64,000 nt of DNA, from assembly GCF_028714655.1 (NCBI RefSeq), contig NZ_JAQTLY010000002.1, positions 1 to 64,000 of the forward strand. Reading direction: 5' to 3'. Each line of letters starts with the position of its first letter. The stretch's first letter is position 1. Below the pieces are notes generated by a model. The model was given only the letters and a program-made list of their open reading frames with translations, was not told the origin of the DNA and ran no database searches. This stretch comes from Sulfurimonas sp. GTDB lineage: Bacteria > Campylobacterota > Campylobacteria > Campylobacterales > Sulfurimonadaceae. Position numbers and translations under genes: made by a program. Positions 1 to 64,000 of this stretch are shown in pieces.

Positions 1-1188
1 GATTAACTTATTAAACCCTTGAGCCATCTCTGAGAGTTCCAGCGGAGCGTTTTCGTCTGCTTTTATGGTTAAATCATGGTTTGTACTGATAGTTAGCAGG
101 GTATTTTTAAAGTTTTCTATGGGTTTAATCACGGTTTTGTTTATTAGCAATACAAATAAAGCGATGATAATAAAAAGTATAATAAAAGAGTTTATGGTTA
201 AAGTATTTCTGATGTTGTTTGGGACTTTAAGAAGTTCAGATTCATCTATTTCAGAGAGAATAACCCATTTAAAATCTTCACCGATATTTACCGTGCAAAA
301 TGATGACAATACGGGATTACCGTTATAATCTACAACTATTTTTGTATCAATTTTGCCTATTGCAGCTTCACGAAAAGCTTCAGTATCTACCGAACCTTTT
401 GAGGGGTTTGAAAATGAGGCTTCCAGTGAGTGATTTATAGCATCAAGATAACTATCGCTTCTCATAAGCTTGTCTCCTCCTACAAGATAATCCTCCTGCG
501 ACTCTTTGTAGCCTTGGCGATATTGCATTATATTTTTAATCGACATATTGTCTATTTTAAAAACCAATACGGCTTTTACTTCTGCATTTACTACAATCGG
601 CGCTCCGATAAACATAACGGGAGAGTCGTTATCTACTTCATACGGTCTCATATCAACAAATGTCGGACGATTATTTTGTAAAGTTTTTCTATAAATATCG
701 CCAAGTGCGCTATCTTTTAGCGAACCATAGGTAAGATTTGCGCCGTAGTCGGATTTTTTTGCTCCGCTGTACATTACATGACCGTATTTTGCGGCAATAA
801 TATATATATCGCTATATCCATACTCTTTTAAATATTTTTGAAAATACACCTCATGCGGCAATCTTTCCTCTTTTGCGGATGAGTCGTTTGTGGGAAACGG
901 TTCATTTTCTTTAACATTTAGATTGTTATAAACAGTCAAAAGATCCCATGTAATATTTTGAAGATTTTCGCTGTTTGTCAAAACATCAATATCTCTTATG
1001 CTGTTTTTAAAAAAATTTTCAATCTGATTTTTTTTCATATCTCTGGCAGTGGTTAGGTTGGCGTAGCTATCATTTACTAGGGCGTTTTTGCTTTTTGTTG
1101 TTGATATGTAAGTAGTAATGACTGCTAGAAGTGTTAAAGATAACATTATTAGCAATATAATTTGCGCTTTTACGGAGAGTTTATTCAT
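1..1188 (-). CDS. Methyl-accepting chemotaxis protein, N-terminal part (runs off the window)
   Basis: The minus strand is open without a stop from an ATG at 1188 to the window edge (396 codons). TM1 lies at about residues 8-28, then comes a periplasmic region of about 300 residues that looks like a Cache-type sensor, TM2 at about 330-349, and the start of a HAMP domain (NKTVIKPIENF). This is the layout of a bacterial chemoreceptor that binds a small molecule outside and signals to CheA. The methylation and signalling domain would lie beyond base 1 and is not seen, so a Cache-HAMP histidine kinase or cyclase is possible. An AAAGG ribosome site sits about 8 bases before the ATG. The ligand cannot be told from sequence. 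Confidence 0.8.
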   Translation of the reverse strand, partial: MNKLSVKAQIILLIMLSLTLLAVITTYISTTKSKNALVNDSYANLTTARDMKKNQIENFFKNSIRDIDVLTNSENLQNITWDLLTVYNNLNVKENEPFPTNDSSAKEERLPHEVYFQKYLKEYGYSDIYIIAAKYGHVMYSGAKKSDYGANLTYGSLKDSALGDIYRKTLQNNRPTFVDMRPYEVDNDSPVMFIGAPIVVNAEVKAVLVFKIDNMSIKNIMQYRQGYKESQEDYLVGGDKLMRSDSYLDAINHSLEASFSNPSKGSVDTEAFREAAIGKIDTKIVVDYNGNPVLSSFCTVNIGEDFKWVILSEIDESELLKVPNNIRNTLTINSFIILFIIIALFVLLINKTVIKPIENFKNTLLTISTNHDLTIKADENAPLELSEMAQGFNKLI

Positions 1189-1210
1189 TATAATAACCTT
1201 TGTTTAATAT

Positions 1211-1232
1211 CTGATGTTACGGACTAAAGTCC
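1211..1232 (+). repeat. CTGATGTTA box followed by a small hairpin
   Basis: CTGATGTTAC at 1211-1220 is followed by a perfect GGACT-AA-AGTCC hairpin at 1221-1232. The same CTGATGTTA box next to a stem-loop recurs after argB (11086) and, on the minus strand, at 40007-40015. It lies between the chemoreceptor start and radA. Confidence 0.45.
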
Positions 1233-1334
1233 CTACAGCATTTAGTTTCCAAATTTTATATACCAAACATTACAAAACCATTACGCTAAATATGACAATT
1301 TGCCATATTTTTTGCTTCTCTAACGCATAATGTG

Positions 1335-1340
1335 TATAAT
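1335..1340 (+). promoter_or_regulatory. Probable -10 box of radA
   Basis: TATAAT lies 29 bases before the radA ATG in an AT-rich stretch with no clear -35, as is usual for Campylobacterota sigma-70 promoters. Confidence 0.55.
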
Positions 1341-1369
1341 TTCTCAAATCCTTTTAAGAGGTTAAAAAT

Positions 1370-2716
1370 ATGTCCAAAAAAAAGATTCTTTTTGAGTGCC
1401 AACACTGCGGATTAACAACTCCCAGATGGATGGGGAAGTGCACAAATTGTGGAGCGTGGGACTCTTTTGTCGAGTTAAACGAGCATCAACAGGAAGTTGC
1501 GAAACAGATAAAATCAACATCCGGTTCATCCGTAAAAGCGCAAAGCATTAATGATATAAAAGAAGAAGAAATTTTTAGATTTAGTTCCGGAAATATAGAG
1601 TTAGATGTGGTGCTTGGCGGAGGAGTGGTTCCCGGTTCATTGACTCTAATCGGCGGAAGTCCGGGTGTGGGAAAATCAACCCTGCTTTTAAAAGTAGGCG
1701 GAGATATAGCTTCAAGTGCTAAAAATGTTCTTTATGTAAGCGGTGAAGAGTCAAGTTCTCAGATAAAACTTCGTGCAAACAGGCTAAAATCAAATCAAGA
1801 TTCGCTCTATCTGCTTAGCGAAATAAGATTGGAACAGGTTATTATTGAACTTGAACATCGAGATTATGATTTTTTAATTATAGACTCAATCCAAACTATG
1901 TATTCTGAAAATATCTCATCAGCACCCGGTTCCGTAACCCAAGTAAGACAGATTACATTTGAACTTATGAGAATTGCAAAAGAGAGAAATATCGCTATTT
2001 TTATCATAGGACATATCACAAAAGAGGGTTCAATCGCGGGACCAAGGGTTTTGGAACATATGGTAGACACCGTTTTGTATTTTGAGGGCGACTCTTCGCA
2101 AGAGCTTAGAATACTTAGAGGATTTAAAAATCGTTTCGGACCTACGAGTGAAATAGGTGTTTTTGAGATGCGAAATGATGGTTTGGTATCTGCAACAGAT
2201 GTCGCATCAAGATTTTTTAATCGTAATTCGGAGCAAGCAGGCTCGGCTTTGACTGTTATTATGGAAGGCTCTCGTCCAATAATACTTGAGGTTCAGGCAC
2301 TTGTTTCAGAATCTCATACGGCAAACTCAAAAAGACAGGCAACGGGATTTGATACAAATAGACTTAATATGCTCTTGGCACTCTTGGAGAGAAAGCTTGA
2401 GATTCCTTTATCAGGATATGATGTATTTATTAATATTACGGGAGGAATTAAAATAAGTGAAACATCTGCCGATTTAGCTGTGTTAGCGGCAATAATAAGC
2501 AGTTTTCGCAATCGTGCAATATCTAAACAGACTATTTTTATAGGTGAAGTTTCACTTGTAGGGGATGTAAGGGAAGTTTTTGGAATGGATGCAAGGCTCA
2601 AAGAAGCTAGTATGCAAAATATTTCAAAAGCGCTTATCTCTAAAAAACCGTTAGAAAAAACAGCTATGAAAATATTTGTAGTAGACGAGGTTACAAAACT
2701 TTTAGAGTGGTACTGA
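1370..2716 (+). CDS. radA: DNA repair protein RadA
   Basis: RadA is a RecA-like ATPase that promotes branch migration of recombination intermediates. The 448-residue product has the family's layout: an N-terminal zinc finger (C10-x2-C13, C24-x2-C27), Walker A GGSPGVGKST at 95-104, the RadA-specific KNRFG motif at 253-257 and a C-terminal Lon-protease-like domain. The length is typical. The start is an ATG shortly after AAGAGG. It stands alone behind its own -10 box, and nothing unusual is seen. Confidence 0.97.
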   Translation: MSKKKILFECQHCGLTTPRWMGKCTNCGAWDSFVELNEHQQEVAKQIKSTSGSSVKAQSINDIKEEEIFRFSSGNIELDVVLGGGVVPGSLTLIGGSPGVGKSTLLLKVGGDIASSAKNVLYVSGEESSSQIKLRANRLKSNQDSLYLLSEIRLEQVIIELEHRDYDFLIIDSIQTMYSENISSAPGSVTQVRQITFELMRIAKERNIAIFIIGHITKEGSIAGPRVLEHMVDTVLYFEGDSSQELRILRGFKNRFGPTSEIGVFEMRNDGLVSATDVASRFFNRNSEQAGSALTVIMEGSRPIILEVQALVSESHTANSKRQATGFDTNRLNMLLALLERKLEIPLSGYDVFINITGGIKISETSADLAVLAAIISSFRNRAISKQTIFIGEVSLVGDVREVFGMDARLKEASMQNISKALISKKPLEKTAMKIFVVDEVTKLLEWY

Positions 2717-2754
2717 TTTTTGAGATATTAAAACCTCTTTTATAGTATTAATAG

Positions 2755-2760
2755 TATAAT
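2755..2760 (+). promoter_or_regulatory. Probable -10 box
   Basis: TATAAT lies 36 bases before the ATG of the small gene at 2796. Confidence 0.5.
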
Positions 2761-2795
2761 CGCCGCACTTAAATATTTTTAAAGGAAACCGATAT

Positions 2796-3053
2796 ATGGA
2801 TGCCAAAGTAAGAAGTGAAGAGAAATTCGTTAAATTATCAATAGCATATGAAGGAAAAGAAGAGGGTGAATTGGTCTGTTCTACGATTGATAAAATCATT
2901 TCTAAGTATGATATAAAACCTGAAATGTATACTTGCAATTTATCCAATAAAAAGGATGTGGTCGTCATCGAGTATCATGATGATGTTGAACGCGAAGCCG
3001 GCGGTATATTTGAAGAGATTATAAAAACTTTAAATATAACTATTTGTGATTGA
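2796..3053 (+). CDS. Small conserved-looking hypothetical protein
   Basis: This 85-residue acidic, soluble protein has no signal peptide or membrane segment. I do not recognise its family. It has its own -10 box and an AAAGGAAAC ribosome site before the ATG, which favours a real gene over the antisense reading frame covering the same region. It sits between radA and fliL with gaps on both sides and is probably monocistronic. No catalytic motif is visible, and no function is proposed. Confidence 0.7.
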   Translation: MDAKVRSEEKFVKLSIAYEGKEEGELVCSTIDKIISKYDIKPEMYTCNLSNKKDVVVIEYHDDVEREAGGIFEEIIKTLNITICD

Positions 3054-3116
3054 TTATTGCAAAATAGTACTTATTAAATTTTGATATATTAATAAAATTA
3101 AAATCAAGGAAGAATT

Positions 3117-3704
3117 ATGTCTGAGAAAGAGACTAAAGAAGAAGTCGGCGCAGAGAAGAAAAAATCCGGCAATACATTGATGTTAGTTATCATTGTTGTT
3201 TTATTGCTAATTATCATTGGCGGGGGATTGGTTGCATTTCTTTTATTACATGGAGATGAAAAAGACGCCGCAGCACACGGTACGGCTCCTCAGGCTCACG
3301 AAAAAGCTGCACCTGCACCTGCTGCACCGGTGGCACATGCAGCTGCACCGGCAAAAGCTAAAGGTGATGGAGATGAAATTGCATCAAGAAAGTTAAGTGA
3401 AATTGGAGTTTTATATCCATTGGACACTTTTACCGTTAATTTGAAAAGTGATTCAGGGCGTCGCTATCTTAAGGCTACCGTTTCATTAGAATTAAAAGGT
3501 CCGGAGTTAAGCGTGGAGCTTGATAAAAAAACGGCAGTTATAAGGGATAGAATTATTAGAATTTTGACATCCAAAACTTTAGAAGAGATATCTTCTGCCA
3601 AAGGCAAACAAAAAGTAACCGAACAGATTGTTGAAGTTTTAAACTCTATGCTTGCCGATGGAAGCGTAAAAGGTATCTATTTTACAGAGTTTGTTATACA
3701 GTAG
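3117..3704 (+). CDS. fliL: Flagellar basal body-associated protein FliL
   Basis: FliL is a single-pass inner-membrane protein that surrounds the flagellar stator and affects torque. The 195 residues show a charged cytosolic N-terminus, one membrane helix at about 20-44, a low-complexity Ala/Pro/His linker at about 50-85 and a FliL periplasmic domain from about 95 to the end (YPLDTFTVNL, then LKATVSLEL). The Ala/Pro linker is longer than in many FliL proteins. No other flagellar gene is adjacent, as is common in Campylobacterota, where flagellar genes are scattered. acpS starts on the base after the fliL stop, so the two are probably cotranscribed. Confidence 0.92.
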   Translation: MSEKETKEEVGAEKKKSGNTLMLVIIVVLLLIIIGGGLVAFLLLHGDEKDAAAHGTAPQAHEKAAPAPAAPVAHAAAPAKAKGDGDEIASRKLSEIGVLYPLDTFTVNLKSDSGRRYLKATVSLELKGPELSVELDKKTAVIRDRIIRILTSKTLEEISSAKGKQKVTEQIVEVLNSMLADGSVKGIYFTEFVIQ

Positions 3705-4073
3705 ATGATTGGTATAGATCTTATAAAAATATCTCGTATGGGTCGCTTTATGGAGCGATTCGGAGATAAAGCACTTTATAAATTCTTATCTAAAGATGAA
3801 GTGTCACTCGTTAAAAATTATAAAACGGCTTCCGGATTTTGGGCGGCAAAGGAAGCTTGTTCAAAAGCTTTAGGCGTCGGTATCGGTTCTGAGTGCAGTT
3901 TTCATGATATAGTTATATACAAAACAAAAAACGGCGCACCGAAACTAAAATTATCACAAAAGCTTTTAAATAATTTTAATATTTTAGATTCAAGCCTCTC
4001 CATTACTCATGACGGCGAATATGCAATAGCAGTAGTGGCTATAGAATCAGCCGCCTCCGACAAAATCCAATAG
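3705..4073 (+). CDS. acpS: Holo-[acyl-carrier-protein] synthase
   Basis: AcpS moves 4'-phosphopantetheine from CoA to the serine of acyl carrier protein, which fatty-acid synthesis needs. The 122 residues begin MIGIDLIKI, with the metal-binding Asp at position 5, and contain FWAAKEACSKALGVG, with the second metal ligand Glu50. Both match the family and the length is normal. The ATG directly follows the fliL TAG, so translation is probably coupled. The last 27 bases overlap the end of the convergent thiS gene. Confidence 0.95.
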   Translation: MIGIDLIKISRMGRFMERFGDKALYKFLSKDEVSLVKNYKTASGFWAAKEACSKALGVGIGSECSFHDIVIYKTKNGAPKLKLSQKLLNNFNILDSSLSITHDGEYAIAVVAIESAASDKIQ

Positions 4074-4247
4074 CTCTAACTTGTCCATCTCTTTTAAAGT
4101 GTAAGTCGCCCAATTCCCCTGCTTGACTATCTCCATATTCACGGCTGCTGCCATTACTTTGCCTGTTAAACCCAACTCTTCTAAAAGGTGCTCAACGGTA
4201 ATATTTTCATTAAACTCTTTTGTTTCGCCGTTAATTATAAGTTTCAT
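4047..4247 (-). CDS. thiS: Sulfur carrier protein ThiS
   Basis: ThiS is a ubiquitin-fold protein whose C-terminal Gly-Gly is adenylated and thiocarboxylated to give sulfur for the thiazole ring of thiamine. The 66-residue product begins MKLIINGETKEF and ends in VGGG, so the required GG terminus is present. I prefer the ATG at 4247, preceded by AAAGAG, over an in-frame TTG at 4265 that would add six residues. It follows the cation-exporter gene on the minus strand. thiG and thiF are not in the window. A MoaD-type role is less likely given length and sequence. Confidence 0.88.
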   Translation of the reverse strand: MKLIINGETKEFNENITVEHLLEELGLTGKVMAAAVNMEIVKQGNWATYTLKEMDKLELLDFVGGG

Positions 4248-4261
4248 TTTTATCTCTTTAG

Positions 4262-5155
4262 TCAATATAAATCCTCATTTTCGTTTATTTCCGAATCATC
4301 ATAAGGATCCATATGTATAAGTATATGTACTTTTTTGTCTTCAAAAAGTTGTTTTAGCTTTATTTCTAACTTGTCTGAAATCAGATGTGCGTCGTATAGC
4401 GATATGCTGATATTAAAAACAATATGTACGGATATGAAAATATGTGAGCCTGACTCTCTTGTTTGTAGATGATGATAGTTTGTCGTCTCTTTTTGACTCT
4501 CAATAACATCTGTGATTTTTTTAATGTCACTTTCACATAGTGCGGCATCAAGAAGCATAAGTATTCCCTCTTTAATGATAGGCATTGCCGAGTAGATCAT
4601 ATATATTCCGATACCGACTCCAAGAATTGAATCAATTAACTCTTCATCGGTTAATGAAACAAGTCCAAGTGCTAAAAGAACGGCACCGTTTGAAAAGATA
4701 TCGGTTTTATAGTGGAGTGCATCAGCTTTAATGACCATATTGCCTGTTTTTGCAGCAACTTTGTTTAGGAACAAAACTAGTATAGATGTTATTAATATAG
4801 AGGCTAACATTACAAAAATAGATACACCCATAAATTCCATCTCTCTGGGATGGGCTATTTTTACAAGTGCTTCGTATAGTATAAAAAGCGCGGAGAGCGA
4901 TATTATAGTGCCTTCTATAACCGCTGCAAGAGGTTCAATTTTGTTCCGTCCATAATTAAAATCGCCATCAGGATCTTTTTCTGCATTATGCAGTGCAAAA
5001 TAGTTAAAAAGAGAGACCGTTAAATCAAGCAAAGAGTCGATAGCAGATGCTAAAACAGCGATAGAACCGCTTAATATGCCAACCGTCATTTTCATAATAA
5101 CAAGCAGTGTAGCCACAGATGTAGAGACAATGGTTGCTTTTTTTTCTAATCTCAT
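4262..5155 (-). CDS. Cation diffusion facilitator family exporter (FieF-like)
   Basis: This is a proton-coupled exporter of divalent metals in the inner membrane. The 297 residues show about six membrane helices and a cytosolic C-terminal domain. The transport site is D40-x3-D44 in TM2 and H148-x3-D152 in TM5. This is the DD-HD pattern of FieF/ZitB-type Zn/Fe exporters, not the Mn-type pattern. The start is an ATG with AGGAC upstream. It is divergent from cmoB and upstream of thiS on the same strand. The substrate is inferred only from the motif. Confidence 0.9.
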   Translation of the reverse strand: MRLEKKATIVSTSVATLLVIMKMTVGILSGSIAVLASAIDSLLDLTVSLFNYFALHNAEKDPDGDFNYGRNKIEPLAAVIEGTIISLSALFILYEALVKIAHPREMEFMGVSIFVMLASILITSILVLFLNKVAAKTGNMVIKADALHYKTDIFSNGAVLLALGLVSLTDEELIDSILGVGIGIYMIYSAMPIIKEGILMLLDAALCESDIKKITDVIESQKETTNYHHLQTRESGSHIFISVHIVFNISISLYDAHLISDKLEIKLKQLFEDKKVHILIHMDPYDDSEINENEDLY

Positions 5156-5183
5156 TTTTAGTCCTGCATATTTTTAGGATACA

Positions 5184-5191
5184 ATTATAAT
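5184..5191. promoter_or_regulatory. Overlapping divergent -10 boxes
   Basis: ATTATAAT is self-complementary, so it gives TATAAT on both strands: plus 5186-5191 towards cmoB and minus 5184-5189 towards the cation exporter. Starts lie about 27 bases away on the plus side and 29 on the minus side. Two polymerases could not use it at the same time. Confidence 0.45.
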
Positions 5192-5217
5192 AAAATTAAT
5201 ATATTGTAGTGATTAAA

Positions 5218-6114
5218 ATGAATATAGAAGAGTTAAGACAAGAGCGGTTGAAATGGATGAAGTGGAAAAATATAGCTCCGCTTAGAGAGGCGTTAGATAG
5301 TTTGCAAGACGGCTGTTGGGAAGTTGAACTCGGTAATGCCGTTACTATTAGCGGGGATATTAATGACCCTGTATATGTAGAGAGTGTAGCTAGAATGATG
5401 ATGCCGTGGAGAAAAGGTCCGTTTAAGCTTTTTGACACATATATAGACTCCGAATGGAGAAGCGATATAAAATACAATCTCTTAAGAAAACATTTTAATT
5501 TAAAAGATAGAAGAGTTGCCGATATAGGGTGTAACAATGGATATTATCTTTTTAGAATGCAAGAAGATTCGCCAAAACTGTTAGTCGGTTTTGATCCGTC
5601 GCCGTTATTTAAAACACAATTTGATTTTATAAATCATTTTGTAAAGAGCGATATTGTTTATGAACTTTTGGGTGTTGAACATTTGGAGTTTTATGAGGAG
5701 AAGTTTGATACAATCTTTTGTTTAGGCGTTCTTTATCATAGAAGCGACCCTGTCGGAATGTTAAAATCTCTTTATAAGGGGCTTGATAACGGCGGAGAAG
5801 TAATATTGGACACTTTTTATATAGAGGGTGATGATGAGATGTGTTTATGTCCGGAGTCATCTTACTCTAAGATACCTAATATCTATTTTGTACCGACTGT
5901 AAAAGCTTTGAAAAACTGGTGTTTAAGAGCGGGGTTTGATAGTTTTGAGGTTTTAGAAACTTCAAAAACAGATAGCAGTGAGCAAAGAAAAACTTCTTGG
6001 ATAGAGGGACAGTCGCTAGAGGATTTTTTAGATAAAAATGACAATACAAAGACGGTTGAAGGTTATTCTGCGCCCGCTAGAGTATATGTAAAATTGATTA
6101 AGGATAAGAGATAA
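5218..6114 (+). CDS. cmoB: tRNA U34 carboxymethyltransferase CmoB
   Basis: CmoB uses carboxy-S-adenosylmethionine to turn 5-hydroxyuridine at the tRNA wobble position into cmo5U. The product of about 298 residues has the family N-terminal region ([17 protein letters not shown]), a Rossmann SAM motif [10 protein letters not shown] near 100-110 and the [13 protein letters not shown] segment typical of CmoB. I prefer the ATG at 5218, which gives [13 protein letters not shown]; a GTG at 5209 is in frame. The stop overlaps the next gene's start (TAATG). The partner CmoA is not in the window. Confidence 0.93.
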
Positions 6115-6602
6115 TGAGTAATGCGGAAAATCTTTTTGAAGATGATGAAGATTTAGATATAGATGGATATAAAAGCAAAGATGATGTTATATTAAAAACG
6201 CATGAAAGAATAAATCAAGATTTATGCGGAGAGATAGAGAAGCTGGAAACAGGGTATATAGAATTAAAATTGGTAACAAATCACGACATGATTGCCGATT
6301 CTAAAAATCTGATACACGGCGGATTTATTTTCAGTGCTGCCGATTATGCTGCTATGGCTGCCGTGAATGAAAAAAATGTTGTTTTAGTGGCAAGTGACTG
6401 TCAATTTTTATCACCCGTAAAATTTGGAGATATAGTAAACTTTGTCGCTAAAGTCCGTCATAAAGAGGGTAGAAAAAGAAATGTGCATGTAACCGGACAT
6501 GTCCTAGAAATAAAAGTTTTTGAGGGTGAGTTTAAAACTGTCGTAACCGATAGACATGTTTTAAAATTAAGATTGACGGATACGGAAGATGACGATGAAT
6601 AG
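6114..6602 (+). CDS. Hotdog-fold thioesterase (PaaI-like)
   Basis: The 162-residue product carries a PaaI/YbgC-like hotdog domain at about 45-155, with the helix motif HGGFIFSAADYAAMAAVN starting at His68. That segment carries the acyl-CoA thioesterase active site in this superfamily. Both ends are strongly acidic (EDDEDLDID and TEDDDE), which is unusual and may be a lineage trait. It overlaps the cmoB stop by one base and is convergent with the MBL hydrolase seven bases on. The substrate is unknown. Confidence 0.8.
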   Translation: MSNAENLFEDDEDLDIDGYKSKDDVILKTHERINQDLCGEIEKLETGYIELKLVTNHDMIADSKNLIHGGFIFSAADYAAMAAVNEKNVVLVASDCQFLSPVKFGDIVNFVAKVRHKEGRKRNVHVTGHVLEIKVFEGEFKTVVTDRHVLKLRLTDTEDDDE

Positions 6603-6608
6603 GTAATC

Positions 6609-7202
6609 TTAAAGATTTCCTATCCAATAATCGCTATACTGTTGCTCCTCTCTGATGGTCGTAGTTCCTCCGTGTCCCGGATATATAGTTTTATCGTAAG
6701 GAATTTTCTTAAATCGCTCAAGAGATTCTCTCATCTGCGTAGGTGATGAATATGGAAAATCCGTGCGTCCGATAGAGCGTTCAAAAATAAAATCACCGCT
6801 AAACATCGCATCTTCAATCTCTATTGTTGAACATCCGGGAGTGTGTCCGGGAAAATGGGTAAATTTAACTTTAACTCCGTCAAAATCAAGCTCCTGATTC
6901 GGTTCTACCTCTACATCCGGCTTAGACGGCGGCAAATCAGGCATCCAAGAGCTGCTTGAGAGCAGCATAGTGTCCTCTTTTGGAGTGTATAGCGGAATTT
7001 TTAGTTTCTCTTGCAATTCGGCATTGCTCCATACATGGTCAAAATGACCGTGTGTATTTAAAATTGCAACCGGATTTGTAACATTATCTATAACCCATTT
7101 TGTAGCACCGATACCCGGATCTATTATAAAATCTTTTCCGTTAACCGTTACGATATAACAGTTTGTTTGATACTCGCCCATAGGTTTTACTTTTATATTC
7201 AT
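6609..7202 (-). CDS. Metallo-beta-lactamase-fold hydrolase (glyoxalase II-like)
   Basis: The 197 residues have the binuclear-metal motif H51-x-H53-x-D55-H56 (HGHFDH), a FPGHTPG segment and a C-terminal YPGHGG, as in short hydroxyacylglutathione-hydrolase-like proteins. The C-terminal glutathione-binding domain of true GloB is absent, so the natural thioester or other substrate is open. The gene is divergent from nadE, an arrangement I also recall from Campylobacter. Confidence 0.88.
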   Translation of the reverse strand: MNIKVKPMGEYQTNCYIVTVNGKDFIIDPGIGATKWVIDNVTNPVAILNTHGHFDHVWSNAELQEKLKIPLYTPKEDTMLLSSSSWMPDLPPSKPDVEVEPNQELDFDGVKVKFTHFPGHTPGCSTIEIEDAMFSGDFIFERSIGRTDFPYSSPTQMRESLERFKKIPYDKTIYPGHGGTTTIREEQQYSDYWIGNL

Positions 7203-7224
7203 ATGTAATACTCTTTTTCGTAAA

Positions 7225-7230
7225 ATTATA
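7225..7230 (-). promoter_or_regulatory. Probable -10 box of the MBL hydrolase gene
   Basis: On the minus strand TATAAT lies 22 bases before the ATG at 7202. Confidence 0.45.
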
Positions 7231-7251
7231 ACATTGGTTACTAAAATTTGA

Positions 7252-7257
7252 TATAAT
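7252..7257 (+). promoter_or_regulatory. Probable -10 box of nadE
   Basis: TATAAT lies about 48 bases before the nadE ATG. It sits in the same short gap as the divergent minus-strand box. Confidence 0.5.
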
Positions 7258-7305
7258 AATTTTTCTTATGCCATTGGGCACTTCGAAGTTTATCAAAGGT
7301 TTGTG

Positions 7306-8112
7306 ATGAAAAAGTATGAGCAAATAACAGAGTATTTGTGCTATTTTTTAAATGATGAAGTTCGTAAAACAGGCTTAGGCAATGTTGTGTTAGGTCTTAG
7401 CGGCGGGATTGATTCTGCCGTTGTAGCTTTGCTTGCCCATAAAGTGTTTAAAGATAATTTATTGTGCGTAAAGATGCCCTCACACTACTCTTCGCAAAGT
7501 TCTCTTGATGATGCAGATGAACTTTGCCGTGATTTTGGATTAAATGTCATTACGGCTTCGATTGAACCGATGCTAAGAGCTTATGAAGAGTTAAATCCCG
7601 ATATGGATAATCTTAGAAGAGGCAATATCTCTGCACGGTTTAGAATGGCTACTATCTTTGACATCTCGGCAAAACAGAGAGCTTTGGTTTTGGGTACCAG
7701 CAATAAAAGCGAGTTGATGCTCGGTTACGGAACGCTTTACGGAGATTTGGCAAGTGCATTAAACCCGATAGGCGATTTGTACAAGAGTGAAGTGTATGAG
7801 TTGGCGGAGTATTTGGGTGTCTCAAAAGCTATTATAAAAAAAGTTCCTTCTGCCGATTTGTGGTATGGACAGAGCGATGAGGCTGACTTGGGTTATAGCT
7901 ATGCCAAACTTGATGAAGCGCTTAAGCTTTATGTTGAAGAGAGACTCACTAGAGAAGAGATAATTAAAAGAGGATGCGATAAAGATATGCTTGAAATGAT
8001 TATAGAGCGGATTTTTCGCAATCAGTTTAAGAGAAAAATGCCGCTTATCGCAAAACTGACCTCAAGAACTATAAACCATGATTTTAACTATCCAAGAGAT
8101 ATAACACTATAA
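7306..8112 (+). CDS. nadE: NAD synthetase (ammonia-dependent type)
   Basis: NadE amidates deamido-NAD to NAD with ATP. The 268 residues contain the ATP-pyrophosphatase P-loop SGGIDS at about 32-37 and the family motif TSNKSELMLGYGT. There is no N-terminal nitrilase (glutaminase) domain, so it should use free ammonia. I start at the ATG at 7306 because AAAGG at 7295-7299 is at the right distance; a GTG three bases earlier is in frame. The DegT-type gene follows after a 10-base gap. Confidence 0.95.
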   Translation: MKKYEQITEYLCYFLNDEVRKTGLGNVVLGLSGGIDSAVVALLAHKVFKDNLLCVKMPSHYSSQSSLDDADELCRDFGLNVITASIEPMLRAYEELNPDMDNLRRGNISARFRMATIFDISAKQRALVLGTSNKSELMLGYGTLYGDLASALNPIGDLYKSEVYELAEYLGVSKAIIKKVPSADLWYGQSDEADLGYSYAKLDEALKLYVEERLTREEIIKRGCDKDMLEMIIERIFRNQFKRKMPLIAKLTSRTINHDFNYPRDITL

Positions 8113-8122
8113 GGAGCAAGGG

Positions 8123-9244
8123 ATGAAAATTGCATTTTGTAAATATGAAAGCAGCAGAGAGGCACACTCGAATGTTAGTGATGTTTTAGACGGTGAAGAG
8201 ATAAATCAGGTTTTGGAGCTAGAAGGAGAGTTTGCCGCATATATCGGTGCAGATTATGCGCAAGCTACCTCACACGGAACATCGGCGCTTCATTTGGCGA
8301 TGTTGGCGCTTGATTTAAAACGCGGTGATAAAGTAGTTTGTTCCGTAAATGCACATCCGAATGTTCCCGAAGTCGTCCGCCACTTTGACGCAGAGCCTGT
8401 TTTTATAGATATAGATTCGCAAACTTACAATATCAATCTTGACAAACTAGAGGCGTATTTGGAGGATAACAAGGCTAAAAAACTAAAAGCCGTTATTGTT
8501 ACGCATGTTGCAGGACAGTGTGTTGACTTGGATAGACTTTACAGAATGGCGACTATTTATGATGTGAAAATCGTAGAAGATGCGAGTGAAGCTTTAGGGG
8601 CTACATATAAAGGTGACAAGATAGGTTCCACGGGAGCCGACATAACATGTTTTAACTTCTCGTCCCATCTGAAAAAAGATGTTTGTAACGGCGGTATGCT
8701 TGTTTCAAACTCACAAGAGATTATGGAGCGTGCAAGACTTTTAAGTTCTCACGGGATGAAAAGAGACGAGGATTCTTTGGAATATATATATGATGTAGTA
8801 GATATAGGTTTTGATTATTCGATGAGTCAGTTGGATGCGGCATACATCAGAGCGCAGATTAAAGAGCAGGATAACAATCTTGTAAGAGTAAAAGAGATAG
8901 CTGAGATGTATAACAAAGCTCTTGCAGGAGTAAATCATATAACTATACCAAAACCGGTTAGCGATGAGCATCCATACTCTCTTTATATTATTAAAGTAGA
9001 TAAAAACAGAGACTCTTTTGCGCTTGAGTTAAAAAAGCAGGGTGTTGAGGTCGGAGTTCACTATATACCTCTTCACTTTTTATCGTACTATAAACACAAA
9101 TATTCGCTAAAAGTAAATAATTTTCCGGTTGCGCTTACAACTTATCAGCAGGTAATGTCGCTTCCGATTTACCCTAGCATGCAAGATAAAGAAGTGCAGT
9201 TCGTTATAGATAAAATCAAATCCGTAGCATCGACTAGAGTATAA
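8123..9244 (+). CDS. DegT/DnrJ/EryC1/StrS family PLP-dependent aminotransferase
   Basis: The 373-residue fold-type I protein has the family segments SHGTSALHLAMLAL (residues 50-63), EDASEALGATYKG (152-164) and a FNFSSHLKKD segment whose Lys184 or Lys185 should bind pyridoxal phosphate. Relatives transaminate keto-sugars for surface glycans such as O-antigen or flagellin sugars. AAGGAGCAAGG precedes the ATG. It lies between nadE and lpxK, the latter a lipid A gene, which fits a role in surface polysaccharide. The sugar substrate is not deducible and no other sugar gene is adjacent. Confidence 0.88.
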   Translation: MKIAFCKYESSREAHSNVSDVLDGEEINQVLELEGEFAAYIGADYAQATSHGTSALHLAMLALDLKRGDKVVCSVNAHPNVPEVVRHFDAEPVFIDIDSQTYNINLDKLEAYLEDNKAKKLKAVIVTHVAGQCVDLDRLYRMATIYDVKIVEDASEALGATYKGDKIGSTGADITCFNFSSHLKKDVCNGGMLVSNSQEIMERARLLSSHGMKRDEDSLEYIYDVVDIGFDYSMSQLDAAYIRAQIKEQDNNLVRVKEIAEMYNKALAGVNHITIPKPVSDEHPYSLYIIKVDKNRDSFALELKKQGVEVGVHYIPLHFLSYYKHKYSLKVNNFPVALTTYQQVMSLPIYPSMQDKEVQFVIDKIKSVASTRV

Positions 9245-9261
9245 TTTATGTTAGATAATCT

Positions 9262-9310
9262 GCCGCTTTATGCGGCTAGCTTCAGTGCCAAAGCGGCTAG
9301 CGTAGCATTG
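9262..9310 (+). repeat. Dispersed hairpin repeat, shorter copy
   Basis: A hairpin GCCGC-TTTAT-GCGGC is followed by AGTGCCAAAGCGGCTAGCGT, the core shared with the 67-bp elements at 13213 and 23615. The downstream half of the element differs here. It ends just before the lpxK start. Confidence 0.6.
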
Positions 9311-9326
9311 ACGGACTTATTCGTTG

Positions 9327-10250
9327 ATGCGTAAGATGTTAGTCTTTTGGGTTGAAGAGTATTTCTACAACCCAAGTCCCGCTCAAAAAATCATCTCTAT
9401 TTTTCTTCTTCCGCTTAGTTTTATCTACTGTTTTATTATGTATTTGCGATTTAAAAGCAAAAAACCGCAAGATTTCGGCATCGATATCATCAGTATCGGA
9501 AATCTTAGTGTCGGAGGGAGCGGGAAAACTCCTTTAGTAACCGCTCTTGCATCAAGATATGAAGACGCGGCGGTAGTTCTTCGCGGATACGCTAGAGAGA
9601 GCCGCGGACTTTTTGTAGTAAGCGACGGAAAAAAAATATTAGTCGATGTAACTATTAGCGGCGATGAGGCTATGATATATGCACACAAACTTCCGCATAC
9701 AATCGTTATAGTCAGCGAAGATAGAAAAAAAGGTATTTTAAAAGCCAAAGAGATGGGTGCTAAGATTATATTTTTAGACGATGCCTACTCAAAGCACGAT
9801 ATAAAAAAACTTGATATTCTCATAGATGTACAAAGTAAAAATTCATTTTGTCTGCCCTCGGGAGCATTTAGAGAGAGGCTCTGGAGAGAAAAAGCGGCTG
9901 TTGTCGTAAAAGATGGCATTGATTTTAAGAGAGTGGTTGAACTTAAAAATAAAAGTGATAAAATGTCGCTTGTAACTGCCATAGCAAGACCGCAGCGCCT
10001 TGATGGTTATCTGCCTCAAGTTGTGAGTAAAAATTGGTTTGAGGATCATCACTCGTTTACAAAAGATGAGGTTTTGGATATTCTCAAACAAGATAAGTCA
10101 GACTCTATTTTGGTTACTTACAAAGATTTTGTAAAATTAGAGCAGTTTGATTTACCGCTTTCACTGCTTGATTTGCATGTGGAAGTTAATGAAAATATTT
10201 TTAAAATAATAGATAATTATAGGAGAAACAGTAATGCAAAAAAAGATTGA
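9327..10250 (+). CDS. lpxK: Tetraacyldisaccharide 4'-kinase LpxK
   Basis: LpxK phosphorylates the 4' position of the lipid A precursor at the inner membrane. The product of about 307 residues has an N-terminal hydrophobic helix at about 20-40 and an unusual early P-loop IGNLSVGGSGKTPL at about 57-70, both diagnostic of LpxK. The ATG at 9327 is favoured because it leaves seven residues before WVEEYFYNP, as I would expect; a TTG at 9324 and an ATG at 9336 are alternatives. No clear ribosome site is visible because a repeat abuts the start. The end overlaps argB by 17 bases. Confidence 0.94.
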   Translation: MRKMLVFWVEEYFYNPSPAQKIISIFLLPLSFIYCFIMYLRFKSKKPQDFGIDIISIGNLSVGGSGKTPLVTALASRYEDAAVVLRGYARESRGLFVVSDGKKILVDVTISGDEAMIYAHKLPHTIVIVSEDRKKGILKAKEMGAKIIFLDDAYSKHDIKKLDILIDVQSKNSFCLPSGAFRERLWREKAAVVVKDGIDFKRVVELKNKSDKMSLVTAIARPQRLDGYLPQVVSKNWFEDHHSFTKDEVLDILKQDKSDSILVTYKDFVKLEQFDLPLSLLDLHVEVNENIFKIIDNYRRNSNAKKD

Positions 10251-11085
10251 AACAGTTCAAACGCTTCTTGAAGCTCTGCCGTTTATAAAAGAGTTCAGAG
10301 GTGAGACGATAGTCATAAAATACGGCGGTTCGGCGCAAGAATCACCACAGTTAAAAGAGAAGTTTGCCGAAGACATTTTGCTTATGTATCTTGTAGGCAT
10401 TAAGCCGGTTATCGTTCACGGCGGCGGCAGACAGATAAACGAGATGTTGGACGCTCTTAAAATAGATACCAAATTTATCGACGGTCAGAGAGTCACTTCA
10501 AAAGAGGTTATGAGAATTGTCGAGATGGTGCTTAGCGGAGAGATAAACAAAGAGATAGTGTCACTATTAAATTCTCACGGTGCAAAAGCGATAGGCATTA
10601 GCGGGAAAGATGCTCACTTTATCTCTGCAAAATCCAAAGACTTCGCAAAATGGGGACTTACGGGAAATATTACTGATGTAAAATCCGAAGTTGTAGAAAA
10701 CCTGATAGCCGAGAAATTTATACCTGTTATTGCTCCCATTGCGGCAGGAAGCGAGATGGGACATCCTGGGTTTAACATAAATGCGGATTTATGTGCTTCG
10801 TATGTTGCAAAAGCGATAGGCGCAAACAAAATCATATTTTTAACGGATACCGCCGGAGTTTTAAACAACAACAAAGAGCTATTTAGCACGCTTACAAAAG
10901 ATGAAGTCGAAGCACTCAAGGCTGATGGAACGATTCACGGCGGGATGGTGCCAAAAGTTGATGCCTGCCTTGAGGCAATCGAGGGCGGCGTGCAAAAAGC
11001 TCACATCATAGACGGCAGAATAGAGCACTCGATGCTTTTAGAACTTTTTACATCGGCAGGTATAGGAACCCAGATAGTTATATAA
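10234..11085 (+). CDS. argB: Acetylglutamate kinase
   Basis: ArgB phosphorylates N-acetylglutamate, the second step of arginine synthesis. The 283 residues show KYGGSAQESP, the HGGGRQIN phosphate-binding loop, a C-terminal GGMVPKVDACLEAIEGGV and the expected length. The ATG has AGGAG eight bases upstream, inside the end of lpxK, so translation is probably coupled. The gene is convergent with the FAD oxidoreductase, with repeats in the gap. argH is elsewhere in the window, at 21324. Confidence 0.96.
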   Translation: MQKKIETVQTLLEALPFIKEFRGETIVIKYGGSAQESPQLKEKFAEDILLMYLVGIKPVIVHGGGRQINEMLDALKIDTKFIDGQRVTSKEVMRIVEMVLSGEINKEIVSLLNSHGAKAIGISGKDAHFISAKSKDFAKWGLTGNITDVKSEVVENLIAEKFIPVIAPIAAGSEMGHPGFNINADLCASYVAKAIGANKIIFLTDTAGVLNNNKELFSTLTKDEVEALKADGTIHGGMVPKVDACLEAIEGGVQKAHIIDGRIEHSMLLELFTSAGIGTQIVI

Positions 11086-11112
11086 CTGATGTTATGCATT
11101 TTTAGTGCGTAA
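11086..11112 (+). repeat. CTGATGTTA box with imperfect hairpin
   Basis: The box begins on the base after the argB stop. TTATGCA (11092-11098) pairs with TGCGTAA (11106-11112) around a seven-base loop. Similar boxes lie at 1211 and 40007. Confidence 0.4.
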
Positions 11113-11146
11113 TGTAAATTGTAGTCTCTGAACAATTATCGAATTA

Positions 11147-11210
11147 GACCCTGAATCAAGTTCAGGGTGACGGGTAGTTCGTCATTCCAAGCTTGACTTG
11201 GAATCTAGTT
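11147..11210. repeat. REP-like palindrome pair, types A and B
   Basis: Type A is an ACCCTGAATCAAGTTCAGGG palindrome followed by TGACG (11147-11173). Type B is a TTCCAAGCTTGACTTGGAA palindrome flanked by CGTCA and TCTAG (11180-11210). They lie between the convergent argB and oxidoreductase genes and could act as bidirectional transcription stops. Further copies occur at 33091, 42281, 57843, 58943 and 59058. Confidence 0.8.
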
Positions 11211-11247
11211 TATAATTTAATCAGAAGATTCAATTATATAATATATC

Positions 11248-12390
11248 TTAGCTCTTTCTAGCCGTTTTATAAAAGAGTTTCTCGCTTGATAGCTCCTTTG
11301 GCATAGGTGTATCACTTAGAATATTTTCACCTAAAATTTTTGCCAAGTATGGAGCGAGGACAAAACCTCTTGAGCCGAGTGCGTTGATGATATAGAGGTT
11401 AGGATAGTACTCTAAGAGATTCGGCGGAATCTTTGTGCCGTTTTTGATTGATGGATATTTTTTTAAGCTCTCATCAAAGTTTACAACTTTGCCGATTACG
11501 GGAAAATAGCTCTTTATCGTCGCTCTTGCACCTCTGTAAATTTTTACGACTTCTAAATCTTCCAGTTTTATCAGCTCATCTGCCTCTCTTAGCAGAGTTT
11601 CGATTTGTCCTTGTTCACTATTGATATAAAAAGCACACTTGTCGCACGAGGTAATGCACTCCATTTTTGCGGTGTCGTGTCTCTCTTTTGTGGCACCGAT
11701 AGCAACCGTGCCGTCATTTTTGTTTGTTGAGATAGAGATAGATTTGTGTATGTTAAACGGCACTTTCGTTGTTGTTTTTACATCTATTTTAACCCCGAAA
11801 ATAGGAGATATCTCTATATATGGAGTTTTAACTAACGGTTTTATAACACCTTGAGCTAAAATGACGGTTTTTGCTTTGAAGTTTTCAAAAATATAAAATC
11901 CCTCTTCAAAGATTAGCTCTTTTATATCTTCTTTATAAAAATCACACTTTTCTATAAGTTTTTCGCAAATCTCATGAGGATTTAAAATAGCTGCATTTTC
12001 GTAAAAATATCCCTCAATTTTGGTAAAGTTTTGTGATATTTCTTGCAGCTCTTTCGTGTTTAGATATTTGCTTTTTATGCTGTTGGATTGAAGTTTTTCA
12101 TCGTCAAAGTTATTATTTGCAACTCTTAAAACACCTCTTTTGTTGAGTGCAAGGGGTGCAAACTTTTCATAAAATTCAAGGCTATATGCAAGAGCGCTGT
12201 TTACAAAACCGTTATAAGGATTCTCTTTTCCGGGAAGCGGGGATAAGAACGCACCTGCCGCTTTGCTGCCGCCGCCTGCAATGCCCTCTTTATCTATCAC
12301 GGCAACTTTTTTACCATTTTTTTGCAGATAATGGGCAATATTGCATCCGGCACTTCCGGCTCCGATAATTAAAAAGTCATATATTTTCAT
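11248..12390 (-). CDS. FAD-dependent oxidoreductase, DAO fold, MnmC C-terminal-like
   Basis: The 380 residues start with a Rossmann FAD motif (LIIGAGSAGCNIAHYL, residues 7-22). They contain a GGGSKAAGAFLSPL segment at about 40-53 and end with GSRGFVLAPYLAK, which resembles the oxidase domain of MnmC. That domain removes the carboxymethyl group from cmnm5s2U34 in tRNA. In many bacteria this domain is fused to a methyltransferase; here it stands alone. Other D-amino-acid-oxidase relatives such as glycine oxidase are possible. The gene is monocistronic on the minus strand, facing argB. Confidence 0.7.
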   Translation of the reverse strand: MKIYDFLIIGAGSAGCNIAHYLQKNGKKVAVIDKEGIAGGGSKAAGAFLSPLPGKENPYNGFVNSALAYSLEFYEKFAPLALNKRGVLRVANNNFDDEKLQSNSIKSKYLNTKELQEISQNFTKIEGYFYENAAILNPHEICEKLIEKCDFYKEDIKELIFEEGFYIFENFKAKTVILAQGVIKPLVKTPYIEISPIFGVKIDVKTTTKVPFNIHKSISISTNKNDGTVAIGATKERHDTAKMECITSCDKCAFYINSEQGQIETLLREADELIKLEDLEVVKIYRGARATIKSYFPVIGKVVNFDESLKKYPSIKNGTKIPPNLLEYYPNLYIINALGSRGFVLAPYLAKILGENILSDTPMPKELSSEKLFYKTARKS

Positions 12391-12453
12391 TTTGGAATTA
12401 TAGAAAAATGTGACTTAATGTCAAGTGTTAAGACATTATTAGATTAGTGATGT

Positions 12454-12459
12454 TATAAT
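12454..12459 (+). promoter_or_regulatory. Probable -10 box
   Basis: TATAAT lies 30 bases before the ATG at 12490, which heads the run of genes leading to ispB, hemA and proS. Confidence 0.5.
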
Positions 12460-12489
12460 CGCGCTATTATTAAAACTACAGGATATGAG

Positions 12490-12771
12490 ATGTACGGACT
12501 GTTTGAAGACGAAGACGATATATTTATGGGTTCACCCAAGAGTAAATTAATGGATGTAATATTTAATGCAAACAACGACAGAGTAAGAGCCGAATTGCAA
12601 AATTTTATCGACAGAACGGCTGCTATGGAGCTTATGATGGCAGAAAAATTTACAGAAGATGTAGATAGAGAAATTCAAAGATTTATGTTTTCAAATAGAG
12701 ATGAAGTTGATGAACATTCAAAAAGTCTCTATATCGAACTAATGGGTACTATACTTTCACAGAGTGAATAG
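12490..12771 (+). CDS. Small conserved hypothetical protein
   Basis: This 93-residue, acidic, probably all-helical cytosolic protein has no motif I recognise. A similar small gene precedes the exported-protein/prenyltransferase/hemA cluster in Campylobacter as I recall, so it is likely a lineage-conserved gene. It has a -10 box and AGGATATGAG before the start. Its stop directly abuts the TTG start of the next gene, which suggests an operon. Confidence 0.75.
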   Translation: MYGLFEDEDDIFMGSPKSKLMDVIFNANNDRVRAELQNFIDRTAAMELMMAEKFTEDVDREIQRFMFSNRDEVDEHSKSLYIELMGTILSQSE

Positions 12772-13185
12772 TTGAAATTTTTTTTGCGATTATTTCTTTT
12801 TTTAGCATTTGGTTTTAGTTTCATATTTGCAAGTAATGTAACAGAAACTAAGGAAATATTACTAAAAAAAGATGAGCAAAAGAAAATTCTTGTAAAATAC
12901 GCAAATAAAGAGAAGTTGTTTCAGTTTAGATGGACACTTTATAAAAACGGCGGACTTGTTGTTTTTAGGTCTTATGATAAGATAGTTGCCCAAAGTATGC
13001 TCTATTTAAGACATGAAAATCAGAGTTTTAGAGTAGAGTTGAAGACAAAAGGTGCAACTTTTCATAACGCACCGTATATATTGGTTAAATTTAAAGAGTT
13101 TAAGCAAGATTCAAAACAGGCTCTGTTTGAGATTTTTTTGTTTGATGAAAAAGAGCAAATATCCTTAGAAGAGTTAAAGAAATAA
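12772..13185 (+). CDS. Exported hypothetical protein
   Basis: The 137-residue product starts at a TTG next to the previous stop and has an N-terminal signal peptide (hydrophobic residues 3-18, then FASN). The mature part of about 115 residues is rich in beta-prone and charged segments and has no known motif or cysteine pair. It should be periplasmic. A comparable exported protein sits at this place in Campylobacter genomes as I recall. Function unknown. Confidence 0.7.
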   Translation: MKFFLRLFLFLAFGFSFIFASNVTETKEILLKKDEQKKILVKYANKEKLFQFRWTLYKNGGLVVFRSYDKIVAQSMLYLRHENQSFRVELKTKGATFHNAPYILVKFKEFKQDSKQALFEIFLFDEKEQISLEELKK

Positions 13186-13212
13186 ATTTCTTGCAGTAAA
13201 AAGAAATTTTCT

Positions 13213-13279
13213 GCCTCAAAAGAGGCAGACTTTAGTGCCACAGCGGCTAGCGTAGTAAAATGGGCTTTGCTTATTTTGC
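13213..13279 (+). repeat. 67-bp dispersed hairpin repeat, copy on plus strand
   Basis: The element opens with the hairpin GCCTC-AAAA-GAGGC, then AGTGCCACAGCGGCTAGCG, and ends with ATGGGCTTTGCTTATTT. An inverted copy at 23615-23681 has the same length and near-identical sequence but a compensated stem (GCCTT/AAGGC). It ends 17 bases before the ispB start. Confidence 0.75.
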
Positions 13280-13296
13280 GTGTAAAAAGAGAGAAT

Positions 13297-14184
13297 ATGC
13301 AAAGAGTTGAGAGAGAAATTGAGAGATTAATCAAAGAGATAAATTATGATGAAGTAACTCGCCTTTTTGGGATGCTGCAAGGCGGAAAGCGGCTTCGTGC
13401 AAAATTAATTTTAAAGATAGCTCACTCTAGCGAAAAAGCTCCTCTGCTTGCTGCAATCGTTGAGCTTATTCACGGAGCAAGCCTGCTTCATGACGATGTA
13501 ATAGATGAAGCGACGCTTAGACGCGGAGTGGCTTCGGTAAATGCAACGGATGGAAGCAAAACAGCCGTGATGCTTGGAGATATACTCTACTCAAAAGCTT
13601 TTACGGAACTTGTTTCGTTTGAAAGAGATATCGCAAGAATAGTCGCATCTTCCGTTACTGCTCTTAGCAAGGGCGAGATGATGGATGTTAAGATGGCAGA
13701 TGAGTTTAACGGCGATGAAGAGAGATATCTTGATATGTTGTACCTTAAAACTGCTACTTTAATCGAAGCGGCCGCAGAGTCTGCCGCTATTTTAGCAGGT
13801 AAAGATTCTGTATCTCATGCGTTATATGGAAAAAATCTCGGTCTCTCTTTCCAAGTAATAGATGATATTTTGGATATTACAGCCGATGCGGCAACTCTTG
13901 GAAAGCCTGCTATGAACGATTTTGTAGAGGGTAAATGTACGCTGCCTTACATATACCTTTACAAAGTTTTAAATGACGATGATAAAAAAAAGTTAGTTAG
14001 CCTCCATGCAAAAATTTTAAATGAGCAGGATGCCTTTTGGATTAAACAAAAGATGCAAGAGCATAAAACCATTGAAAAATCTTTTGAGTTGGCGCAAAAA
14101 CTCTCAGATGAGGCGATGAGCGTAATGAGAGATGATGCCGAGCTGGTAAACATTTTACAAACTATGATAAAAAGAAGTTATTAA
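13297..14184 (+). CDS. ispB: Polyprenyl (octaprenyl-type) diphosphate synthase
   Basis: This enzyme extends farnesyl diphosphate with isopentenyl units to make the quinone side chain. The 295 residues show both Asp-rich motifs, DDVID at 66-70 and DDILD at 189-193, and GGKRLRAKL at about 29-37. A small residue (Ala61) five places before the first motif fits a long-chain product. The ATG at 13297 is preferred; an in-frame TTG at 13267 lies inside the 67-bp repeat. The stop overlaps hemA as TAATG. The exact chain length is inferred. Confidence 0.88.
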   Translation: MQRVEREIERLIKEINYDEVTRLFGMLQGGKRLRAKLILKIAHSSEKAPLLAAIVELIHGASLLHDDVIDEATLRRGVASVNATDGSKTAVMLGDILYSKAFTELVSFERDIARIVASSVTALSKGEMMDVKMADEFNGDEERYLDMLYLKTATLIEAAAESAAILAGKDSVSHALYGKNLGLSFQVIDDILDITADAATLGKPAMNDFVEGKCTLPYIYLYKVLNDDDKKKLVSLHAKILNEQDAFWIKQKMQEHKTIEKSFELAQKLSDEAMSVMRDDAELVNILQTMIKRSY

Positions 14185-15482
14185 TGCACTATTTAAATAT
14201 AAGCTTTTCACATAAAAACTCAACTCTGGAAATTAGAGAAAAACTTTCATACAAAGATGACGATGCTCTAAAAGCATGTCTTGCAAAGTTAAATTCCGGT
14301 GAAGCAATCAACGAGTCTGTTTTAATATCCACATGCAATCGTATGGAGGTGCTTTGCAGCTGCAGTGATATAGCTTTGGCAACACAGCATATTTTTGAGA
14401 TGTTGGCGGCAAGATCCGGAATTTCAATAGAAGAGCTTGAAGGAAGGGCGGACATATATGATGACAGCAGCGCAATCCACCACCTCTTTAGCGTTGCTTC
14501 ATCGCTAGATTCGATGGTTATCGGTGAGACGCAAATTGCGGGGCAGCTAAGAGACGCTTTTAGATTTTCATACGACAGCGGATTTTGCGGACAAAAACTT
14601 GCTCGCGCAATGCACCACGCCTTTAAATGTGCCGCAAAAGTTAGAAACGCAACGGATATTTCGTCAAAGCCCGTCTCAATCGCGAGTGTTGCAGTTGCAA
14701 AACTAAAATCTGTTTTAGATAGCGTAGAGGGTAAAAAAGCGTTAGTTATCGGTGTCGGAGAGATGTCTGAGATAACGGCTAAACATCTTGCATCAAACGG
14801 TGCAGTCGTTTATATTATGAACAGAACAGAATATAAAGCCCAAAAATTAGCAGACGAGTGCGGAGTTAAAGTTTTGGATTTTAGCGAGTTGCCAAATGCA
14901 GTCAATGAGTTTGAAATTTTATTTACTGCAACTTCGGCACCGGAACCTATAATTACGGATGAGATTATAAAACAGTGTGATTTTGAGAGGTATTGGTTTG
15001 ATTTGGCACTTCCAAGAGATATAAACTATCATAAAGGCGAGAAGATAAACCTCTATGTTATCGATGATTTGAAAAATATCGTAGATGAAAATATGAGCTT
15101 GCGTGAAGACGGGGCAAGAAAAGCTCACGGTATTATCGGACGAAGCACGGTAGAGTTTTTTGAATGGCTGGATACTCTAAATATCGAACCGATGATTAAA
15201 GAGATTTATCAAAAAGCTTACGAAGCGGCAAAGACCGAAAGCGATAGAGTTATAAGAAACGGCTATATACCAAAAGAGTATGAAGCTCAAGTTCATAAGA
15301 TGAGTCAGCAGGTTATGAAGAGGTTTTTACATGAGATGACTTCAAAGATGCGCAGTGTTTCCGAAGAGTCAAAATCCGATATGGTAACGAGCGCTTTACA
15401 GTTTTTAATAAAACAAGATAAAAATGAGATGCCCGACAAATATAAATGCGAGCATGCCCTAAATATTTTAGAAGGAAGATAA
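14184..15482 (+). CDS. hemA: Glutamyl-tRNA reductase
   Basis: HemA reduces glutamyl-tRNA to glutamate-1-semialdehyde, the first committed step of C5 haem synthesis. The 432 residues have the catalytic Cys51 in STCNRMEVL, the family motif [17 protein letters not shown] near 95-112 and a Rossmann NADPH motif (VIGVGEMSE). The length is normal. TAATG overlaps join it to ispB before and proS after. hemC follows three genes on, so two haem genes share this run. Confidence 0.97.
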
Positions 15483-16789
15483 TGAGAAGAAGCAGAGCTT
15501 TTATACCTACGACAAAAGAGGCACCCTCAGATGCAACGCTGCCGTCGCACAAATTTTTACTTAGAGGCGGTTTTATAAATCAACAGGGTGCCGGACTTTA
15601 TAATTTTATGCCGCTTGGCAAAATCGTACTGGAAAAAATCAGAGCTATCGTAAAAGAGGAGCTGGACAATGCCGGCTGCTTGGAAGTACAGCTTAGTTTT
15701 GTTACTCCGATTGGTTTGTGGGAGAGAAGCGGTCGCTGTGAAGCTATGGGAAAAGAGATGCTTCGCATAAAAGACAGACATGAAAACGAGTTTGTGCTCA
15801 GTCCTACAAACGAAGAAGCTATGGTAGAACTGGTAAAAAACAGAGTAACAAGCTATAAAGATTTGCCTCTGAATCTGTATCAGATAAATACCAAGTTTCG
15901 TGATGAAGCAAGACCTAGATACGGATTGATGCGGGGTAGGGAGTTTTTGATGAAAGACGGATACTCTTTTCACTCTTGCCAAGAAGATATGGTAAGAGAG
16001 TTTCACCTTATGGAGGAGACTTATAAAAAGATTTTTACTAGACTCGGGCTTGATTTTAGAGTAGTTGAAGCAGACAGCGGGGCAATCGGCGGAACAGGAA
16101 GCAAAGAGTTTCATGTTTTGGCAAACAGCGGTGAAGATACTCTTGTCGTATGTGAGTCTTGCGAATACGGCGCAAATATCGAGACAATATTTGAGAGCGA
16201 AGAGGAGATTGATGCACTAAAGGCAACATCTTATGAGGAGCTATTAGAGTCAAAAATCTCTAAAAAGTGTTCTTGCGGGGCTGAACTTCATTTTAGAAAA
16301 GGGATTGAAGTAGGGCATATTTTTCAGCTTGGTACTAAATATTCTGCCGCATTAGAAGCGCATTTTAATGATGAAAACGGCAGAGCAAAACCTTTTGAAA
16401 TGGCTACATTCGGTATAGGCGTTAGCAGGCTTGTAGCAGCTATAATTGAGCAAAACCATGACGAAGAGGGATGTATCTGGACAAAAGCAACTGCTCCGTA
16501 TGTGATAAATATTATGATTTCAAATATAAAAGATGCAAATCAAGTTAATTTGGGTGAAGAACTTTATGAAAAACTTAAAGCTTCAAATGTGGAGGTTATG
16601 CTTGATGATTCAAAAGAGAGATTCGGTTTTAAAATGAAAGATGCGGAGCTTATAGGTTTTCCATACACTATCATCATCGGAAAAGAGCTTGAAGGCGGCT
16701 TAGTTCAAGTGTACGATAGAAAAACAAAAGAAAATATATCGGTTGGCGCAGATACTATTTATAGTAAAATAATGGAATTGATTCAGTAA
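15482..16789 (+). CDS. proS: Proline-tRNA ligase, short form without the usual editing insertion
   Basis: ProRS charges tRNA-Pro. The 435-residue product has the class II motifs: LSPTNEEAM for the ProRS TxE loop, motif 2 [19 protein letters not shown] and motif 3 [16 protein letters not shown] normal bacterial ProRS of about 570 residues carries an editing insertion of about 180 residues between motifs 2 and 3. Here that stretch is only about 50 residues and holds C224-x2-C227 and C263-x-C265, possibly a small metal site. The start overlaps the hemA stop as TAATG; an upstream in-frame ATG at 15446 lies inside hemA. It is followed by fxsA with another TAATG. Confidence 0.95.
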
Positions 16790-17217
16790 TGATTTATTTT
16801 ATTATTTACCTATTTTTAGAGGTTATAATTTCTGTAAATATATCATCGGCGATAGGTGGGTTGGCAACATTTTTTGAGATACTTTTAAGTGCATTTTTAG
16901 GGCTAATCATTTTGATTAATTTTAAAGCGACACTTACGGAAAATCTCAGAGCAGTCTCTTATAACTGTATTGATTTAAGAGAGTTTCAGAGTTTAAATTT
17001 ATTTACGATTTTGGGAGCAATTTTACTGATTCTCCCGGGATTTTTAACGGATATTATAGGCATTTTATTGCAGTTTAGCGTCTTTACTACTATGCTTGTT
17101 AATCGTTATAATATAAAATCAAATAAGTGTAATACAAAATATGAAAAAAATAATATAGAAAAGGATATAGATGTCATTGATGTTGAAATTATTAGCGACA
17201 ATAGCACTTCTAAGTAG
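16789..17217 (+). CDS. fxsA: FxsA family membrane protein
   Basis: The 142 residues contain three to four hydrophobic helices within the first 105 residues and the FxsA-typical segment ILLILPGFLTDIIGILLQF, followed by a polar, charged tail. FxsA proteins are small inner-membrane proteins first named for suppressing phage F exclusion; their normal role is unclear. The start overlaps the proS stop. The last 47 bases overlap the following thiol-disulfide gene in another frame. The neighbour order proS-fxsA-hemC is, as I recall, kept in Campylobacter. Confidence 0.88.
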   Translation: MIYFIIYLFLEVIISVNISSAIGGLATFFEILLSAFLGLIILINFKATLTENLRAVSYNCIDLREFQSLNLFTILGAILLILPGFLTDIIGILLQFSVFTTMLVNRYNIKSNKCNTKYEKNNIEKDIDVIDVEIISDNSTSK

Positions 17218-18004
17218 TTTATTGGCGGCGGCAGATAGCTCATATGAACGGGTTGAGGAGTTTTTAGAAAAATCATTTAGTAATAACCAAAATATAAAGT
17301 CGATAAAAATTAAAGTTACAAATAAGATACCAGTAAAAGAACATAGCGGTTGGAGCGCTTATTTTGTCGAATTAGATGCAGTATTGAAAAAAGACGGTCG
17401 TCAGGTAGTTCAAAAAATGATCTGGTTCTCCGACGGTAAAGTTATAACTAAAGAGTTATTTGACTTAGAGAGTGCTAAAGAGATGAATGATTTTGTTTCG
17501 CTGCCGTTTAAAGATGAATATTACAGTAAGGCAAATTTGATTTACGGAAATGAAAAAGCAAAACATAAAGTGGTGATTTTTTCAGATCCTCTCTGTCCGT
17601 TTTGCAGACAATTCGTTCCTGAAGCAATCGAGTATATGAAAAAGGAGCCTAATAAGTTTGCAGTCTATTATTATCACTTGCCTTTAGAATCTCTTCATCC
17701 ATCCGCGGTTGAACTTATCAAGGCTGCAATAGCATTGGAGCTAAAAGGTGCAAAAGATGTTGTTTTAAACCTTTATAAAGTAAATGTAGATCCAAAAGAA
17801 AAGAGCAACGATGTGATTTTAAAAGAGTTTAATAAAGTTATGAACTCTAATATAACTATGGTTGATTTAATGTCATCTGAAGTATTGAAACATTTACAAA
17901 ATGATTTAAAAGTAGCCGATGCTCTTATGGTAAACGGAACTCCTACTGTGTTTTTAGACGGAACGGTAGATAAAACAAAAATGAAATATAAAGAGGCAAA
18001 ATAG
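17171..18004 (+). CDS. Periplasmic thioredoxin-fold thiol-disulfide oxidoreductase (DsbA/DsbC-like)
   Basis: The 277-residue product has a signal peptide (about residues 1-21), an N-terminal domain of about 100 residues and a thioredoxin domain with C142-P-F-C145 in FSDPLCPFCRQF and a cis-Pro segment NGTPTVFLDG near the C-terminus. The CPFC site and the two-domain layout suggest a DsbC/DsbG-like isomerase or an oxidase. An AAGGA site precedes the ATG, which lies inside fxsA. hemC begins on the base after its stop. The substrate is unknown; c-type cytochromes or adhesins are candidates by inference only. Confidence 0.85.
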   Translation: MSLMLKLLATIALLSSLLAAADSSYERVEEFLEKSFSNNQNIKSIKIKVTNKIPVKEHSGWSAYFVELDAVLKKDGRQVVQKMIWFSDGKVITKELFDLESAKEMNDFVSLPFKDEYYSKANLIYGNEKAKHKVVIFSDPLCPFCRQFVPEAIEYMKKEPNKFAVYYYHLPLESLHPSAVELIKAAIALELKGAKDVVLNLYKVNVDPKEKSNDVILKEFNKVMNSNITMVDLMSSEVLKHLQNDLKVADALMVNGTPTVFLDGTVDKTKMKYKEAK

Positions 18005-18946
18005 ATGAAAAAATTAATAATTGCAACCAGAGGTTCGCAACTCGCACTTTGGCAATCAAATCACATTAAGGCTATTTTAGAAGAGCAAAATCCGGGTCTT
18101 GAGGTTGAACTCAATGTTATAGTAACAACTGGAGATCGTATCCAAGATAAAGCGTTATCAAAAATCGGCGGCAAAGGTCTGTTTTTAAAAGAGCTTGAAG
18201 AGGCTATGCTAAGAGGGGAGGCTCAAATCGCGGTTCATTCACTTAAAGATGTTCCTACCGTAATGCCAGATGGTCTGCTTTTGGCGGCTATTACCGAGAG
18301 AGAAGACTCAAGAGATGCCCTTTTATCTGAAAAATATCCAAACATAGATGCTCTTCCAAAAGGTGCGGTAGTGGGTACATCTTCGCTTCGCCGTCGTATG
18401 CAGATAGAAAAACTTCGTCCTGATTTGGTTATAAAAGATTTAAGAGGAAATGTCGATACGAGAATCAGAAAACTTAAAGAGGGTCAGTTTGATGCCGTTA
18501 TTTTGGCTGCTGCAGGGATAAACAGACTCTCGCTTTTGGATGCCGTAAAATATGTTTATCCGATATCTCTTGAAGAGATGGTACCGTCTATGGGACAGGG
18601 TGCATTAGGTATTGAAGCCGTAAATGATGTTGAAGTTTTAAAAATTGTTGCAAGACTTGAAGATGAGTACAGCAGAATCGAGACTACTATTGAGAGATCT
18701 TTTGTAGATGAGCTTGAGGGCGGTTGTCAGGTTCCAATCGGAGTAAATGCATCCGTTTTAGAGGACGGAAGCGTTAGTATCAAAGCAGTTTTAGGACTTC
18801 CTGACGGAACAGAGATGTTAAGTGATTCAAAAATAACATCTAAGAGGGATTACCAAAATATCGGTAGAGAGATGGCTGCAGAGTTTATTGCAAGAGGTGC
18901 TAAAGAGCTGCTTGCCCGTGCTGAAGCTATGATGGAAAATAGGTAG
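18005..18946 (+). CDS. hemC: Porphobilinogen deaminase (hydroxymethylbilane synthase)
   Basis: HemC joins four porphobilinogens into hydroxymethylbilane. The 313 residues show IATRGSQLALWQ at the N-terminus, VHSLKDVPT at 78-86 with the catalytic Asp, GTSSLRRRMQ and Cys241 in ELEGGCQVPIG, which carries the dipyrromethane cofactor. Length and motifs are standard. It is cotranscribed with the preceding Dsb-like gene and with ubiD two bases downstream. Confidence 0.97.
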   Translation: MKKLIIATRGSQLALWQSNHIKAILEEQNPGLEVELNVIVTTGDRIQDKALSKIGGKGLFLKELEEAMLRGEAQIAVHSLKDVPTVMPDGLLLAAITEREDSRDALLSEKYPNIDALPKGAVVGTSSLRRRMQIEKLRPDLVIKDLRGNVDTRIRKLKEGQFDAVILAAAGINRLSLLDAVKYVYPISLEEMVPSMGQGALGIEAVNDVEVLKIVARLEDEYSRIETTIERSFVDELEGGCQVPIGVNASVLEDGSVSIKAVLGLPDGTEMLSDSKITSKRDYQNIGREMAAEFIARGAKELLARAEAMMENR

Positions 18947-18948
18947 TT

Positions 18949-20763
18949 ATGAAAAGAACCATAGAGTTACTCAAGAAAAATAATGAGTTAAGAGTAATTG
19001 ATCAAGAGCTTGATGTATATCTGGAAATTCCTCATCTCGCATATGCAGAGGTAAAGAAAAAAGACGGCGGCAAAGCACTTCTTTTTACAAATGTCGTAGA
19101 TAAAAAAAGCGGTAAAAAATTTAGTGAGCCGGTGGCTATGAATCTTTTTGGCTCATATAAACGCTGTGAACTGCTTTTTGGCAGAACTATAGAATCCGTT
19201 GCCGATGAGATAATAAAACTTCTTCATATGAAGCCGCCCTCGACCATGATGGGCAAACTGTCAATGGCTAGTGAACTTTTTTCGCTTAAAAACATATTTC
19301 CAAAGAAACTAAGTAAGAGCGGAGCGTGTCAAGAGGTAAAATATTTGGATGAAAATGTAGACCTCTATAAGCTTCCGGTTTTAACGACATGGGAGCAAGA
19401 CGGCGGTCCGTTTATCACAATGGGACAGGTTTACACGCAAAGTTTAGACGGTGAGATGGTAAACCTCGGTATGTACAGACTTCAGGTGTATGATAAAAAT
19501 CATCTGGGAATGCATTGGCAGATTCATAAAGACTCTTCACATTTTTTTGACCAGTATCAAAAAGCGGGTAAAAAGATGCCGGTAAGTGTTGCAATCGGCG
19601 GAGATCCGCTCTATACTTGGTGTGCGACTGCTCCTCTTCCTTACGGTGTCAATGAACTTTTAATGTATGGGCTTATAAAAAAACAGCCTGCAAAACTTGT
19701 AAAATCTTTAACGACTCCTCTTTATATTCCGCAAGATGTTGATTATGTTATTGAGGGTTGGGTCGATACCAGCGAGATGAGGATAGAGGGTCCTTTTGGG
19801 GATCATACGGGCTACTATACTTTAAGAGAGCCATATCCGGTTATGGAAGTCAGTGCTATTACGATGAAAAAAAATCCTACCTTTTTAGCAACGGTTGTCG
19901 GTAAGCCGCCTCTTGAAGACAAATATATGGGTTGGGCGACGGGAAAGATATTTTTCCCGCTTTTAAAGACTACTGCGCCGGATCTGCTTGACTATCATAT
20001 GCCCGAGAATGCAGGTTTTCATAACTTGATTTTGGCTAAAATGCAGCCACATTACAAAGGTCACGCAAAGCAGTTTATGCACGCTTTTTGGGGTGCGGGA
20101 CAGATGAGTTTTGTTAAGCACGCTATTTTTTTAGATGAAAATGCTCCTAAGTTGGAAAACTATGAAACTCTAAGCGCTTATATACTTGATAGATTTACGC
20201 CGAAATCTCTTTTTGTGACAGAGGGGATTTTGGATGCATTAGACCATTCGTCTGCCGAGAGTTTGGTGGGCGGAAAACTGGGAATCGATGTAACGGCGGC
20301 TCAAAAACAAGAGGCTCCGGAACTTCTTGGCGATGAAGAGTTGCTATTAAGGGTTAAAGAGGTTATTCCCGAAGCCGTCAATCTGCATCAGTTTATGAGA
20401 AGAACCAAAAATCCTATAACGGTAATATCCGTAAATAAGATTAAAAACCTGAAAAATTGCTTTGAAGCTCTTGCGGAGCTAAGCCCGTATATCAGGATAG
20501 TCGTGTTTGTTGACGATGCAAAGAATGATATATTTAATCCTTATATGTTAATTTGGAGAGTTACGAACAATATAGATGCAACAAGAGATCTTTTTATATC
20601 AGGATTGACGGTTGGTTTAGACGGAACCAAGAAGAATGATTTAGACGGTTTTACCAGAGAGTGGCCTGATGATGTGGATTGTACTCACAGCGTAGTAGAG
20701 TCTTTAAAAAGCAAAGGTCTATGGGATTTAGAAGATAAACTGTACAAAAAGTATCAATTATAG
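18949..20763 (+). CDS. ubiD: UbiD-family decarboxylase, probably for menaquinone synthesis
   Basis: The 604-residue protein matches the longer UbiD/menaquinone-decarboxylase group, with MEVSAITMKKNPTFLATVVG, a GPFGDHTGYY segment and EDKYMGWATGKIFFPL. UbiD enzymes use prenylated FMN made by UbiX. Campylobacterota make menaquinone by the futalosine route, and a UbiD homologue is the expected late decarboxylase on 1,4-dihydroxy-6-naphthoate-derived intermediates. It ends the ispB-hemA-proS-hemC run, so quinone side chain and ring genes are close together. The pathway assignment is inferred. Confidence 0.85.
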   Translation: MKRTIELLKKNNELRVIDQELDVYLEIPHLAYAEVKKKDGGKALLFTNVVDKKSGKKFSEPVAMNLFGSYKRCELLFGRTIESVADEIIKLLHMKPPSTMMGKLSMASELFSLKNIFPKKLSKSGACQEVKYLDENVDLYKLPVLTTWEQDGGPFITMGQVYTQSLDGEMVNLGMYRLQVYDKNHLGMHWQIHKDSSHFFDQYQKAGKKMPVSVAIGGDPLYTWCATAPLPYGVNELLMYGLIKKQPAKLVKSLTTPLYIPQDVDYVIEGWVDTSEMRIEGPFGDHTGYYTLREPYPVMEVSAITMKKNPTFLATVVGKPPLEDKYMGWATGKIFFPLLKTTAPDLLDYHMPENAGFHNLILAKMQPHYKGHAKQFMHAFWGAGQMSFVKHAIFLDENAPKLENYETLSAYILDRFTPKSLFVTEGILDALDHSSAESLVGGKLGIDVTAAQKQEAPELLGDEELLLRVKEVIPEAVNLHQFMRRTKNPITVISVNKIKNLKNCFEALAELSPYIRIVVFVDDAKNDIFNPYMLIWRVTNNIDATRDLFISGLTVGLDGTKKNDLDGFTREWPDDVDCTHSVVESLKSKGLWDLEDKLYKKYQL

Positions 20764-20855
20764 CTATCTTGTTTTAAAATGTGTTATTTTTTATTCAATG
20801 TAAGGTAAATATAATAAAGTGTAATGTAGCATAAGTAAACACAAGGGGTTGGCTT

Positions 20856-21197
20856 ATGAGTAAATTTTTTATTTTTTCTTCATTTATGGTTATTTTTGCT
20901 CTATCTAGTGCAGAAGCTGCATTGCATAAAGGGCAAAAAGAGTATTTGAAACAGTGTTCAAAATGTCATCCGGGCGGGCAGACATTTATCTCTAAAAAAT
21001 ATATTAGAGAGTGGGAACAGATTATGAAAAATAACGGTGAAGAGTTGGCAAAAATGCATTTAACCAGTGGCGATGAAAAAGCAAAGCCATCACATGAATA
21101 TTTTAAAAATAAAGAATCAAAAGATAACGCAATCCATTTAATGCAATTTTTGATGGAGTATGCAAAAGACAGCGGTAAAGTTCCTGCCTGTAATTAA
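20856..21197 (+). CDS. Small periplasmic c-type cytochrome
   Basis: The 113-residue protein has a signal peptide (about residues 1-21, ending SSAEA) and a single haem site C34-S-K-C37-H38. A distal Met cannot be assigned with certainty (M82 or M96 by rough position). It should carry electrons in the periplasm. It has GGGG-rich spacing before the ATG and a strong terminator behind it, so it is probably a one-gene unit. The redox partner is unknown. Confidence 0.85.
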   Translation: MSKFFIFSSFMVIFALSSAEAALHKGQKEYLKQCSKCHPGGQTFISKKYIREWEQIMKNNGEELAKMHLTSGDEKAKPSHEYFKNKESKDNAIHLMQFLMEYAKDSGKVPACN

Positions 21198-21220
21198 AAA
21201 AATATCTTTAAAAACTTTAC

Positions 21221-21250
21221 AACACTATTTTATCCATCTAAAATAGTGTT
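21221..21250 (+). terminator. Hairpin terminator after the cytochrome gene
   Basis: A perfect 12-bp stem, AACACTATTTTA with TAAAATAGTGTT, surrounds the loop TCCATC. The tail TCTCTTAT is only partly T-rich, so some other mechanism may help. Confidence 0.6.
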
Positions 21251-21323
21251 TCTCTTATCGACTCTGCTTTGTAAAATCATTTAATTTAGCTAAAATACCA
21301 AACTTTTTAATATTGGAGAAATA

Positions 21324-22703
21324 ATGGACAAAATGTGGTCTGGTCGCTTTTTGGCGGGTGCATCAACTCTTTTGGAAGAGTTTAACGGCTCTATCATGTT
21401 TGATAGAGAACTTTATATTGAAGATATTGAAGGCTCTGTTGCTCATGCGACAATGCTTGAAGCACAAGGGATTTTAACGGCTGATGAATTCACTCAAATA
21501 AGAGATGGATTAAATCAGGTTAAAAATGAGATTGAGCGGGGTGAATTTGAGTGGAAAATCGGCGATGAAGATATCCATATGTCTGTTGAAAAACGCCTCA
21601 CTGCAATTATAGGCGATGCAGGGAAAAAACTCCATACTGCAAGAAGCCGTAACGATCAAGTTGCAGTAGATTTCCGCCGTTATGTTCTTCGTAAAAATTT
21701 AGAGATAGTTGACGCACTTAAGTTTTTAATGGATGAGATTTTGATTATTGCCTCAAAACATACCACTACGCTAATGCCCGGTATGACGCATCTTCAACAT
21801 GCTCAGCCGATTAATTTTGCTTTTCATCTAAGTGCATATTTGTCAATGTTTAAAAGAGATATTGAGAGATTTGAGAGTTCATACGCAAGAAATAATATCT
21901 CTCCTTTGGGATGTGCGGCACTTGCCGGAACCCCTCACAAAATTGACAGAGATATGACCGCCGAGCTTTTGGGTTTTAGCGGCGTAAGCGTAAACTGCCT
22001 TGATACGGTAAGTGATAGGGATTTTGCATTGGAGATTTTGTTCAATATTTCAACTATGATGATGCATATATCCCGCTTAAGCGAAGAGTTGGTTATGTGG
22101 TCAAGCTACGAGTTTAGATTTATTGAGCTTAGCGATGAGTACTCAACAGGCTCGTCAATTATGCCTCAAAAGAAAAACCCTGATGTTCCGGAACTTCTTC
22201 GCGGTAAAACAGGACGGGTTTACGGTTCTTTGATGGGACTCTTAACCGTTATGAAAGGACTTCCTTTAGCTTACAATAAAGATACGCAAGAAGACAAAGA
22301 AGGTGTTTTTGATGCAGTAAAAACTGCGCAAATTTCATTAGAGATACTTAAAGAAGCACTAAAAACAATGACCGTCAAGCCTCAAAATATGTTAAGCGCT
22401 TGTAAAGTCGGACACTTAAGCGCTACTGATTTGGCAGATTATCTAGTTCAAAAATGTGATATCCCTTTTAGAGAAGCTCACTTTATTACGGGCAAAGCAG
22501 TAGCAAAGAGTGAAGAGTTAAAAATTGATTTGAGTGATATCGAGCTAAAATATCTTCAAGAGATAGATAGCAGAATCAGCGAAGATGTTTTAAAATTTTT
22601 ATCAATTGAAAACTCTATGAATGCCAGAACTTCTGCAGGCGGAACTTCTACGCAAAGAACAGATGAACAATTAAAATATTTTAAAAACTTCTTGAAAATC
22701 TAG
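21324..22703 (+). CDS. argH: Argininosuccinate lyase
   Basis: ArgH splits argininosuccinate into arginine and fumarate, the last step of arginine synthesis. The 459 residues begin KMWSGRF and contain the superfamily signature [28 protein letters not shown] and [10 protein letters not shown]. Length and motifs are standard. A TTGGAGAAATA ribosome site precedes the ATG. It stands alone after a terminator. Confidence 0.97.
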
Positions 22704-22738
22704 CCTGTTTCATAAAGTAAAATTAAGGAAAATAAAAT

Positions 22739-23203
22739 ATGAGAGTAACGATATCGCATTTAAATGAGATGAAGTTTGAAGCAAAAACGGAGAAAAGCAG
22801 TTTTATTATTGATTGCCCGGTTATAACCCCGATAGAGTATTTTTTGGCAGGAATTATCTCATGCAGTGCCACAGATATGGTTATGATGCCGAAAAATCAA
22901 AATAAAACAGTTACAAATTTAGTAATTGACGGTGATGCAGTTAGAAATGACGATTTTCCTAAAAAATTCAATACCTTGCATCTTGATTACAGATTTGATT
23001 CCGATGCGGATGATACCGTAGCTGCTAGATGGGTTATGGCTTCATTGGAGACATACTGTTCTACGATCAATACTATCAGAGATTCCGTAGCCGTATCGTA
23101 CTCTGTAACTCATAACGGAAAAAAGATTAAAGAGAATGAAAAAATCATCTCAGGCGGCGGCTTAAAAATAGATATGGGAAAAATTGAGAGTTGCCCGTCG
23201 TAG
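22739..23203 (+). CDS. OsmC/Ohr family protein
   Basis: OsmC-fold proteins usually use two cysteines to reduce organic or fatty-acid hydroperoxides. The 154-residue protein shows the helix segment YFLAGIISCSATDMVMM with a Cys near position 41, and YCSTINTIRDSVAV near 103 with a second Cys, in the expected places of the catalytic pair. AAGGAA precedes the ATG. It is convergent with the HIT gene, with only seven bases between the stops, and a hairpin spans the junction. The YhfA-like subgroup is most likely; the substrate is unproven. Confidence 0.82.
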   Translation: MRVTISHLNEMKFEAKTEKSSFIIDCPVITPIEYFLAGIISCSATDMVMMPKNQNKTVTNLVIDGDAVRNDDFPKKFNTLHLDYRFDSDADDTVAARWVMASLETYCSTINTIRDSVAVSYSVTHNGKKIKENEKIISGGGLKIDMGKIESCPS

Positions 23204-23210
23204 GGCAACT
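23189..23210. terminator. Bidirectional hairpin spanning the OsmC stop
   Basis: AGTTGCCC (23189-23196) pairs perfectly with GGGCAACT (23203-23210). The loop holds the first two bases of the OsmC stop. TTTAAAT follows on the plus strand. It ends one base before the HIT stop, so it can serve both genes. Confidence 0.6.
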
Positions 23211-23567
23211 TTAAATCATACTCTTTGGGTCTGCGTCGCTTAAATGCGACCATGCAAGTTTTGCTCCGCCAAGTATATGAAAATGGAGGTGTTTTACCTC
23301 TTGCCCTCCGTCTTCACCGATGTTTGTTATAATTCTATATCCGCTTTTGTCGATTCCTATCTCTTTTGCAACATCTTGCATAAATACAGTCATATCTTTC
23401 ATAATTTGAGGCGTTACTTCATTAAAACTATCCACATGCACTTTCGGAACAGCCAGTATATGTACCGGAGCTTTTGGATTTATATCGTGAAACGCCAAAA
23501 AATTTTCATTTTCTAATATAATATTTGAGGGTATTTCGTTGTTAATTATTTTACAAAATATGCACAT
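23211..23567 (-). CDS. HIT-family (histidine triad) nucleotide-binding protein
   Basis: HIT hydrolases of the Hint type cleave purine nucleoside phosphoramidates such as AMP-lysine. The 118 residues have CIFCKIINNEIPS at the N-terminus with a CxxC-like pair (C2, C5) and the triad HLHFHILGG near 93-101. The C-terminal W-S-H-L is typical. In Campylobacter, as I recall, a HIT gene lies next to pheS, as here, although here it is divergent from pheS with a repeat-rich gap. Confidence 0.93.
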   Translation of the reverse strand: MCIFCKIINNEIPSNIILENENFLAFHDINPKAPVHILAVPKVHVDSFNEVTPQIMKDMTVFMQDVAKEIGIDKSGYRIITNIGEDGGQEVKHLHFHILGGAKLAWSHLSDADPKSMI

Positions 23568-23588
23568 TACACTTCCTTTTTTTTATTA

Positions 23589-23605
23589 GAGTTCTTGCAG
23601 AACTC
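23589..23605. repeat. Small perfect hairpin
   Basis: GAGTTC-TTGCA-GAACTC forms a six-base-pair stem. A close relative, AGTTCT-GCA-AGAACT, lies at 59139-59153 before the S4 gene. Confidence 0.5.
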
Positions 23606-23614
23606 AATTTGAAC

Positions 23615-23681
23615 GCCAAATAAGCAAAGCCCATTTAGCTACGCTAGCCGCTATGGCACTAAAGTTTGCCTTTTGCAAGGC
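23615..23681 (-). repeat. 67-bp dispersed hairpin repeat, copy on minus strand
   Basis: Read on the minus strand, it opens with GCCTT-GCAA-AAGGC, then AGTGCCATAGCGGCTAGCG, then ATGGGCTTTGCTTATTT. It has the same length as the element at 13213-13279. The stem differs by a base-pair-preserving change. Confidence 0.75.
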
Positions 23682-23715
23682 AATAGACTTCTTACAGTTT
23701 TGTAAGAAGTCTATT
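23682..23715. terminator. Perfect 15-bp hairpin
   Basis: AATAGACTTCTTACA pairs fully with TGTAAGAAGTCTATT around GTTT. It lies in the divergent HIT/pheS gap, directly next to the 67-bp repeat. The role is uncertain: it may stop stray transcripts between two divergent units or belong to the mobile repeat. Confidence 0.5.
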
Positions 23716-23766
23716 TATTGTAGCATATAAAATAATAAATGAAGCTATATATAAATTATATTTGAC

Positions 23767-23772
23767 TATAAT
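23767..23772 (+). promoter_or_regulatory. Probable -10 box of the pheS operon
   Basis: TATAAT lies 38 bases before the pheS GTG. Between them is a 15-base palindrome GAGGGAAATTCCCTC (23788-23802) that could fold in the leader. Confidence 0.5.
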
Positions 23773-23810
23773 CCCCTAAAAATTTAAGAGGGAAATTCCC
23801 TCCAGTACGG

Positions 23811-24812
23811 GTGAGTCTATTGAAAGATTGGTATGACGCGATAAAAGAAGCACAGAGTGTTGATAAAATTGAAGAAATTCGTATAGCCGTGTTTGGAAAA
23901 AAAGGTGTTTTGGCGGCAGAATTTGCTAGAATGAAAGAAGCACCTGATGAAGAAAAATCAAAAATTGCACAAGAGTTAAACATTCATAAAAATGCACTTA
24001 TGAATGAATTAACTGCTAGAAAAATAGTTCTTCAAACATTAGAACTGCAAGCACATATGAAAGCGCAAGCCGTTGATGTGACTATGTTTAGCTCAAATTC
24101 CCAAGCAGGCGCACTGCATCCGGTTATGGAGACTATGGATAAAATAGTAGAATATTTTTCATCTATGAATTTTGCAGTAAGAACGGGAACAATGGTGGAG
24201 GATGATTTTAATAACTTTGAAGCTCTAAATCTTCCAAAATATCATCCTGCCCGCGATATGCAAGATACATTTTATTTTAAAGACGAGATGCTGCTTCGTA
24301 CACATACATCGCCAGTTCAGATAAGAACAATGATGAGTACAAAGCCTCCTATCCGCATGATAGCACCGGGAGCAGTTTTTAGAAGAGATTACGATATCAC
24401 CCATACTCCTATGTTTCATCAAGTCGAGGGGCTTTTGGTTGATCAAGAGGGAAAGGTCTCTTTTGCAAATCTGAAGTTTATTTTAGAAGATTTTTTAAAG
24501 TATATGTTTGGTGATGTAAAAGTTCGTTTTCGTCCTAGTTTCTTCCCTTTTACGGAGCCTTCGGCAGAGGTAGATATTTCATGTGTATTTTGTAAAGGCG
24601 AGGGTTGCAGAGTTTGTTCTAAAACCGGATGGCTGGAAGTCTTAGGTTGCGGAATCGTAGATCCTAATGTCTTTAAAGCAGTAAAATATGAAAATGTGAG
24701 TGGATATGCTTTTGGTCTCGGTGTTGAGAGATTTGCAATGCTGATTCATCAAATAGGAGATCTTCGTTCGCTTTTTGAGGGAGATATTAAGTTGCTGGAG
24801 CAGTTTCGATGA
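23811..24812 (+). CDS. pheS: Phenylalanine-tRNA ligase alpha subunit
   Basis: PheS is the catalytic half of the alpha2-beta2 enzyme. The 333 residues have an N-terminal helical coiled arm, motif 2 ([20 protein letters not shown]) and motif 3 ([17 protein letters not shown]). The GTG at 23811 is the best start, since a TTG nine bases on is the only near alternative. pheT begins inside the stop (ATGA). It heads a tightly packed run pheS-pheT-aroA-ispH, followed by rpsA and serA. Confidence 0.96.
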
Positions 24813-27148
24813 TAGTTACTAGAAGTTGGTTAAACGAGTGGATAGATTTAAACGGTATATCTACGGATCAGTTGGTAAAAACATTTAACTCTATCGGTTT
24901 AGAGGTAGACAGTATCTCAACTTATAAAGTTCCTCAAAAAATAGTATTCGGTAGAGTTTTAGAGTGCGAAAAGCACCCGGATGCGGATAAGTTGAATGTT
25001 TGTAAAGTAGATGTCGGAGATGCTGTTTTACAAATTGTTTGCGGTGCTTCAAATGTTAGAGCCTCTCTTGATGTAGTAGTTGCAACAGTCGGTGCAGTTA
25101 TGCCTGACGGAATGGTTATAAGACAGGCAAAACTTCGCGGTGTTGAGTCTGAGGGTATGATTTGTTCTGCTAAAGAGATAGGTTTGCCGGATTCAAAAGA
25201 TGGAATAATGGAGCTTGATGGCAGTATCGGAAAATTCAAACTGGGTCAAGAAGTTTGTGAAAACACGATATTTAGCGATGATATTATAGAGATAGAGCTA
25301 ACCGCTAATCGTGGTGACTGTTTAAGCATTAGAGGTATTGCAAGAGATTTGAGTGCAGCTTTTGATAGAGTGCTTAGAGAAAGAAATATAAAAGAGAGTG
25401 AAGAAAAAAGAGTCGGGATAGGACGGATTTTAGCTCTTTCGCATGAAAATAATTTAAATGTAAATATTCGCTATAAAGCTGTGGATTTAAAAGAATTAAA
25501 ATTGTCTTTTGTCGTTAAACTTAGACTTTTACAAATAGAAGAGAAAAAAGAGACGGATATAGAGTCTGCTATAGCCTATGCAACGCATAGCAGCGGAGTT
25601 GTTTTAAGAGCATACAATCATAGCTTTTTCTGTGCCAAAGATGAGATTTTGGCAAAAGCATCATTATGTCAGGATGAGAATGGTTTTGCATCAATAATGG
25701 CAAGAGAAAATAAGAAAGCTTCCACTATAGGAATAACTCAAGAAGATGCTTCTAAAGCAACTAGCGATGAGGGAATTGTCTTAATTGAAGCTAGCTATAT
25801 TCCGCCGGATATTATCTCTAAAAAAATGCAAAGTAAAAAAATGGCTGTCGGTCATAGTTACTATAGAGCTTCAAGAGGGAGCGAACCTGATTTAGATCAA
25901 GGTTTGAATTATTGTATAGATTTTATTGAATCAAACTCTGCTTCATCAGTTTTTGGCGGTACGATTGAACTTTATGATATGCACGAAGATAAAATCATAA
26001 GCGTCAGTAAAAAAGAGATTGATGAGATTGTCGGTGCCAATATTGATAAAGCTAAAATAACAAAAATATTAAAAAACTTGGGTTTTGAGACTACCAAGTT
26101 ATCAGCTGAGGATTTTGTTGTTTCGGTTCCGAAATTTAGACACGATATATCAAACAGACAGGATATTGCCGAAGAGATTGTTCGTTTAATCGGTATTGAC
26201 AATATCCCTTCAAAGCCTTTTACCTTTACTGAAGACAACAGACTCGGGGATGATTATTTTAGGTATAAAAAAAGACAGACATATAGACATAAAGCAGCTT
26301 ATAGCGGATTTTTTGAGTCTGTCTCTTTTGTTTTTGACGATAAAAAAATTTTACAAGAGTATGGATTTGAAACCCTTGATGAGAGTAAAGAACTGCTTAA
26401 TCCTATCGTAAATACGCTAGATACTCTAAGATCTACACTCTTGAGTGGATTGCTTAGAGCTGCATCAAACAACTCTAAAAACGGATACTCGTCGGTAAAA
26501 CTATTTGAAGTAGGTTCCGTATTTAGCTCACAAAGAGAAGAATCTTTAAAGATGGCTATGCTCTTTAGCGGAGATAGAGAGTCCCAAAGTTTATCAAACT
26601 TTGGGAAACCATTAAAAGTCGATTTTGGATTTTTTGCTCAAAGAGTTTCAAATATTATAGGAGAGTTTGAACTTCGTGAGTTTAAAACGAGACATTCGCT
26701 CTCACACCCTTTTCAGTGTGCTGCCGTAGTCATAGACGGTGAAACTGTCGGAGAGCTTTTCCGTCTTCATCCAAATGTAGAAGAGAGTTATGATTTAGGC
26801 GTAACATATATGTGTGAACTTGATTTTGAAAAACTGCCGAGCGGTCTAAAAACTGCAAAAAGAACTTCAAAATATCAAGCGTCATATAGAGATTTGAGTA
26901 TTGTAATGCCAAAAGAGATGAGTTACGAAAAAGTCAAAGATGTTATAGAAAAATCTGAAATAGAGAAGCTTGTTCGTTTTTATCCTGTTGATAAATATTG
27001 TGATGAATCACTAGGTGAAAATATGAGTCTATCTATCCGTTTTGTTTTGCAATCAAATGATAAAACGCTTGAAGAAGAAGATATTACAGAAGCAATGGAT
27101 ACTATTTTAAATGCTCTTAGCAGTGAACTTGGGATTGGGATTAGATGA
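24809..27148 (+). CDS. pheT: Phenylalanine-tRNA ligase beta subunit
   Basis: PheT holds the tRNA-binding and editing modules of PheRS. The 779 residues show an EMAP-type tRNA-binding domain near residues 40-150 ([19 protein letters not shown]), central B3/B4 and B5 domains ([18 protein letters not shown]) and a C-terminal anticodon-binding fold (RYPxxxRD-like [12 protein letters not shown]). The length is normal. ATGA overlaps join it to pheS and aroA. Confidence 0.96.
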
Positions 27149-28425
27149 AAAGTATAAAAGTTAGCAAAGCGGCGAAATTTTCACTTCGTATTTCTGAGAT
27201 AGCACCTGATAAATCAATATCTCACAGATGCGCAATGTTTGCTATGTTAGCAGACGGAACAAGCGAGATAACTAACTTTTTAAGAGCAGAAGACACGCTA
27301 AACTCTCTAAAAATCGTAAAAAATTTAGGTGCAACAGTAGAAGATGACGGTGTAACTATAAAGATAAGTTCTGACGGTATAAAAGAGAGCAGCGAAATAC
27401 TAGATTGCGGAAATTCAGGAACGGGAATGAGGCTTTTTTGCGGGCTTTTAAGTTCGGCAGAGGGGCATTTTGTTTTAACGGGAGACGAATATCTTCGCCG
27501 TCGTCCTATGAAGCGTGTAACTGCTCCGCTTCGTGATATAGGTGCAAAGCTTGATGGCAGAAATAACGGTGATTTGGCACCGCTGAGCATAAGAGGAGCG
27601 TCTCTTAGAGCATTTAATTATGAGAGTAAAATCGCTTCGGCACAAGTTAAGAGTGCTATGATTTTAGCTGCTCTACGAGCTGATGGAGAGTGTAGCTATA
27701 GTGAGCCGGAACTTAGCCGAGATCATACAGAGAGAATGTTAAAAGGTATGGGCGCGGGGATAGAAGTAGATGGACTTGTAACTAAAATAAAACCTATGAA
27801 AAAACTTCTCTCACCATTAAAAATAAGGGTTCCGGCTGACCCATCAAGTGCGTTTTTCTTTGCAGTTGCAGCTGCGATTACTCCAAATTCAGATGTTGTT
27901 TTAGAGGGTGTTACGCTAAATCCGACACGCATTGAAGCATTTGAAGCATTACGCAGAATGGGTGCCGATATAAGATATGAGACTACGGATAACAAGTATG
28001 AGCCGATTGGAAATATATATGTAAGACAGGCTCCGCTTAAAGCTATAACGGTTGAAGATAATATATCTTGGCTTATTGACGAACTTCCGGCACTCTCTAT
28101 CGCTTTTGCGTGTGCAGAGGGTGTGAGTGTGGTAAAAAATGCAGAGGAACTTAGAGTCAAAGAGAGTGATAGGATTTCAACCGTAGTAAACGGACTTAGA
28201 GCTTGCGGGATTGAAGTGGATGAAGTTCATGACGGTTATAGCGTAAAAGGCTCAGAACTTAAAGCTTCTACTATCAACAGCCATGGAGACCACAGAATAG
28301 CTATGAGTTTTATGATAGCGGGTATTAAGTGTGGAATAGAAGTAGAGGATGTTGAGTGTGTAAATACCTCTTTTCCAAACTTTTTTGAACTTTTACAAAA
28401 AATCACTAAAATAGAAGCAGTATGA
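27145..28425 (+). CDS. aroA: 3-phosphoshikimate 1-carboxyvinyltransferase (EPSP synthase)
   Basis: AroA joins phosphoenolpyruvate to shikimate-3-phosphate in aromatic amino acid synthesis. The 426 residues carry DKSISHRCAMFAML near the N-terminus, LDCGNSGTGMRL near 91-102 and LRVKESDRI near 336-344, all family signatures. It overlaps pheT and ispH by four bases each (ATGA), so the three are translated as a coupled set. Confidence 0.97.
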   Translation: MKSIKVSKAAKFSLRISEIAPDKSISHRCAMFAMLADGTSEITNFLRAEDTLNSLKIVKNLGATVEDDGVTIKISSDGIKESSEILDCGNSGTGMRLFCGLLSSAEGHFVLTGDEYLRRRPMKRVTAPLRDIGAKLDGRNNGDLAPLSIRGASLRAFNYESKIASAQVKSAMILAALRADGECSYSEPELSRDHTERMLKGMGAGIEVDGLVTKIKPMKKLLSPLKIRVPADPSSAFFFAVAAAITPNSDVVLEGVTLNPTRIEAFEALRRMGADIRYETTDNKYEPIGNIYVRQAPLKAITVEDNISWLIDELPALSIAFACAEGVSVVKNAEELRVKESDRISTVVNGLRACGIEVDEVHDGYSVKGSELKASTINSHGDHRIAMSFMIAGIKCGIEVEDVECVNTSFPNFFELLQKITKIEAV

Positions 28426-29255
28426 AAATTGAACTTGCCGAGAGTTATGGGTTTTGTTTTGGAGTAAAACGAGCTATAAAAATAGCAGAAGAGAATAAAA
28501 ATTCTGCAACATACGGTCCGTTAATACATAATTCTAAAGAGATTGAACGCTTAGAGAAGGATTTTAATGTCGGGCTTTCCGATAATCATAAAAGTTTTGC
28601 CTCGGGTGATAAAGCCGTAATCAGAACTCATGGCATCCCAAAAAATGAGTTAGCTGAGTTAAAGGCGAATAATGTAAATGTTGTTGATGCAACTTGCCCG
28701 TATGTTACAAAACCGCAGCAAATTTGTCAGGAGATGAGCAAACAAGGGTATGAGATAATTATTTTCGGCGATGATGCCCATCCGGAGATTAAAGGCGTAA
28801 AAAGTTATGCAATGTACGGTGCAACCGTGGTTACATCGCCAAAAGACCTTGAAAATCTAAAGTTAAAAGAGAAGATTGCTTTAGTCGCTCAAACGACAAG
28901 ACGAGTTGAGGATTATATGGAAATTGCAAACTATCTTATCCCAAGACATAAAGAAGTCAGGGTTTTTAACACGATATGCAATGCAACTTTTGAAAATCAA
29001 GAGGCTGTTAGAAAAATTTCTGCCAAAGCCGATGTTATGATAATCGTAGGCGGAAAAAATTCTTCAAATACTAAAGAGCTTTTTAAAATATCTTGCGACA
29101 ATTGCAAAGACAGTTATCATATCGAAGATGAAAAAGAGTTGGATTTCTCATGGTTTGACGGTAAGGAGTTTTGCGGTATAAGTGCCGGTGCCTCAACGCC
29201 TGATTGGATTATACAAAATGTTGTTAATGCGATTGAAAATAATTTAAAAAATTAA
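28422..29255 (+). CDS. ispH: 4-hydroxy-3-methylbut-2-enyl diphosphate reductase
   Basis: IspH makes isopentenyl and dimethylallyl diphosphate in the last step of the MEP route. The three cluster cysteines are present: Cys12 in GFCFGVKRA, Cys92 in ATCPYVTKP and Cys186 in NTICNATFENQ. The 277 residues are a normal length without a C-terminal fusion. Its product feeds the prenyl synthase encoded at 13297. A 91-base gap with its own -10 box separates it from rpsA. Confidence 0.97.
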   Translation: MKIELAESYGFCFGVKRAIKIAEENKNSATYGPLIHNSKEIERLEKDFNVGLSDNHKSFASGDKAVIRTHGIPKNELAELKANNVNVVDATCPYVTKPQQICQEMSKQGYEIIIFGDDAHPEIKGVKSYAMYGATVVTSPKDLENLKLKEKIALVAQTTRRVEDYMEIANYLIPRHKEVRVFNTICNATFENQEAVRKISAKADVMIIVGGKNSSNTKELFKISCDNCKDSYHIEDEKELDFSWFDGKEFCGISAGASTPDWIIQNVVNAIENNLKN

Positions 29256-29309
29256 AAAGTAATCTGCTTTTTATAGTTCTATTTCTGCATAAATTAATCA
29301 ATAATTAGG

Positions 29310-29315
29310 TATAAT
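29310..29315 (+). promoter_or_regulatory. Probable -10 box of rpsA
   Basis: TATAAT lies 32 bases before the rpsA ATG, giving the ribosomal gene its own promoter besides read-through from ispH. Confidence 0.5.
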
Positions 29316-29346
29316 CACGAAATTTTTATGTAACAGAGGATAGGTA

Positions 29347-30999
29347 ATGGCGTTCGATAACGAATCATTTGAAGAAGAGAATTTTGCAGAAATGTTTGCT
29401 GCAAGCGAGAAGCAGCAAGAGACAAGTCGCATTGTAGAGGGTGAAATTGTTGAAATCCAAATGGATGAAAATAGAGCATTAGTAGGTGTTGGCGATAAAC
29501 TGGAGGGTATTCTTAGTTTAGACGAAATCAGTGAAAATGGTAAATTGAAATTCAATGTTGGTGATAAAATTAAAGTAATGGTTACGGGATACTATAATGA
29601 GCGTCCTAAAATATCATATAAAAAAGTTTTAGAGCAACAAAAAACTATTGATTTTATTGATCAACACAAAGAAAACTTCGAAGATATAATTATTGACGGT
29701 GTCATTACTAAGAAAAATCGCGGCGGTTATGTAGTTGAAGCTGACGATGTGTCATTCTTTATGCCTCGTTCTTTAGCTGCTTTTAAAGATAACGATGAAG
29801 TTGTCGGCCGTAAAATCAAGGCTCAAGTAGTAAAAATAGATCCTGAGCAAAACTCAATCGTCGTATCTCGCCGTAAACTTTTTAACGATGAACGCAAAAA
29901 GAAAAAAGAGATTATTGACAAACTAATGGAAAATGATGCTCTTGTTGAGGGTACTATCAAAAAAATCACAAGCTACGGTATGTTTGTAGATGTAGGCGGG
30001 GTTGACGGTTTAGTACATTACAACGAAATCAGCTATAAAGGTCCCGTTAATCCTTCTAAGCTTTACAAAGAGGGCGATAGCGTAATGGTTAAGGCTATCT
30101 CTTACGATAAAGACAAAAGACACCTTTCATTATCTATTAAAGCAGTTCAATCTGATCCTTGGGCAGAAGTTGAGAGCGAGTTGGATGAGGGTGACACAAT
30201 TACCGTAACTGTTTCAAATGTTGAAGCTTACGGTGTATTTGTCGACCTAGGAAACGATATTGAAGGCTTCTTGCATATATCTGAAATTTCTTGGGACAAA
30301 AATGTTAAAAATCCTAGCGATTACTTAAAAGTCGGTCAAGAAATTGATGTAGAAGTAATCGAGATAAACCCAAAAACTCATAAGCTTCGTGTTTCATTAA
30401 AAAGACTTTTACCAAAACCGTTTGATGAATTTATGAAAAATCACCATGAAGGTGATGTGATTTCAGGAACTGTTACATCTTTAACCGATTTTGGTGCATT
30501 TGTCCGTATTGACGGTGTTGAAGGTTTACTACACAATCAAGATATCTCTTGGGATAAAAATGTTAAGTGTAAAGATGTTCTAAAAGCAGGTGACAAAGTT
30601 GAAGTTAAGATTGCTAAAATCAATGCTGAAGATCAGAAAATATCATTAAACAGAAAAGCTCTTTTAGAGAGTCCGATAGATGCATTTGCAAAAACTCATA
30701 AGTTAAACAGCATTGTAACCGGAACAATTCGTGATATTAAAGATTTCGGTGTATTTGTATCTTTAGGAGAAGGTGTTGACGCACTTATCCGTGACGAGGA
30801 TCTTGCTCCGTTAGAAAAAAGCGATTTAGCAGTGGGTCAAAAAATTGAAGCTGCAATCGCAGTCGTAGATACTCGCCGTGATCGTATTCGTCTATCTGTT
30901 AAAAAATTAGACTACATAAAAAGCCAAGCGATGCTTGAAGAGATTAATGACAATCACTCACACTCGTTAGGTGATTTAATTAAAGATAAATTTAAGTAA
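29347..30999 (+). CDS. rpsA: 30S ribosomal protein S1
   Basis: S1 binds mRNA on the small subunit and helps unfold leaders. The 550 residues contain about six S1 RNA-binding repeats, the clearest being GTIKKITSYGMFVDVGGVDG, NVEAYGVFVDLGNDIEGFLH, GTVTSLTDFGAFVRIDGVEG and GTIRDIKDFGVFVSLGEGVD. The N-terminus is acidic. GAGGATAG precedes the ATG. In Campylobacter, as I recall, ispH-rpsA-small gene-serA is the same order. Confidence 0.96.
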   Translation: MAFDNESFEEENFAEMFAASEKQQETSRIVEGEIVEIQMDENRALVGVGDKLEGILSLDEISENGKLKFNVGDKIKVMVTGYYNERPKISYKKVLEQQKTIDFIDQHKENFEDIIIDGVITKKNRGGYVVEADDVSFFMPRSLAAFKDNDEVVGRKIKAQVVKIDPEQNSIVVSRRKLFNDERKKKKEIIDKLMENDALVEGTIKKITSYGMFVDVGGVDGLVHYNEISYKGPVNPSKLYKEGDSVMVKAISYDKDKRHLSLSIKAVQSDPWAEVESELDEGDTITVTVSNVEAYGVFVDLGNDIEGFLHISEISWDKNVKNPSDYLKVGQEIDVEVIEINPKTHKLRVSLKRLLPKPFDEFMKNHHEGDVISGTVTSLTDFGAFVRIDGVEGLLHNQDISWDKNVKCKDVLKAGDKVEVKIAKINAEDQKISLNRKALLESPIDAFAKTHKLNSIVTGTIRDIKDFGVFVSLGEGVDALIRDEDLAPLEKSDLAVGQKIEAAIAVVDTRRDRIRLSVKKLDYIKSQAMLEEINDNHSHSLGDLIKDKFK

Positions 31000-31004
31000 A
31001 AATT

Positions 31005-31484
31005 GTGCGAAAGATTTTAAAATGGCTCACTCCACTCATTGCAGTGGGAGTGGCTATTTTTATCGTTATTTTTCTTATTTCAATTAACTCAAATGAAACT
31101 TCTTTTAAATTAGCTCCTCTTGAGCATAAAAGCGAAACAGCCGTAAAAGAGCCGGAGAAGATTTGGTTAGACCATTTTTCAAAAACTGAAAAATCCGGAT
31201 ATTTCTATCCCGTAAATGAGGTTTTGATTCAAGTTGATTTAAATGAGAAAATAGCAAATAGTACCGTATACAAACTCTCAGCTCCACTGTTGGATCCATA
31301 TCAGCTCTTCTGCTTAAAAGAGGAACTAAAACGACATCAATTAGAATATTATCTTAAAAAAGATAAGAGTGGGACGGAGTTGCTCATTTACTCAAAAGAC
31401 AGAGATAAGTTAAACTCTCTTGTCGAAGTGTTAAAAAATTATCAAATTTCAGCCAATGTCGGGCTATACAAAGAGGATATATAA
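31005..31484 (+). CDS. Membrane-anchored hypothetical protein between rpsA and serA
   Basis: The 159-residue product starts at GTG five bases after the rpsA stop. It has one N-terminal membrane helix (about residues 9-28) and a soluble domain of about 130 residues that should face the periplasm. The C-terminal half (YQLFCLKEELKRHQLEYYLKKD, then a YSKDRDKLNSLVEVLK helix) suggests an alpha/beta fold such as a SPOR-like domain, but this is a guess. Its place is conserved in the class as I recall. The stop overlaps serA as TAATG. Function unknown. Confidence 0.75.
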   Translation: MRKILKWLTPLIAVGVAIFIVIFLISINSNETSFKLAPLEHKSETAVKEPEKIWLDHFSKTEKSGYFYPVNEVLIQVDLNEKIANSTVYKLSAPLLDPYQLFCLKEELKRHQLEYYLKKDKSGTELLIYSKDRDKLNSLVEVLKNYQISANVGLYKEDI

Positions 31485-33073
31485 TGCAAAAACATACCAT
31501 AGTAGTTTGTGACCATATACATGAAGCAGGTTTAGAGATGCTTCGCAATGACGAAAGCATAAATTTTATAATGGCAGCCGATGAAGATAAGGTAAAACTT
31601 TTAGATATCATCGAAAAAGCTGATGTTGCGATTACAAGAAGTTCAACAGATGTTGATGACAAATTTATTGCGCATGCTAAAAATATGAAAGCAATAGTTC
31701 GTGCAGGTGTCGGTGTCGACAATGTTGATATTCCCGGATGCTCAAAAGAAGGGATAATTGTAATGAATGTTCCGACTGCAAATACTATTGCTGCCGTTGA
31801 ACTTACGATGGCGCATATGCTATCTTGTATGAGAATGTTTCCGTATTCACACAACCACTTAAAAGAGCAAAGAGTCTGGAAAAGAGAAGACTGGTACGGA
31901 TATGAGTTAAAGGGTAAAAAGCTCGGAGTAATCGGTTTTGGTAACATAGGGAGCCGCGTAGCAAAAAGAGCTCAATCATTTGAGATGGATATTGTTGCTT
32001 ACGACCCGTATATCAATCCGTCAAAAGTTACCGACCTCAATATGGTCTACACTAAAAATTTTGAAGATATTTTAGCGTGTGATATTATCACTATTCATAC
32101 GCCTAAAAATAAAGAGACTGTTAATATAATAAATAGTGCAGAGATTGCCAAGATGAAAGACGGCGTAGTTCTAATCAACTGTGCAAGAGGCGGTCTTTAT
32201 AACGAAGAAGCACTATATACAGGTTTAAAAAGCGGTAAAATCCGTTTTGCAGGTATTGATGTTTTTGTAAAAGAGCCTGCAACAAACAATCCGCTTCTTG
32301 ATCTTGATAATGTAACGGTTTCTCCTCATTTAGGGGCAAATACTTATGAATCTCAATACAATATCGGAGTTCAAGCTGCAGCAAATGCTATAGCTGCCGC
32401 AAAAGGCATTTCATATGCACATGCTATGAATCTGCCTATTGACGAGAGTAAAATACCCTCTTTTGTCAAGCCGTTTTTAGAAATGGGGCAAAAAATCGGT
32501 TTCTTGGAGTCTCAGCTTAATAAATCTCAAATTGTTGCTATAAAAGTTAGCGGACAAGGCGAGATAGCTAAATATGTCGATTCACTTGCTACTTTTGTAG
32601 CGGTTGGCGCAATGAGCCAAATCAGCGATGATACGATTAACTATGTAAATGCTGATTTTATTGCAAAAGAGAAAGGTATTAAAATAGAGTTTGAAGCTCT
32701 AAACGATTCATCTGTTTATAAAAATTTAATCACTATAAAGTTGACTACTGCAGAGGGCGGTACTACAACTATTAGTGCTACAATTTTTGATGATAATATT
32801 TTTAGAATTGTTTCAATCGACGGGTTTGATATTGAAGTTGCAATTAAAGGCGATATGATAATACTTAAAAATCAAGATGTTCCGGGTGTTATCGGAAATA
32901 TCGGTACGACTTTAGCAAAACATAATGTAAATATTGCGGATTTTTCACTGGCTAGAAATGATAAAAAACAAGCGCTTGCGGTTATCTTGGTTGATAGCAT
33001 TATAAGCGATGCTACTTTAAGTGAGCTTCTAAAAATTGATGCTTGTTCAAGCGTTCAGTACGCTAGACTTTAA
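31484..33073 (+). CDS. serA: D-3-phosphoglycerate dehydrogenase
   Basis: SerA oxidises 3-phosphoglycerate with NAD in the first step of serine synthesis. The 529 residues give the long form: substrate and NAD domains (LGVIGFGNIGSRVAKRAQ near 146-163, INCARGGLYNEEAL), an intervening domain and a C-terminal ACT domain (VPGVIGNIGTTLAKHNVNIA) that may bind serine. The start overlaps the previous gene. A REP-like cluster follows before the convergent efflux operon. Confidence 0.96.
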   Translation: MQKHTIVVCDHIHEAGLEMLRNDESINFIMAADEDKVKLLDIIEKADVAITRSSTDVDDKFIAHAKNMKAIVRAGVGVDNVDIPGCSKEGIIVMNVPTANTIAAVELTMAHMLSCMRMFPYSHNHLKEQRVWKREDWYGYELKGKKLGVIGFGNIGSRVAKRAQSFEMDIVAYDPYINPSKVTDLNMVYTKNFEDILACDIITIHTPKNKETVNIINSAEIAKMKDGVVLINCARGGLYNEEALYTGLKSGKIRFAGIDVFVKEPATNNPLLDLDNVTVSPHLGANTYESQYNIGVQAAANAIAAAKGISYAHAMNLPIDESKIPSFVKPFLEMGQKIGFLESQLNKSQIVAIKVSGQGEIAKYVDSLATFVAVGAMSQISDDTINYVNADFIAKEKGIKIEFEALNDSSVYKNLITIKLTTAEGGTTTISATIFDDNIFRIVSIDGFDIEVAIKGDMIILKNQDVPGVIGNIGTTLAKHNVNIADFSLARNDKKQALAVILVDSIISDATLSELLKIDACSSVQYARL

Positions 33074-33090
33074 TACTCTTCAATTAGCTT

Positions 33091-33245
33091 AGACCCTGAA
33101 TCAAGTTCAGGGTGACGGCAGTTTGTCACTAGACTTTCATGACCTAGATTGCCGCGCTACGCTCGCAATGACAATGTGGCTTACATGACTGTCCACTGCG
33201 AACGGCACACCGTCATTGAGATTGCCGCGCTACGCTCGCAATGAC
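33091..33245. repeat. REP cluster: one type A palindrome and two type C copies
   Basis: Type A, ACCCTGAATCAAGTTCAGGG plus TGACG, is at 33091-33118. Two nearly identical type C units (GATTGCCGCGCTACGCTCGC then AATGACA) lie at 33146-33173 and 33218-33245, direct repeats about 72 bases apart. The cluster fills the gap between the convergent serA and efflux genes. Confidence 0.8.
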
Positions 33246-33317
33246 AAGTGAAGCAATCTGTTCTTTAGTCGATATGCTCCACACCTGCAGTCCCACATGA
33301 AACTGCATAAAGCTTAC

Positions 33318-35003
33318 TCATTTATCTAAACTAAAATGTCTCTCTAAATCCGCATTATATAAAAGTATAGGAACGACTATCAAAGATGCAACTACTGCCG
33401 CAATCGTTCCAAATATAAGAGCGACTCCAAGACCGCCAAATACTGCATCTCCCGCCAAAAGCGTTGAAGCCAGTATTATCGCTGCAGCAGTTAAGAAAAT
33501 AGGTTTTGCACGCGTTGCCGTTGCATAAGCAATAGCTTCTGCTTTGTCCATTTTGCCGTCTTTCATTAAAGAAGCGGTAAAGTCGATTAAAAGAAGCGAA
33601 TTTCTTGAACTTATCCCTATAAGGGCGATAAAACCTATAAGCGAAGTAGCCGTTAAGAAAAATGTATCCGTACTAAAGAGATCCATAATCCAGTGTCCTA
33701 CGATAACACCGATAATAGATAAAAACGAGCCTAAAAGTATAATTCCGCTTAGCGTATAGCTTTTATAGTAGATTACCATTAATAAAAATATAAGTACAAG
33801 CGCAGCAATAAAAGCAGCACCTAACTCTACAAAAGTATCAAGCGTTACTTTCATCTCTCCATCCCAATTTAATTTATATGCATTTTTAGAGTTTTTGTCG
33901 GTAAGTATAAGGTTAAATAGCCCGATTTTTTTAATATCGTATCTGTCGCTAAATGTATCTAAGATTGCATTTCTCGCCTCCATAAGAGGGTACACCTGTG
34001 AAACCATATCGGTCTCTGCCATAACATTTGTCATTCGATGGAGATTTTTGCTCATAATCATAGGATTTGATTTTTTAGGCACGATTTTTACCAGCTCCGT
34101 AATGGATGTCATCATCCCCGTATGACTCATAAGTTTTAGTGATGAGAGTTTTGCTTTTATAGCATTTATATCTTTTGATGAAAACTTTTTTGACTCAAGA
34201 CTAAGCGAGAGATATATAGGAATTTGATCATTAACTACATCAGAGTTTTTAACGGCAATCTGCATACCCTCAAATGCCAAGTAGAGGATGTCGTTTAACT
34301 GCTTTACATCTACGCCGGATAGTGCAACTTTTATGCTGTCGACCTCGACTTCTATTTTGTCGTAAATTTCATCTTGCATGACTTCTATATCTACTAAGCC
34401 CTTAGTATTTTTAAATACGCTCTCAACCCTAGATGATAATTCTCTCATACCCTCTATATCGTCTCCGTATACTTCTGCTACTATTGCTGCTAAAACAGGA
34501 GGTCCTGCCGGAGGCTCTACAAATGAAATTGTTGTTTTATCTTGCAATGAAGCACACTTTTGTACAATATCCGGTCTCATTCTTTGCACCATTAAGTACG
34601 ATGGTTCGCCTCTATGATGTTTTTTTGATAGATTTACTACGATTTCGGCTACATTTTCAGAATTTTTAAAGTGCGAACCTTTGATAAGTCCCGCAAAATC
34701 AAGAGGTGCTCCCATACCTAAAAATACTTCAAAATCTTCGACTTCTTTCTCTTTTTTGATAAATTCGCCTACGCACTCCGTCACTTCTTTTGTCTGCTCT
34801 ATCGAGCTTCCTTCGGCTAATGTCGTATAAATCGTAAAAGTGTCGTTGTTTTTACCAGGCAGCATTTTTGCTAAAACCATTTTGCTAGGAGCTATCATCA
34901 GCACCGATAAAACAAAGGCAGCGAAAGTTGCCCCAAGGATTATATTTCTCTTGGCAGGACTCTGGATACCGTTAAAAACGGCATTTTGAAATTTTTTAAA
35001 CAT
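33318..35003 (-). CDS. RND efflux pump, C-terminal half as a separate protein
   Basis: The 561 residues match the second half of an RND inner-membrane pump: TM7 at about 20-40, a periplasmic porter/docking region to about 390 and TM8-12 (GISSRNSLLLIDF is the TM10 segment). Family members normally have about 1000-1050 residues in one chain. The ATG at 35003 overlaps the stop of the N-terminal half (TAATG), and a strong AAGGAG site lies at 35012-35017, eight bases upstream, so this half is initiated in its own right. The two products probably assemble into one pump. The substrate is unknown. Confidence 0.88.
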   Translation of the reverse strand: MFKKFQNAVFNGIQSPAKRNIILGATFAAFVLSVLMIAPSKMVLAKMLPGKNNDTFTIYTTLAEGSSIEQTKEVTECVGEFIKKEKEVEDFEVFLGMGAPLDFAGLIKGSHFKNSENVAEIVVNLSKKHHRGEPSYLMVQRMRPDIVQKCASLQDKTTISFVEPPAGPPVLAAIVAEVYGDDIEGMRELSSRVESVFKNTKGLVDIEVMQDEIYDKIEVEVDSIKVALSGVDVKQLNDILYLAFEGMQIAVKNSDVVNDQIPIYLSLSLESKKFSSKDINAIKAKLSSLKLMSHTGMMTSITELVKIVPKKSNPMIMSKNLHRMTNVMAETDMVSQVYPLMEARNAILDTFSDRYDIKKIGLFNLILTDKNSKNAYKLNWDGEMKVTLDTFVELGAAFIAALVLIFLLMVIYYKSYTLSGIILLGSFLSIIGVIVGHWIMDLFSTDTFFLTATSLIGFIALIGISSRNSLLLIDFTASLMKDGKMDKAEAIAYATATRAKPIFLTAAAIILASTLLAGDAVFGGLGVALIFGTIAAVVASLIVVPILLYNADLERHFSLDK

Positions 35004-36586
35004 TAATGTTTCTCCTTGTCATGGAAAACCGGTTTTTTCAACATTCTAGCCGCTAAATAGGGTGTAAAAATGTACGCTACAAAAAGCGAAGCGATAAGAG
35101 CAACAGGGACATTCGCCGGAATGGGTTTCATAAACTGCCCCATCATCTGTCCGACAAAAGCCATAGGTACCATAGTCATAATAATTGCTAAAGTTGCAAT
35201 ATTTGTAGGCGGTCCGATCTCATCAGTCGCTTCAACCATAATATCATCTACACTTTTGTTCGCAGACTCTTTTGAATGGAAATGTCTATGGATATTTTCA
35301 ATTACGATAATTGCCGCATCGACCAAAAGCCCGAGTGAGAGCAAGAATGCAAAGAGGGTTATACGATTTATGGTCTGTCCGGTGAGATAAGCGACAAAAA
35401 GCGTAATAGCAAGAATTGCAGGAACGGTAAATGTAACTATAAGAGACTCTCTCCATCCAAGAACTAAAACAAGCAGTATGGCAATAATTACGATAGATAA
35501 AAGAAGATGGTAAACCAACTCGTTAACGGCTTCATTTGCCCTCTCACCGTCATTTCTCGTAATAGAGTAGTTAATTCCGTTGTTATGCAGGTACTCTTTA
35601 TAACTCTCTAGTTCCGTTTTAACGGCATTTGCTATAACTACCGCATTTGTGCCTTGAAGCTTTGATACGGTAAGTGTTACCTGATTTTGCAGAGGCGAAA
35701 AATTTCCGCTTTCATCTTTTTTGCTGATAGTTGCAGACTTAAAGTTTTGTATATCGTGCGAGTATGCAATTTTTGCAACTTGTTTTAAGTAAATCGGTGA
35801 ACCCATATATTGCGCAACAATGATATTACCGATATCTTCAGCGCTCTCTATCGCATTTTTAACACCCAGCATAATTATCTCATTATCTTTAGTTCTGTTT
35901 TTAACGGCGGGAACGCTGTATGAGAGTGATTGAACCCCTTGGACTATCTGACCCATAGATATATTGTAACCTGAGAGTTTGTTTAGGTCTACTTCAACAT
36001 TGAATTGATGTTTGTTTCCGCCTTTTAATTCGGTTACCGCAACATTTTGCAGTCCGTTTATGCGGTGCTGTATATCTTTTACTTTGTCATAGAGTTCTGT
36101 TTTGCTCATATTTTCGTCTTTAGAGTAAAACGCAACGGAGACGACCGGAATATCTACATCAATGTCGAGAGGTTTGATAATCGGGTTCATAGCTCCTTTT
36201 GGAAATATGTCGTAATTTTGCATAATTTTGTCATAAACTTTAAGGTTAGAGTCCTCTTTTTTCTCTCCGATAAAAAATGCGGCATTGACGATTCCGACAT
36301 TATCCATCGCCATAGATGAGATATTTTCTACCCCTTTTACCTCTTTTAGTTTTCTCTCTAACGGTTTTACGATTACTTTTTCAATCTCTGCGGCACTGGC
36401 TCCCGGCAGTGCGACTATGACGGTTGATCCGCTTACTACCATTTGAGGGTTTTCTTCGCGCGGCATAATGCTCAGTGCGAGATAGCCTATGCACAGAAGA
36501 AAAACGCCAAGAACGATACTAAGGGGGTTTCTTAAAAACCCTGCTGCCAGTTTTCCTGCAATATCTGTCGGTTTATAACTATTCAT
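35003..36586 (-). CDS. RND efflux pump, N-terminal half as a separate protein
   Basis: The 527 residues hold TM1 (about 18-36), the periplasmic porter domain and TM2-6, ending soon after TM6 with LAARMLKKPVFHDKEKH. The TM4 proton-relay segment is GLLVDAAIIVIENIHRH with a single Asp (D423) followed by Ala. Drug pumps of the AcrB type have two adjacent Asp; the single-Asp form resembles CusA-type metal pumps. The cut falls in the cytosolic loop between the two pseudo-repeat halves, so no domain is lost. It is the third gene of the TolC/MFP/RND operon. Confidence 0.88.
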   Translation of the reverse strand: MNSYKPTDIAGKLAAGFLRNPLSIVLGVFLLCIGYLALSIMPREENPQMVVSGSTVIVALPGASAAEIEKVIVKPLERKLKEVKGVENISSMAMDNVGIVNAAFFIGEKKEDSNLKVYDKIMQNYDIFPKGAMNPIIKPLDIDVDIPVVSVAFYSKDENMSKTELYDKVKDIQHRINGLQNVAVTELKGGNKHQFNVEVDLNKLSGYNISMGQIVQGVQSLSYSVPAVKNRTKDNEIIMLGVKNAIESAEDIGNIIVAQYMGSPIYLKQVAKIAYSHDIQNFKSATISKKDESGNFSPLQNQVTLTVSKLQGTNAVVIANAVKTELESYKEYLHNNGINYSITRNDGERANEAVNELVYHLLLSIVIIAILLVLVLGWRESLIVTFTVPAILAITLFVAYLTGQTINRITLFAFLLSLGLLVDAAIIVIENIHRHFHSKESANKSVDDIMVEATDEIGPPTNIATLAIIMTMVPMAFVGQMMGQFMKPIPANVPVALIASLFVAYIFTPYLAARMLKKPVFHDKEKH

Positions 36587-36596
36587 TCTTTAAACC

Positions 36597-37385
36597 TTAC
36601 TCAATTACAACGGTAGCATACATACCCGGATAGATTGATCCGTATGTATTTTTAAATGATACTTTTATCTTAAATGAGTGTGTCATCGGATTTGAACTAG
36701 GTATGATAGCGCTTATGGTACCCGTGGTGTTTATATTTTGTGACGGAATATTTATAACAACTTTTTTACCATCTTTAATAAGCTTTAAATTATCTTCGGA
36801 TATTTCGGCAGATATCTTTAAGTTTGTCAAATCAGATATTTCAAATGCAGGCATTCCCGGCATCGCCATTTCACCGACATTTATATTTTTGCCTACGATT
36901 ACGCCGTTGTTAGGAGCCGTAATATTTAAGTAGCGATACTGATTTTTTACCTCTTCAAGTCTGGCTTGTGCCTGAATGACCTGTTTTTTTGCGATATCTA
37001 CCATATTTGCAAGATTTTGTTCCGCAAGAGTTAAATTTTCTACTTCAAATTTTGAAACCATATCCTTTTCCAAGAGCCTTTTATGTCGCTCAAGATTTAG
37101 TTTTACATTCGTATACTGATTTTGATACATTTGAAGAGAGAGTTCAGCTTGTGAAATGCCGAGCTGCACCTGCGTAAGCGCCGAGTCAATCTCTTTAGAG
37201 TCGATTGTATAGAGCAGATCGCCCTTTTTTACAAAATCACCCTCTGAAACTTTTACTTCCGTCACAAATCCCATAAAACGGCTTGTTATCATCTTTCTAT
37301 TGTCGCTTATTACCGTACCTGAGAGTGTTATGCTCTCTGCTGCGAGCAAGGCTGTCAAAGCCAAAAGCAGTAATAATTTTTTCAT
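36597..37385 (-). CDS. RND periplasmic adaptor (membrane fusion protein)
   Basis: The 262-residue product has a signal peptide (about 1-16), a split lipoyl domain (SRFMGFVTEVKVSEGDFVKK, later APNNGVIVGKNINVGEMAMP) around a helical hairpin at about 65-150, and a beta-barrel domain. It lacks the long C-terminal membrane-proximal domain, so it is shorter than AcrA (about 400). It links the split RND pump to the TolC-like protein encoded four bases upstream in overlap. Confidence 0.9.
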   Translation of the reverse strand: MKKLLLLLALTALLAAESITLSGTVISDNRKMITSRFMGFVTEVKVSEGDFVKKGDLLYTIDSKEIDSALTQVQLGISQAELSLQMYQNQYTNVKLNLERHKRLLEKDMVSKFEVENLTLAEQNLANMVDIAKKQVIQAQARLEEVKNQYRYLNITAPNNGVIVGKNINVGEMAMPGMPAFEISDLTNLKISAEISEDNLKLIKDGKKVVINIPSQNINTTGTISAIIPSSNPMTHSFKIKVSFKNTYGSIYPGMYATVVIE

Positions 37386-38752
37386 TGTTTTTCTCCGTTT
37401 GCTAGTTTTTCAAGTGCGAAAATTCTCTCATTTCGCTTGTTTATGGTTTGTTGCAGTTGTAAAATCTTTTGAATCTGTTCGGATTGTTTGATAATGACAT
37501 CGCTCATTGAAGATAGCTTCTCTCTGTATCTTGCCTCATAGTTGTTATAAATCTCGTCGGCAAGAGCAAGCTCTTTTTTAAGCGACTCTATATCTTTGTT
37601 TAAACTCTCAATCTCTGTTCTGATTTTTTGTGTTTGAAGTTCGATTCCGCTGTTTGCCAGCTCTACTTGCATTTTTGTTTTTATATACTCAAGTCGTGAT
37701 TTTTCAATATTTGCATTGTCGATACCGCCGTTAAATATATTCCAAGTAACTCTTGCTCCGAGCATATATGATTTATGGTCATTTGCATCGCCTAAAAATT
37801 TATCGTCGGCGGTTGCAATCTCTGCAAAAGCTCCGACCATCGGATAATAGGAAGATTGTGCCGCATCAACCATACTCTTTTTTACGGCAAGTCCGCTGTT
37901 TGCTTTTTGAATATCTAAGTTGTTGTTAAGTATATCGCTGTTTGAGACTGAGGGTATCACTATTTCAAGAGAGGGTGTTTGAATAGATGTTACTTTTTGA
38001 TTTAGCAAAAAGCTTATATAGTGGTAAAGCAGCTCTTTGTTTGACTCCATTTGGGAGATGAGCCTTTCTACATTTCCTTTTTTAGCTTTTACTTCCAGCA
38101 AGTCGACTTTTTTTGCATAACCGACCTCTATCATCTCTTTCGTCATAGCTTCTAAAGTGCTTATATTTCTCAATATAACGATTAAGTTTGAGATAGAATC
38201 TTCAAGCAGAGCCATATCATAAAAACTTTTTCTCGTCTCATATATCTTTTCATTGATAACTTGAGATTTTTCAAGTTTTTTGATTTTCGTAACGGAGTTC
38301 ATAATATCTTCATAGCTTGATATCTTAAAGCCGGTGAATATAGGAACTTCATACTTTAACTTGCTTTGAAAATAGTTTCTGCTGTCCGGATAATTCAAGT
38401 TGTGCGGCGGAGTAGTATAATTTGGGTTTCCTGCCATAAAATTATCCATAAATTCTTTGGCTCCGAAATCTCCGAAATTTGCCTCTCTTGAACTTAGTTT
38501 AAAACCAAAGACATTGCCTGCATCGTTTGAAGTTGCAAAATCCTGAATAAAATCCAACTTCCCGTAATGATTCCCAGAAGCGCTTTTTGCGTCCTGTAAA
38601 GCAGTTTCAATGTCTACTGTCGCGCTTTTTATCTCTAAGTTTTGAGATTTTAATATCTCTATAGCTTTTTCCAAGTCAACAGAATCCGCGGCACCGAGTG
38701 ATGGGATATTTAGACATAAACTTATAAATATAAAAATAAATATATTTTTCAT
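37382..38752 (-). CDS. TolC-family outer membrane efflux protein
   Basis: The 456 residues have a signal peptide (about 1-21, ending SLGAA) and two long alpha-helical regions with the paired repeat typical of TolC/OMF proteins, including strong coiled-coil potential at about 175-250 and 370-450. It forms the outer-membrane duct of this efflux system. It is the first gene of the operon, with AAGGATAATT before the ATG and a -10 box further up. Confidence 0.88.
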   Translation of the reverse strand: MKNIFIFIFISLCLNIPSLGAADSVDLEKAIEILKSQNLEIKSATVDIETALQDAKSASGNHYGKLDFIQDFATSNDAGNVFGFKLSSREANFGDFGAKEFMDNFMAGNPNYTTPPHNLNYPDSRNYFQSKLKYEVPIFTGFKISSYEDIMNSVTKIKKLEKSQVINEKIYETRKSFYDMALLEDSISNLIVILRNISTLEAMTKEMIEVGYAKKVDLLEVKAKKGNVERLISQMESNKELLYHYISFLLNQKVTSIQTPSLEIVIPSVSNSDILNNNLDIQKANSGLAVKKSMVDAAQSSYYPMVGAFAEIATADDKFLGDANDHKSYMLGARVTWNIFNGGIDNANIEKSRLEYIKTKMQVELANSGIELQTQKIRTEIESLNKDIESLKKELALADEIYNNYEARYREKLSSMSDVIIKQSEQIQKILQLQQTINKRNERIFALEKLANGEKQ

Positions 38753-38784
38753 AATTATCCTTATGTAAGATTAAATTATTTCTA

Positions 38785-38790
38785 ATTATA
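38785..38790 (-). promoter_or_regulatory. Probable -10 box of the efflux operon
   Basis: On the minus strand TATAAT lies 32 bases before the TolC-like ATG at 38752. No repressor gene or clear operator is adjacent. Confidence 0.45.
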
Positions 38791-38829
38791 ACAACTATTT
38801 TATTTTATTATATTTAAAGTATAAAATTT

Positions 38830-39789
38830 TTACAAGAAAGATTTAAGAAAAATATTAAGATATTTTTGGTTAAATTTATTTACCATATCCGTATCGCGCA
38901 TCATCATTTTTAAAGCATTAAAAGTAGTGTAGTTTTGTCTGTGCGGTCTGTTGTTGGTTAGCGCGTCAAAAACATCGCATATAGCTAAGATAGAAGCAAA
39001 ATTGCTTATATCACTGCCGGTTAATTGATTTGGATAACCGCTTCCGTCAAACCTCTCATGATGGTGCATAACGGCATTTATGATATATGGATCATGAATT
39101 TTGTTTTGATTTAAAATATCGACGCTGTACTGGCTGTGTTTTTGTATCAGCTTCATCTCTTCTTGAGTCAATTGAGACTCTTTTTGAATAACGGTTTCGT
39201 CGATTTTTTTTAAACCGACATCATGCAACAGTGCAGCTACGCCTATTTTAAGTAAATCGTCATCATTAAATTTAAGCATATTGCTAAGAGAGACGGCATA
39301 TATGGCTACATGCAGGGAGTGGCTGTACAGCACATGGTCATTTTCAAAATAAGGCATCGTATTTTTTAAAAATTTTTCATCATATTTTATTAGGTAGATG
39401 ATGGATTTTACGATAAGTTCAACGCATTCTAAATGTATTATGTTTTCATGGTTGCTTGAGTACATATCAAATAATTGTTCGCTTATTTTATAAAGAATCA
39501 TAACCCTTTTTTGCGGATTGTCCCTGTTATGTCTTATATAATGTTTTAAACTTTCGCAAGAGAGTATCTGTTTGTCTTCATCTTTTTTAGAGATATATAA
39601 GCTTTCTTGATTTTTAAGTTTAGCGTGTAAGCTCTCGGATATTAAAGTCCCAGCCTCTATGATAATGACAAAATCATCATCTTTTTTGATAAAAATATCA
39701 AACGGAGCGACACATCCTATCCTTAGAAGGTTTATATCAAGCGATAGGTAAGAGTTTGAATAATTTAATTTTGTTTTTATGACTTTCAT
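38830..39789 (-). CDS. HD-GYP domain protein, probable cyclic-di-GMP phosphodiesterase
   Basis: The 319 residues have an N-terminal region of about 145 residues of unknown type (a beta-rich part with a GTLISESLHAKLKN-like segment common in HD-GYP proteins) and a C-terminal HD-GYP domain. The catalytic signatures HD at 189-190 and HHERFDGSGYP at 243-253 are intact. Such enzymes degrade c-di-GMP to GMP and tend to favour motility over adhesion, which fits the LapA-like system 4 kb away only by inference. No receiver domain is present. Confidence 0.88.
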   Translation of the reverse strand: MKVIKTKLNYSNSYLSLDINLLRIGCVAPFDIFIKKDDDFVIIIEAGTLISESLHAKLKNQESLYISKKDEDKQILSCESLKHYIRHNRDNPQKRVMILYKISEQLFDMYSSNHENIIHLECVELIVKSIIYLIKYDEKFLKNTMPYFENDHVLYSHSLHVAIYAVSLSNMLKFNDDDLLKIGVAALLHDVGLKKIDETVIQKESQLTQEEMKLIQKHSQYSVDILNQNKIHDPYIINAVMHHHERFDGSGYPNQLTGSDISNFASILAICDVFDALTNNRPHRQNYTTFNALKMMMRDTDMVNKFNQKYLNIFLKSFL

Positions 39790-39796
39790 TGTTATG

Positions 39797-39802
39797 ATTA
39801 TA
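39797..39802 (-). promoter_or_regulatory. Possible -10 box very close to the HD-GYP start
   Basis: On the minus strand TATAAT ends only seven bases before the ATG at 39789, so a transcript from it would be nearly leaderless. It lies in the near-palindrome GTTATGATTATAAC. Confidence 0.3.
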
Positions 39803-39875
39803 ACAAAATTTTTTTTTATAAATCTGTTACTAAAGAATTATTTTGCTAAAATATTTTTTCTAAAAACTGAACCTT

Positions 39876-40018
39876 AAATGCACTTTTGTAAAAAAGTGCA
39901 TTTGATACTACGCAAATCTCACAAAGTAAACTTTGTGTAGCTTCAGGGGGTTGCAAGGGACAAGTTTGTCCCTGCCGCTAGAATGGGCTTAGCTCATTCT
40001 AGTGTGTAACATCAGATA
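39876..40018. repeat. Run of four hairpins in the HD-GYP/40032 gap
   Basis: The 242-base gap holds AAATGCACTTTT/AAAAGTGCATTT (39876-39903, 12 bp), CACAAAGT/ACTTTGTG (39920-39937), AGGGACAA/TTGTCCCT (39956-39973) and CTAGAATGGGC/GCTCATTCTAG (39978-40002, one G-U). An inverted CTGATGTTA box follows at 40007-40015. The sequence may be a composite repeat or a structured RNA. Confidence 0.6.
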
Positions 40019-40031
40019 AAAAAGGTGTACG

Positions 40032-40352
40032 ATGCAGAGCGTAGTTGATTCTCTTAGAAAAAAAGGGAAGATTTATAAAAAGATGCAAGAGATTGCACCA
40101 AAAGAGCTTGGCGTAAGAAACAGAATAAAGATATATAAAGCCACTGATATAGCGGGCTATTTTTACTCCATTTTTGCAGTGAGTCAAAAGAGCAAACTGC
40201 TTATGAAAGATGTGCATAAATTTGAAGAGATATATGCCAAACTTACTCTTTTTTGCGGACACAATTTTAAATATAAGATTATTTTCATAGATGCGCCGCT
40301 ATGCTCAAAAGCCAAAGAGGCTCTAATGCAGCAGGGTTGGAAAATTCAATAA
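40032..40352 (+). CDS. Hypothetical protein upstream of coaX
   Basis: This basic 106-residue soluble protein has no signal peptide. I do not recognise its family. AAAGGTGTACG precedes the ATG and its TAA overlaps the coaX ATG, so it is probably translated together with coaX. The segment IYKATDIAGYFYSIFAVSQKS and a single C-terminal Cys in DAPLCSKAKEAL are visible, but nothing points to a reaction. Position and codon use support a real gene. Confidence 0.72.
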   Translation: MQSVVDSLRKKGKIYKKMQEIAPKELGVRNRIKIYKATDIAGYFYSIFAVSQKSKLLMKDVHKFEEIYAKLTLFCGHNFKYKIIFIDAPLCSKAKEALMQQGWKIQ

Positions 40353-40969
40353 TGCTTTTGTGCGACATCGGAAATACGACTTGTCATTTTTTTGACGGGA
40401 ATAGCGATTATAGAGAGGATGCCAAACTTTTTGATCCCTCATCCGTTAAAGATGAAGTTTTTTATATCTGTGTAAATCCGCATATAAAAGAGGTTTTAAA
40501 ATCTCTTGAAAATTGGGTAGATTTATCTGCGTATGTGGACATCTCAAACTACTATGAAACTATGGGTATTGATAGAATTGCGGCATGCGAAGCGATAGAG
40601 AACGGAGTAATCGTCGATGCGGGAAGTGCGATAACCGTAGATATAGTAAAAAAGGGCAAATTCGAGGGCGGTTTTATATATCCCGGAATAAAAGCAATGG
40701 GCGAGTGTTACAAAAATATATCAAGCGTGCTTGCTTACTCATTTAACTTTGAGGTGGATTTGGGTAAAATGCCGAAAAATTCCTGTGATGCCATAAGCTA
40801 TGGATACTTAAAGTTGCTCAGTAGCGAAGTAAAATCATACGATATGGATATATACTTGACGGGCGGAGATGCCCCAAAGTTTGCAAAAATATTTCCTGAT
40901 GCATTTGTGGATGAGATGTTGATATTTAAAGGAATGAAAAATATTATGAAAAAGGTCGGTATATGCTAA
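40352..40969 (+). CDS. coaX: Type III pantothenate kinase
   Basis: CoaX phosphorylates pantothenate to start coenzyme A synthesis. The 205-residue product has the ASKHA-fold motifs CDIGNTTCHFFDGN at 4-17, GIDRIAACEA near 70 and DAGSAITVDIV near 85-95, then GGFIYPGIKAM. Length is slightly below the usual 240-260. The ATG at 40352 overlaps the preceding stop; a longer reading frame from 40301 overlaps that gene and is unlikely. The end overlaps hisG by seven bases. CoA made here is also the donor for AcpS. Confidence 0.93.
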   Translation: MLLCDIGNTTCHFFDGNSDYREDAKLFDPSSVKDEVFYICVNPHIKEVLKSLENWVDLSAYVDISNYYETMGIDRIAACEAIENGVIVDAGSAITVDIVKKGKFEGGFIYPGIKAMGECYKNISSVLAYSFNFEVDLGKMPKNSCDAISYGYLKLLSSEVKSYDMDIYLTGGDAPKFAKIFPDAFVDEMLIFKGMKNIMKKVGIC

Positions 40970-41589
40970 GCGTTGCACTTCCAAAAGGTCGTATTGCAAA
41001 AGAGACACTGGAGATTTTTGAGACAATTTTCGGTGAGGGTTTTGCGTTTGACGACAGAAAACTCATCTTAGAGACTCCGAAGTTTCGTTTTTTGCTTGTT
41101 AGAAATCAAGATGTTGCAACTTATGTGTTTCATCAGGCGGCGGACATAGGCGTAGTAGGTCTTGATACGCTAGAAGAGCAGGGTTTGGATGTAATCCGTC
41201 TGTTGGATCTCAAACGCGGTATATGTAAAGTATCTATCGGTATGAAAAAAGGCGAAAAGTTTGACCTTGATAAACCGGAGATTAAAGTAGCGACAAAGAT
41301 GGTAAACATAACAAAACGCTACTTTGAAGAGCGCGCGGTATCAGTAGATATCATCAAACTTTACGGTTCAATTGAATTGGCACCGCTTATCGGTCTTGCC
41401 GATATGATAGTCGATGTAGTTGAGACGGGTGCGACTATGAAGCAAAACGGTTTGGAAGTCGTTCAGGATATGATGACATCATCAACCTACCTAATCGCCA
41501 ATAAAAACAGCTATATTTCCAAAAAAGATGAAGTTTTAGACATATATGAGAAGATAAACGCTGTCATCAAAGCAGAGAAAAAATCATAA
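40963..41589 (+). CDS. hisG: ATP phosphoribosyltransferase, short form
   Basis: HisG joins ATP and PRPP in the first step of histidine synthesis. The 208 residues are the short HisG(S) form (ALPKGRIAKETLEIF, GVVGLDTLEEQG and DMIVDVVETGATMKQNGL), which needs the regulatory partner HisZ for activity. HisZ is not in this window. It overlaps coaX by seven bases and its stop overlaps the next start (TAATG). Confidence 0.95.
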   Translation: MLSVALPKGRIAKETLEIFETIFGEGFAFDDRKLILETPKFRFLLVRNQDVATYVFHQAADIGVVGLDTLEEQGLDVIRLLDLKRGICKVSIGMKKGEKFDLDKPEIKVATKMVNITKRYFEERAVSVDIIKLYGSIELAPLIGLADMIVDVVETGATMKQNGLEVVQDMMTSSTYLIANKNSYISKKDEVLDIYEKINAVIKAEKKS

Positions 41590-42272
41590 TGACTAACCTT
41601 GACCTTTACGCAAAAGCAGAACATCTCTTAGGCATAGAAGAGGCCACCGAAGCGCTTTACGACCTATATCGCTCAGAGCTAGAAGAGTATAAGATTAAAA
41701 CACTTTTAGACATCGGTTGCGGTCGCGGCGGTTTTATGAAAAGAATGATAAGCGACGGCGTTGTATGCAAAGGAATTGACCTTAGTTCTGTAATGGTTGA
41801 AGAGTGCAGGGAACATGGTCTTGACGGGGAGTGTGTCGATGTAAGCCAAGTAGGCGGCAAATATGATGCCGTCGTAGCTATTTTTGATGTACTTAACTTT
41901 TTAAACCAAGACGAGCTTTTAAAATTTTTGGATGCAGTTTCACAAAGACTAAACGATGACGGGATTTTTATAGCAGATATAAATACTCTTCACGGTTTTA
42001 GCGATGTTGCAGAGGGCGCTATGAGCAGTGAAAACGAGAAAGAGTTTTTGGTTGTCGATGCGGTGTTTGAAAATGACGAACTCCATACCAAGTTTACTCT
42101 TTTTGAAAAAAAGGCAGACGGCAGTTACACAAAGTATCAAGATACGATAGTCCAATATTTTCACAAGGTTAAAACTTTTGAAAAGCTTTCTGCTTTAAAA
42201 CTGATAGACAAACAGACTTTTTCGCTTTACGATACCAAAGACAAGACACTGCTTATATTTAAGAAAAGATAA
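41589..42272 (+). CDS. Class I SAM-dependent methyltransferase
   Basis: The 227 residues carry motif I LDIGCGRGGFMKRM near 38-51, the acidic residue after strand 2 (GIDLS) and a motif-III-like DAVVAIFDVLNFL. The substrate cannot be told; relatives methylate small molecules or tRNA. Translation is probably coupled to hisG through the TAATG overlap. It faces the metallophosphoesterase gene with a repeat cluster between. Confidence 0.85.
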   Translation: MTNLDLYAKAEHLLGIEEATEALYDLYRSELEEYKIKTLLDIGCGRGGFMKRMISDGVVCKGIDLSSVMVEECREHGLDGECVDVSQVGGKYDAVVAIFDVLNFLNQDELLKFLDAVSQRLNDDGIFIADINTLHGFSDVAEGAMSSENEKEFLVVDAVFENDELHTKFTLFEKKADGSYTKYQDTIVQYFHKVKTFEKLSALKLIDKQTFSLYDTKDKTLLIFKKR

Positions 42273-42280
42273 GACTAACC

Positions 42281-42309
42281 TGGATCCTGAATCAAGTTCA
42301 GGATGACGG
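42281..42309. repeat. REP-like palindrome, type A
   Basis: CCTGAATCAAGTTCAGG followed by ATGACGG. It lies nine bases after the methyltransferase stop and opens a repeat cluster that fills the gap to 42487. Confidence 0.8.
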
Positions 42310-42324
42310 AAGCTAAAGAATCGT

Positions 42325-42463
42325 GTCATTTCAGACTCAAAACTTCGTCATTCCAAACTCAAAACTTCGTCATTTCAGACTCAAAACTTCGTCATTTCAG
42401 ACTCAAAACTTCGTCATTCCAAACTCAAAACTTCGTCATTCCAAACTTGATTTGGAATCTAGT
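42325..42463. repeat. 22-bp tandem array ending in a type B palindrome
   Basis: Five exact-period units start at 42325, 42347, 42369, 42391 and 42413. Each begins GTCATT and ends AACTTCG. Two variants alternate: TTCAGACTCA in units 1, 3 and 4 and TCCAAACTCA in units 2 and 5. The sixth position (42435) is a complete type B palindrome, TTCCAAACTTGATTTGGAA. There are no unique spacers, so it is not a CRISPR array. Open frames across it are chance readings of the repeat. Confidence 0.85.
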
Positions 42464-42487
42464 TTTTTATCAATACAAGTCTATGGA

Positions 42488-43606
42488 CTAAACGCCGCTA
42501 AGAAATATTTGGGTAATTTCCGAACTCGCACCCAGTCTCATAGGCGGTCCCCAAAATCCCGTTCCCTTGTTTATGTAAATTTGTAAATTTTCATTATGTC
42601 TGTGCAGTCCGTTTATATAAGGCTGTTGCAGTCCTACTAAAAGTTTAAACGGGTAGAGCTGCCCGCCGTGAGTGTGTCCGCTTAACATCAAATCAACTCC
42701 GCTTGTTACCTCTTTGATAAATTTCGGTTGATGAGCTAAAAGTACGGTCGGCGACTCTTTTTTTCCAAGGAGTGCTTTAGGCAAATCGGGCATGTGCGTT
42801 TTTGTTCTGTACCCAAATAAATCATAAACTCCTGCCAGATTAAAACCTCTGCCGTCCTCTCCTATATAGATGTTTTCATTTTCAAGAACTTTTATACCCA
42901 AATCTTTTACGGCACTTATGATTTTTTCTATACCGTGAAAATATTCATGATTTCCGACTATATAGTATGTGCCGAACTTTGAGCTTATATTTGTCAACTC
43001 ATCCAATACATCTTTTGCATTTAAAACATCCACATCTATCAAGTCACCGGTTATAACGACGATATCGGGATTAAGGGCGTTTACTTTTTGCACGATATCT
43101 TTTATAAATGACGCATCTATCAGACCGCCGATGTGCAAATCGCTTATTTGAACAATATTATAAGGCTCTTTTAGGTTTTTGATTTTGATGTATATACTCT
43201 CAACATTTATAAATCTAGCCTCGTATAAAGAGCGAACAGTCAAGATTGATGCAACCGCCAACGATGAGATGTCTAGTGATTTTTTAAAAAATTTTCTTCT
43301 TGATTCCATAACGGGTGCAAATGAGAGTAAAACCCTTGAAATATCATAAATAACGGCGGTACAAAATAGTAAGAATAGTATGCCGATGGGGATGGAGAAG
43401 AGAAAATAGAGCCAATTTGGAATATTTACATAATACCTTGCAAGCATATAGCAGGCAATTCCTATGAGATTTGCAAAGAGGAAAATGCGAAAATAGTATT
43501 TAGCTTTGTCGGAAATATCTAATTTTTTTATAAGTCGCTTAGATATGTACATATTTAGTAAGATAAAAATGCCCAAAAAGGCACTAAAAAAGAGTATGTA
43601 GTTCAT
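42488..43606 (-). CDS. Membrane metallophosphoesterase
   Basis: The 372 residues begin with three to four membrane helices (about 1-125) followed by a calcineurin-like domain with all metal-binding motifs: DLHIGG, GDLIDVD, GNHEYFHG and GHTHGGQLYPF. This is the YaeI/YkuE-like group, related to UDP-2,3-diacylglucosamine or phospholipid phosphoesterases. The exact substrate is unknown. It is divergent from the adhesin gene and convergent with the methyltransferase. Confidence 0.88.
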   Translation of the reverse strand: MNYILFFSAFLGIFILLNMYISKRLIKKLDISDKAKYYFRIFLFANLIGIACYMLARYYVNIPNWLYFLFSIPIGILFLLFCTAVIYDISRVLLSFAPVMESRRKFFKKSLDISSLAVASILTVRSLYEARFINVESIYIKIKNLKEPYNIVQISDLHIGGLIDASFIKDIVQKVNALNPDIVVITGDLIDVDVLNAKDVLDELTNISSKFGTYYIVGNHEYFHGIEKIISAVKDLGIKVLENENIYIGEDGRGFNLAGVYDLFGYRTKTHMPDLPKALLGKKESPTVLLAHQPKFIKEVTSGVDLMLSGHTHGGQLYPFKLLVGLQQPYINGLHRHNENLQIYINKGTGFWGPPMRLGASSEITQIFLSGV

Positions 43607-43721
43607 AGGGCAAAGTATATTAGTAAAAAGAAAACGGTATGGTAAATCAATACCAAAGTACTATTTACTTGTAGATTTGCATATGTTAGTATTTCTGTAC
43701 AATTAAATTCGGAGGTGTGAA

Positions 43722-46700
43722 ATGGCTACTGGAAAAGTTATAGGTCAGATACAGGTTGCGCAAGGTAATGTTAAAATCGTAAGTGTTGACGGTGCTGTTC
43801 GTGAGCCGAATTATGACGGTTTTGTGTACGAAAACGAGCAAATCATAAGTGATGACCCGACTGCTCTGTTTCAAATAAAGTTTTTGGCACTTCCTGAAGC
43901 GTCGGCGTATGACGGTGCTTTTAGAATTTTGGCAGACGGTTCGGTTATTCACGGGAGAGATGCGATTGATAGCGTAGCAAGTGATGAGAGTTTGGTAAAT
44001 ATTTTAAAAGCGGCGGGAAGCGGGGATGTTGAAAATTTAAAAACAGCAGCCGGTACGGATATCGGAGATTTGGAAACGGCAGCCGGTGAAGAGGGTGTAG
44101 TAGGAAGTTCTTCATTTACCGAAACCGATATAGTAGCAGAGTCGAGTGTACTTGGCTTTAGCAGAGGCGCAAACGGTGCACTTGGGTTTGGGATAACTGA
44201 TTTTAGCGGTAGAGCGGCTCCTGATTTTGCGCATACACCGCCGGCTATCTCATCTCCTAATGTTGTTGTTTATGATGAAAACGGTACCGAGCCTGTTATA
44301 CAAGTTACGGCAACGGGTGAGAGTGCCGTTACCTATAGCATTGCCGGATTGGATAGCGATAAATTTAGTATAGATGGGGCGACCGGTTTTTTAACTTTTA
44401 ACAATTCTCCCGACTATGAAAATCCGCAAGATTTAAGCGGGGATAATGAATATAATATATATGTAACCGCAACTGATGCAAGTGGATATTACACTACTCA
44501 GCTCCTTTCAGTTTCGGTTAACAATGTCAATGAAGCACCGGCGGCTGTGAATGATACCGTTGATGCGGTTGAGGATACCGTACTTAGCTCAACAATTGAT
44601 TTAGATGCTAACGACACGGATGTAGACGGCAGTGCGTTAAGCGTTGTAGCAGGTACATATGCAACTGCACAAGGCGGAACTTTAGTAGTAGCGGCCGACG
44701 GCTCTTACACTTACACTCCGGCAGCTAACTTCCACGGAGTAGATACGGTAAACTATACGGTTACAGACGGAGAGTTTAGCGATGTAGGTACATTGACGAT
44801 TAATGTAGCTTCGGTAAATGATGCGCCGGTTGCAGTAGATGATGCAGTTAGTGCGGTAGAAGATACGGTGCTTACTTCGGTGATTGAGTTGGATGCAAAT
44901 GATTATGATGTTGACGGTGATGCCTTAAGCGTTGTAGCAGGTACATTTGCAACGGCAAACGGTGGACAGTTGGTTCTCGCATCTGACGGCACTTACACAT
45001 ATACGCCTGCAGCCAATTTCAATGGTATTGATAGTGTTAATTACACGGTTACGGATGGAGAGCTCACCGATGTCGGTACATTAACGATTAATGTAGCTGC
45101 CGTAGATGAGATAGTTATACCGCCTATAGATTATACATTTAAAGATGCGGATGAGTTTGTTTCAGATGATGAAGGTAAAACACAGGTTGGTACCGTCCTT
45201 GAAAATGCGGTTGACGGTAACGGATTAGCATTGAGTGTTACAGCGTTTAGCGTAGATGGTAGTAGTTACAATGCAGATGATACGGCAACGATTGTGGGTA
45301 AAGGTAGTTTAACAATTGGGTCAGATGGAACTTATACATTTGAACCAGAGGCAAATTATAACGGCGAAGTTCCAGTAGCAACATATACGGTAACTAACGG
45401 TGAGACAACGGACACTTCAACTCTAACTATTTATGTTAACGCTGTGTCTGATGAATTTACAGATAGTGGTGAGTCTGTTTCAGGGATTGAAGATACGATT
45501 CAAACAGGTACTGTTCTTGAAAATGCAACTGATGATAATGGGTTACCGTTAAGCGTTACGGAATTTAGAATAGATGGAGACGATACTACTTACAATGCAG
45601 GTGATACGGCAACGATTACAGGTAAAGGTAGTTTAACAATTGACTCAAATGGAACTTATACATTTGAACCGATTGATAATTATAGCGGTACTGTTCCAAC
45701 AGTAATATATACAGTAAGTAACGGTGAGACTACGGATAGTTCTGCTCTAGCTATTACAGTCGATGCCGCTGCTGATGTACCTAGCTTAAGTATGAGTATA
45801 GAAGAAACAGAAGAAACAGAAAGTGAATGGGTGGTTGATGAAGATGCAAATGAGGCGGCAGGTATTTATTTAGGAGAAGATGGCAATTACTATCAAGATA
45901 CAACAAACACTATAGTTAGTGATAGCAGTTACAAAGAAATTCTTAATACCGGTTCAAAGCTTGATTTTGCACAACTTACAGAACTGGCAGACTTTGCAGA
46001 ATTTGATATGAAAATTACCGGTCATGCGTCAGGTACAGCACAATTTTTTAATGGTGTTACTTTTGTCGGTGAACTCCCGTTGACAGATGGATTAAATTCT
46101 TATACTCCTAGTGGACAGTTCGATAATATCATTTTTACGATAAATGTAGAAGGTAAGGCGACAATCCATTTACAAAGTTATTCTATTGAGCAAATAGTAC
46201 CAACTATAGTTGACCCAATTATGGAAGAATTGACTACTACAGTTTACGAATACACTATAATACCTGATGCTGCACCAACAGATACAGACGGTAGTGAGAC
46301 ATTAAGCGGTATTACTCTAGACCATATTCCAGGCATAGGGACTGTGGTGGTAGATAATGAGGATGGAACATATACATTTACATCAACTGAACAGTTAAGT
46401 TCTGATGTTTTAGACGGTATTACTGCAACCGTAATATCTACAGAAGGTGAGGGTGGAGATGCGGCAACTATTACCGTAAACCAAAATGGTATAGTAAGTA
46501 TTGAGGCGGGTAGCGGAAACGATACTTTAATGGGTGGAGATAGTATTGAATCTATTGATGGCGGTGCAGGCAACGACTATATCAACGGTGGTAGCGGAAC
46601 GGATACCGTATACGGTGGGGCGGGCAATGACACGATGGTTTACGATATCGCAGATACCGAAATAGACGGAGGAGCAGGAACGGATACTCTAATAGCAAAT

Positions 46701-46994
46701 TCAGGGGCTGTTAACCTTTCTAATATCTCAAATATTAATATTATTCAGTTAGGCTCAGGTGCGACGGTAGTGGGTGGGGTTGACGGGATTAATCCTAGTG
46801 ATGTCATAAATGCAACGGATGACGGTACGCTGATAATCCAATCTGTTGATAATGTTTCTAATCAAGTTAATGTTGATACAAGCGCAGGTTCGTTTGTTGA
46901 TATGGGAAGCATAATTATTGACGGTATTGAGTATGCTCAATATACCGGTGCAGGAGCAACGCTATTAATAGAAGAGACTATTACGGTGGATTGA
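43722..46994 (+). CDS. LapA-like RTX adhesin with N-terminal retention module
   Basis: This 1090-residue repeat protein has no Sec signal. Residues 1-100 resemble the retention module of LapA-type adhesins (IGQIQVAQGNVKIVSVDGAV). Two TAAG tetrads follow, T108-G111 and T119-G122, the kind of site cut by the LapG protease. Then come a cadherin-like domain (about 182-270), two VCBS-like repeats (273-366, 367-463), two repeats of a second type (470-576, 577-686), a spacer, RTX nonapeptides such as GGAGNDYIN at about 929-975 and a C-terminal type I secretion signal region. GGAGG precedes the ATG. It would be held in the outer membrane to mediate attachment. The facing operon supplies the secretion machine. 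It is short for its class. Confidence 0.88.
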   Translation: MATGKVIGQIQVAQGNVKIVSVDGAVREPNYDGFVYENEQIISDDPTALFQIKFLALPEASAYDGAFRILADGSVIHGRDAIDSVASDESLVNILKAAGSGDVENLKTAAGTDIGDLETAAGEEGVVGSSSFTETDIVAESSVLGFSRGANGALGFGITDFSGRAAPDFAHTPPAISSPNVVVYDENGTEPVIQVTATGESAVTYSIAGLDSDKFSIDGATGFLTFNNSPDYENPQDLSGDNEYNIYVTATDASGYYTTQLLSVSVNNVNEAPAAVNDTVDAVEDTVLSSTIDLDANDTDVDGSALSVVAGTYATAQGGTLVVAADGSYTYTPAANFHGVDTVNYTVTDGEFSDVGTLTINVASVNDAPVAVDDAVSAVEDTVLTSVIELDANDYDVDGDALSVVAGTFATANGGQLVLASDGTYTYTPAANFNGIDSVNYTVTDGELTDVGTLTINVAAVDEIVIPPIDYTFKDADEFVSDDEGKTQVGTVLENAVDGNGLALSVTAFSVDGSSYNADDTATIVGKGSLTIGSDGTYTFEPEANYNGEVPVATYTVTNGETTDTSTLTIYVNAVSDEFTDSGESVSGIEDTIQTGTVLENATDDNGLPLSVTEFRIDGDDTTYNAGDTATITGKGSLTIDSNGTYTFEPIDNYSGTVPTVIYTVSNGETTDSSALAITVDAAADVPSLSMSIEETEETESEWVVDEDANEAAGIYLGEDGNYYQDTTNTIVSDSSYKEILNTGSKLDFAQLTELADFAEFDMKITGHASGTAQFFNGVTFVGELPLTDGLNSYTPSGQFDNIIFTINVEGKATIHLQSYSIEQIVPTIVDPIMEELTTTVYEYTIIPDAAPTDTDGSETLSGITLDHIPGIGTVVVDNEDGTYTFTSTEQLSSDVLDGITATVISTEGEGGDAATITVNQNGIVSIEAGSGNDTLMGGDSIESIDGGAGNDYINGGSGTDTVYGGAGNDTMVYDIADTEIDGGAGTDTLIANSGAVNLSNISNINIIQLGSGATVVGGVDGINPSDVINATDDGTLIIQSVDNVSNQVNVDTSAGSFVDMGSIIIDGIEYAQYTGAGATLLIEETITVD

Positions 46995-47005
46995 AGATTA
47001 ATATT

Positions 47006-47037
47006 TTAACTTGCAGCCGATTTTGGTTGCAAGTTAA
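47006..47037. terminator. Bidirectional terminator between adhesin and regulator
   Basis: TTAACTTGCAGCC pairs with GGTTGCAAGTTAA (13 bp, one G-U) around GATTTT. It sits in the 62-base gap between convergent genes and can stop transcription from both sides. Confidence 0.7.
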
Positions 47038-47056
47038 TTCCCTTTCTATTCATCTG

Positions 47057-47668
47057 CTACTTAAACTTTAACGCTAAAGAGATTCTGTCCGTTACATTTG
47101 CTTTTTCAAAGATGTGATGGATATGTCCTTTGACGGTTGAGAGTGCAATCTTTTCTCTTTGTGAAATCTCTTTATTACTCAGTCCGTTAGCGACCATAAG
47201 AGCTATACTTTTCTCTTTTTCAGTTAAAAATGACATAAATTCAGGTTCATCTATATTTTTGTTTTGCATATATTTGTTAATGATAAAGTAGGTTAAATCG
47301 GCAAAAAGCCAGTTATGACCGTTTTCGACGGCTAAGAGCATTTTTAGTAAATTTTCTTTGTTTATGTAAGAGTTTTCATACCCTTTTATACCGCTGCCAA
47401 GCAGAGTTGATGCATGGTGAAGTTCCGGCACCGCATTAAAAAGCAAAACGGTAGCATGCCGGTACTCTTTTAACTTTTGCAGTGCATCTTCGATATGCGA
47501 AATACTCATTTCATCAAACATTACAATAACTTTACTGCTATGTTTTTTTAAGTAGTGAGTCAGCTCATTAAACTCCTCAATAACTACGGTTTTATATGAA
47601 TTTTTTAAACTACTTTCCCAATGTTTTTTGATAGAGGACATATTTGTAAATAGCACAATCTTTTTCAT
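47057..47668 (-). CDS. LuxR-family regulator with a degenerate receiver domain
   Basis: The 203 residues have an N-terminal receiver-like domain (about 1-120) and a C-terminal LuxR/GerE helix-turn-helix (LTEKEKSIALMVANGLSNKE and ISTVKGHIHHIFEKANV-like). The acidic pair expected after strand 1 is replaced by T-N (LFTNMSS); an Asp survives in MFDEMS. It may therefore not be phosphorylated in the usual way. It is the last gene of the secretion operon, three bases from the adaptor gene, and probably controls the adhesin or its own operon. This role is inferred from location. Confidence 0.85.
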   Translation of the reverse strand: MKKIVLFTNMSSIKKHWESSLKNSYKTVVIEEFNELTHYLKKHSSKVIVMFDEMSISHIEDALQKLKEYRHATVLLFNAVPELHHASTLLGSGIKGYENSYINKENLLKMLLAVENGHNWLFADLTYFIINKYMQNKNIDEPEFMSFLTEKEKSIALMVANGLSNKEISQREKIALSTVKGHIHHIFEKANVTDRISLALKFK

Positions 47669-47670
47669 AG

Positions 47671-49053
47671 TTACCTTTCGCTTAGTACATTTTCCCTTGC
47701 ACGGAGTATCGGTTTTAAGACATAGTCTAACACTGTTTTTTTGCCGGTTATGATATCAACATCTGCCGTCATACCGACCATAATGTTAAGTTTTTTCTCT
47801 TCGCTGCCTAAGTAATTTTTATCAGTCTTTATACGAACAAGATAGTAATTTTGTCTGCTAACTTCATCATAGATCGTATCGGCGCTTATATGTGTAACCG
47901 TTCCATGTATTGAGCCGTATATCGCAAAATCATAAGCAGAAAATTTTACGATGCCACGCTGCCCCGGAAATAAAAAAGCGATATCAGCGGGTCTGATTTT
48001 TGCTTCGACAAGCAGGTTATCTTGGGTTGGAACCACTTCGATAATATTCATACCCGGTTTTACAACACCTCCTACCGTATTTACCAATAACTGTTTTATT
48101 GTTCCGTCTACGGGAGATCGGACAAATGTGCGTTTTACCTTGTCTTCTCTGGCTATATTAGCACTCTCTATTCGAGACATTTCAGCTTTTGCCTCATTAA
48201 ACTTCTCTTTGGCAATATTGCGAAATTTAAACTCTAATTCCATAATATTGTTTTTTTGTTCCTCTATAATAGAGTTAAGGCGAGGAATAGAGAGTTTCGT
48301 TGATTTCATCTGCCCCTCAATGGCGCTTGCTTCTCTTTGAAGTTTTAAGTACTCTACTTCAGCTACGATGCCCTTGTCGACTAGAGGTTTATTTAACTGC
48401 AGCTCTTTTAAAATTAGTTCATAACTTTTATTAAGGTTAGCTAGTCTTGCCTGAGCCTCTTTTAGCTCATCTCTTTTTTGTTCTAAACGGCGCTCATAGA
48501 TTAGTATGCTATTTTCTAACTGCTCTTTGTTGCTAAGATATAAAGATTCTTCATATTTTATAAGTTCGGGCGAACTTTTTCTAATTGTTTCACTAGCTTT
48601 AAAAGGGTTGCCTGTCGATTCAGCTAAAAGTCTAATAGTTTTTGCTTGAAGTTCGTTATAGCGGAGTTGACTCTCTATAAAATTACTTACAAAACCGGTA
48701 TCGTCAATTTTTATAAGAATATCGCCTTTTTTTACCTCTTCACCATCTTCAACAAGAATTTCACTAACAATCCCGCCCTCAAGATTTTGTATGATTTGAA
48801 CTTGATTGGAAGGAATCACTTTGCCTTGACCGCGGGTTAGTGCGTCAATCTCGGCATTGTGTGCCCAGAAAATAAGCCAAATAATAAAAAAGGCACTAAT
48901 CCATAACATAATCTTAGTACCGAGTGAGCTGTTCATCAGCATTGCGGCACTCACGGAGTTCATATACTCTAAATCTTCACTGTTTTTTATGCGAAGATTT
49001 TTAATATCTTTTTTTCTATAAGAGTACTCTTCAAATTTATCTTCAAGACCCAT
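47671..49053 (-). CDS. HlyD-family type I secretion adaptor (LapC-like)
   Basis: The 460 residues have one membrane helix at about 48-65, a lipoyl half (GQGKVIPSNQVQIIQNLEGG), long coiled-coil helices at about 130-300, the second lipoyl half and a barrel domain with RSPVDGTIKQL. It connects the ABC transporter to the outer-membrane duct and should serve the adhesin at 43722. The start overlaps the ABC gene's stop by one base. Confidence 0.92.
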   Translation of the reverse strand: MGLEDKFEEYSYRKKDIKNLRIKNSEDLEYMNSVSAAMLMNSSLGTKIMLWISAFFIIWLIFWAHNAEIDALTRGQGKVIPSNQVQIIQNLEGGIVSEILVEDGEEVKKGDILIKIDDTGFVSNFIESQLRYNELQAKTIRLLAESTGNPFKASETIRKSSPELIKYEESLYLSNKEQLENSILIYERRLEQKRDELKEAQARLANLNKSYELILKELQLNKPLVDKGIVAEVEYLKLQREASAIEGQMKSTKLSIPRLNSIIEEQKNNIMELEFKFRNIAKEKFNEAKAEMSRIESANIAREDKVKRTFVRSPVDGTIKQLLVNTVGGVVKPGMNIIEVVPTQDNLLVEAKIRPADIAFLFPGQRGIVKFSAYDFAIYGSIHGTVTHISADTIYDEVSRQNYYLVRIKTDKNYLGSEEKKLNIMVGMTADVDIITGKKTVLDYVLKPILRARENVLSER

Positions 49054-51227
49054 TAATTACTCTTTCTCGGTGTTTGTAATTGTTTAACCACATCATCATG
49101 CGCACCGTCTAAAATGACTTTGCCTCTGTCTAGTAAAATCAGTCTTTGAGTAAGTGCCAGTAAAACATTTTTATGCGATATCAAAAGCATAGTATGATCT
49201 TTTTTATAATCATTTAGAGCTCGAATAAAGTGACTTTCATGCGTGTTATCCATAGAGTTAGTAGGTTCATCAAGCAGAACAATCGGTGCTTGATGTATAA
49301 AAGCCCGTGCAATAGAGATGGACTGTTTTTGTCCTCCCGATAACCCGTCACCTCTCTCGCCGATAGGCATATCGTACCCCATGGGATGCACATCTACAAA
49401 GTCGCTTATTCCGCTTAACTTCGCCACGGTTAAGATATCCTCATCGCTTGCACCCGGAGAACGCAAGACGATATTCTCTTTTAATGTTCCTTGAAACAGT
49501 ATGACATCTTGCGGTACATATGAGATATTTTGTCTCAAATCAGCCGGATCAATTTGTTTTATGTCAATGCCGTCAATTAAAATAGAACCCTCCGTCGGTT
49601 CATAAAGACCGAGGATGAGTTTTTCGATAGTGGTTTTTCCTGAACCGTTAGTACCTATGATGCCGACGGATTCTCCCGGATTGATAATAAAACTTATATC
49701 GTCCAAGATTTTATTATCTGTGTTTGGATATGTAAAGCTTACATGTCTAAACTCTATCTTGCCTTTAAAAGATGGGCGTTGTACAAAATTTTTTGCCTCT
49801 TGGCGCTCAACATCTAGCTTCATAATGTTGTTAATAGCATCATATGCTGTTTTTGTTTGTTGAAAATTTGCAATTAGCGCTGCAACTTGACCAAGAGGAG
49901 CCAGCATTCTTGAACCTAGCATAACGACTGCTATGAGTCCGCCCATAGTTAGAGATTTTTCGCCTATGGCATAAACTCCACCGATAACAAGAGCTACCGA
50001 GTTTAACTGAACTATAAAATTGACAAATGTCGAGATAGAGTTGGATAAAATTTTAGATTTTAGACCTTTTTGAGCAACATCGCCCGTAGCTTCTTCCCAT
50101 TTCCATTGATATTGTCCGCTTATTCCTAAAGCTTTAATAGTTTCTAATGCGGTTAACGATTCGATTAAAACAGAGTTTTTATGAGCAGATGCTTCATAAG
50201 TGTTCTGAACGCTGTGCCTCATCGGTTTTTCAATAATTACGCTGTAGATAATAATAATCAAAGCGCTCATTATAGGAATTGCTATAAGCCAACCGCCTAT
50301 GATATATGTTATGAATAAAAAGATAATTGTAAAAGGCAAATCAATAATAGTTGCAATTGATGAAGAGGTAAAAAAACCTCTTATAGAGTCAAAATCTTTT
50401 AAATTGCTGGCAAAAGAGCCGACCGAACGAGGTTTTGACGCTAACTTTAGATTTAGCACATGTTCATATATCATTGATGACATAATGACATCGCTTTTTT
50501 TAGCGGCATTTTCAAGAAAATATGAACGAAGAAATTTTAAAACTATGTCAAATATATAAATAACGACAATACCTGTAGCAAATACCCATAGAGTGTCCAT
50601 TGCATTGTTGGGAACAACCCTATCATATACATTTAAGGTAAAAATAGGGGTTGCCATAACAAAAAGATTTATTAAAAATGAAGCAATAACCACATCCGTA
50701 TAGACACCGGAAAAATAGTTAAGTGTTCCCCAAAACCAGTGATGATTTTCGTGCTTTAGCAGACGATTGTGGGTGTCTTTGTACTCATGATTGTGCTTTA
50801 GTAAAAATGCAAAATCAAGATATTCAGCTTCTAAGAACTCTGTTTTAACCCAATTTTCACTATCTCCTGTTTCGGGAAGTATGATTTTTGCATATTTTCT
50901 ATCAGGGCTTATTTCCGTTAAGATACAAGCTTTTTCGCTCTCTTTGTCGCCTTTTAAAATTAATATGACGGGCAAAAGCAGAGGAGATATATCTTTAAAT
51001 GAGTAATTTACTAACTTAGAGCTAAATCCTGCACGCTGCGCTGCTCTGTGAAAAGCGGATTTCGACTCTTTAGAGTCGAGTGAAAAAAGTTTAGGAGTAA
51101 TTCTTCCCGGAGGGACGGGCAGGTCAGCGACTAACGCCTCTGCACTATATGGGCGATTGTAGAGCTTGGTAAAAATTACCAAGCACTCCAGTAGTGGATT
51201 TTCTACACTGTTATTCAACGACGACAC
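49053..51227 (-). CDS. Type I secretion ABC transporter (LapB-like)
   Basis: The 724 residues have an N-terminal C39-peptidase-like domain without the catalytic Cys (PLLECLVIFTKLYNRPYS), typical of transporters for RTX adhesins that are not processed on export. A six-helix membrane domain (about 165-450) and an ATPase domain follow, with Walker A GTNGSGKTT, signature LSGGQKQSISIARA and Walker B IVLLDEP. It powers export of the adhesin. It overlaps the TolC-like gene by 17 bases. Confidence 0.93.
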   Translation of the reverse strand: MSSLNNSVENPLLECLVIFTKLYNRPYSAEALVADLPVPPGRITPKLFSLDSKESKSAFHRAAQRAGFSSKLVNYSFKDISPLLLPVILILKGDKESEKACILTEISPDRKYAKIILPETGDSENWVKTEFLEAEYLDFAFLLKHNHEYKDTHNRLLKHENHHWFWGTLNYFSGVYTDVVIASFLINLFVMATPIFTLNVYDRVVPNNAMDTLWVFATGIVVIYIFDIVLKFLRSYFLENAAKKSDVIMSSMIYEHVLNLKLASKPRSVGSFASNLKDFDSIRGFFTSSSIATIIDLPFTIIFLFITYIIGGWLIAIPIMSALIIIIYSVIIEKPMRHSVQNTYEASAHKNSVLIESLTALETIKALGISGQYQWKWEEATGDVAQKGLKSKILSNSISTFVNFIVQLNSVALVIGGVYAIGEKSLTMGGLIAVVMLGSRMLAPLGQVAALIANFQQTKTAYDAINNIMKLDVERQEAKNFVQRPSFKGKIEFRHVSFTYPNTDNKILDDISFIINPGESVGIIGTNGSGKTTIEKLILGLYEPTEGSILIDGIDIKQIDPADLRQNISYVPQDVILFQGTLKENIVLRSPGASDEDILTVAKLSGISDFVDVHPMGYDMPIGERGDGLSGGQKQSISIARAFIHQAPIVLLDEPTNSMDNTHESHFIRALNDYKKDHTMLLISHKNVLLALTQRLILLDRGKVILDGAHDDVVKQLQTPRKSN

Positions 51228-52521
51228 TCATCTCTTCTAGGATTTTACCGGTATACGATAAAATTTGATAGTAAGCGTTTAAGCGGTCATATTCAGCCGT
51301 AGTTTTACGATTTTTTGCACTATTGTACTCAAGCTCTATATTTAAAAGATCTATGATACTTCTTCTTCCAAGCTCATGCTCTTTTTGATAATCTGCTACC
51401 GTCTCGCCGCTTGATTTTATAGTATTATCCAAATGAACTAACTGCTCTTTAGTCGATTCAAATGTTTGCCATGCGATTTCCGTATATGCCTGTATATAGC
51501 GTTTTGCATCTGCAAGCGTGCTGTTTTTGTTAAGCAGTCTGTGTTGATTTGCCTGTTTGTTTGCAGAGTCCGCAAACCCGTTAAATAGGTTATATTTTAC
51601 GACTAAAAGAGCGTTATATCCTGAGTCTTCCTCAAACGCGCTTGGATTTGGGTTAGTTATATCAGTAGAGATACCGTGTACATTTTTGTTCCAGTAAGAT
51701 TCTGCTCTAATATCAACTCTTGGATAATAAGGCGCATCAGAGCGTTTAAGAGCGGCTGTTGCAACTTGAATATCTGCTTGGGAAACATGTATTTTTGGAT
51801 TGTTTTGCATAGCAAGCTTAACTAAAGTGTCCAAATCGTTTGCAGGAATATTGCCGATTTTCGGTTTTTCTAAATCTTTTGCAGTTATATTGCCCGGCAA
51901 TATACGCTCAAAACTTGATATCGCATTAACATAATTTTGTTCCGCCAAATATTGGATACTTAGAGCGTTTTCGTAACGAGCAAGAGTCTGTTTATAATCA
52001 GAACTGCGTCCGACTCCGGCTTTTACTTTCTCGTCTATCTGAGAGAGATATTTTTTATGTACGGCTACATTCTCTTTAGAGATTTGAAATAACTCATAAG
52101 TTCTGAGTACCTCTATGTAGTATGTGGTTGTTGCCAGAGCTAACTCGTTTGCACTCTCTTTAACGGTATCGCTTGCAGATAAAATAAGTGCTTTTTGTTG
52201 CTTGATTCCATATTCGGTTTCAAAACCGGCAAAGAGGTTTTGCGTTAGCGTAGCAGAAGCGTCTTGTCGCGTTAAATTTTCACGCTCTCTGCCGTTATTT
52301 ATAGTTCTTGTTACTTCAGGACCCACCGAGTAAGAGAGATCTATAGATGGCAAATAACCTGCTTTTGCACGATCTAGCAACTCTCTTTGTGTATTACGAT
52401 CCTCTTTTTTCATCTCAATCTGAGGATGTGTTTGAACTGATTTTTGAACCGCGTCGGTAATTGACATTGCGCTTACAAGCATCGGTATTAAAACCACTGA
52501 TAATATCGTTAACTGTTTCAT
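51211..52521 (-). CDS. TolC-family type I secretion outer membrane protein (LapE-like)
   Basis: The 436 residues start with a signal peptide (about 1-18) and show the AggA/TolC-type helical repeats, with ITDAVQKSVQTHPQIEMKKED at the N-terminus and YNLFNGFADSANKQANQHR in the second repeat. In LapA-type systems the adhesin's retention module lodges in this pore. AAAGGATATCAG precedes the ATG. It is the first gene of the four-gene secretion operon. Confidence 0.92.
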   Translation of the reverse strand: MKQLTILSVVLIPMLVSAMSITDAVQKSVQTHPQIEMKKEDRNTQRELLDRAKAGYLPSIDLSYSVGPEVTRTINNGRERENLTRQDASATLTQNLFAGFETEYGIKQQKALILSASDTVKESANELALATTTYYIEVLRTYELFQISKENVAVHKKYLSQIDEKVKAGVGRSSDYKQTLARYENALSIQYLAEQNYVNAISSFERILPGNITAKDLEKPKIGNIPANDLDTLVKLAMQNNPKIHVSQADIQVATAALKRSDAPYYPRVDIRAESYWNKNVHGISTDITNPNPSAFEEDSGYNALLVVKYNLFNGFADSANKQANQHRLLNKNSTLADAKRYIQAYTEIAWQTFESTKEQLVHLDNTIKSSGETVADYQKEHELGRRSIIDLLNIELEYNSAKNRKTTAEYDRLNAYYQILSYTGKILEEMSVVVE

Positions 52522-52541
52522 CTGATATCCTTTTTATAATA

Positions 52542-52566
52542 TACTACCGGACGAGTATACTACCTA
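52542..52566 (-). promoter_or_regulatory. Promoter region of the secretion operon with a direct repeat
   Basis: On the minus strand GGTAGTATA occurs twice (52558-52566 and 52542-52550), sixteen bases apart start to start. A TATACT -10 candidate lies within the upstream copy, about 35 bases before the ATG at 52521. The pair could be an operator. Confidence 0.4.
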
Positions 52567-52614
52567 AAATATTAACTCATTCTTAATATAAATTATTTTT
52601 AAAGGTATCGTTAA

Positions 52615-53052
52615 TTATCCGCAGCACTTTTTATACTTTTTACCGCTTTTGCATGGACAAGAATCATTTCTTTGTATTTTAGTGTTTAAAAATAGTCCAT
52701 TGTCATAGAACCATACACCGTCTTCAAAAATAAAACTGCTTCTTTCGTGTTGAAGCTTAATGCCTTCATTATCTTTGTAGTATGCCTTAAATTCTACGAT
52801 ATTATCTTTTGCATATACTACAAAAAGCCCAAGCCAAGTTACGCTTTTGCTAAACTCTTTTATCGGCTCAAGTTCATCATAAAACCGCTTCTCTTTTACC
52901 GTTGTGTCGAGTATGTATTTAGCATCTCCAAGTACATAAGCGCTATATCTGCTTCTCATAAGCCTTTCAGGTGTAGGCGGCTTTGAGATACCGTTTAAAA
53001 CCGGCTCGCAGCACTCGTTAAAATTTTTTTGACTATCACAATAACATTTCAT
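52615..53052 (-). CDS. YchJ-family protein with SEC-C motifs
   Basis: The 145 residues have an N-terminal SEC-C-like zinc motif (CYCDSQKNFNECC), the central YchJ domain (PTPERLMRSRYSAYVLGDAKY) and a C-terminal SEC-C motif (NDSCPCKSGKKYKKCCG), which matches the zinc-binding tail also found in SecA. The role of YchJ proteins is not established. AGGAAG precedes the ATG. It stands alone between the secretion operon and the multicopper oxidase gene. Confidence 0.9.
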   Translation of the reverse strand: MKCYCDSQKNFNECCEPVLNGISKPPTPERLMRSRYSAYVLGDAKYILDTTVKEKRFYDELEPIKEFSKSVTWLGLFVVYAKDNIVEFKAYYKDNEGIKLQHERSSFIFEDGVWFYDNGLFLNTKIQRNDSCPCKSGKKYKKCCG

Positions 53053-53194
53053 AAAACTTCCTCTCTCAAATTATAAAATAATTTATGTTATTTTTTTAAA
53101 TTTTGGCAGCAGAATTTGCTAAGATTATGTAACAATACTCTTTTATGCATATATGAACAGATAATGAAAGTATCGCGATCAAAAGGAGATGACG

Positions 53195-54670
53195 ATGAAT
53201 AGAAGAACTTTTTTATACTCTTGCTCTTTTGTGGCAACAACTATTATGGGTGGTTGCGAAAAACAATCTGACAAGAGTAGCAAGCCAACCATAAAAAGCG
53301 TTGAAACTCAAAAACCAGACGATATATATGAGCCTTTCACACAAGAACTGAAAATTCCCAAAGAGATTGATTTTGAAAATGTTGCAAAAGCAAAATTCAA
53401 TGCGCAAAAGAGTTTAGCTGCTATCTATAAAGATAAAAAAACAGAAGTTTTGACATTTCAGGGCGATTTGCCAAATCCTACAATCCGTATCAAAAACAGA
53501 GACGACTTTGAACTTGATTTTGCCAACAGCCTTGAAAAACCGACTATTATACACTGGCACGGTCTTTTAGTGCCTCAGGAGATGGACGGACATCCAAAAG
53601 ATGCCATCGCTAATCAAGCAACAATGGAATACAGATACAAAATTAACCAAAGAGCGGGGACATTTTGGTATCACACCCATCCGCACGGCAGAACGGGAGA
53701 GGAGATTTATCGTGGGCTAGCGGGTCTTTACATTGTTGAAGATGAAAATGAGAAAAAATTAAATCTACCCTCAGGTGAATTTGAACTCCCGCTTATCATA
53801 CAAGACAGAAGATTTGACAAAGAGAAAAACCTTGTTTATAAACAAACGGCTCAAGACAATAATGGAGTCTTAGGCGATGTAGTGATGGTAAACTCTACCC
53901 CTTTTCCATATAAAAATATTAAAAACACCAAGTATCGCCTGAGAATTCTAAACGGTTCCAGTGCCAGAACCTATAAACTCTCTTTTGAAGGTATTGAAAA
54001 CTTCGCACTGATTGGAACCGACGGCGGGCTGCTTGAAGAGCCGATAATCGTAAAAGATGTTTTAATTGCGGTAGCAGAACGCATAGATATAGTTGTAGAT
54101 TTCAAGGATAAAAAAATCGGTGATACCGTAACACTAAAAACTCTTGGTTTTAAAGAGGCAAGTAACTTCGGAGCAAATTCTGATTATCCTAGTTTTGGCG
54201 CGCAAATGGATATTATGAAATTTAAAATTACGGAACTTTCAAGCGAGAGTGCAGTTTTACCGGCAAAATTGACAACAATTGCAAGGTTAAAAGAGTCTGA
54301 CGCCTTAAAAAGCAGAACTATTACAATGGAAATCATAGAGGGCGGCGTTTGGACTTTAAACAAAAAACCTTACGATATGGATAGGGTTGACGATAGAGTA
54401 AAGTTAGGGTCAACGGAAATTTGGGTGATAAAAAATGCAATCCATATGGCACACCCGTTTCATATACACGGTGCTCATTTCCAAATACTTGACAGAACAG
54501 GCAAAGTAGATTTTCCAACCGATAAGGGATGGAAAGATACGGTACTTGTCATGCCGATAGAAACCGTTCGTATCATAGTAACATTTACGATACCGGGGTT
54601 ATTTGTTTATCACTGCCATATTTTAGAACATGAAGATCATTCTATGATGGCTAATTTTTTAGTAGAATAA
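53195..54670 (+). CDS. Multicopper oxidase (laccase/CueO-like), Tat-exported
   Basis: The 491-residue protein starts with a twin-arginine signal (MNRRTFLYSCSF) followed by IMGGC, a possible lipobox. All four copper-binding segments are present: HWHGLL, WYHTHPHG, HPFHIHGAHF and HCHILEHEDHSMM. An axial Met for the type 1 copper is likely in HEDHSMM. It should oxidise Cu(I), metals or phenols in the periplasm. AAAGGAG at 53182-53188 selects the ATG at 53195 over the one at 53189. No copper regulator is adjacent. Confidence 0.92.
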   Translation: MNRRTFLYSCSFVATTIMGGCEKQSDKSSKPTIKSVETQKPDDIYEPFTQELKIPKEIDFENVAKAKFNAQKSLAAIYKDKKTEVLTFQGDLPNPTIRIKNRDDFELDFANSLEKPTIIHWHGLLVPQEMDGHPKDAIANQATMEYRYKINQRAGTFWYHTHPHGRTGEEIYRGLAGLYIVEDENEKKLNLPSGEFELPLIIQDRRFDKEKNLVYKQTAQDNNGVLGDVVMVNSTPFPYKNIKNTKYRLRILNGSSARTYKLSFEGIENFALIGTDGGLLEEPIIVKDVLIAVAERIDIVVDFKDKKIGDTVTLKTLGFKEASNFGANSDYPSFGAQMDIMKFKITELSSESAVLPAKLTTIARLKESDALKSRTITMEIIEGGVWTLNKKPYDMDRVDDRVKLGSTEIWVIKNAIHMAHPFHIHGAHFQILDRTGKVDFPTDKGWKDTVLVMPIETVRIIVTFTIPGLFVYHCHILEHEDHSMMANFLVE

Positions 54671-54695
54671 ACAAGTGCGCAAGGTTAGTTAATAA

Positions 54696-54806
54696 TCATA
54701 TGATGGACAATCCATGTAGTTGAGGTGTATTTTTGGGAAAGACATCCATCTTGTTAATAATATATCCTATAAAAATTGCTACAAAAATGAGTACGAAATT
54801 TTCCAT
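54696..54806 (-). pseudogene. Remnant of an AEC-family transporter gene (N-terminus only)
   Basis: From an ATG at 54806 the minus strand reads MENFVLIFVAIFIGYIINKM then DVFPKNTPQ, which looks like the first helix and loop of auxin-efflux-carrier family transporters. It then stops after 36 residues with TGA. No continuation of the family was found in any frame before the multicopper oxidase gene, so the rest appears deleted. It could instead be a short membrane peptide gene. Confidence 0.45.
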
Positions 54807-54834
54807 GATTAACTTTGTTTTTTGATTGAAAGTA

Positions 54835-54840
54835 TATAAT
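54835..54840 (+). promoter_or_regulatory. Probable -10 box of the nitroreductase gene
   Basis: TATAAT lies 30 bases before the ATG at 54870. Confidence 0.5.
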
Positions 54841-54869
54841 CTTTTATTTAAACTTTTAGGAGGTAATTT

Positions 54870-55499
54870 ATGAGTAAAACATTCAATGAAGCAATGGATT
54901 TTAGACATGCATGTAAAATATTTGACGAGAGTAAAAAAATATCCGATGAAGATATGAGAGAGATACTAGAAGCAGGGCGAAAATCTCCGTCATCTTTTGG
55001 GATGGAGCCGTGGAAATTTTTAGTTATTACAAATGAGGAGCTAAAAGCAAAACTAAGACCTTTTTGCTGGGATCAGGTTCAGATTACATCGTGCTCTCAT
55101 TTAGTTGTCATTCTTGCTGCGATTGAGAGTGCAAAACCCGAATCGGGCAAACCGCTTGCTATGCTATCAAGAAGAGGAATGAGCCAAGATAAACTTGATT
55201 TTTATATCAATTTATATAAAAGCCACTTAGAAAAAACTCTAAGCAGCGATGAAAATATATTTTGCTGGAGTGCGCGCCAAACTTATATAGCGGCTGCAAA
55301 TATGATGACATGCGCGGCAATGCTTGGTATAGACAGTTGTGCAATAGAGGGATTTGAAAAAGAGAAAGTAGAAGAGATTTTAGAACTTGATACTAAAAAA
55401 TATCAATTGTCTTTGGTACTTCCTTTCGGATACAGAGTAAAAGAGCAGCCAAAGCAGTTGAGACTTGGTTTTGATGATGTAGTGGAGTTTATTGATTGA
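54870..55499 (+). CDS. Nitroreductase-family NAD(P)H-dependent FMN oxidoreductase
   Basis: The 209 residues show the FMN-binding N-terminus DFRHACKIFDESKKISDEDM, GRKSPSSFGMEPWKF and LPFGYRVKEQPKQLRLGFDDVV, as in NfsB/YdgI-type flavoproteins. It reduces nitro compounds, quinones or other small electrophiles; the natural substrate is unknown. AGGAGG precedes the ATG. It faces the EEP gene with a type C repeat pair between. Confidence 0.9.
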   Translation: MSKTFNEAMDFRHACKIFDESKKISDEDMREILEAGRKSPSSFGMEPWKFLVITNEELKAKLRPFCWDQVQITSCSHLVVILAAIESAKPESGKPLAMLSRRGMSQDKLDFYINLYKSHLEKTLSSDENIFCWSARQTYIAAANMMTCAAMLGIDSCAIEGFEKEKVEEILELDTKKYQLSLVLPFGYRVKEQPKQLRLGFDDVVEFID

Positions 55500-55513
55500 T
55501 ACTTTTAATGCTT

Positions 55514-55603
55514 AGATTGCTTCGTCACTTTGTTCCTCGCAGTGACTGTTTTTTGTAATTGAGATTGCGGTACTTTTGTCATTGCGAGCAAAGCGAAGCA
55601 ATC
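55514..55603. repeat. Type C REP-like pair
   Basis: AGATTGCTTCGTCACT with a facing CGCAGTGAC (55514-55546), then ATTGCGGTAC with the inverted GCGAAGCAATCT (55563-55603). These are degenerate palindromes of the GTCATTGCGAGC/GAAGCAATCT kind found in many bacteria. They lie between convergent genes. Confidence 0.65.
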
Positions 55604-55621
55604 TAGTCTTTAGAGGTCTGC

Positions 55622-56353
55622 TTAATATCTGAATTTCGCGATGATAGGGTTGTGGTCTGAGATTTTTTTACTATCGATTACTTCTGCATAGGTTACATCC
55701 AACTCTCTGTAAAAGATATAGTCAATTGAGTTTGTAAAAACTTTTTTTAGATTCGATTCATCGCTAAACTCTACTTTTTTCAAGCCTAAATCTTCTGCAA
55801 ACTCTTTTAAATATTGCACTCTTTTTAGATTCCATGTATTAAAATCACCCGCGACTATCATCGCCCCGTAATGAGATTTGATAATCAAATGTATATAATC
55901 CAGTTCATTTTTAAAATCACTGTTGCGTACAAAGTTTATAGCGTGGAGATTGACAATAAGAAGCGTTTTGTTATTTGCAAACTTATGATGCGTAATGAGT
56001 GAGATTTTATGGGTTGCGTAGCTAAACTCCTGCTTTTTTGTAAGCAAAGAGAGTTCTTTTTCGCAAGATGCCCTAAAAGCGCTTAAAACCCCGAAAATAT
56101 GTTTTTTCATCTCAATATTCGGTGACAAAATATATGAGTAGTCATGTAAATATAACTCATGCGATAGATTTTTTTTAACCTCTTGCAGAAGTAAAATATC
56201 TAAATTGTAATCGTCGATAAGCGAATCAATAAACTTTTTATATGATGTGTCAAGCGTAAGTTTTGCAACATTCCAGCATAAGAGGCTAAATTCGTTTTTG
56301 AGTACTTCCTCTTGATGTTTGAGCGATTTTATAAGACAATTCGGTTTAAACAT
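55622..56353 (-). CDS. Endonuclease/exonuclease/phosphatase-fold hydrolase
   Basis: The 243 residues have the EEP catalytic motifs LCWNVAKLT, LLQEVKKN, AGDFNTWN and SDHNPIIAKF. The fold covers DNases, phosphodiesterases and phospholipid or inositol phosphatases. There is no signal peptide or membrane helix. It follows the cardiolipin synthase gene by one base on the minus strand, so a role linked to phospholipid is possible but unproven. Confidence 0.87.
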   Translation of the reverse strand: MFKPNCLIKSLKHQEEVLKNEFSLLCWNVAKLTLDTSYKKFIDSLIDDYNLDILLLQEVKKNLSHELYLHDYSYILSPNIEMKKHIFGVLSAFRASCEKELSLLTKKQEFSYATHKISLITHHKFANNKTLLIVNLHAINFVRNSDFKNELDYIHLIIKSHYGAMIVAGDFNTWNLKRVQYLKEFAEDLGLKKVEFSDESNLKKVFTNSIDYIFYRELDVTYAEVIDSKKISDHNPIIAKFRY

Positions 56354-56354
56354 A

Positions 56355-57755
56355 TTAAAGTTGCGGTGCCAATATTCGCATCATATTTTCAAAAACTCTT
56401 TTCATGCCCGATACTCTTTTTGTTCCGAAAGAGGAGTTGGATATTAATACCTTAGTCCACTTATCTATCTCTTTAATGACCTTGGCGGAGTAAACAAAAG
56501 TAGCAACTTCATAGTTTAAAAAGAGGCTTCTGTTATCAAAATTTACACTTCCGAGTACAACGCAACTATTGTCAAAAAGTATGGCTTTTGCATGAAGCAT
56601 TGAGCCGTCGTAGAGATAGATTTTTATGCCTGCTTCTTCAAGTTCTCTCATATAAGAGCTTCGGACAAGATTTACTATGATGTGATTTGTTTCCCTTGGC
56701 GTGATAAGTTTAACATCGACACCTTTGTGATGTGCGATAATCAGGGCTTGGATAAGCGCATTGTTTGGTATAAAATATGGAGTAATTATATAGATTTTTT
56801 CTTTTGCACCGTATATTGCAGACAAAAGTACCTCGTAAAGAGTGTCCTTGTCCATATCGGGACCTGATGGAATGACCTGTAAAAAGATATTTCCTTCAAT
56901 TTCTTTGTTATATCGCTTAAACTCTAGTTTTTCCCCTGACGCATAAAACCAATCTGACGCAAATATCTCAAAAAATTGCTCCACCGAGCAGCCTTCTATA
57001 AGAAACATAATATCTTCCCATTTCTTTTTGCCGTACGCTTCTCCTAGATATTCGTGCGAGAGGTTCGCTCCGCCGCTTAAAACTTTTTCATCGTCAAAAA
57101 TATAGATTTTTCTATGATTTCTAAGATTTATATAGTTTCTAAACGGCATCTCAAAAAGCGGCATAAAAAACTCGACTCTCCCGCCCGCATCTCTTAACCC
57201 TTTAAGCCTGTATTGTAGTAAATATATATTGATTGAGCCTAAAGAGTCAATTAATATTTTTATCTCAATTCCCTCTTGGGCTTTTTTTACAAGGGCGTTT
57301 AAAATCTCTTTCGTGACTTTGTCGTACTCAAAAACATAGACACTTATATAGATAGATTTTTTTGCACCGTCGATGCAGTTCAAGAGTTCATTATATGTTT
57401 GCGCCGCATCAAAAAAAAGTTTAAACTCTCTGTTTTTAGAAGCATCCGCAATCCCATAATTTCTTAAAACCCTGTCTATGCCGTTTTGTATATTATTGTC
57501 AGTTGTTTGATTTTTAAGAATTAAATTACTTTTTTTGTATCTGTTTTTTCTCTTTCTTGAGCCGATAATAAAGTAGAGGGGCATCGAAATATATGGGACA
57601 AGAACAATGGAGAGGAGCCAAGCGATGATGCTGTTAGGCGTGCGTCTGTGATAAAGCATATGTATAAGTACAAGCAGTGTTAAAAGGGCGCCGAATATTA
57701 CTAAACTATAATAAAAGAATATATCGGTTAAGTTGCTGTTTATCTGTTCGTTCAT
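56355..57755 (-). CDS. cls: Cardiolipin synthase (PLD family)
   Basis: The 466 residues have two N-terminal membrane helices (about 13-30 and 40-60) and two phospholipase D active sites, NHRKIYIFDDEKVLSGG and LHAKAILFDNSCVVLGS, each with the HxK pair. The enzyme joins phosphatidylglycerol or phosphatidylethanolamine molecules into cardiolipin at the inner membrane. ClsA-like from its two membrane helices. It is followed by the EEP gene one base downstream and is divergent from ppaC. Confidence 0.9.
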   Translation of the reverse strand: MNEQINSNLTDIFFYYSLVIFGALLTLLVLIHMLYHRRTPNSIIAWLLSIVLVPYISMPLYFIIGSRKRKNRYKKSNLILKNQTTDNNIQNGIDRVLRNYGIADASKNREFKLFFDAAQTYNELLNCIDGAKKSIYISVYVFEYDKVTKEILNALVKKAQEGIEIKILIDSLGSINIYLLQYRLKGLRDAGGRVEFFMPLFEMPFRNYINLRNHRKIYIFDDEKVLSGGANLSHEYLGEAYGKKKWEDIMFLIEGCSVEQFFEIFASDWFYASGEKLEFKRYNKEIEGNIFLQVIPSGPDMDKDTLYEVLLSAIYGAKEKIYIITPYFIPNNALIQALIIAHHKGVDVKLITPRETNHIIVNLVRSSYMRELEEAGIKIYLYDGSMLHAKAILFDNSCVVLGSVNFDNRSLFLNYEVATFVYSAKVIKEIDKWTKVLISNSSFGTKRVSGMKRVFENMMRILAPQL

Positions 57756-57842
57756 CCGAAAATTATATCATCTTCTATAATGCTTTTGTATATAAATTTT
57801 GTTAAATATTTGCTTTAAATAGACTTTGCATAACTAAAAAAA

Positions 57843-57942
57843 TAGATTCCAAATGACCGAAGGAAATACCCTTGTGGTACAAGTTTGGAATGACGAGATC
57901 TTCGACTTTTCGTCATCCTGAACTTGATTCAGGATCTAGGTT
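57843..57942. repeat. REP-like pair: split type B and inverted type A
   Basis: A type B palindrome is interrupted: AGATTCCAAA (from 57844) and its partner TTTGGAATGACG (from 57884) are separated by about 30 bases of other sequence. A type A unit in reverse, CCTGAACTTGATTCAGG with flanks CGTCAT and ATCTAGG, follows at 57911-57942. This is the one cluster in a divergent gap (cls/ppaC). Confidence 0.75.
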
Positions 57943-57966
57943 ATGCAGAAGTCTAATTTCTTTTAG

Positions 57967-57972
57967 TATAAT
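57967..57972 (+). promoter_or_regulatory. Probable -10 box of ppaC
   Basis: TATAAT lies 27 bases before the ATG at 57999. Confidence 0.5.
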
Positions 57973-57998
57973 TACAAAAAAAATTAAAGGTAATTTAC

Positions 57999-58916
57999 AT
58001 GTCAACATATATTTTCGGTCATACAAATCCGGACTCTGACTCTATAATCGGAGCTATCTCTCTAGCTTATCTTAAAAATCAACTTGGCGAAGATTGTATT
58101 GCAACCCGTCAAGGCGATATCTCACCGGAGACGGAGTTTATACTAAACAAATTTGGCGCAAAAGCGCCTGAGCTTAAAACTTCTTATGCAGGTGAAAAAG
58201 TTTATCTGGTTGATTTTTCAGACCTTGCTCAAGCTCCAAAAGATATTAAAGAAGCGACGATTTTGGGTATTGTAGACCATCATAAGCTAGGCGATATCAC
58301 GACGGATACTCCGCTTGAGTGCTGGATACGCCCGATTGGTTGTTCAAATACGGTTATAAAAGAGATGTTTGATTTTTACAAAATCGAGATCCCAAAAGAT
58401 ATAGCAGGGATGATGATGTGTACGATTTTAAGCGACACGGTGATTTTTAAATCCCCGACTTGTACAAAAGCCGACACAAAAGCGGTAAAAGAGCTTTCGG
58501 AAATTTGCGGTATTGAGGATTATAAAGCGCTTGCAATGGAGATGTTTATAGCAAAATCTGCTGTAGAGGGTGCGAGTGCAAGAAACTTAAATACAAGAGA
58601 TTATAAAGCATTTGATATGAACGGCACTAAAGTAGGCGTAGGTCAGCTTGAGATGGTTGATATCTCGGTACTTGAGAGCAGAATTGAAGAGCTTCTTGCC
58701 GATATGAAGCTGATGAAAGAAGAGGATGGACTCCATACTATCGTGATACTCTTAACAGACATTATGAAAGAGGGTTCGCAGCTTTTGGCTATAAGTGATG
58801 ATATAAGCAAAGTAGAAGCTGCATTCGGCGTAAAACTTCAAAATAACCAAGCGTGGTTAGACGGCGTTTTAAGTCGTAAAAAACAGGTCATCCCGTTTCT
58901 TCAACCGCAGTTTTAA
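57999..58916 (+). CDS. ppaC: Manganese-dependent inorganic pyrophosphatase
   Basis: This class II PPase of the DHH family hydrolyses pyrophosphate with Mn or Co. The 305 residues have FGHTNPDSDSIIGA at 6-19, VDFSDLAQ and the DHH motif VDHHKLGD near 91-98, then the C-terminal RKKQVIPFL with the SRKKQ signature. There are no CBS domains. AAAGGTAA precedes the ATG. Confidence 0.95.
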   Translation: MSTYIFGHTNPDSDSIIGAISLAYLKNQLGEDCIATRQGDISPETEFILNKFGAKAPELKTSYAGEKVYLVDFSDLAQAPKDIKEATILGIVDHHKLGDITTDTPLECWIRPIGCSNTVIKEMFDFYKIEIPKDIAGMMMCTILSDTVIFKSPTCTKADTKAVKELSEICGIEDYKALAMEMFIAKSAVEGASARNLNTRDYKAFDMNGTKVGVGQLEMVDISVLESRIEELLADMKLMKEEDGLHTIVILLTDIMKEGSQLLAISDDISKVEAAFGVKLQNNQAWLDGVLSRKKQVIPFLQPQF

Positions 58917-58942
58917 ATTTTTATTAGACTTCTTTTTTTCAT

Positions 58943-58972
58943 AACCTAGACCCTGAATCAAGTACAGGGTGG
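58943..58972. repeat. REP-like palindrome, type A (one mismatch)
   Basis: ACCCTGAATCAAGTACAGGG, preceded by AACCTAG. One base of the right arm differs from other copies. It lies between ppaC and the S4 gene. Confidence 0.7.
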
Positions 58973-59057
58973 TTATTTGACGCAAAAAATGTTCCAACTC
59001 TTACATTCTTTTCAGTTTTAATACTCTACAATACAAAAAACATTAGAGTTTTCGCAT

Positions 59058-59137
59058 AACCTAGATCCTGAATCAAGTTCAGGATGACGCAAACTCAGAA
59101 ATATCGTCATTCCAAACTTGATTTGGAATCTAATTTT
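59058..59137. repeat. REP-like palindrome pair, types A and B
   Basis: CCTGAATC... type A at 59058-59090 (with ATCCTGAATCAAGTTCAGGA) is followed by type B at 59105-59137 (TTCCAAACTTGATTTGGAA). A further small hairpin AGTTCT-GCA-AGAACT is at 59139-59153. The whole 257-base gap before the S4 gene is repeat-rich. Confidence 0.8.
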
Positions 59138-59173
59138 TAGTTCTGCAAGAACTCTATTATATTGTAGGCAGTA

Positions 59174-59422
59174 ATGAGAATAGATAAATTTTTAAATTCC
59201 GTAAATATTACAAAAAGACGCTCGGTGTCGCAAGATATGATAGAGAGCGGTGTCGTGCTTGTAAACGGCGTAGTTGCAAAGGCTAGCAAAAATGTTGAAG
59301 TCGGCTCAATTATTACGATTAACTATCTTGAATCTTCAAAAAAATATAAAGTCCTTAAAATTCCAACCGCAAAATCAACACCCAAAAGTTTGCAAAGCGA
59401 GTACATAGAGGAGATTTTATGA
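59174..59422 (+). CDS. S4-domain RNA-binding protein (Hsp15/YlmH-like small type)
   Basis: The 82 residues are essentially one S4 domain: MRIDKFLNSVNITKRRSVSQ, then MIESGVVLVNGVVAKASKNV. S4 domains bind structured RNA such as rRNA or tRNA. Small stand-alone forms include heat-shock protein Hsp15 and RqcP, which act on stalled 50S subunits; which applies here is unknown. The stop overlaps trpD (ATGA). Confidence 0.88.
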   Translation: MRIDKFLNSVNITKRRSVSQDMIESGVVLVNGVVAKASKNVEVGSIITINYLESSKKYKVLKIPTAKSTPKSLQSEYIEEIL

Positions 59423-60405
59423 GTTATGAAGAGGCAAAAAAATCTTTCACTTCTCTTTTTAATCATGAGATGAACGATGATGAGATGAGGGAGTTTTTAC
59501 TAAGTGTGAAGCTTGACGAAAATACTCCTGTTCAAACCATTGCCGCCGCTGCCGAGATTATGCGCTCTTACGCTATTCCTCTTCCCATATCGGATGATTT
59601 GCGCTTAAGGGCAATAGATATCGTAGGAACAGGCGGAGATAAGATAGGTAGTTTTAACATTTCTTCGACAGTAGCGCTCCTTGGGGCATCTTGCGGAAGC
59701 GTGGTTGCAAAGCATGGAAGCCGTTCTGTTACTTCAAAATCCGGTAGTGCGGATATGTTTGAAGAACTCGGCATCAGGCTTGACTTGAGCATAGAAAAAA
59801 GCGCCAGACTTTTAGAAGAGTCGGGGTTTACTTTTATGTTTGCGGCAAATCATCATCCTGCTATGAAGTTTATAATGCCTGTAAGAAGAACGATACCCGA
59901 TAAGACGATATTTAATATTTTAGGACCACTTACAAATCCTGCGGGGGCAAAAAAATCTCTTCTTGGGGTTTTTAACAGATCTTTTGTTGCTAAAATGGCG
60001 GAAGCATTAAAGATAAACGGTGCAACTTCCGCAATGGTCGTAAGTTCGGCAGAGGGAATGGATGAGATAAGCATAAGCGATATTTCTTACGCTTCAAGAC
60101 TTAAGGACGGGGTTTTAAATGAGTTTACTATCGATCCGCTGGAGTATGGTATAAAAAGAGTTCCTTTAAGTGCGATTGTCGGCGGAGACGGAAGAGAAAA
60201 CGCACTCATATTGCATAATATTTTTGACGGCAAATCAACGGATGCACAAAGAGATATCGTACTTATAAATTGTGCCTCTGCTTTAACGGTTGACGGTTTG
60301 GCAAGAGATATGCAAGATGGGCTTGAGATGGCAAGAGAGGCGATAGAGAGTAAAAGAGCAAAAGAGAAGCTAAAGCAAATAATAGAGATATCGAATAAAC
60401 TATGA
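59419..60405 (+). CDS. trpD: Anthranilate phosphoribosyltransferase
   Basis: TrpD joins anthranilate and PRPP in tryptophan synthesis. The 328 residues carry DIVGTGGDKIGSFNISSTVA near 68-87, KHGSRSVTSKSGSAD and GPLTNPAG, all diagnostic. There is no fused glutamine amidotransferase. It is away from other trp genes, with ATGA overlaps to the S4 gene before and to tsaE after. Confidence 0.95.
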   Translation: MSYEEAKKSFTSLFNHEMNDDEMREFLLSVKLDENTPVQTIAAAAEIMRSYAIPLPISDDLRLRAIDIVGTGGDKIGSFNISSTVALLGASCGSVVAKHGSRSVTSKSGSADMFEELGIRLDLSIEKSARLLEESGFTFMFAANHHPAMKFIMPVRRTIPDKTIFNILGPLTNPAGAKKSLLGVFNRSFVAKMAEALKINGATSAMVVSSAEGMDEISISDISYASRLKDGVLNEFTIDPLEYGIKRVPLSAIVGGDGRENALILHNIFDGKSTDAQRDIVLINCASALTVDGLARDMQDGLEMAREAIESKRAKEKLKQIIEISNKL

Positions 60406-60818
60406 AAAAAGTATTTTTGTTAGGTCTTGATGAGATAGCCGTTTTGGCAGAGGAAATTACTAAAAATTTTACAAACGGCGTAATTATTTTGCGTGGAGAT
60501 TTGGCGGCAGGAAAGACAACTTTAGTAAAAAAAACGGTTAAGTTTTTAGGGGTTGAGGAGGAGGTAACTTCGCCTACATTTTCGCTTCAGCACCGTTATG
60601 GGGATAGAGTTTTTCATTACGATATGTACAATCACGGACTGGAGCATTTTATCTCTTTGGGGATGCTTGAAGAGTTGGAGAAGGACGGGCTTCATTTTGT
60701 GGAGTGGGGCGATGATGAGTTGGTTAAAATTTTAAATTCGGCATCGATTGAGACTATTACGATAGATATAAAAAAAATTTCCGATAACAAAAGAGAGTAT
60801 GAAGTATGCACACACTAA
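60402..60818 (+). CDS. tsaE: tRNA threonylcarbamoyladenosine biosynthesis protein TsaE
   Basis: TsaE is the ATPase of the TsaBDE complex that makes t6A37 in tRNA. The 138 residues have a P-loop LRGDLAAGKTTLVK near 29-42, SPTFSLQHRY near 58-67 and HYDMYN, with the family's typical HxDxYR-like segment. It overlaps trpD by four bases and lptB by 13. The order tsaE-lptB-rpoN is, as I recall, kept across the class. Confidence 0.93.
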   Translation: MKKVFLLGLDEIAVLAEEITKNFTNGVIILRGDLAAGKTTLVKKTVKFLGVEEEVTSPTFSLQHRYGDRVFHYDMYNHGLEHFISLGMLEELEKDGLHFVEWGDDELVKILNSASIETITIDIKKISDNKREYEVCTH

Positions 60819-61528
60819 AAGCGGTAGATTTAAAGAAGAAGATAAAAGATCTTGAAATAGTAAGAGGAATGAGCCTTGAAGTTAAAAGCGGTGAGGTTGT
60901 AGGACTTTTAGGACCAAACGGGGCAGGAAAAACCACTACATTTTATATGATTTGCGGACTTGTCGAAGCAAGCGGGGGAGATGTCTTTTTTGATGATGAA
61001 AATCTCTCCGGTATGCCGCTGCACCAAAGAGCGTTAAAGGGCATCGGCTATCTTCCGCAAGAAGCTTCGATATTTAAGGATCTAAGCGTTGAGGATAATC
61101 TTCTTATTGCCGCAGAGGTAAAAATAAAAGATAAAGAGGCTCAAGAAAAGAGGATTTTAGAACTGCTTGATATGTTTAACATTGAGCCGATTCGCTATCG
61201 CAAGGGAGTAAGCCTAAGCGGTGGAGAACGCCGCCGTGTCGAGATTGCCCGCGCTTTAGTGAATGAGCCGAAATTTTTACTTCTTGACGAGCCTTTTGCA
61301 GGGGTTGACCCCATAGCGGTTATGGATATTCAAACCGTTATCAAACAGCTTGTCTCTTACGGTATCGGCGTACTCATCACCGACCATAATGTTCGTGAGA
61401 CTTTGGATGTTTGCGATAGAGCCTATGTTATCAAGTCCGGTTCACTGCTTGCTAGCGGGACAAGCAAAGAGATAGGGCAAAATGCGGATGTGCGCAAGCA
61501 CTATTTGGGCGAGGAGTTTAAGCTTTAA
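60806..61528 (+). CDS. lptB: LPS export ABC transporter ATP-binding protein LptB
   Basis: LptB drives extraction of lipopolysaccharide from the inner membrane with LptFG. The 240 residues show Walker A GLLGPNGAGKTTTF, LSGGERRRVEIARALVNEP (signature) and LLLDEPFAGVDPIAV (Walker B), the LptB-type pattern. The start lies inside tsaE. rpoN follows 12 bases on. Lipid A made with LpxK is part of its cargo. Confidence 0.95.
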   Translation: MHTLKAVDLKKKIKDLEIVRGMSLEVKSGEVVGLLGPNGAGKTTTFYMICGLVEASGGDVFFDDENLSGMPLHQRALKGIGYLPQEASIFKDLSVEDNLLIAAEVKIKDKEAQEKRILELLDMFNIEPIRYRKGVSLSGGERRRVEIARALVNEPKFLLLDEPFAGVDPIAVMDIQTVIKQLVSYGIGVLITDHNVRETLDVCDRAYVIKSGSLLASGTSKEIGQNADVRKHYLGEEFKL

Positions 61529-61540
61529 GGCTTAAAAAAT

Positions 61541-62809
61541 ATGGGGGCACTTAAGCAGACGCAAAGCGTAGAGAATAAGCACAAACTATCAAATACTCTG
61601 CGTAATTGGTTGCCGATTTTGCACTCTAGTTTGAGTGATTTGAGTGAAGCGATGTCTCCGTTTGTTGAGACAAATCCGCTTGTAGAAGTGACTTCAGGGT
61701 TTGAAGAGAGCTTTGAGAAACTCATCCCAAAAAAAATTATAAGCAACTCCGTAAGCAACACAAGAACCGAACATATAGAGGCGCTTACCATTGCAAACCG
61801 TTCACTCTACGATGTTTTGGATGAACAGATAGAAGCTCCGCTTTTTCCTACTCCGCTTTCACAAAAAATCGCCTCTTTCGTTGTGGCAAATCTTGATGAA
61901 AACGGCTACTATGAGGGAGACAGCGAAGCTTTTTGCACCAAAGAGAACATTGATATTTTGGAATTTGAAAAAATTCGTCTTAGATTTGCAAATGTAGAAC
62001 CTGTAGGAATTGCAGCGAAAAATCTCTCAGAATCTTTTTTATTTCAACTTGATAGCTCGGATGTAAGCGATGAAGCGTATCCTCTGGCTATAAAAGTTAT
62101 AAAAGATATAGAAAATATTTATGCCTACTCGGATGAGAAAAATTTTGCAGAAGTTATGCGTGTACTTGGTACTTTTAAAAATCCTCCCGCCATCGAATAC
62201 TTAGAAGAGTCATCTCAGGTAATCCCTGATTTGATGATTTATTTTAACGATGATGAATCCATAGAAGTAAAACTCAACGATGCTTACTATCCGACGATAA
62301 ATATAGACACAAACTACGGCGTCGAGCATGAGTATGTATCTCAAAAAATCAAAGAGGCAAAAGGTTTAGTCGATGCTCTTGATATGAGAAAAGCTACGCT
62401 CTATAAAGTAGGGTTGATGATAGTCGAGTATCAGTATGAGTTTTTTACGGGCGGAGCGATTATGCCCCTTACGCTTAAGACTTTAGCCGATGAGTTTGGA
62501 CACAACCCATCAACCATATCAAGAGCCATAGCGAACAAATATATAGCCTGCAACAGAGGCATATACGCCATGAAAGACTTTTTTACCACCGCCATAGACG
62601 AAGATGTCTCAAACGCCGCCATAAAAGAGTTTGTCGTAAATCTGGTAAAAAATGAAAATAGAAAAAAACCGCTAAGCGATATGAAACTCTTAGAGCTTAT
62701 CCAAGATAAATTTAAGGTAGAGATGGTAAGACGCACCATCGCAAAGTATAGAAAACAGCTCAATATAGCAGGATCTAGCGAGAGGAAAAAGCTTTATCAG
62801 TTGCATTAA
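61541..62809 (+). CDS. rpoN: RNA polymerase sigma-54 factor
   Basis: Sigma-54 directs RNA polymerase to -24/-12 promoters; in Campylobacterota these mostly serve mid-class flagellar genes. The 422 residues have a Gln-bearing activator region (LKQTQSVENKHKLSN), a core-binding region and the DNA-binding C-terminus with an HTH (HNPSTISRAIANKY) and the RpoN box VRRTIAKYR. The length is slightly short but normal for the class. The first three codons (MGA) may not be native if initiation is at another nearby codon. Confidence 0.94.
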   Translation: MGALKQTQSVENKHKLSNTLRNWLPILHSSLSDLSEAMSPFVETNPLVEVTSGFEESFEKLIPKKIISNSVSNTRTEHIEALTIANRSLYDVLDEQIEAPLFPTPLSQKIASFVVANLDENGYYEGDSEAFCTKENIDILEFEKIRLRFANVEPVGIAAKNLSESFLFQLDSSDVSDEAYPLAIKVIKDIENIYAYSDEKNFAEVMRVLGTFKNPPAIEYLEESSQVIPDLMIYFNDDESIEVKLNDAYYPTINIDTNYGVEHEYVSQKIKEAKGLVDALDMRKATLYKVGLMIVEYQYEFFTGGAIMPLTLKTLADEFGHNPSTISRAIANKYIACNRGIYAMKDFFTTAIDEDVSNAAIKEFVVNLVKNENRKKPLSDMKLLELIQDKFKVEMVRRTIAKYRKQLNIAGSSERKKLYQLH

Positions 62810-62815
62810 AAACAG

Positions 62816-62899
62816 ACTTCTGCAAAATTAAAAAACATGTTCACTAAGGCTTCGCTTTGCTGCAGAATCGTTCACTTAGTTTTTTAATTTTGCAGAAGT
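62816..62899. repeat. Perfect 21-bp inverted repeat
   Basis: The left arm (62816-62836) begins ACTTCTGCAAAATTAAAA, and the right arm (62879-62899) is its exact complement. The arms enclose 42 bases that include GTTCACTAA and GTTCACTTA as near direct repeats. It starts six bases after the rpoN stop and could terminate transcription or be a small mobile element. It carries no coding sequence. Confidence 0.75.
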
Positions 62900-62918
62900 T
62901 TAACAGAGGAGGTATTTT

Positions 62919-63449
62919 ATGTTGCGTTTTATAAAGATATTTGTTGTTGTGGTTGGCTTTTTATCACCGCTGGTGGCTAAAGATACAAATACAAAGTTGG
63001 GATGCGTAGGAATTGATAAGTTAAACAGTTCCATAACACCTGTTAATTTGGCTGTTGGAGTTATGGAGTGCATAAAAAGTGATAAATATAGAGAAGGCGT
63101 GGAGATGTATATGCTTTTTGGTGCTTACGGGCAGTTTGATACCAAAAGAGTTGTTGACAGATCCGCACATCAAGCCATACCTGCACTAAAAATGTATATT
63201 TCAAATGAAGTAACCGAGGCAAAAAGAGAAAAATGGCTACAAGCAGTAGATACTGTTTTAGATGAGAAAAATATAGGTAAACTATGCACTAAAATCAAAC
63301 AAATCGGTATGCCTTCTTACTATCCGGAGTATATGATAGCACATGGACTTCAAGCCTTTAATGATGGAGGCAAAAGCGGAGTTCATAGTGATTTTTCTGC
63401 AAAAGAGACTTGGGAAGAGGTGCTTAAAGGATATGTGCGTTGCAAATAA
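62919..63449 (+). CDS. Exported hypothetical protein
   Basis: The 176-residue protein has a signal peptide (hydrophobic residues 5-19, then LVAKD) and three cysteines in the mature part (near C29, C51 and the C-terminal RC). The rest is mostly helical with the segments YMLFGAYGQFDTKRVVDRSA and ETWEEVLKGYVRCK. I do not recognise a family. AGAGGAGG precedes the ATG. It sits at the border between conserved genes and an accessory region. Confidence 0.75.
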   Translation: MLRFIKIFVVVVGFLSPLVAKDTNTKLGCVGIDKLNSSITPVNLAVGVMECIKSDKYREGVEMYMLFGAYGQFDTKRVVDRSAHQAIPALKMYISNEVTEAKREKWLQAVDTVLDEKNIGKLCTKIKQIGMPSYYPEYMIAHGLQAFNDGGKSGVHSDFSAKETWEEVLKGYVRCK

Positions 63450-63477
63450 AAACTAAAACCCAAAGAGGCTATAAAAG

Positions 63478-63847
63478 ATGCAAAAACTTCATAACTACAT
63501 AACAAAGATATCAAATGAGTTTCTTACTGGTTCAGCGACAGAGCATACTTACAAGAGGACATCTTAAAGATTTAGTCGAAGCGATTGACGCAAATGTTAT
63601 CGCTATAAACGAGCCAAAAAGGGTAAAGGCGGGTGCGCCTGATTATCTCATTGCCACAAAGGCGGATAATATTGAGATAGGTCATATAGAAGCAAAAGAC
63701 ATAGGCAAAGACCTAAACCACAAAGATTACAACGAGCAGTTTACACGCTATAAAAACGCTCTTGAAAATCTAATAATTACCGACTATATGGAGTTTCAAT
63801 TTTACAAAAACGCACAGCTCTATACAGCGATAAAAATAGCTAAATAA
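63478..63847 (+). pseudogene. Frameshifted N-terminal remnant of a restriction-methylase gene
   Basis: From the ATG at 63478 the frame reads MQKLHNYITKISNEFLTGSA then TEHTYKRTS and stops. The next frame carries RGHLKDLVEAIDANVIAINE and PKRVKAGAPDYL up to 63847. Dropping one A at 63553-63554 would join TEHTY to RGHLKDLVEA, a conserved-looking N-terminus of large Type IIG or N6-adenine methylase proteins. Those normally exceed 800 residues; here only about 123 codons remain before a stop. It is therefore frameshifted and truncated. Confidence 0.7.
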
Positions 63848-63854
63848 ATCAGAT

Positions 63855-64000
63855 ATGATTATCTATAACGATGGAGAGTTGGAGTTAAATATTTCAGTAG
63901 AAAATGAAACGATTTGGCTAACTCAAAAGCAGATAGCAGAGCTTTTTGAAGTTACAGTTTTAAAGTCTCAAATGGGGGAGATGAAAGCACTTATTGAAGA
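63855..64000 (+). CDS. RhuM-like protein, N-terminal fragment at the window edge
   Basis: The frame from ATG 63855 gives MIIYNDGELELNISVENETI then WLTQKQIAELFEVT, the typical start of RhuM/virulence-associated and KilA-N-linked accessory proteins. After FEVT the expected NI-x-x-HI helix is missing and VLKSQMGEMKALIEE appears, so it may be a chimera or a fragment. The frame is open to the window edge. Such genes often sit in restriction-modification or mobile islands, as the preceding remnant suggests. Confidence 0.6.
   Translation, partial: MIIYNDGELELNISVENETIWLTQKQIAELFEVTVLKSQMGEMKALIE

Follow-up and report, generated by a model that had tools for sequence, protein, structure and literature searches.

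RND-N and RND-C, two overlapping genes of a Sulfurimonas contig, very probably encode a two-subunit RND permease, which arose by one ancient fission in the Campylobacterota, is made by coupled translation and would act as an (N·C)3 proton-driven exporter. The genes lie in the window, i.e. the whole stretch of 64,000 nucleotides that was analysed. Computation established the fission and its conservation, the separate initiation signals, the selection on both genes, the half-folds, the relay residues and the operon. None of the tests made spoke against this reading. RND pumps are taken as homotrimers, or as heterotrimers of the MdtBC type, of full-length chains that originated when two duplicated halves fused. 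A stable and phylum-wide return to separate halves represents a natural system. Each half is separately expressible, taggable, mutable and titratable, which makes the division of labour between the pseudo-repeats directly testable.

No description of an AcrB-type permease that is naturally split was found in the open-access literature searched; a subscription journal may contain an earlier one. MdtBC and SecD/SecF come closest as precedents. In genome and efflux papers on Arcobacter butzleri, a 2021 review on tripartite efflux and an RND survey (PMC10872679), no mention of a split permease turned up with the terms searched. The survey discarded matches aligned over less than 80% or shorter than 852 aa (PMC10872679). 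Half-length chains would be lost by this filter, which constitutes a blind spot for half-length RND chains. Single halves are already known in RefSeq under a generic name, while the recognition of a clade-wide fission is new.

Gene order, half-folds and substrate class

The operon is transcribed from the minus strand of the Sulfurimonas contig in the order TolC-type factor, adaptor, RND-N, RND-C (Table 1). Adaptor and outer-membrane factor are encoded together with the permease, as in tripartite systems. The gene order of the window is kept in 51 of 52 loci of relatives, and the operon is often located beside rpsA-serA, with serA near 30 of 58 loci. Coordinates re-read from the sequence reproduced the description in the original prediction: two genes of 527 and 561 codons overlapping as TAATG, an AAGGAG eight bases before the second ATG, a TGA six codons upstream of this ATG and the TM4 motif VDAAI in RND-N. 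Owing to the TGA in its frame, RND-C has no start farther upstream.

Table 1. Positions of the genes, junction signals and relay codons in the window.
Feature	Position	Strand	Description
TolC-type outer-membrane factor, 456 aa	37382..38752	(-)	Profile matches; upstream in 51/52
Periplasmic adaptor (RND_mfp / HlyD_D23), 262 aa	36597..37385	(-)	Profile matches; directly upstream of split pairs in 51/52
RND-N	35003..36586	(-)	ATG start, 527 aa, TAA stop at 35005-35003; TM1-6 and N-half porter subdomains
RND-C	33318..35003	(-)	ATG at 35003-35001, 561 aa; cytosolic helix, TM7-12, C-half porter subdomains
Stop/start overlap TAATG, RND-N/RND-C	35001..35005	(-)	One base common to both genes
Shine-Dalgarno AAGGAG of RND-C	35012..35017	(-)	Inside RND-N end; 8 bases 5' of second ATG
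TGA in RND-C frame	35019..35021	(-)	Sixth codon upstream of RND-C ATG
Asp423 codon, RND-N (TM4; AcrB D407 position)	35318..35320	(-)	Asp in 126/126 split pumps
Arg467 codon, RND-C (TM10; AcrB K940 position)	33603..33605	(-)	Arg in 126/126 split pumps
Arg498 codon, RND-C (AcrB R971 position)	33510..33512	(-)	Arg in 122/126; other 4 are gaps
Thr505 codon, RND-C (AcrB T978 position)	33489..33491	(-)	Thr in 115/126; other 11 are gaps

An HD-domain (HD_5) protein is encoded directly upstream of the operon in the window (38830-39789, minus strand). The protein probably does not belong to the pump system, because such a gene was near the operon in only one of 58 relatives. Five further RND permeases of the same Sulfurimonas genome are ordinary single chains of 1018-1042 aa, so that one assembly contains RND genes of both kinds, split and intact. 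Weak extra ACR_tran matches elsewhere in the genome (G000:C1:176736-178133) resemble SecD/SecF by the profile region matched.

The Pfam profile ACR_tran (PF00873, profile length 1021, cut-off 28) matched RND-N with 253 bits over profile positions 11-493 and RND-C with 134 bits over positions 528-1016. From these complementary ranges it follows that the cut lies in the cytosolic linker between TM6 and TM7 and that no domain was lost, as had been foreseen. The usual single chain of about 1000 residues is absent here, and the Pfam family itself does not demand one chain. AlphaFold2 models were built per half, as single chains, from 31-row alignments. They reached a pLDDT of 75 and 74 and a pTM of 0.59 and 0.53 for the two halves. 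Each modelled half consists of six TM-type helical stretches around two porter regions, and a short helix precedes TM7 at the start of RND-C. In Foldseek comparisons, AcrB, AcrD, CmeB and OqxB matched nearly the entire length of each half, with a TM-score by query of 0.6-0.7, covering about half of the target of ~1030 aa. By these models, both halves are complete RND half-folds. The split would be compatible with an unchanged topology, both termini of each chain being placed in the cytosol.

What we take to be the AcrB relay positions (D407, K940, R971, T978), located here via AcrB motifs, are divided between the chains in an alignment of 126 split pumps: the Asp is on RND-N, and Arg, Arg and Thr are on RND-C. 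The TM4 Asp and the basic and Thr residues in TM10-TM11 that mark an RND relay are all present, with Arg replacing Lys at the K940 position. As the relay residues reside on different chains, both chains should be needed for the pump.

The single Asp in VDAAI had been read in the original prediction as a feature of metal pumps. A heavy-metal exporter of the HME type (CusA/CzcA-like), an assignment that concerns the substrate and is compatible with fission, is also suggested by 111 bits of the CzcB/NccB adaptor model (TIGR00999) on the adaptor and by the His-rich N-chain ends of several relatives. The CusA/CzcA model (TIGR00914), however, gave 136 and 52 bits on the N and C halves against a cut-off of 701 and ranked below two other RND models. 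RND_permease_2 scored 230 and 96 bits, and the AcrB-type HAE-1 model (TIGR00915) 176 and 62 bits, its curated cut-off of 940 being set for whole chains, while halves were scored here. The motif itself varies. VDAAI becomes VDDAI in some split relatives, VDSA, VDGA and VDDA are found among the fused ones, and Asp occupies the second motif position, which differs among fused pumps too, in 13 of the 126 split members. The top structural matches are AcrB, AcrD and CmeB. VDAAI is not supported as a sign of a metal pump, and an HME exporter is unlikely. By profile scores, the pump appears nearer to the HAE-like multidrug permeases (RND_permease_2) than to CusA/CzcA.

Initiation at the junction and proposed assembly of the permease

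Junction features were compiled for 115 split junctions, those first tabulated. Ahead of the second gene, 111 of them have an SD-like site, compared with 12.7% in random stretches of the same genes, and RND-C starts with ATG in 100. The C frame is shifted relative to the N frame by +2 in 92 cases and by +1 in 12; the remaining 11 are in phase 0. N genes terminate with TAA, TGA or TAG. The dominant offsets, -1 (TAATG type) and -4 (ATGA type), are those of ordinary coupled genes. The loci L010-L016, L019, L037 and L039 are split in frame, with a TAA or TAG inside a single search match. Length and sequence of the linker vary freely, in split and fused members alike.

A full-length protein could in principle still arise if ribosomes shifted frame in a programmed way or read through the stop at the junction, and the common relative phase of 92 junctions, as in TAATG or ATGA overlaps, would fit such a process. 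Coupled genes, however, usually stand in just this phase. Each of the three phases is represented, with several different offsets and with every kind of stop among the in-frame cases, and recoding would have to operate in each phase, which makes it very unlikely. No common slippery sequence was noticed by eye at the junctions, the linker is free to vary, and a start codon with SD site is kept instead. The original prediction of a real fission with separate initiation is backed by the three phases and the SD conservation, as well as by the recurrence and the purifying selection described below.

His-rich cytosolic tails of the N chain occur just before the stop at L121, L122, L128, L134, L135, L138, L190 and others, and His-containing linkers are also present in fused pumps of the family-level group f5. 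A metal binding by these tails and linkers is possible. The RND-N tail in the window, FHDKEKH, has only two His.

In the proposed mechanism, the operon would yield the outer-membrane factor, the adaptor and then the N and the C half. Both halves would be made by termination-reinitiation at the overlapping stop and start codons, presumably resulting in near-equal amounts. Each half would insert with both ends in the cytosol, RND-N with TM1-6 and RND-C with TM7-12. One N and one C chain may pair to one RND protomer, and three protomers would form an (N·C)3 trimer of heterodimers with a presumed 3:3 stoichiometry. The pump is probably composed of six chains, not three. It would work as an ordinary proton-driven rotary exporter by proton/substrate antiport, using a proton relay common to both chains: the TM4 Asp on N, the TM10 Arg and the TM11 Arg and Thr on C. 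Adaptor and TolC would complete a normal tripartite system. With relay positions split between the chains and cytosolic termini, the N·C protomer, three per pump, would be the best model. The split might further allow a combinatorial or controlled assembly, either by cross-pump pairing of N and C where two split pumps are present or by the supply of one half gating the assembly. Such a use of the split is improbable; if true, it would be an RND machine with exchangeable halves.

The AcrB/MexB-type permeases (PF00873; HAE-1) share with the split pump the fold, two homologous halves, the relay residues and an operon with adaptor and TolC. They differ in forming a homotrimer of one ~1000-aa chain, where two chains are present here, and the split pump has an Arg for the TM10 Lys and one Asp in TM4. 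MdtB and MdtC constitute an RND transporter from two different gene products, both full-length (PMC7015380). Two gene products per transporter are also found in the split pump, whereas its half-permeases originate from fission and the full-length permeases MdtB and MdtC from duplication.

SecD and SecF are separate chains in E. coli. They belong to the RND superfamily and are fused in Thermus (PMC8277102). Like the pump described here, they comprise two chains of six TM helices in some bacteria and occur elsewhere as one fused chain; unlike it, they act as a protein-translocation accessory without tripartite partners. SecD/SecF models gave about 23-31 bits on the N half and none on the C half, compared with 253 bits for ACR_tran. 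Since half-size subunits with a 2 x 6 TM set-up exist in the superfamily with SecD and SecF (PMC8277102), RND-N and RND-C might be two independent half-size pumps, each forming its own homo-oligomer. This arrangement is hardly credible: the N and C genes are adjacent and co-inherited, the relay Asp is present on N only and its basic partners on C only, and the fused sister pumps bear both relay parts in one chain.

Distribution and descent of the split form

Relatives were gathered from whole genomes, named contigs and plasmids. They provided 164 distinct junctions, 151 of them split at the same loop and 13 fused. Within the Campylobacterota, the split members reach 26 genera and 9 families. 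The recurrence in 151 distinct relatives places the pattern far beyond chance. A listing of genomes with the two-gene form, suggested along with the original prediction, was obtained from an even draw of 249 phylum genomes. The N half was a separate frame (519-604 aa) in 66 of these, which represent 26 genera and 9 family codes, and was part of a 1156-1181-aa frame in seven f5 genomes. Family codes f2 and f3 had no match at the search threshold among the genomes listed from this draw. Fused genes in all close relatives had been named as the finding that would speak against the prediction. The opposite was observed: all close relatives are split, and the nearest fused pumps, with 46-51% identity in the N half, come mainly from a different family-level group.

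Split assemblies carry the names Sulfurimonas, Sulfuricurvum, Sulfurovum, Hydrogenimonas, Nitratiruptor, Nitratifractor and Sulfurospirillum. In the isolates Sulfurovum mangrovi and Sulfuricurvum kujiense, both halves are annotated as 'efflux RND transporter permease subunit'. The S. kujiense genes are located on the complete circular plasmid pSULKU01; hence plasmids are a further vehicle of the split form. The pump encoded there (L177, 5992-9259) is a second and more distant one of the split kind. Its neighbours are TetR, MarR and Crp/Fnr regulators, and the opposite strand carries a TolC/adaptor pair close by.

Substitution rates were determined according to Nei-Gojobori against close relatives (88-98% N identity), where dS was estimable. 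The dN/dS values were 0.02-0.05 for RND-N and 0.04-0.07 for RND-C, with many dS near saturation, so that they indicate the order of magnitude only. Judged by these ratios, both genes are under purifying selection. Where RND genes are split in just one genome, the cause is frequently an indel from sequencing or assembly or a pseudogene of recent origin, and the C gene of L183 does have a broken frame. Such an origin is refuted by the fact that the split recurs across families, in 151 distinct relatives, among them two named isolates, one of these represented by a complete circular plasmid. It is also opposed by the low dN/dS of both genes and the conserved SD site and start codon. At L183 (G129:C1), which belongs to the genus of the window, the C gene is apparently frame-broken by decay or assembly error, and the N gene is intact.

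A maximum-likelihood tree was calculated from 64 concatenated N and C sequences, 54 of them split (quick search method, SH-aLRT support, no bootstrap). All 54 split pumps formed one clade (SH-aLRT 100) on a long stem (1.54). Outside this clade were fused pumps of Campylobacterota (f5, L185) and, outermost, fused pumps from plasmids of Roseibium, Polaromonas, Pseudanabaena, Paracoccus and Sphingopyxis. Trees of N only and of C only, with the three longest rows left out, contained the same single change between split and fused. Path lengths of N and C correlated with r = 0.94, an agreement that simple vertical co-inheritance gives as well. No re-fusion was seen in the tree of the 54 split and the fused outgroup pumps. 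With the split pumps in one clade and fused outgroups, the fission is placed once, followed by retention. A one-time fission, retained since and also through paralogous copies (e.g. in G001 with L061 and L014), is the simplest reading of the tree.

The fused sisters (L040-L044, L197 and L198 of f5; and L185) are the nearest fused relatives and have the same kind of cytosolic linker. They differ in being a single chain of 1126-1181 aa, in contrast to two chains here. In f5, one match was present in each of 21 genomes, nearly always as a fused frame of full length; in the remaining ones the frame seemed truncated at contig ends or was not resolved. Among the split members, L191 and L192 (G387, G403) have an N gene that is ~50-60 residues longer. 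Their matches are interrupted at about query residue 290, pointing to an insertion in the porter region of the N half.
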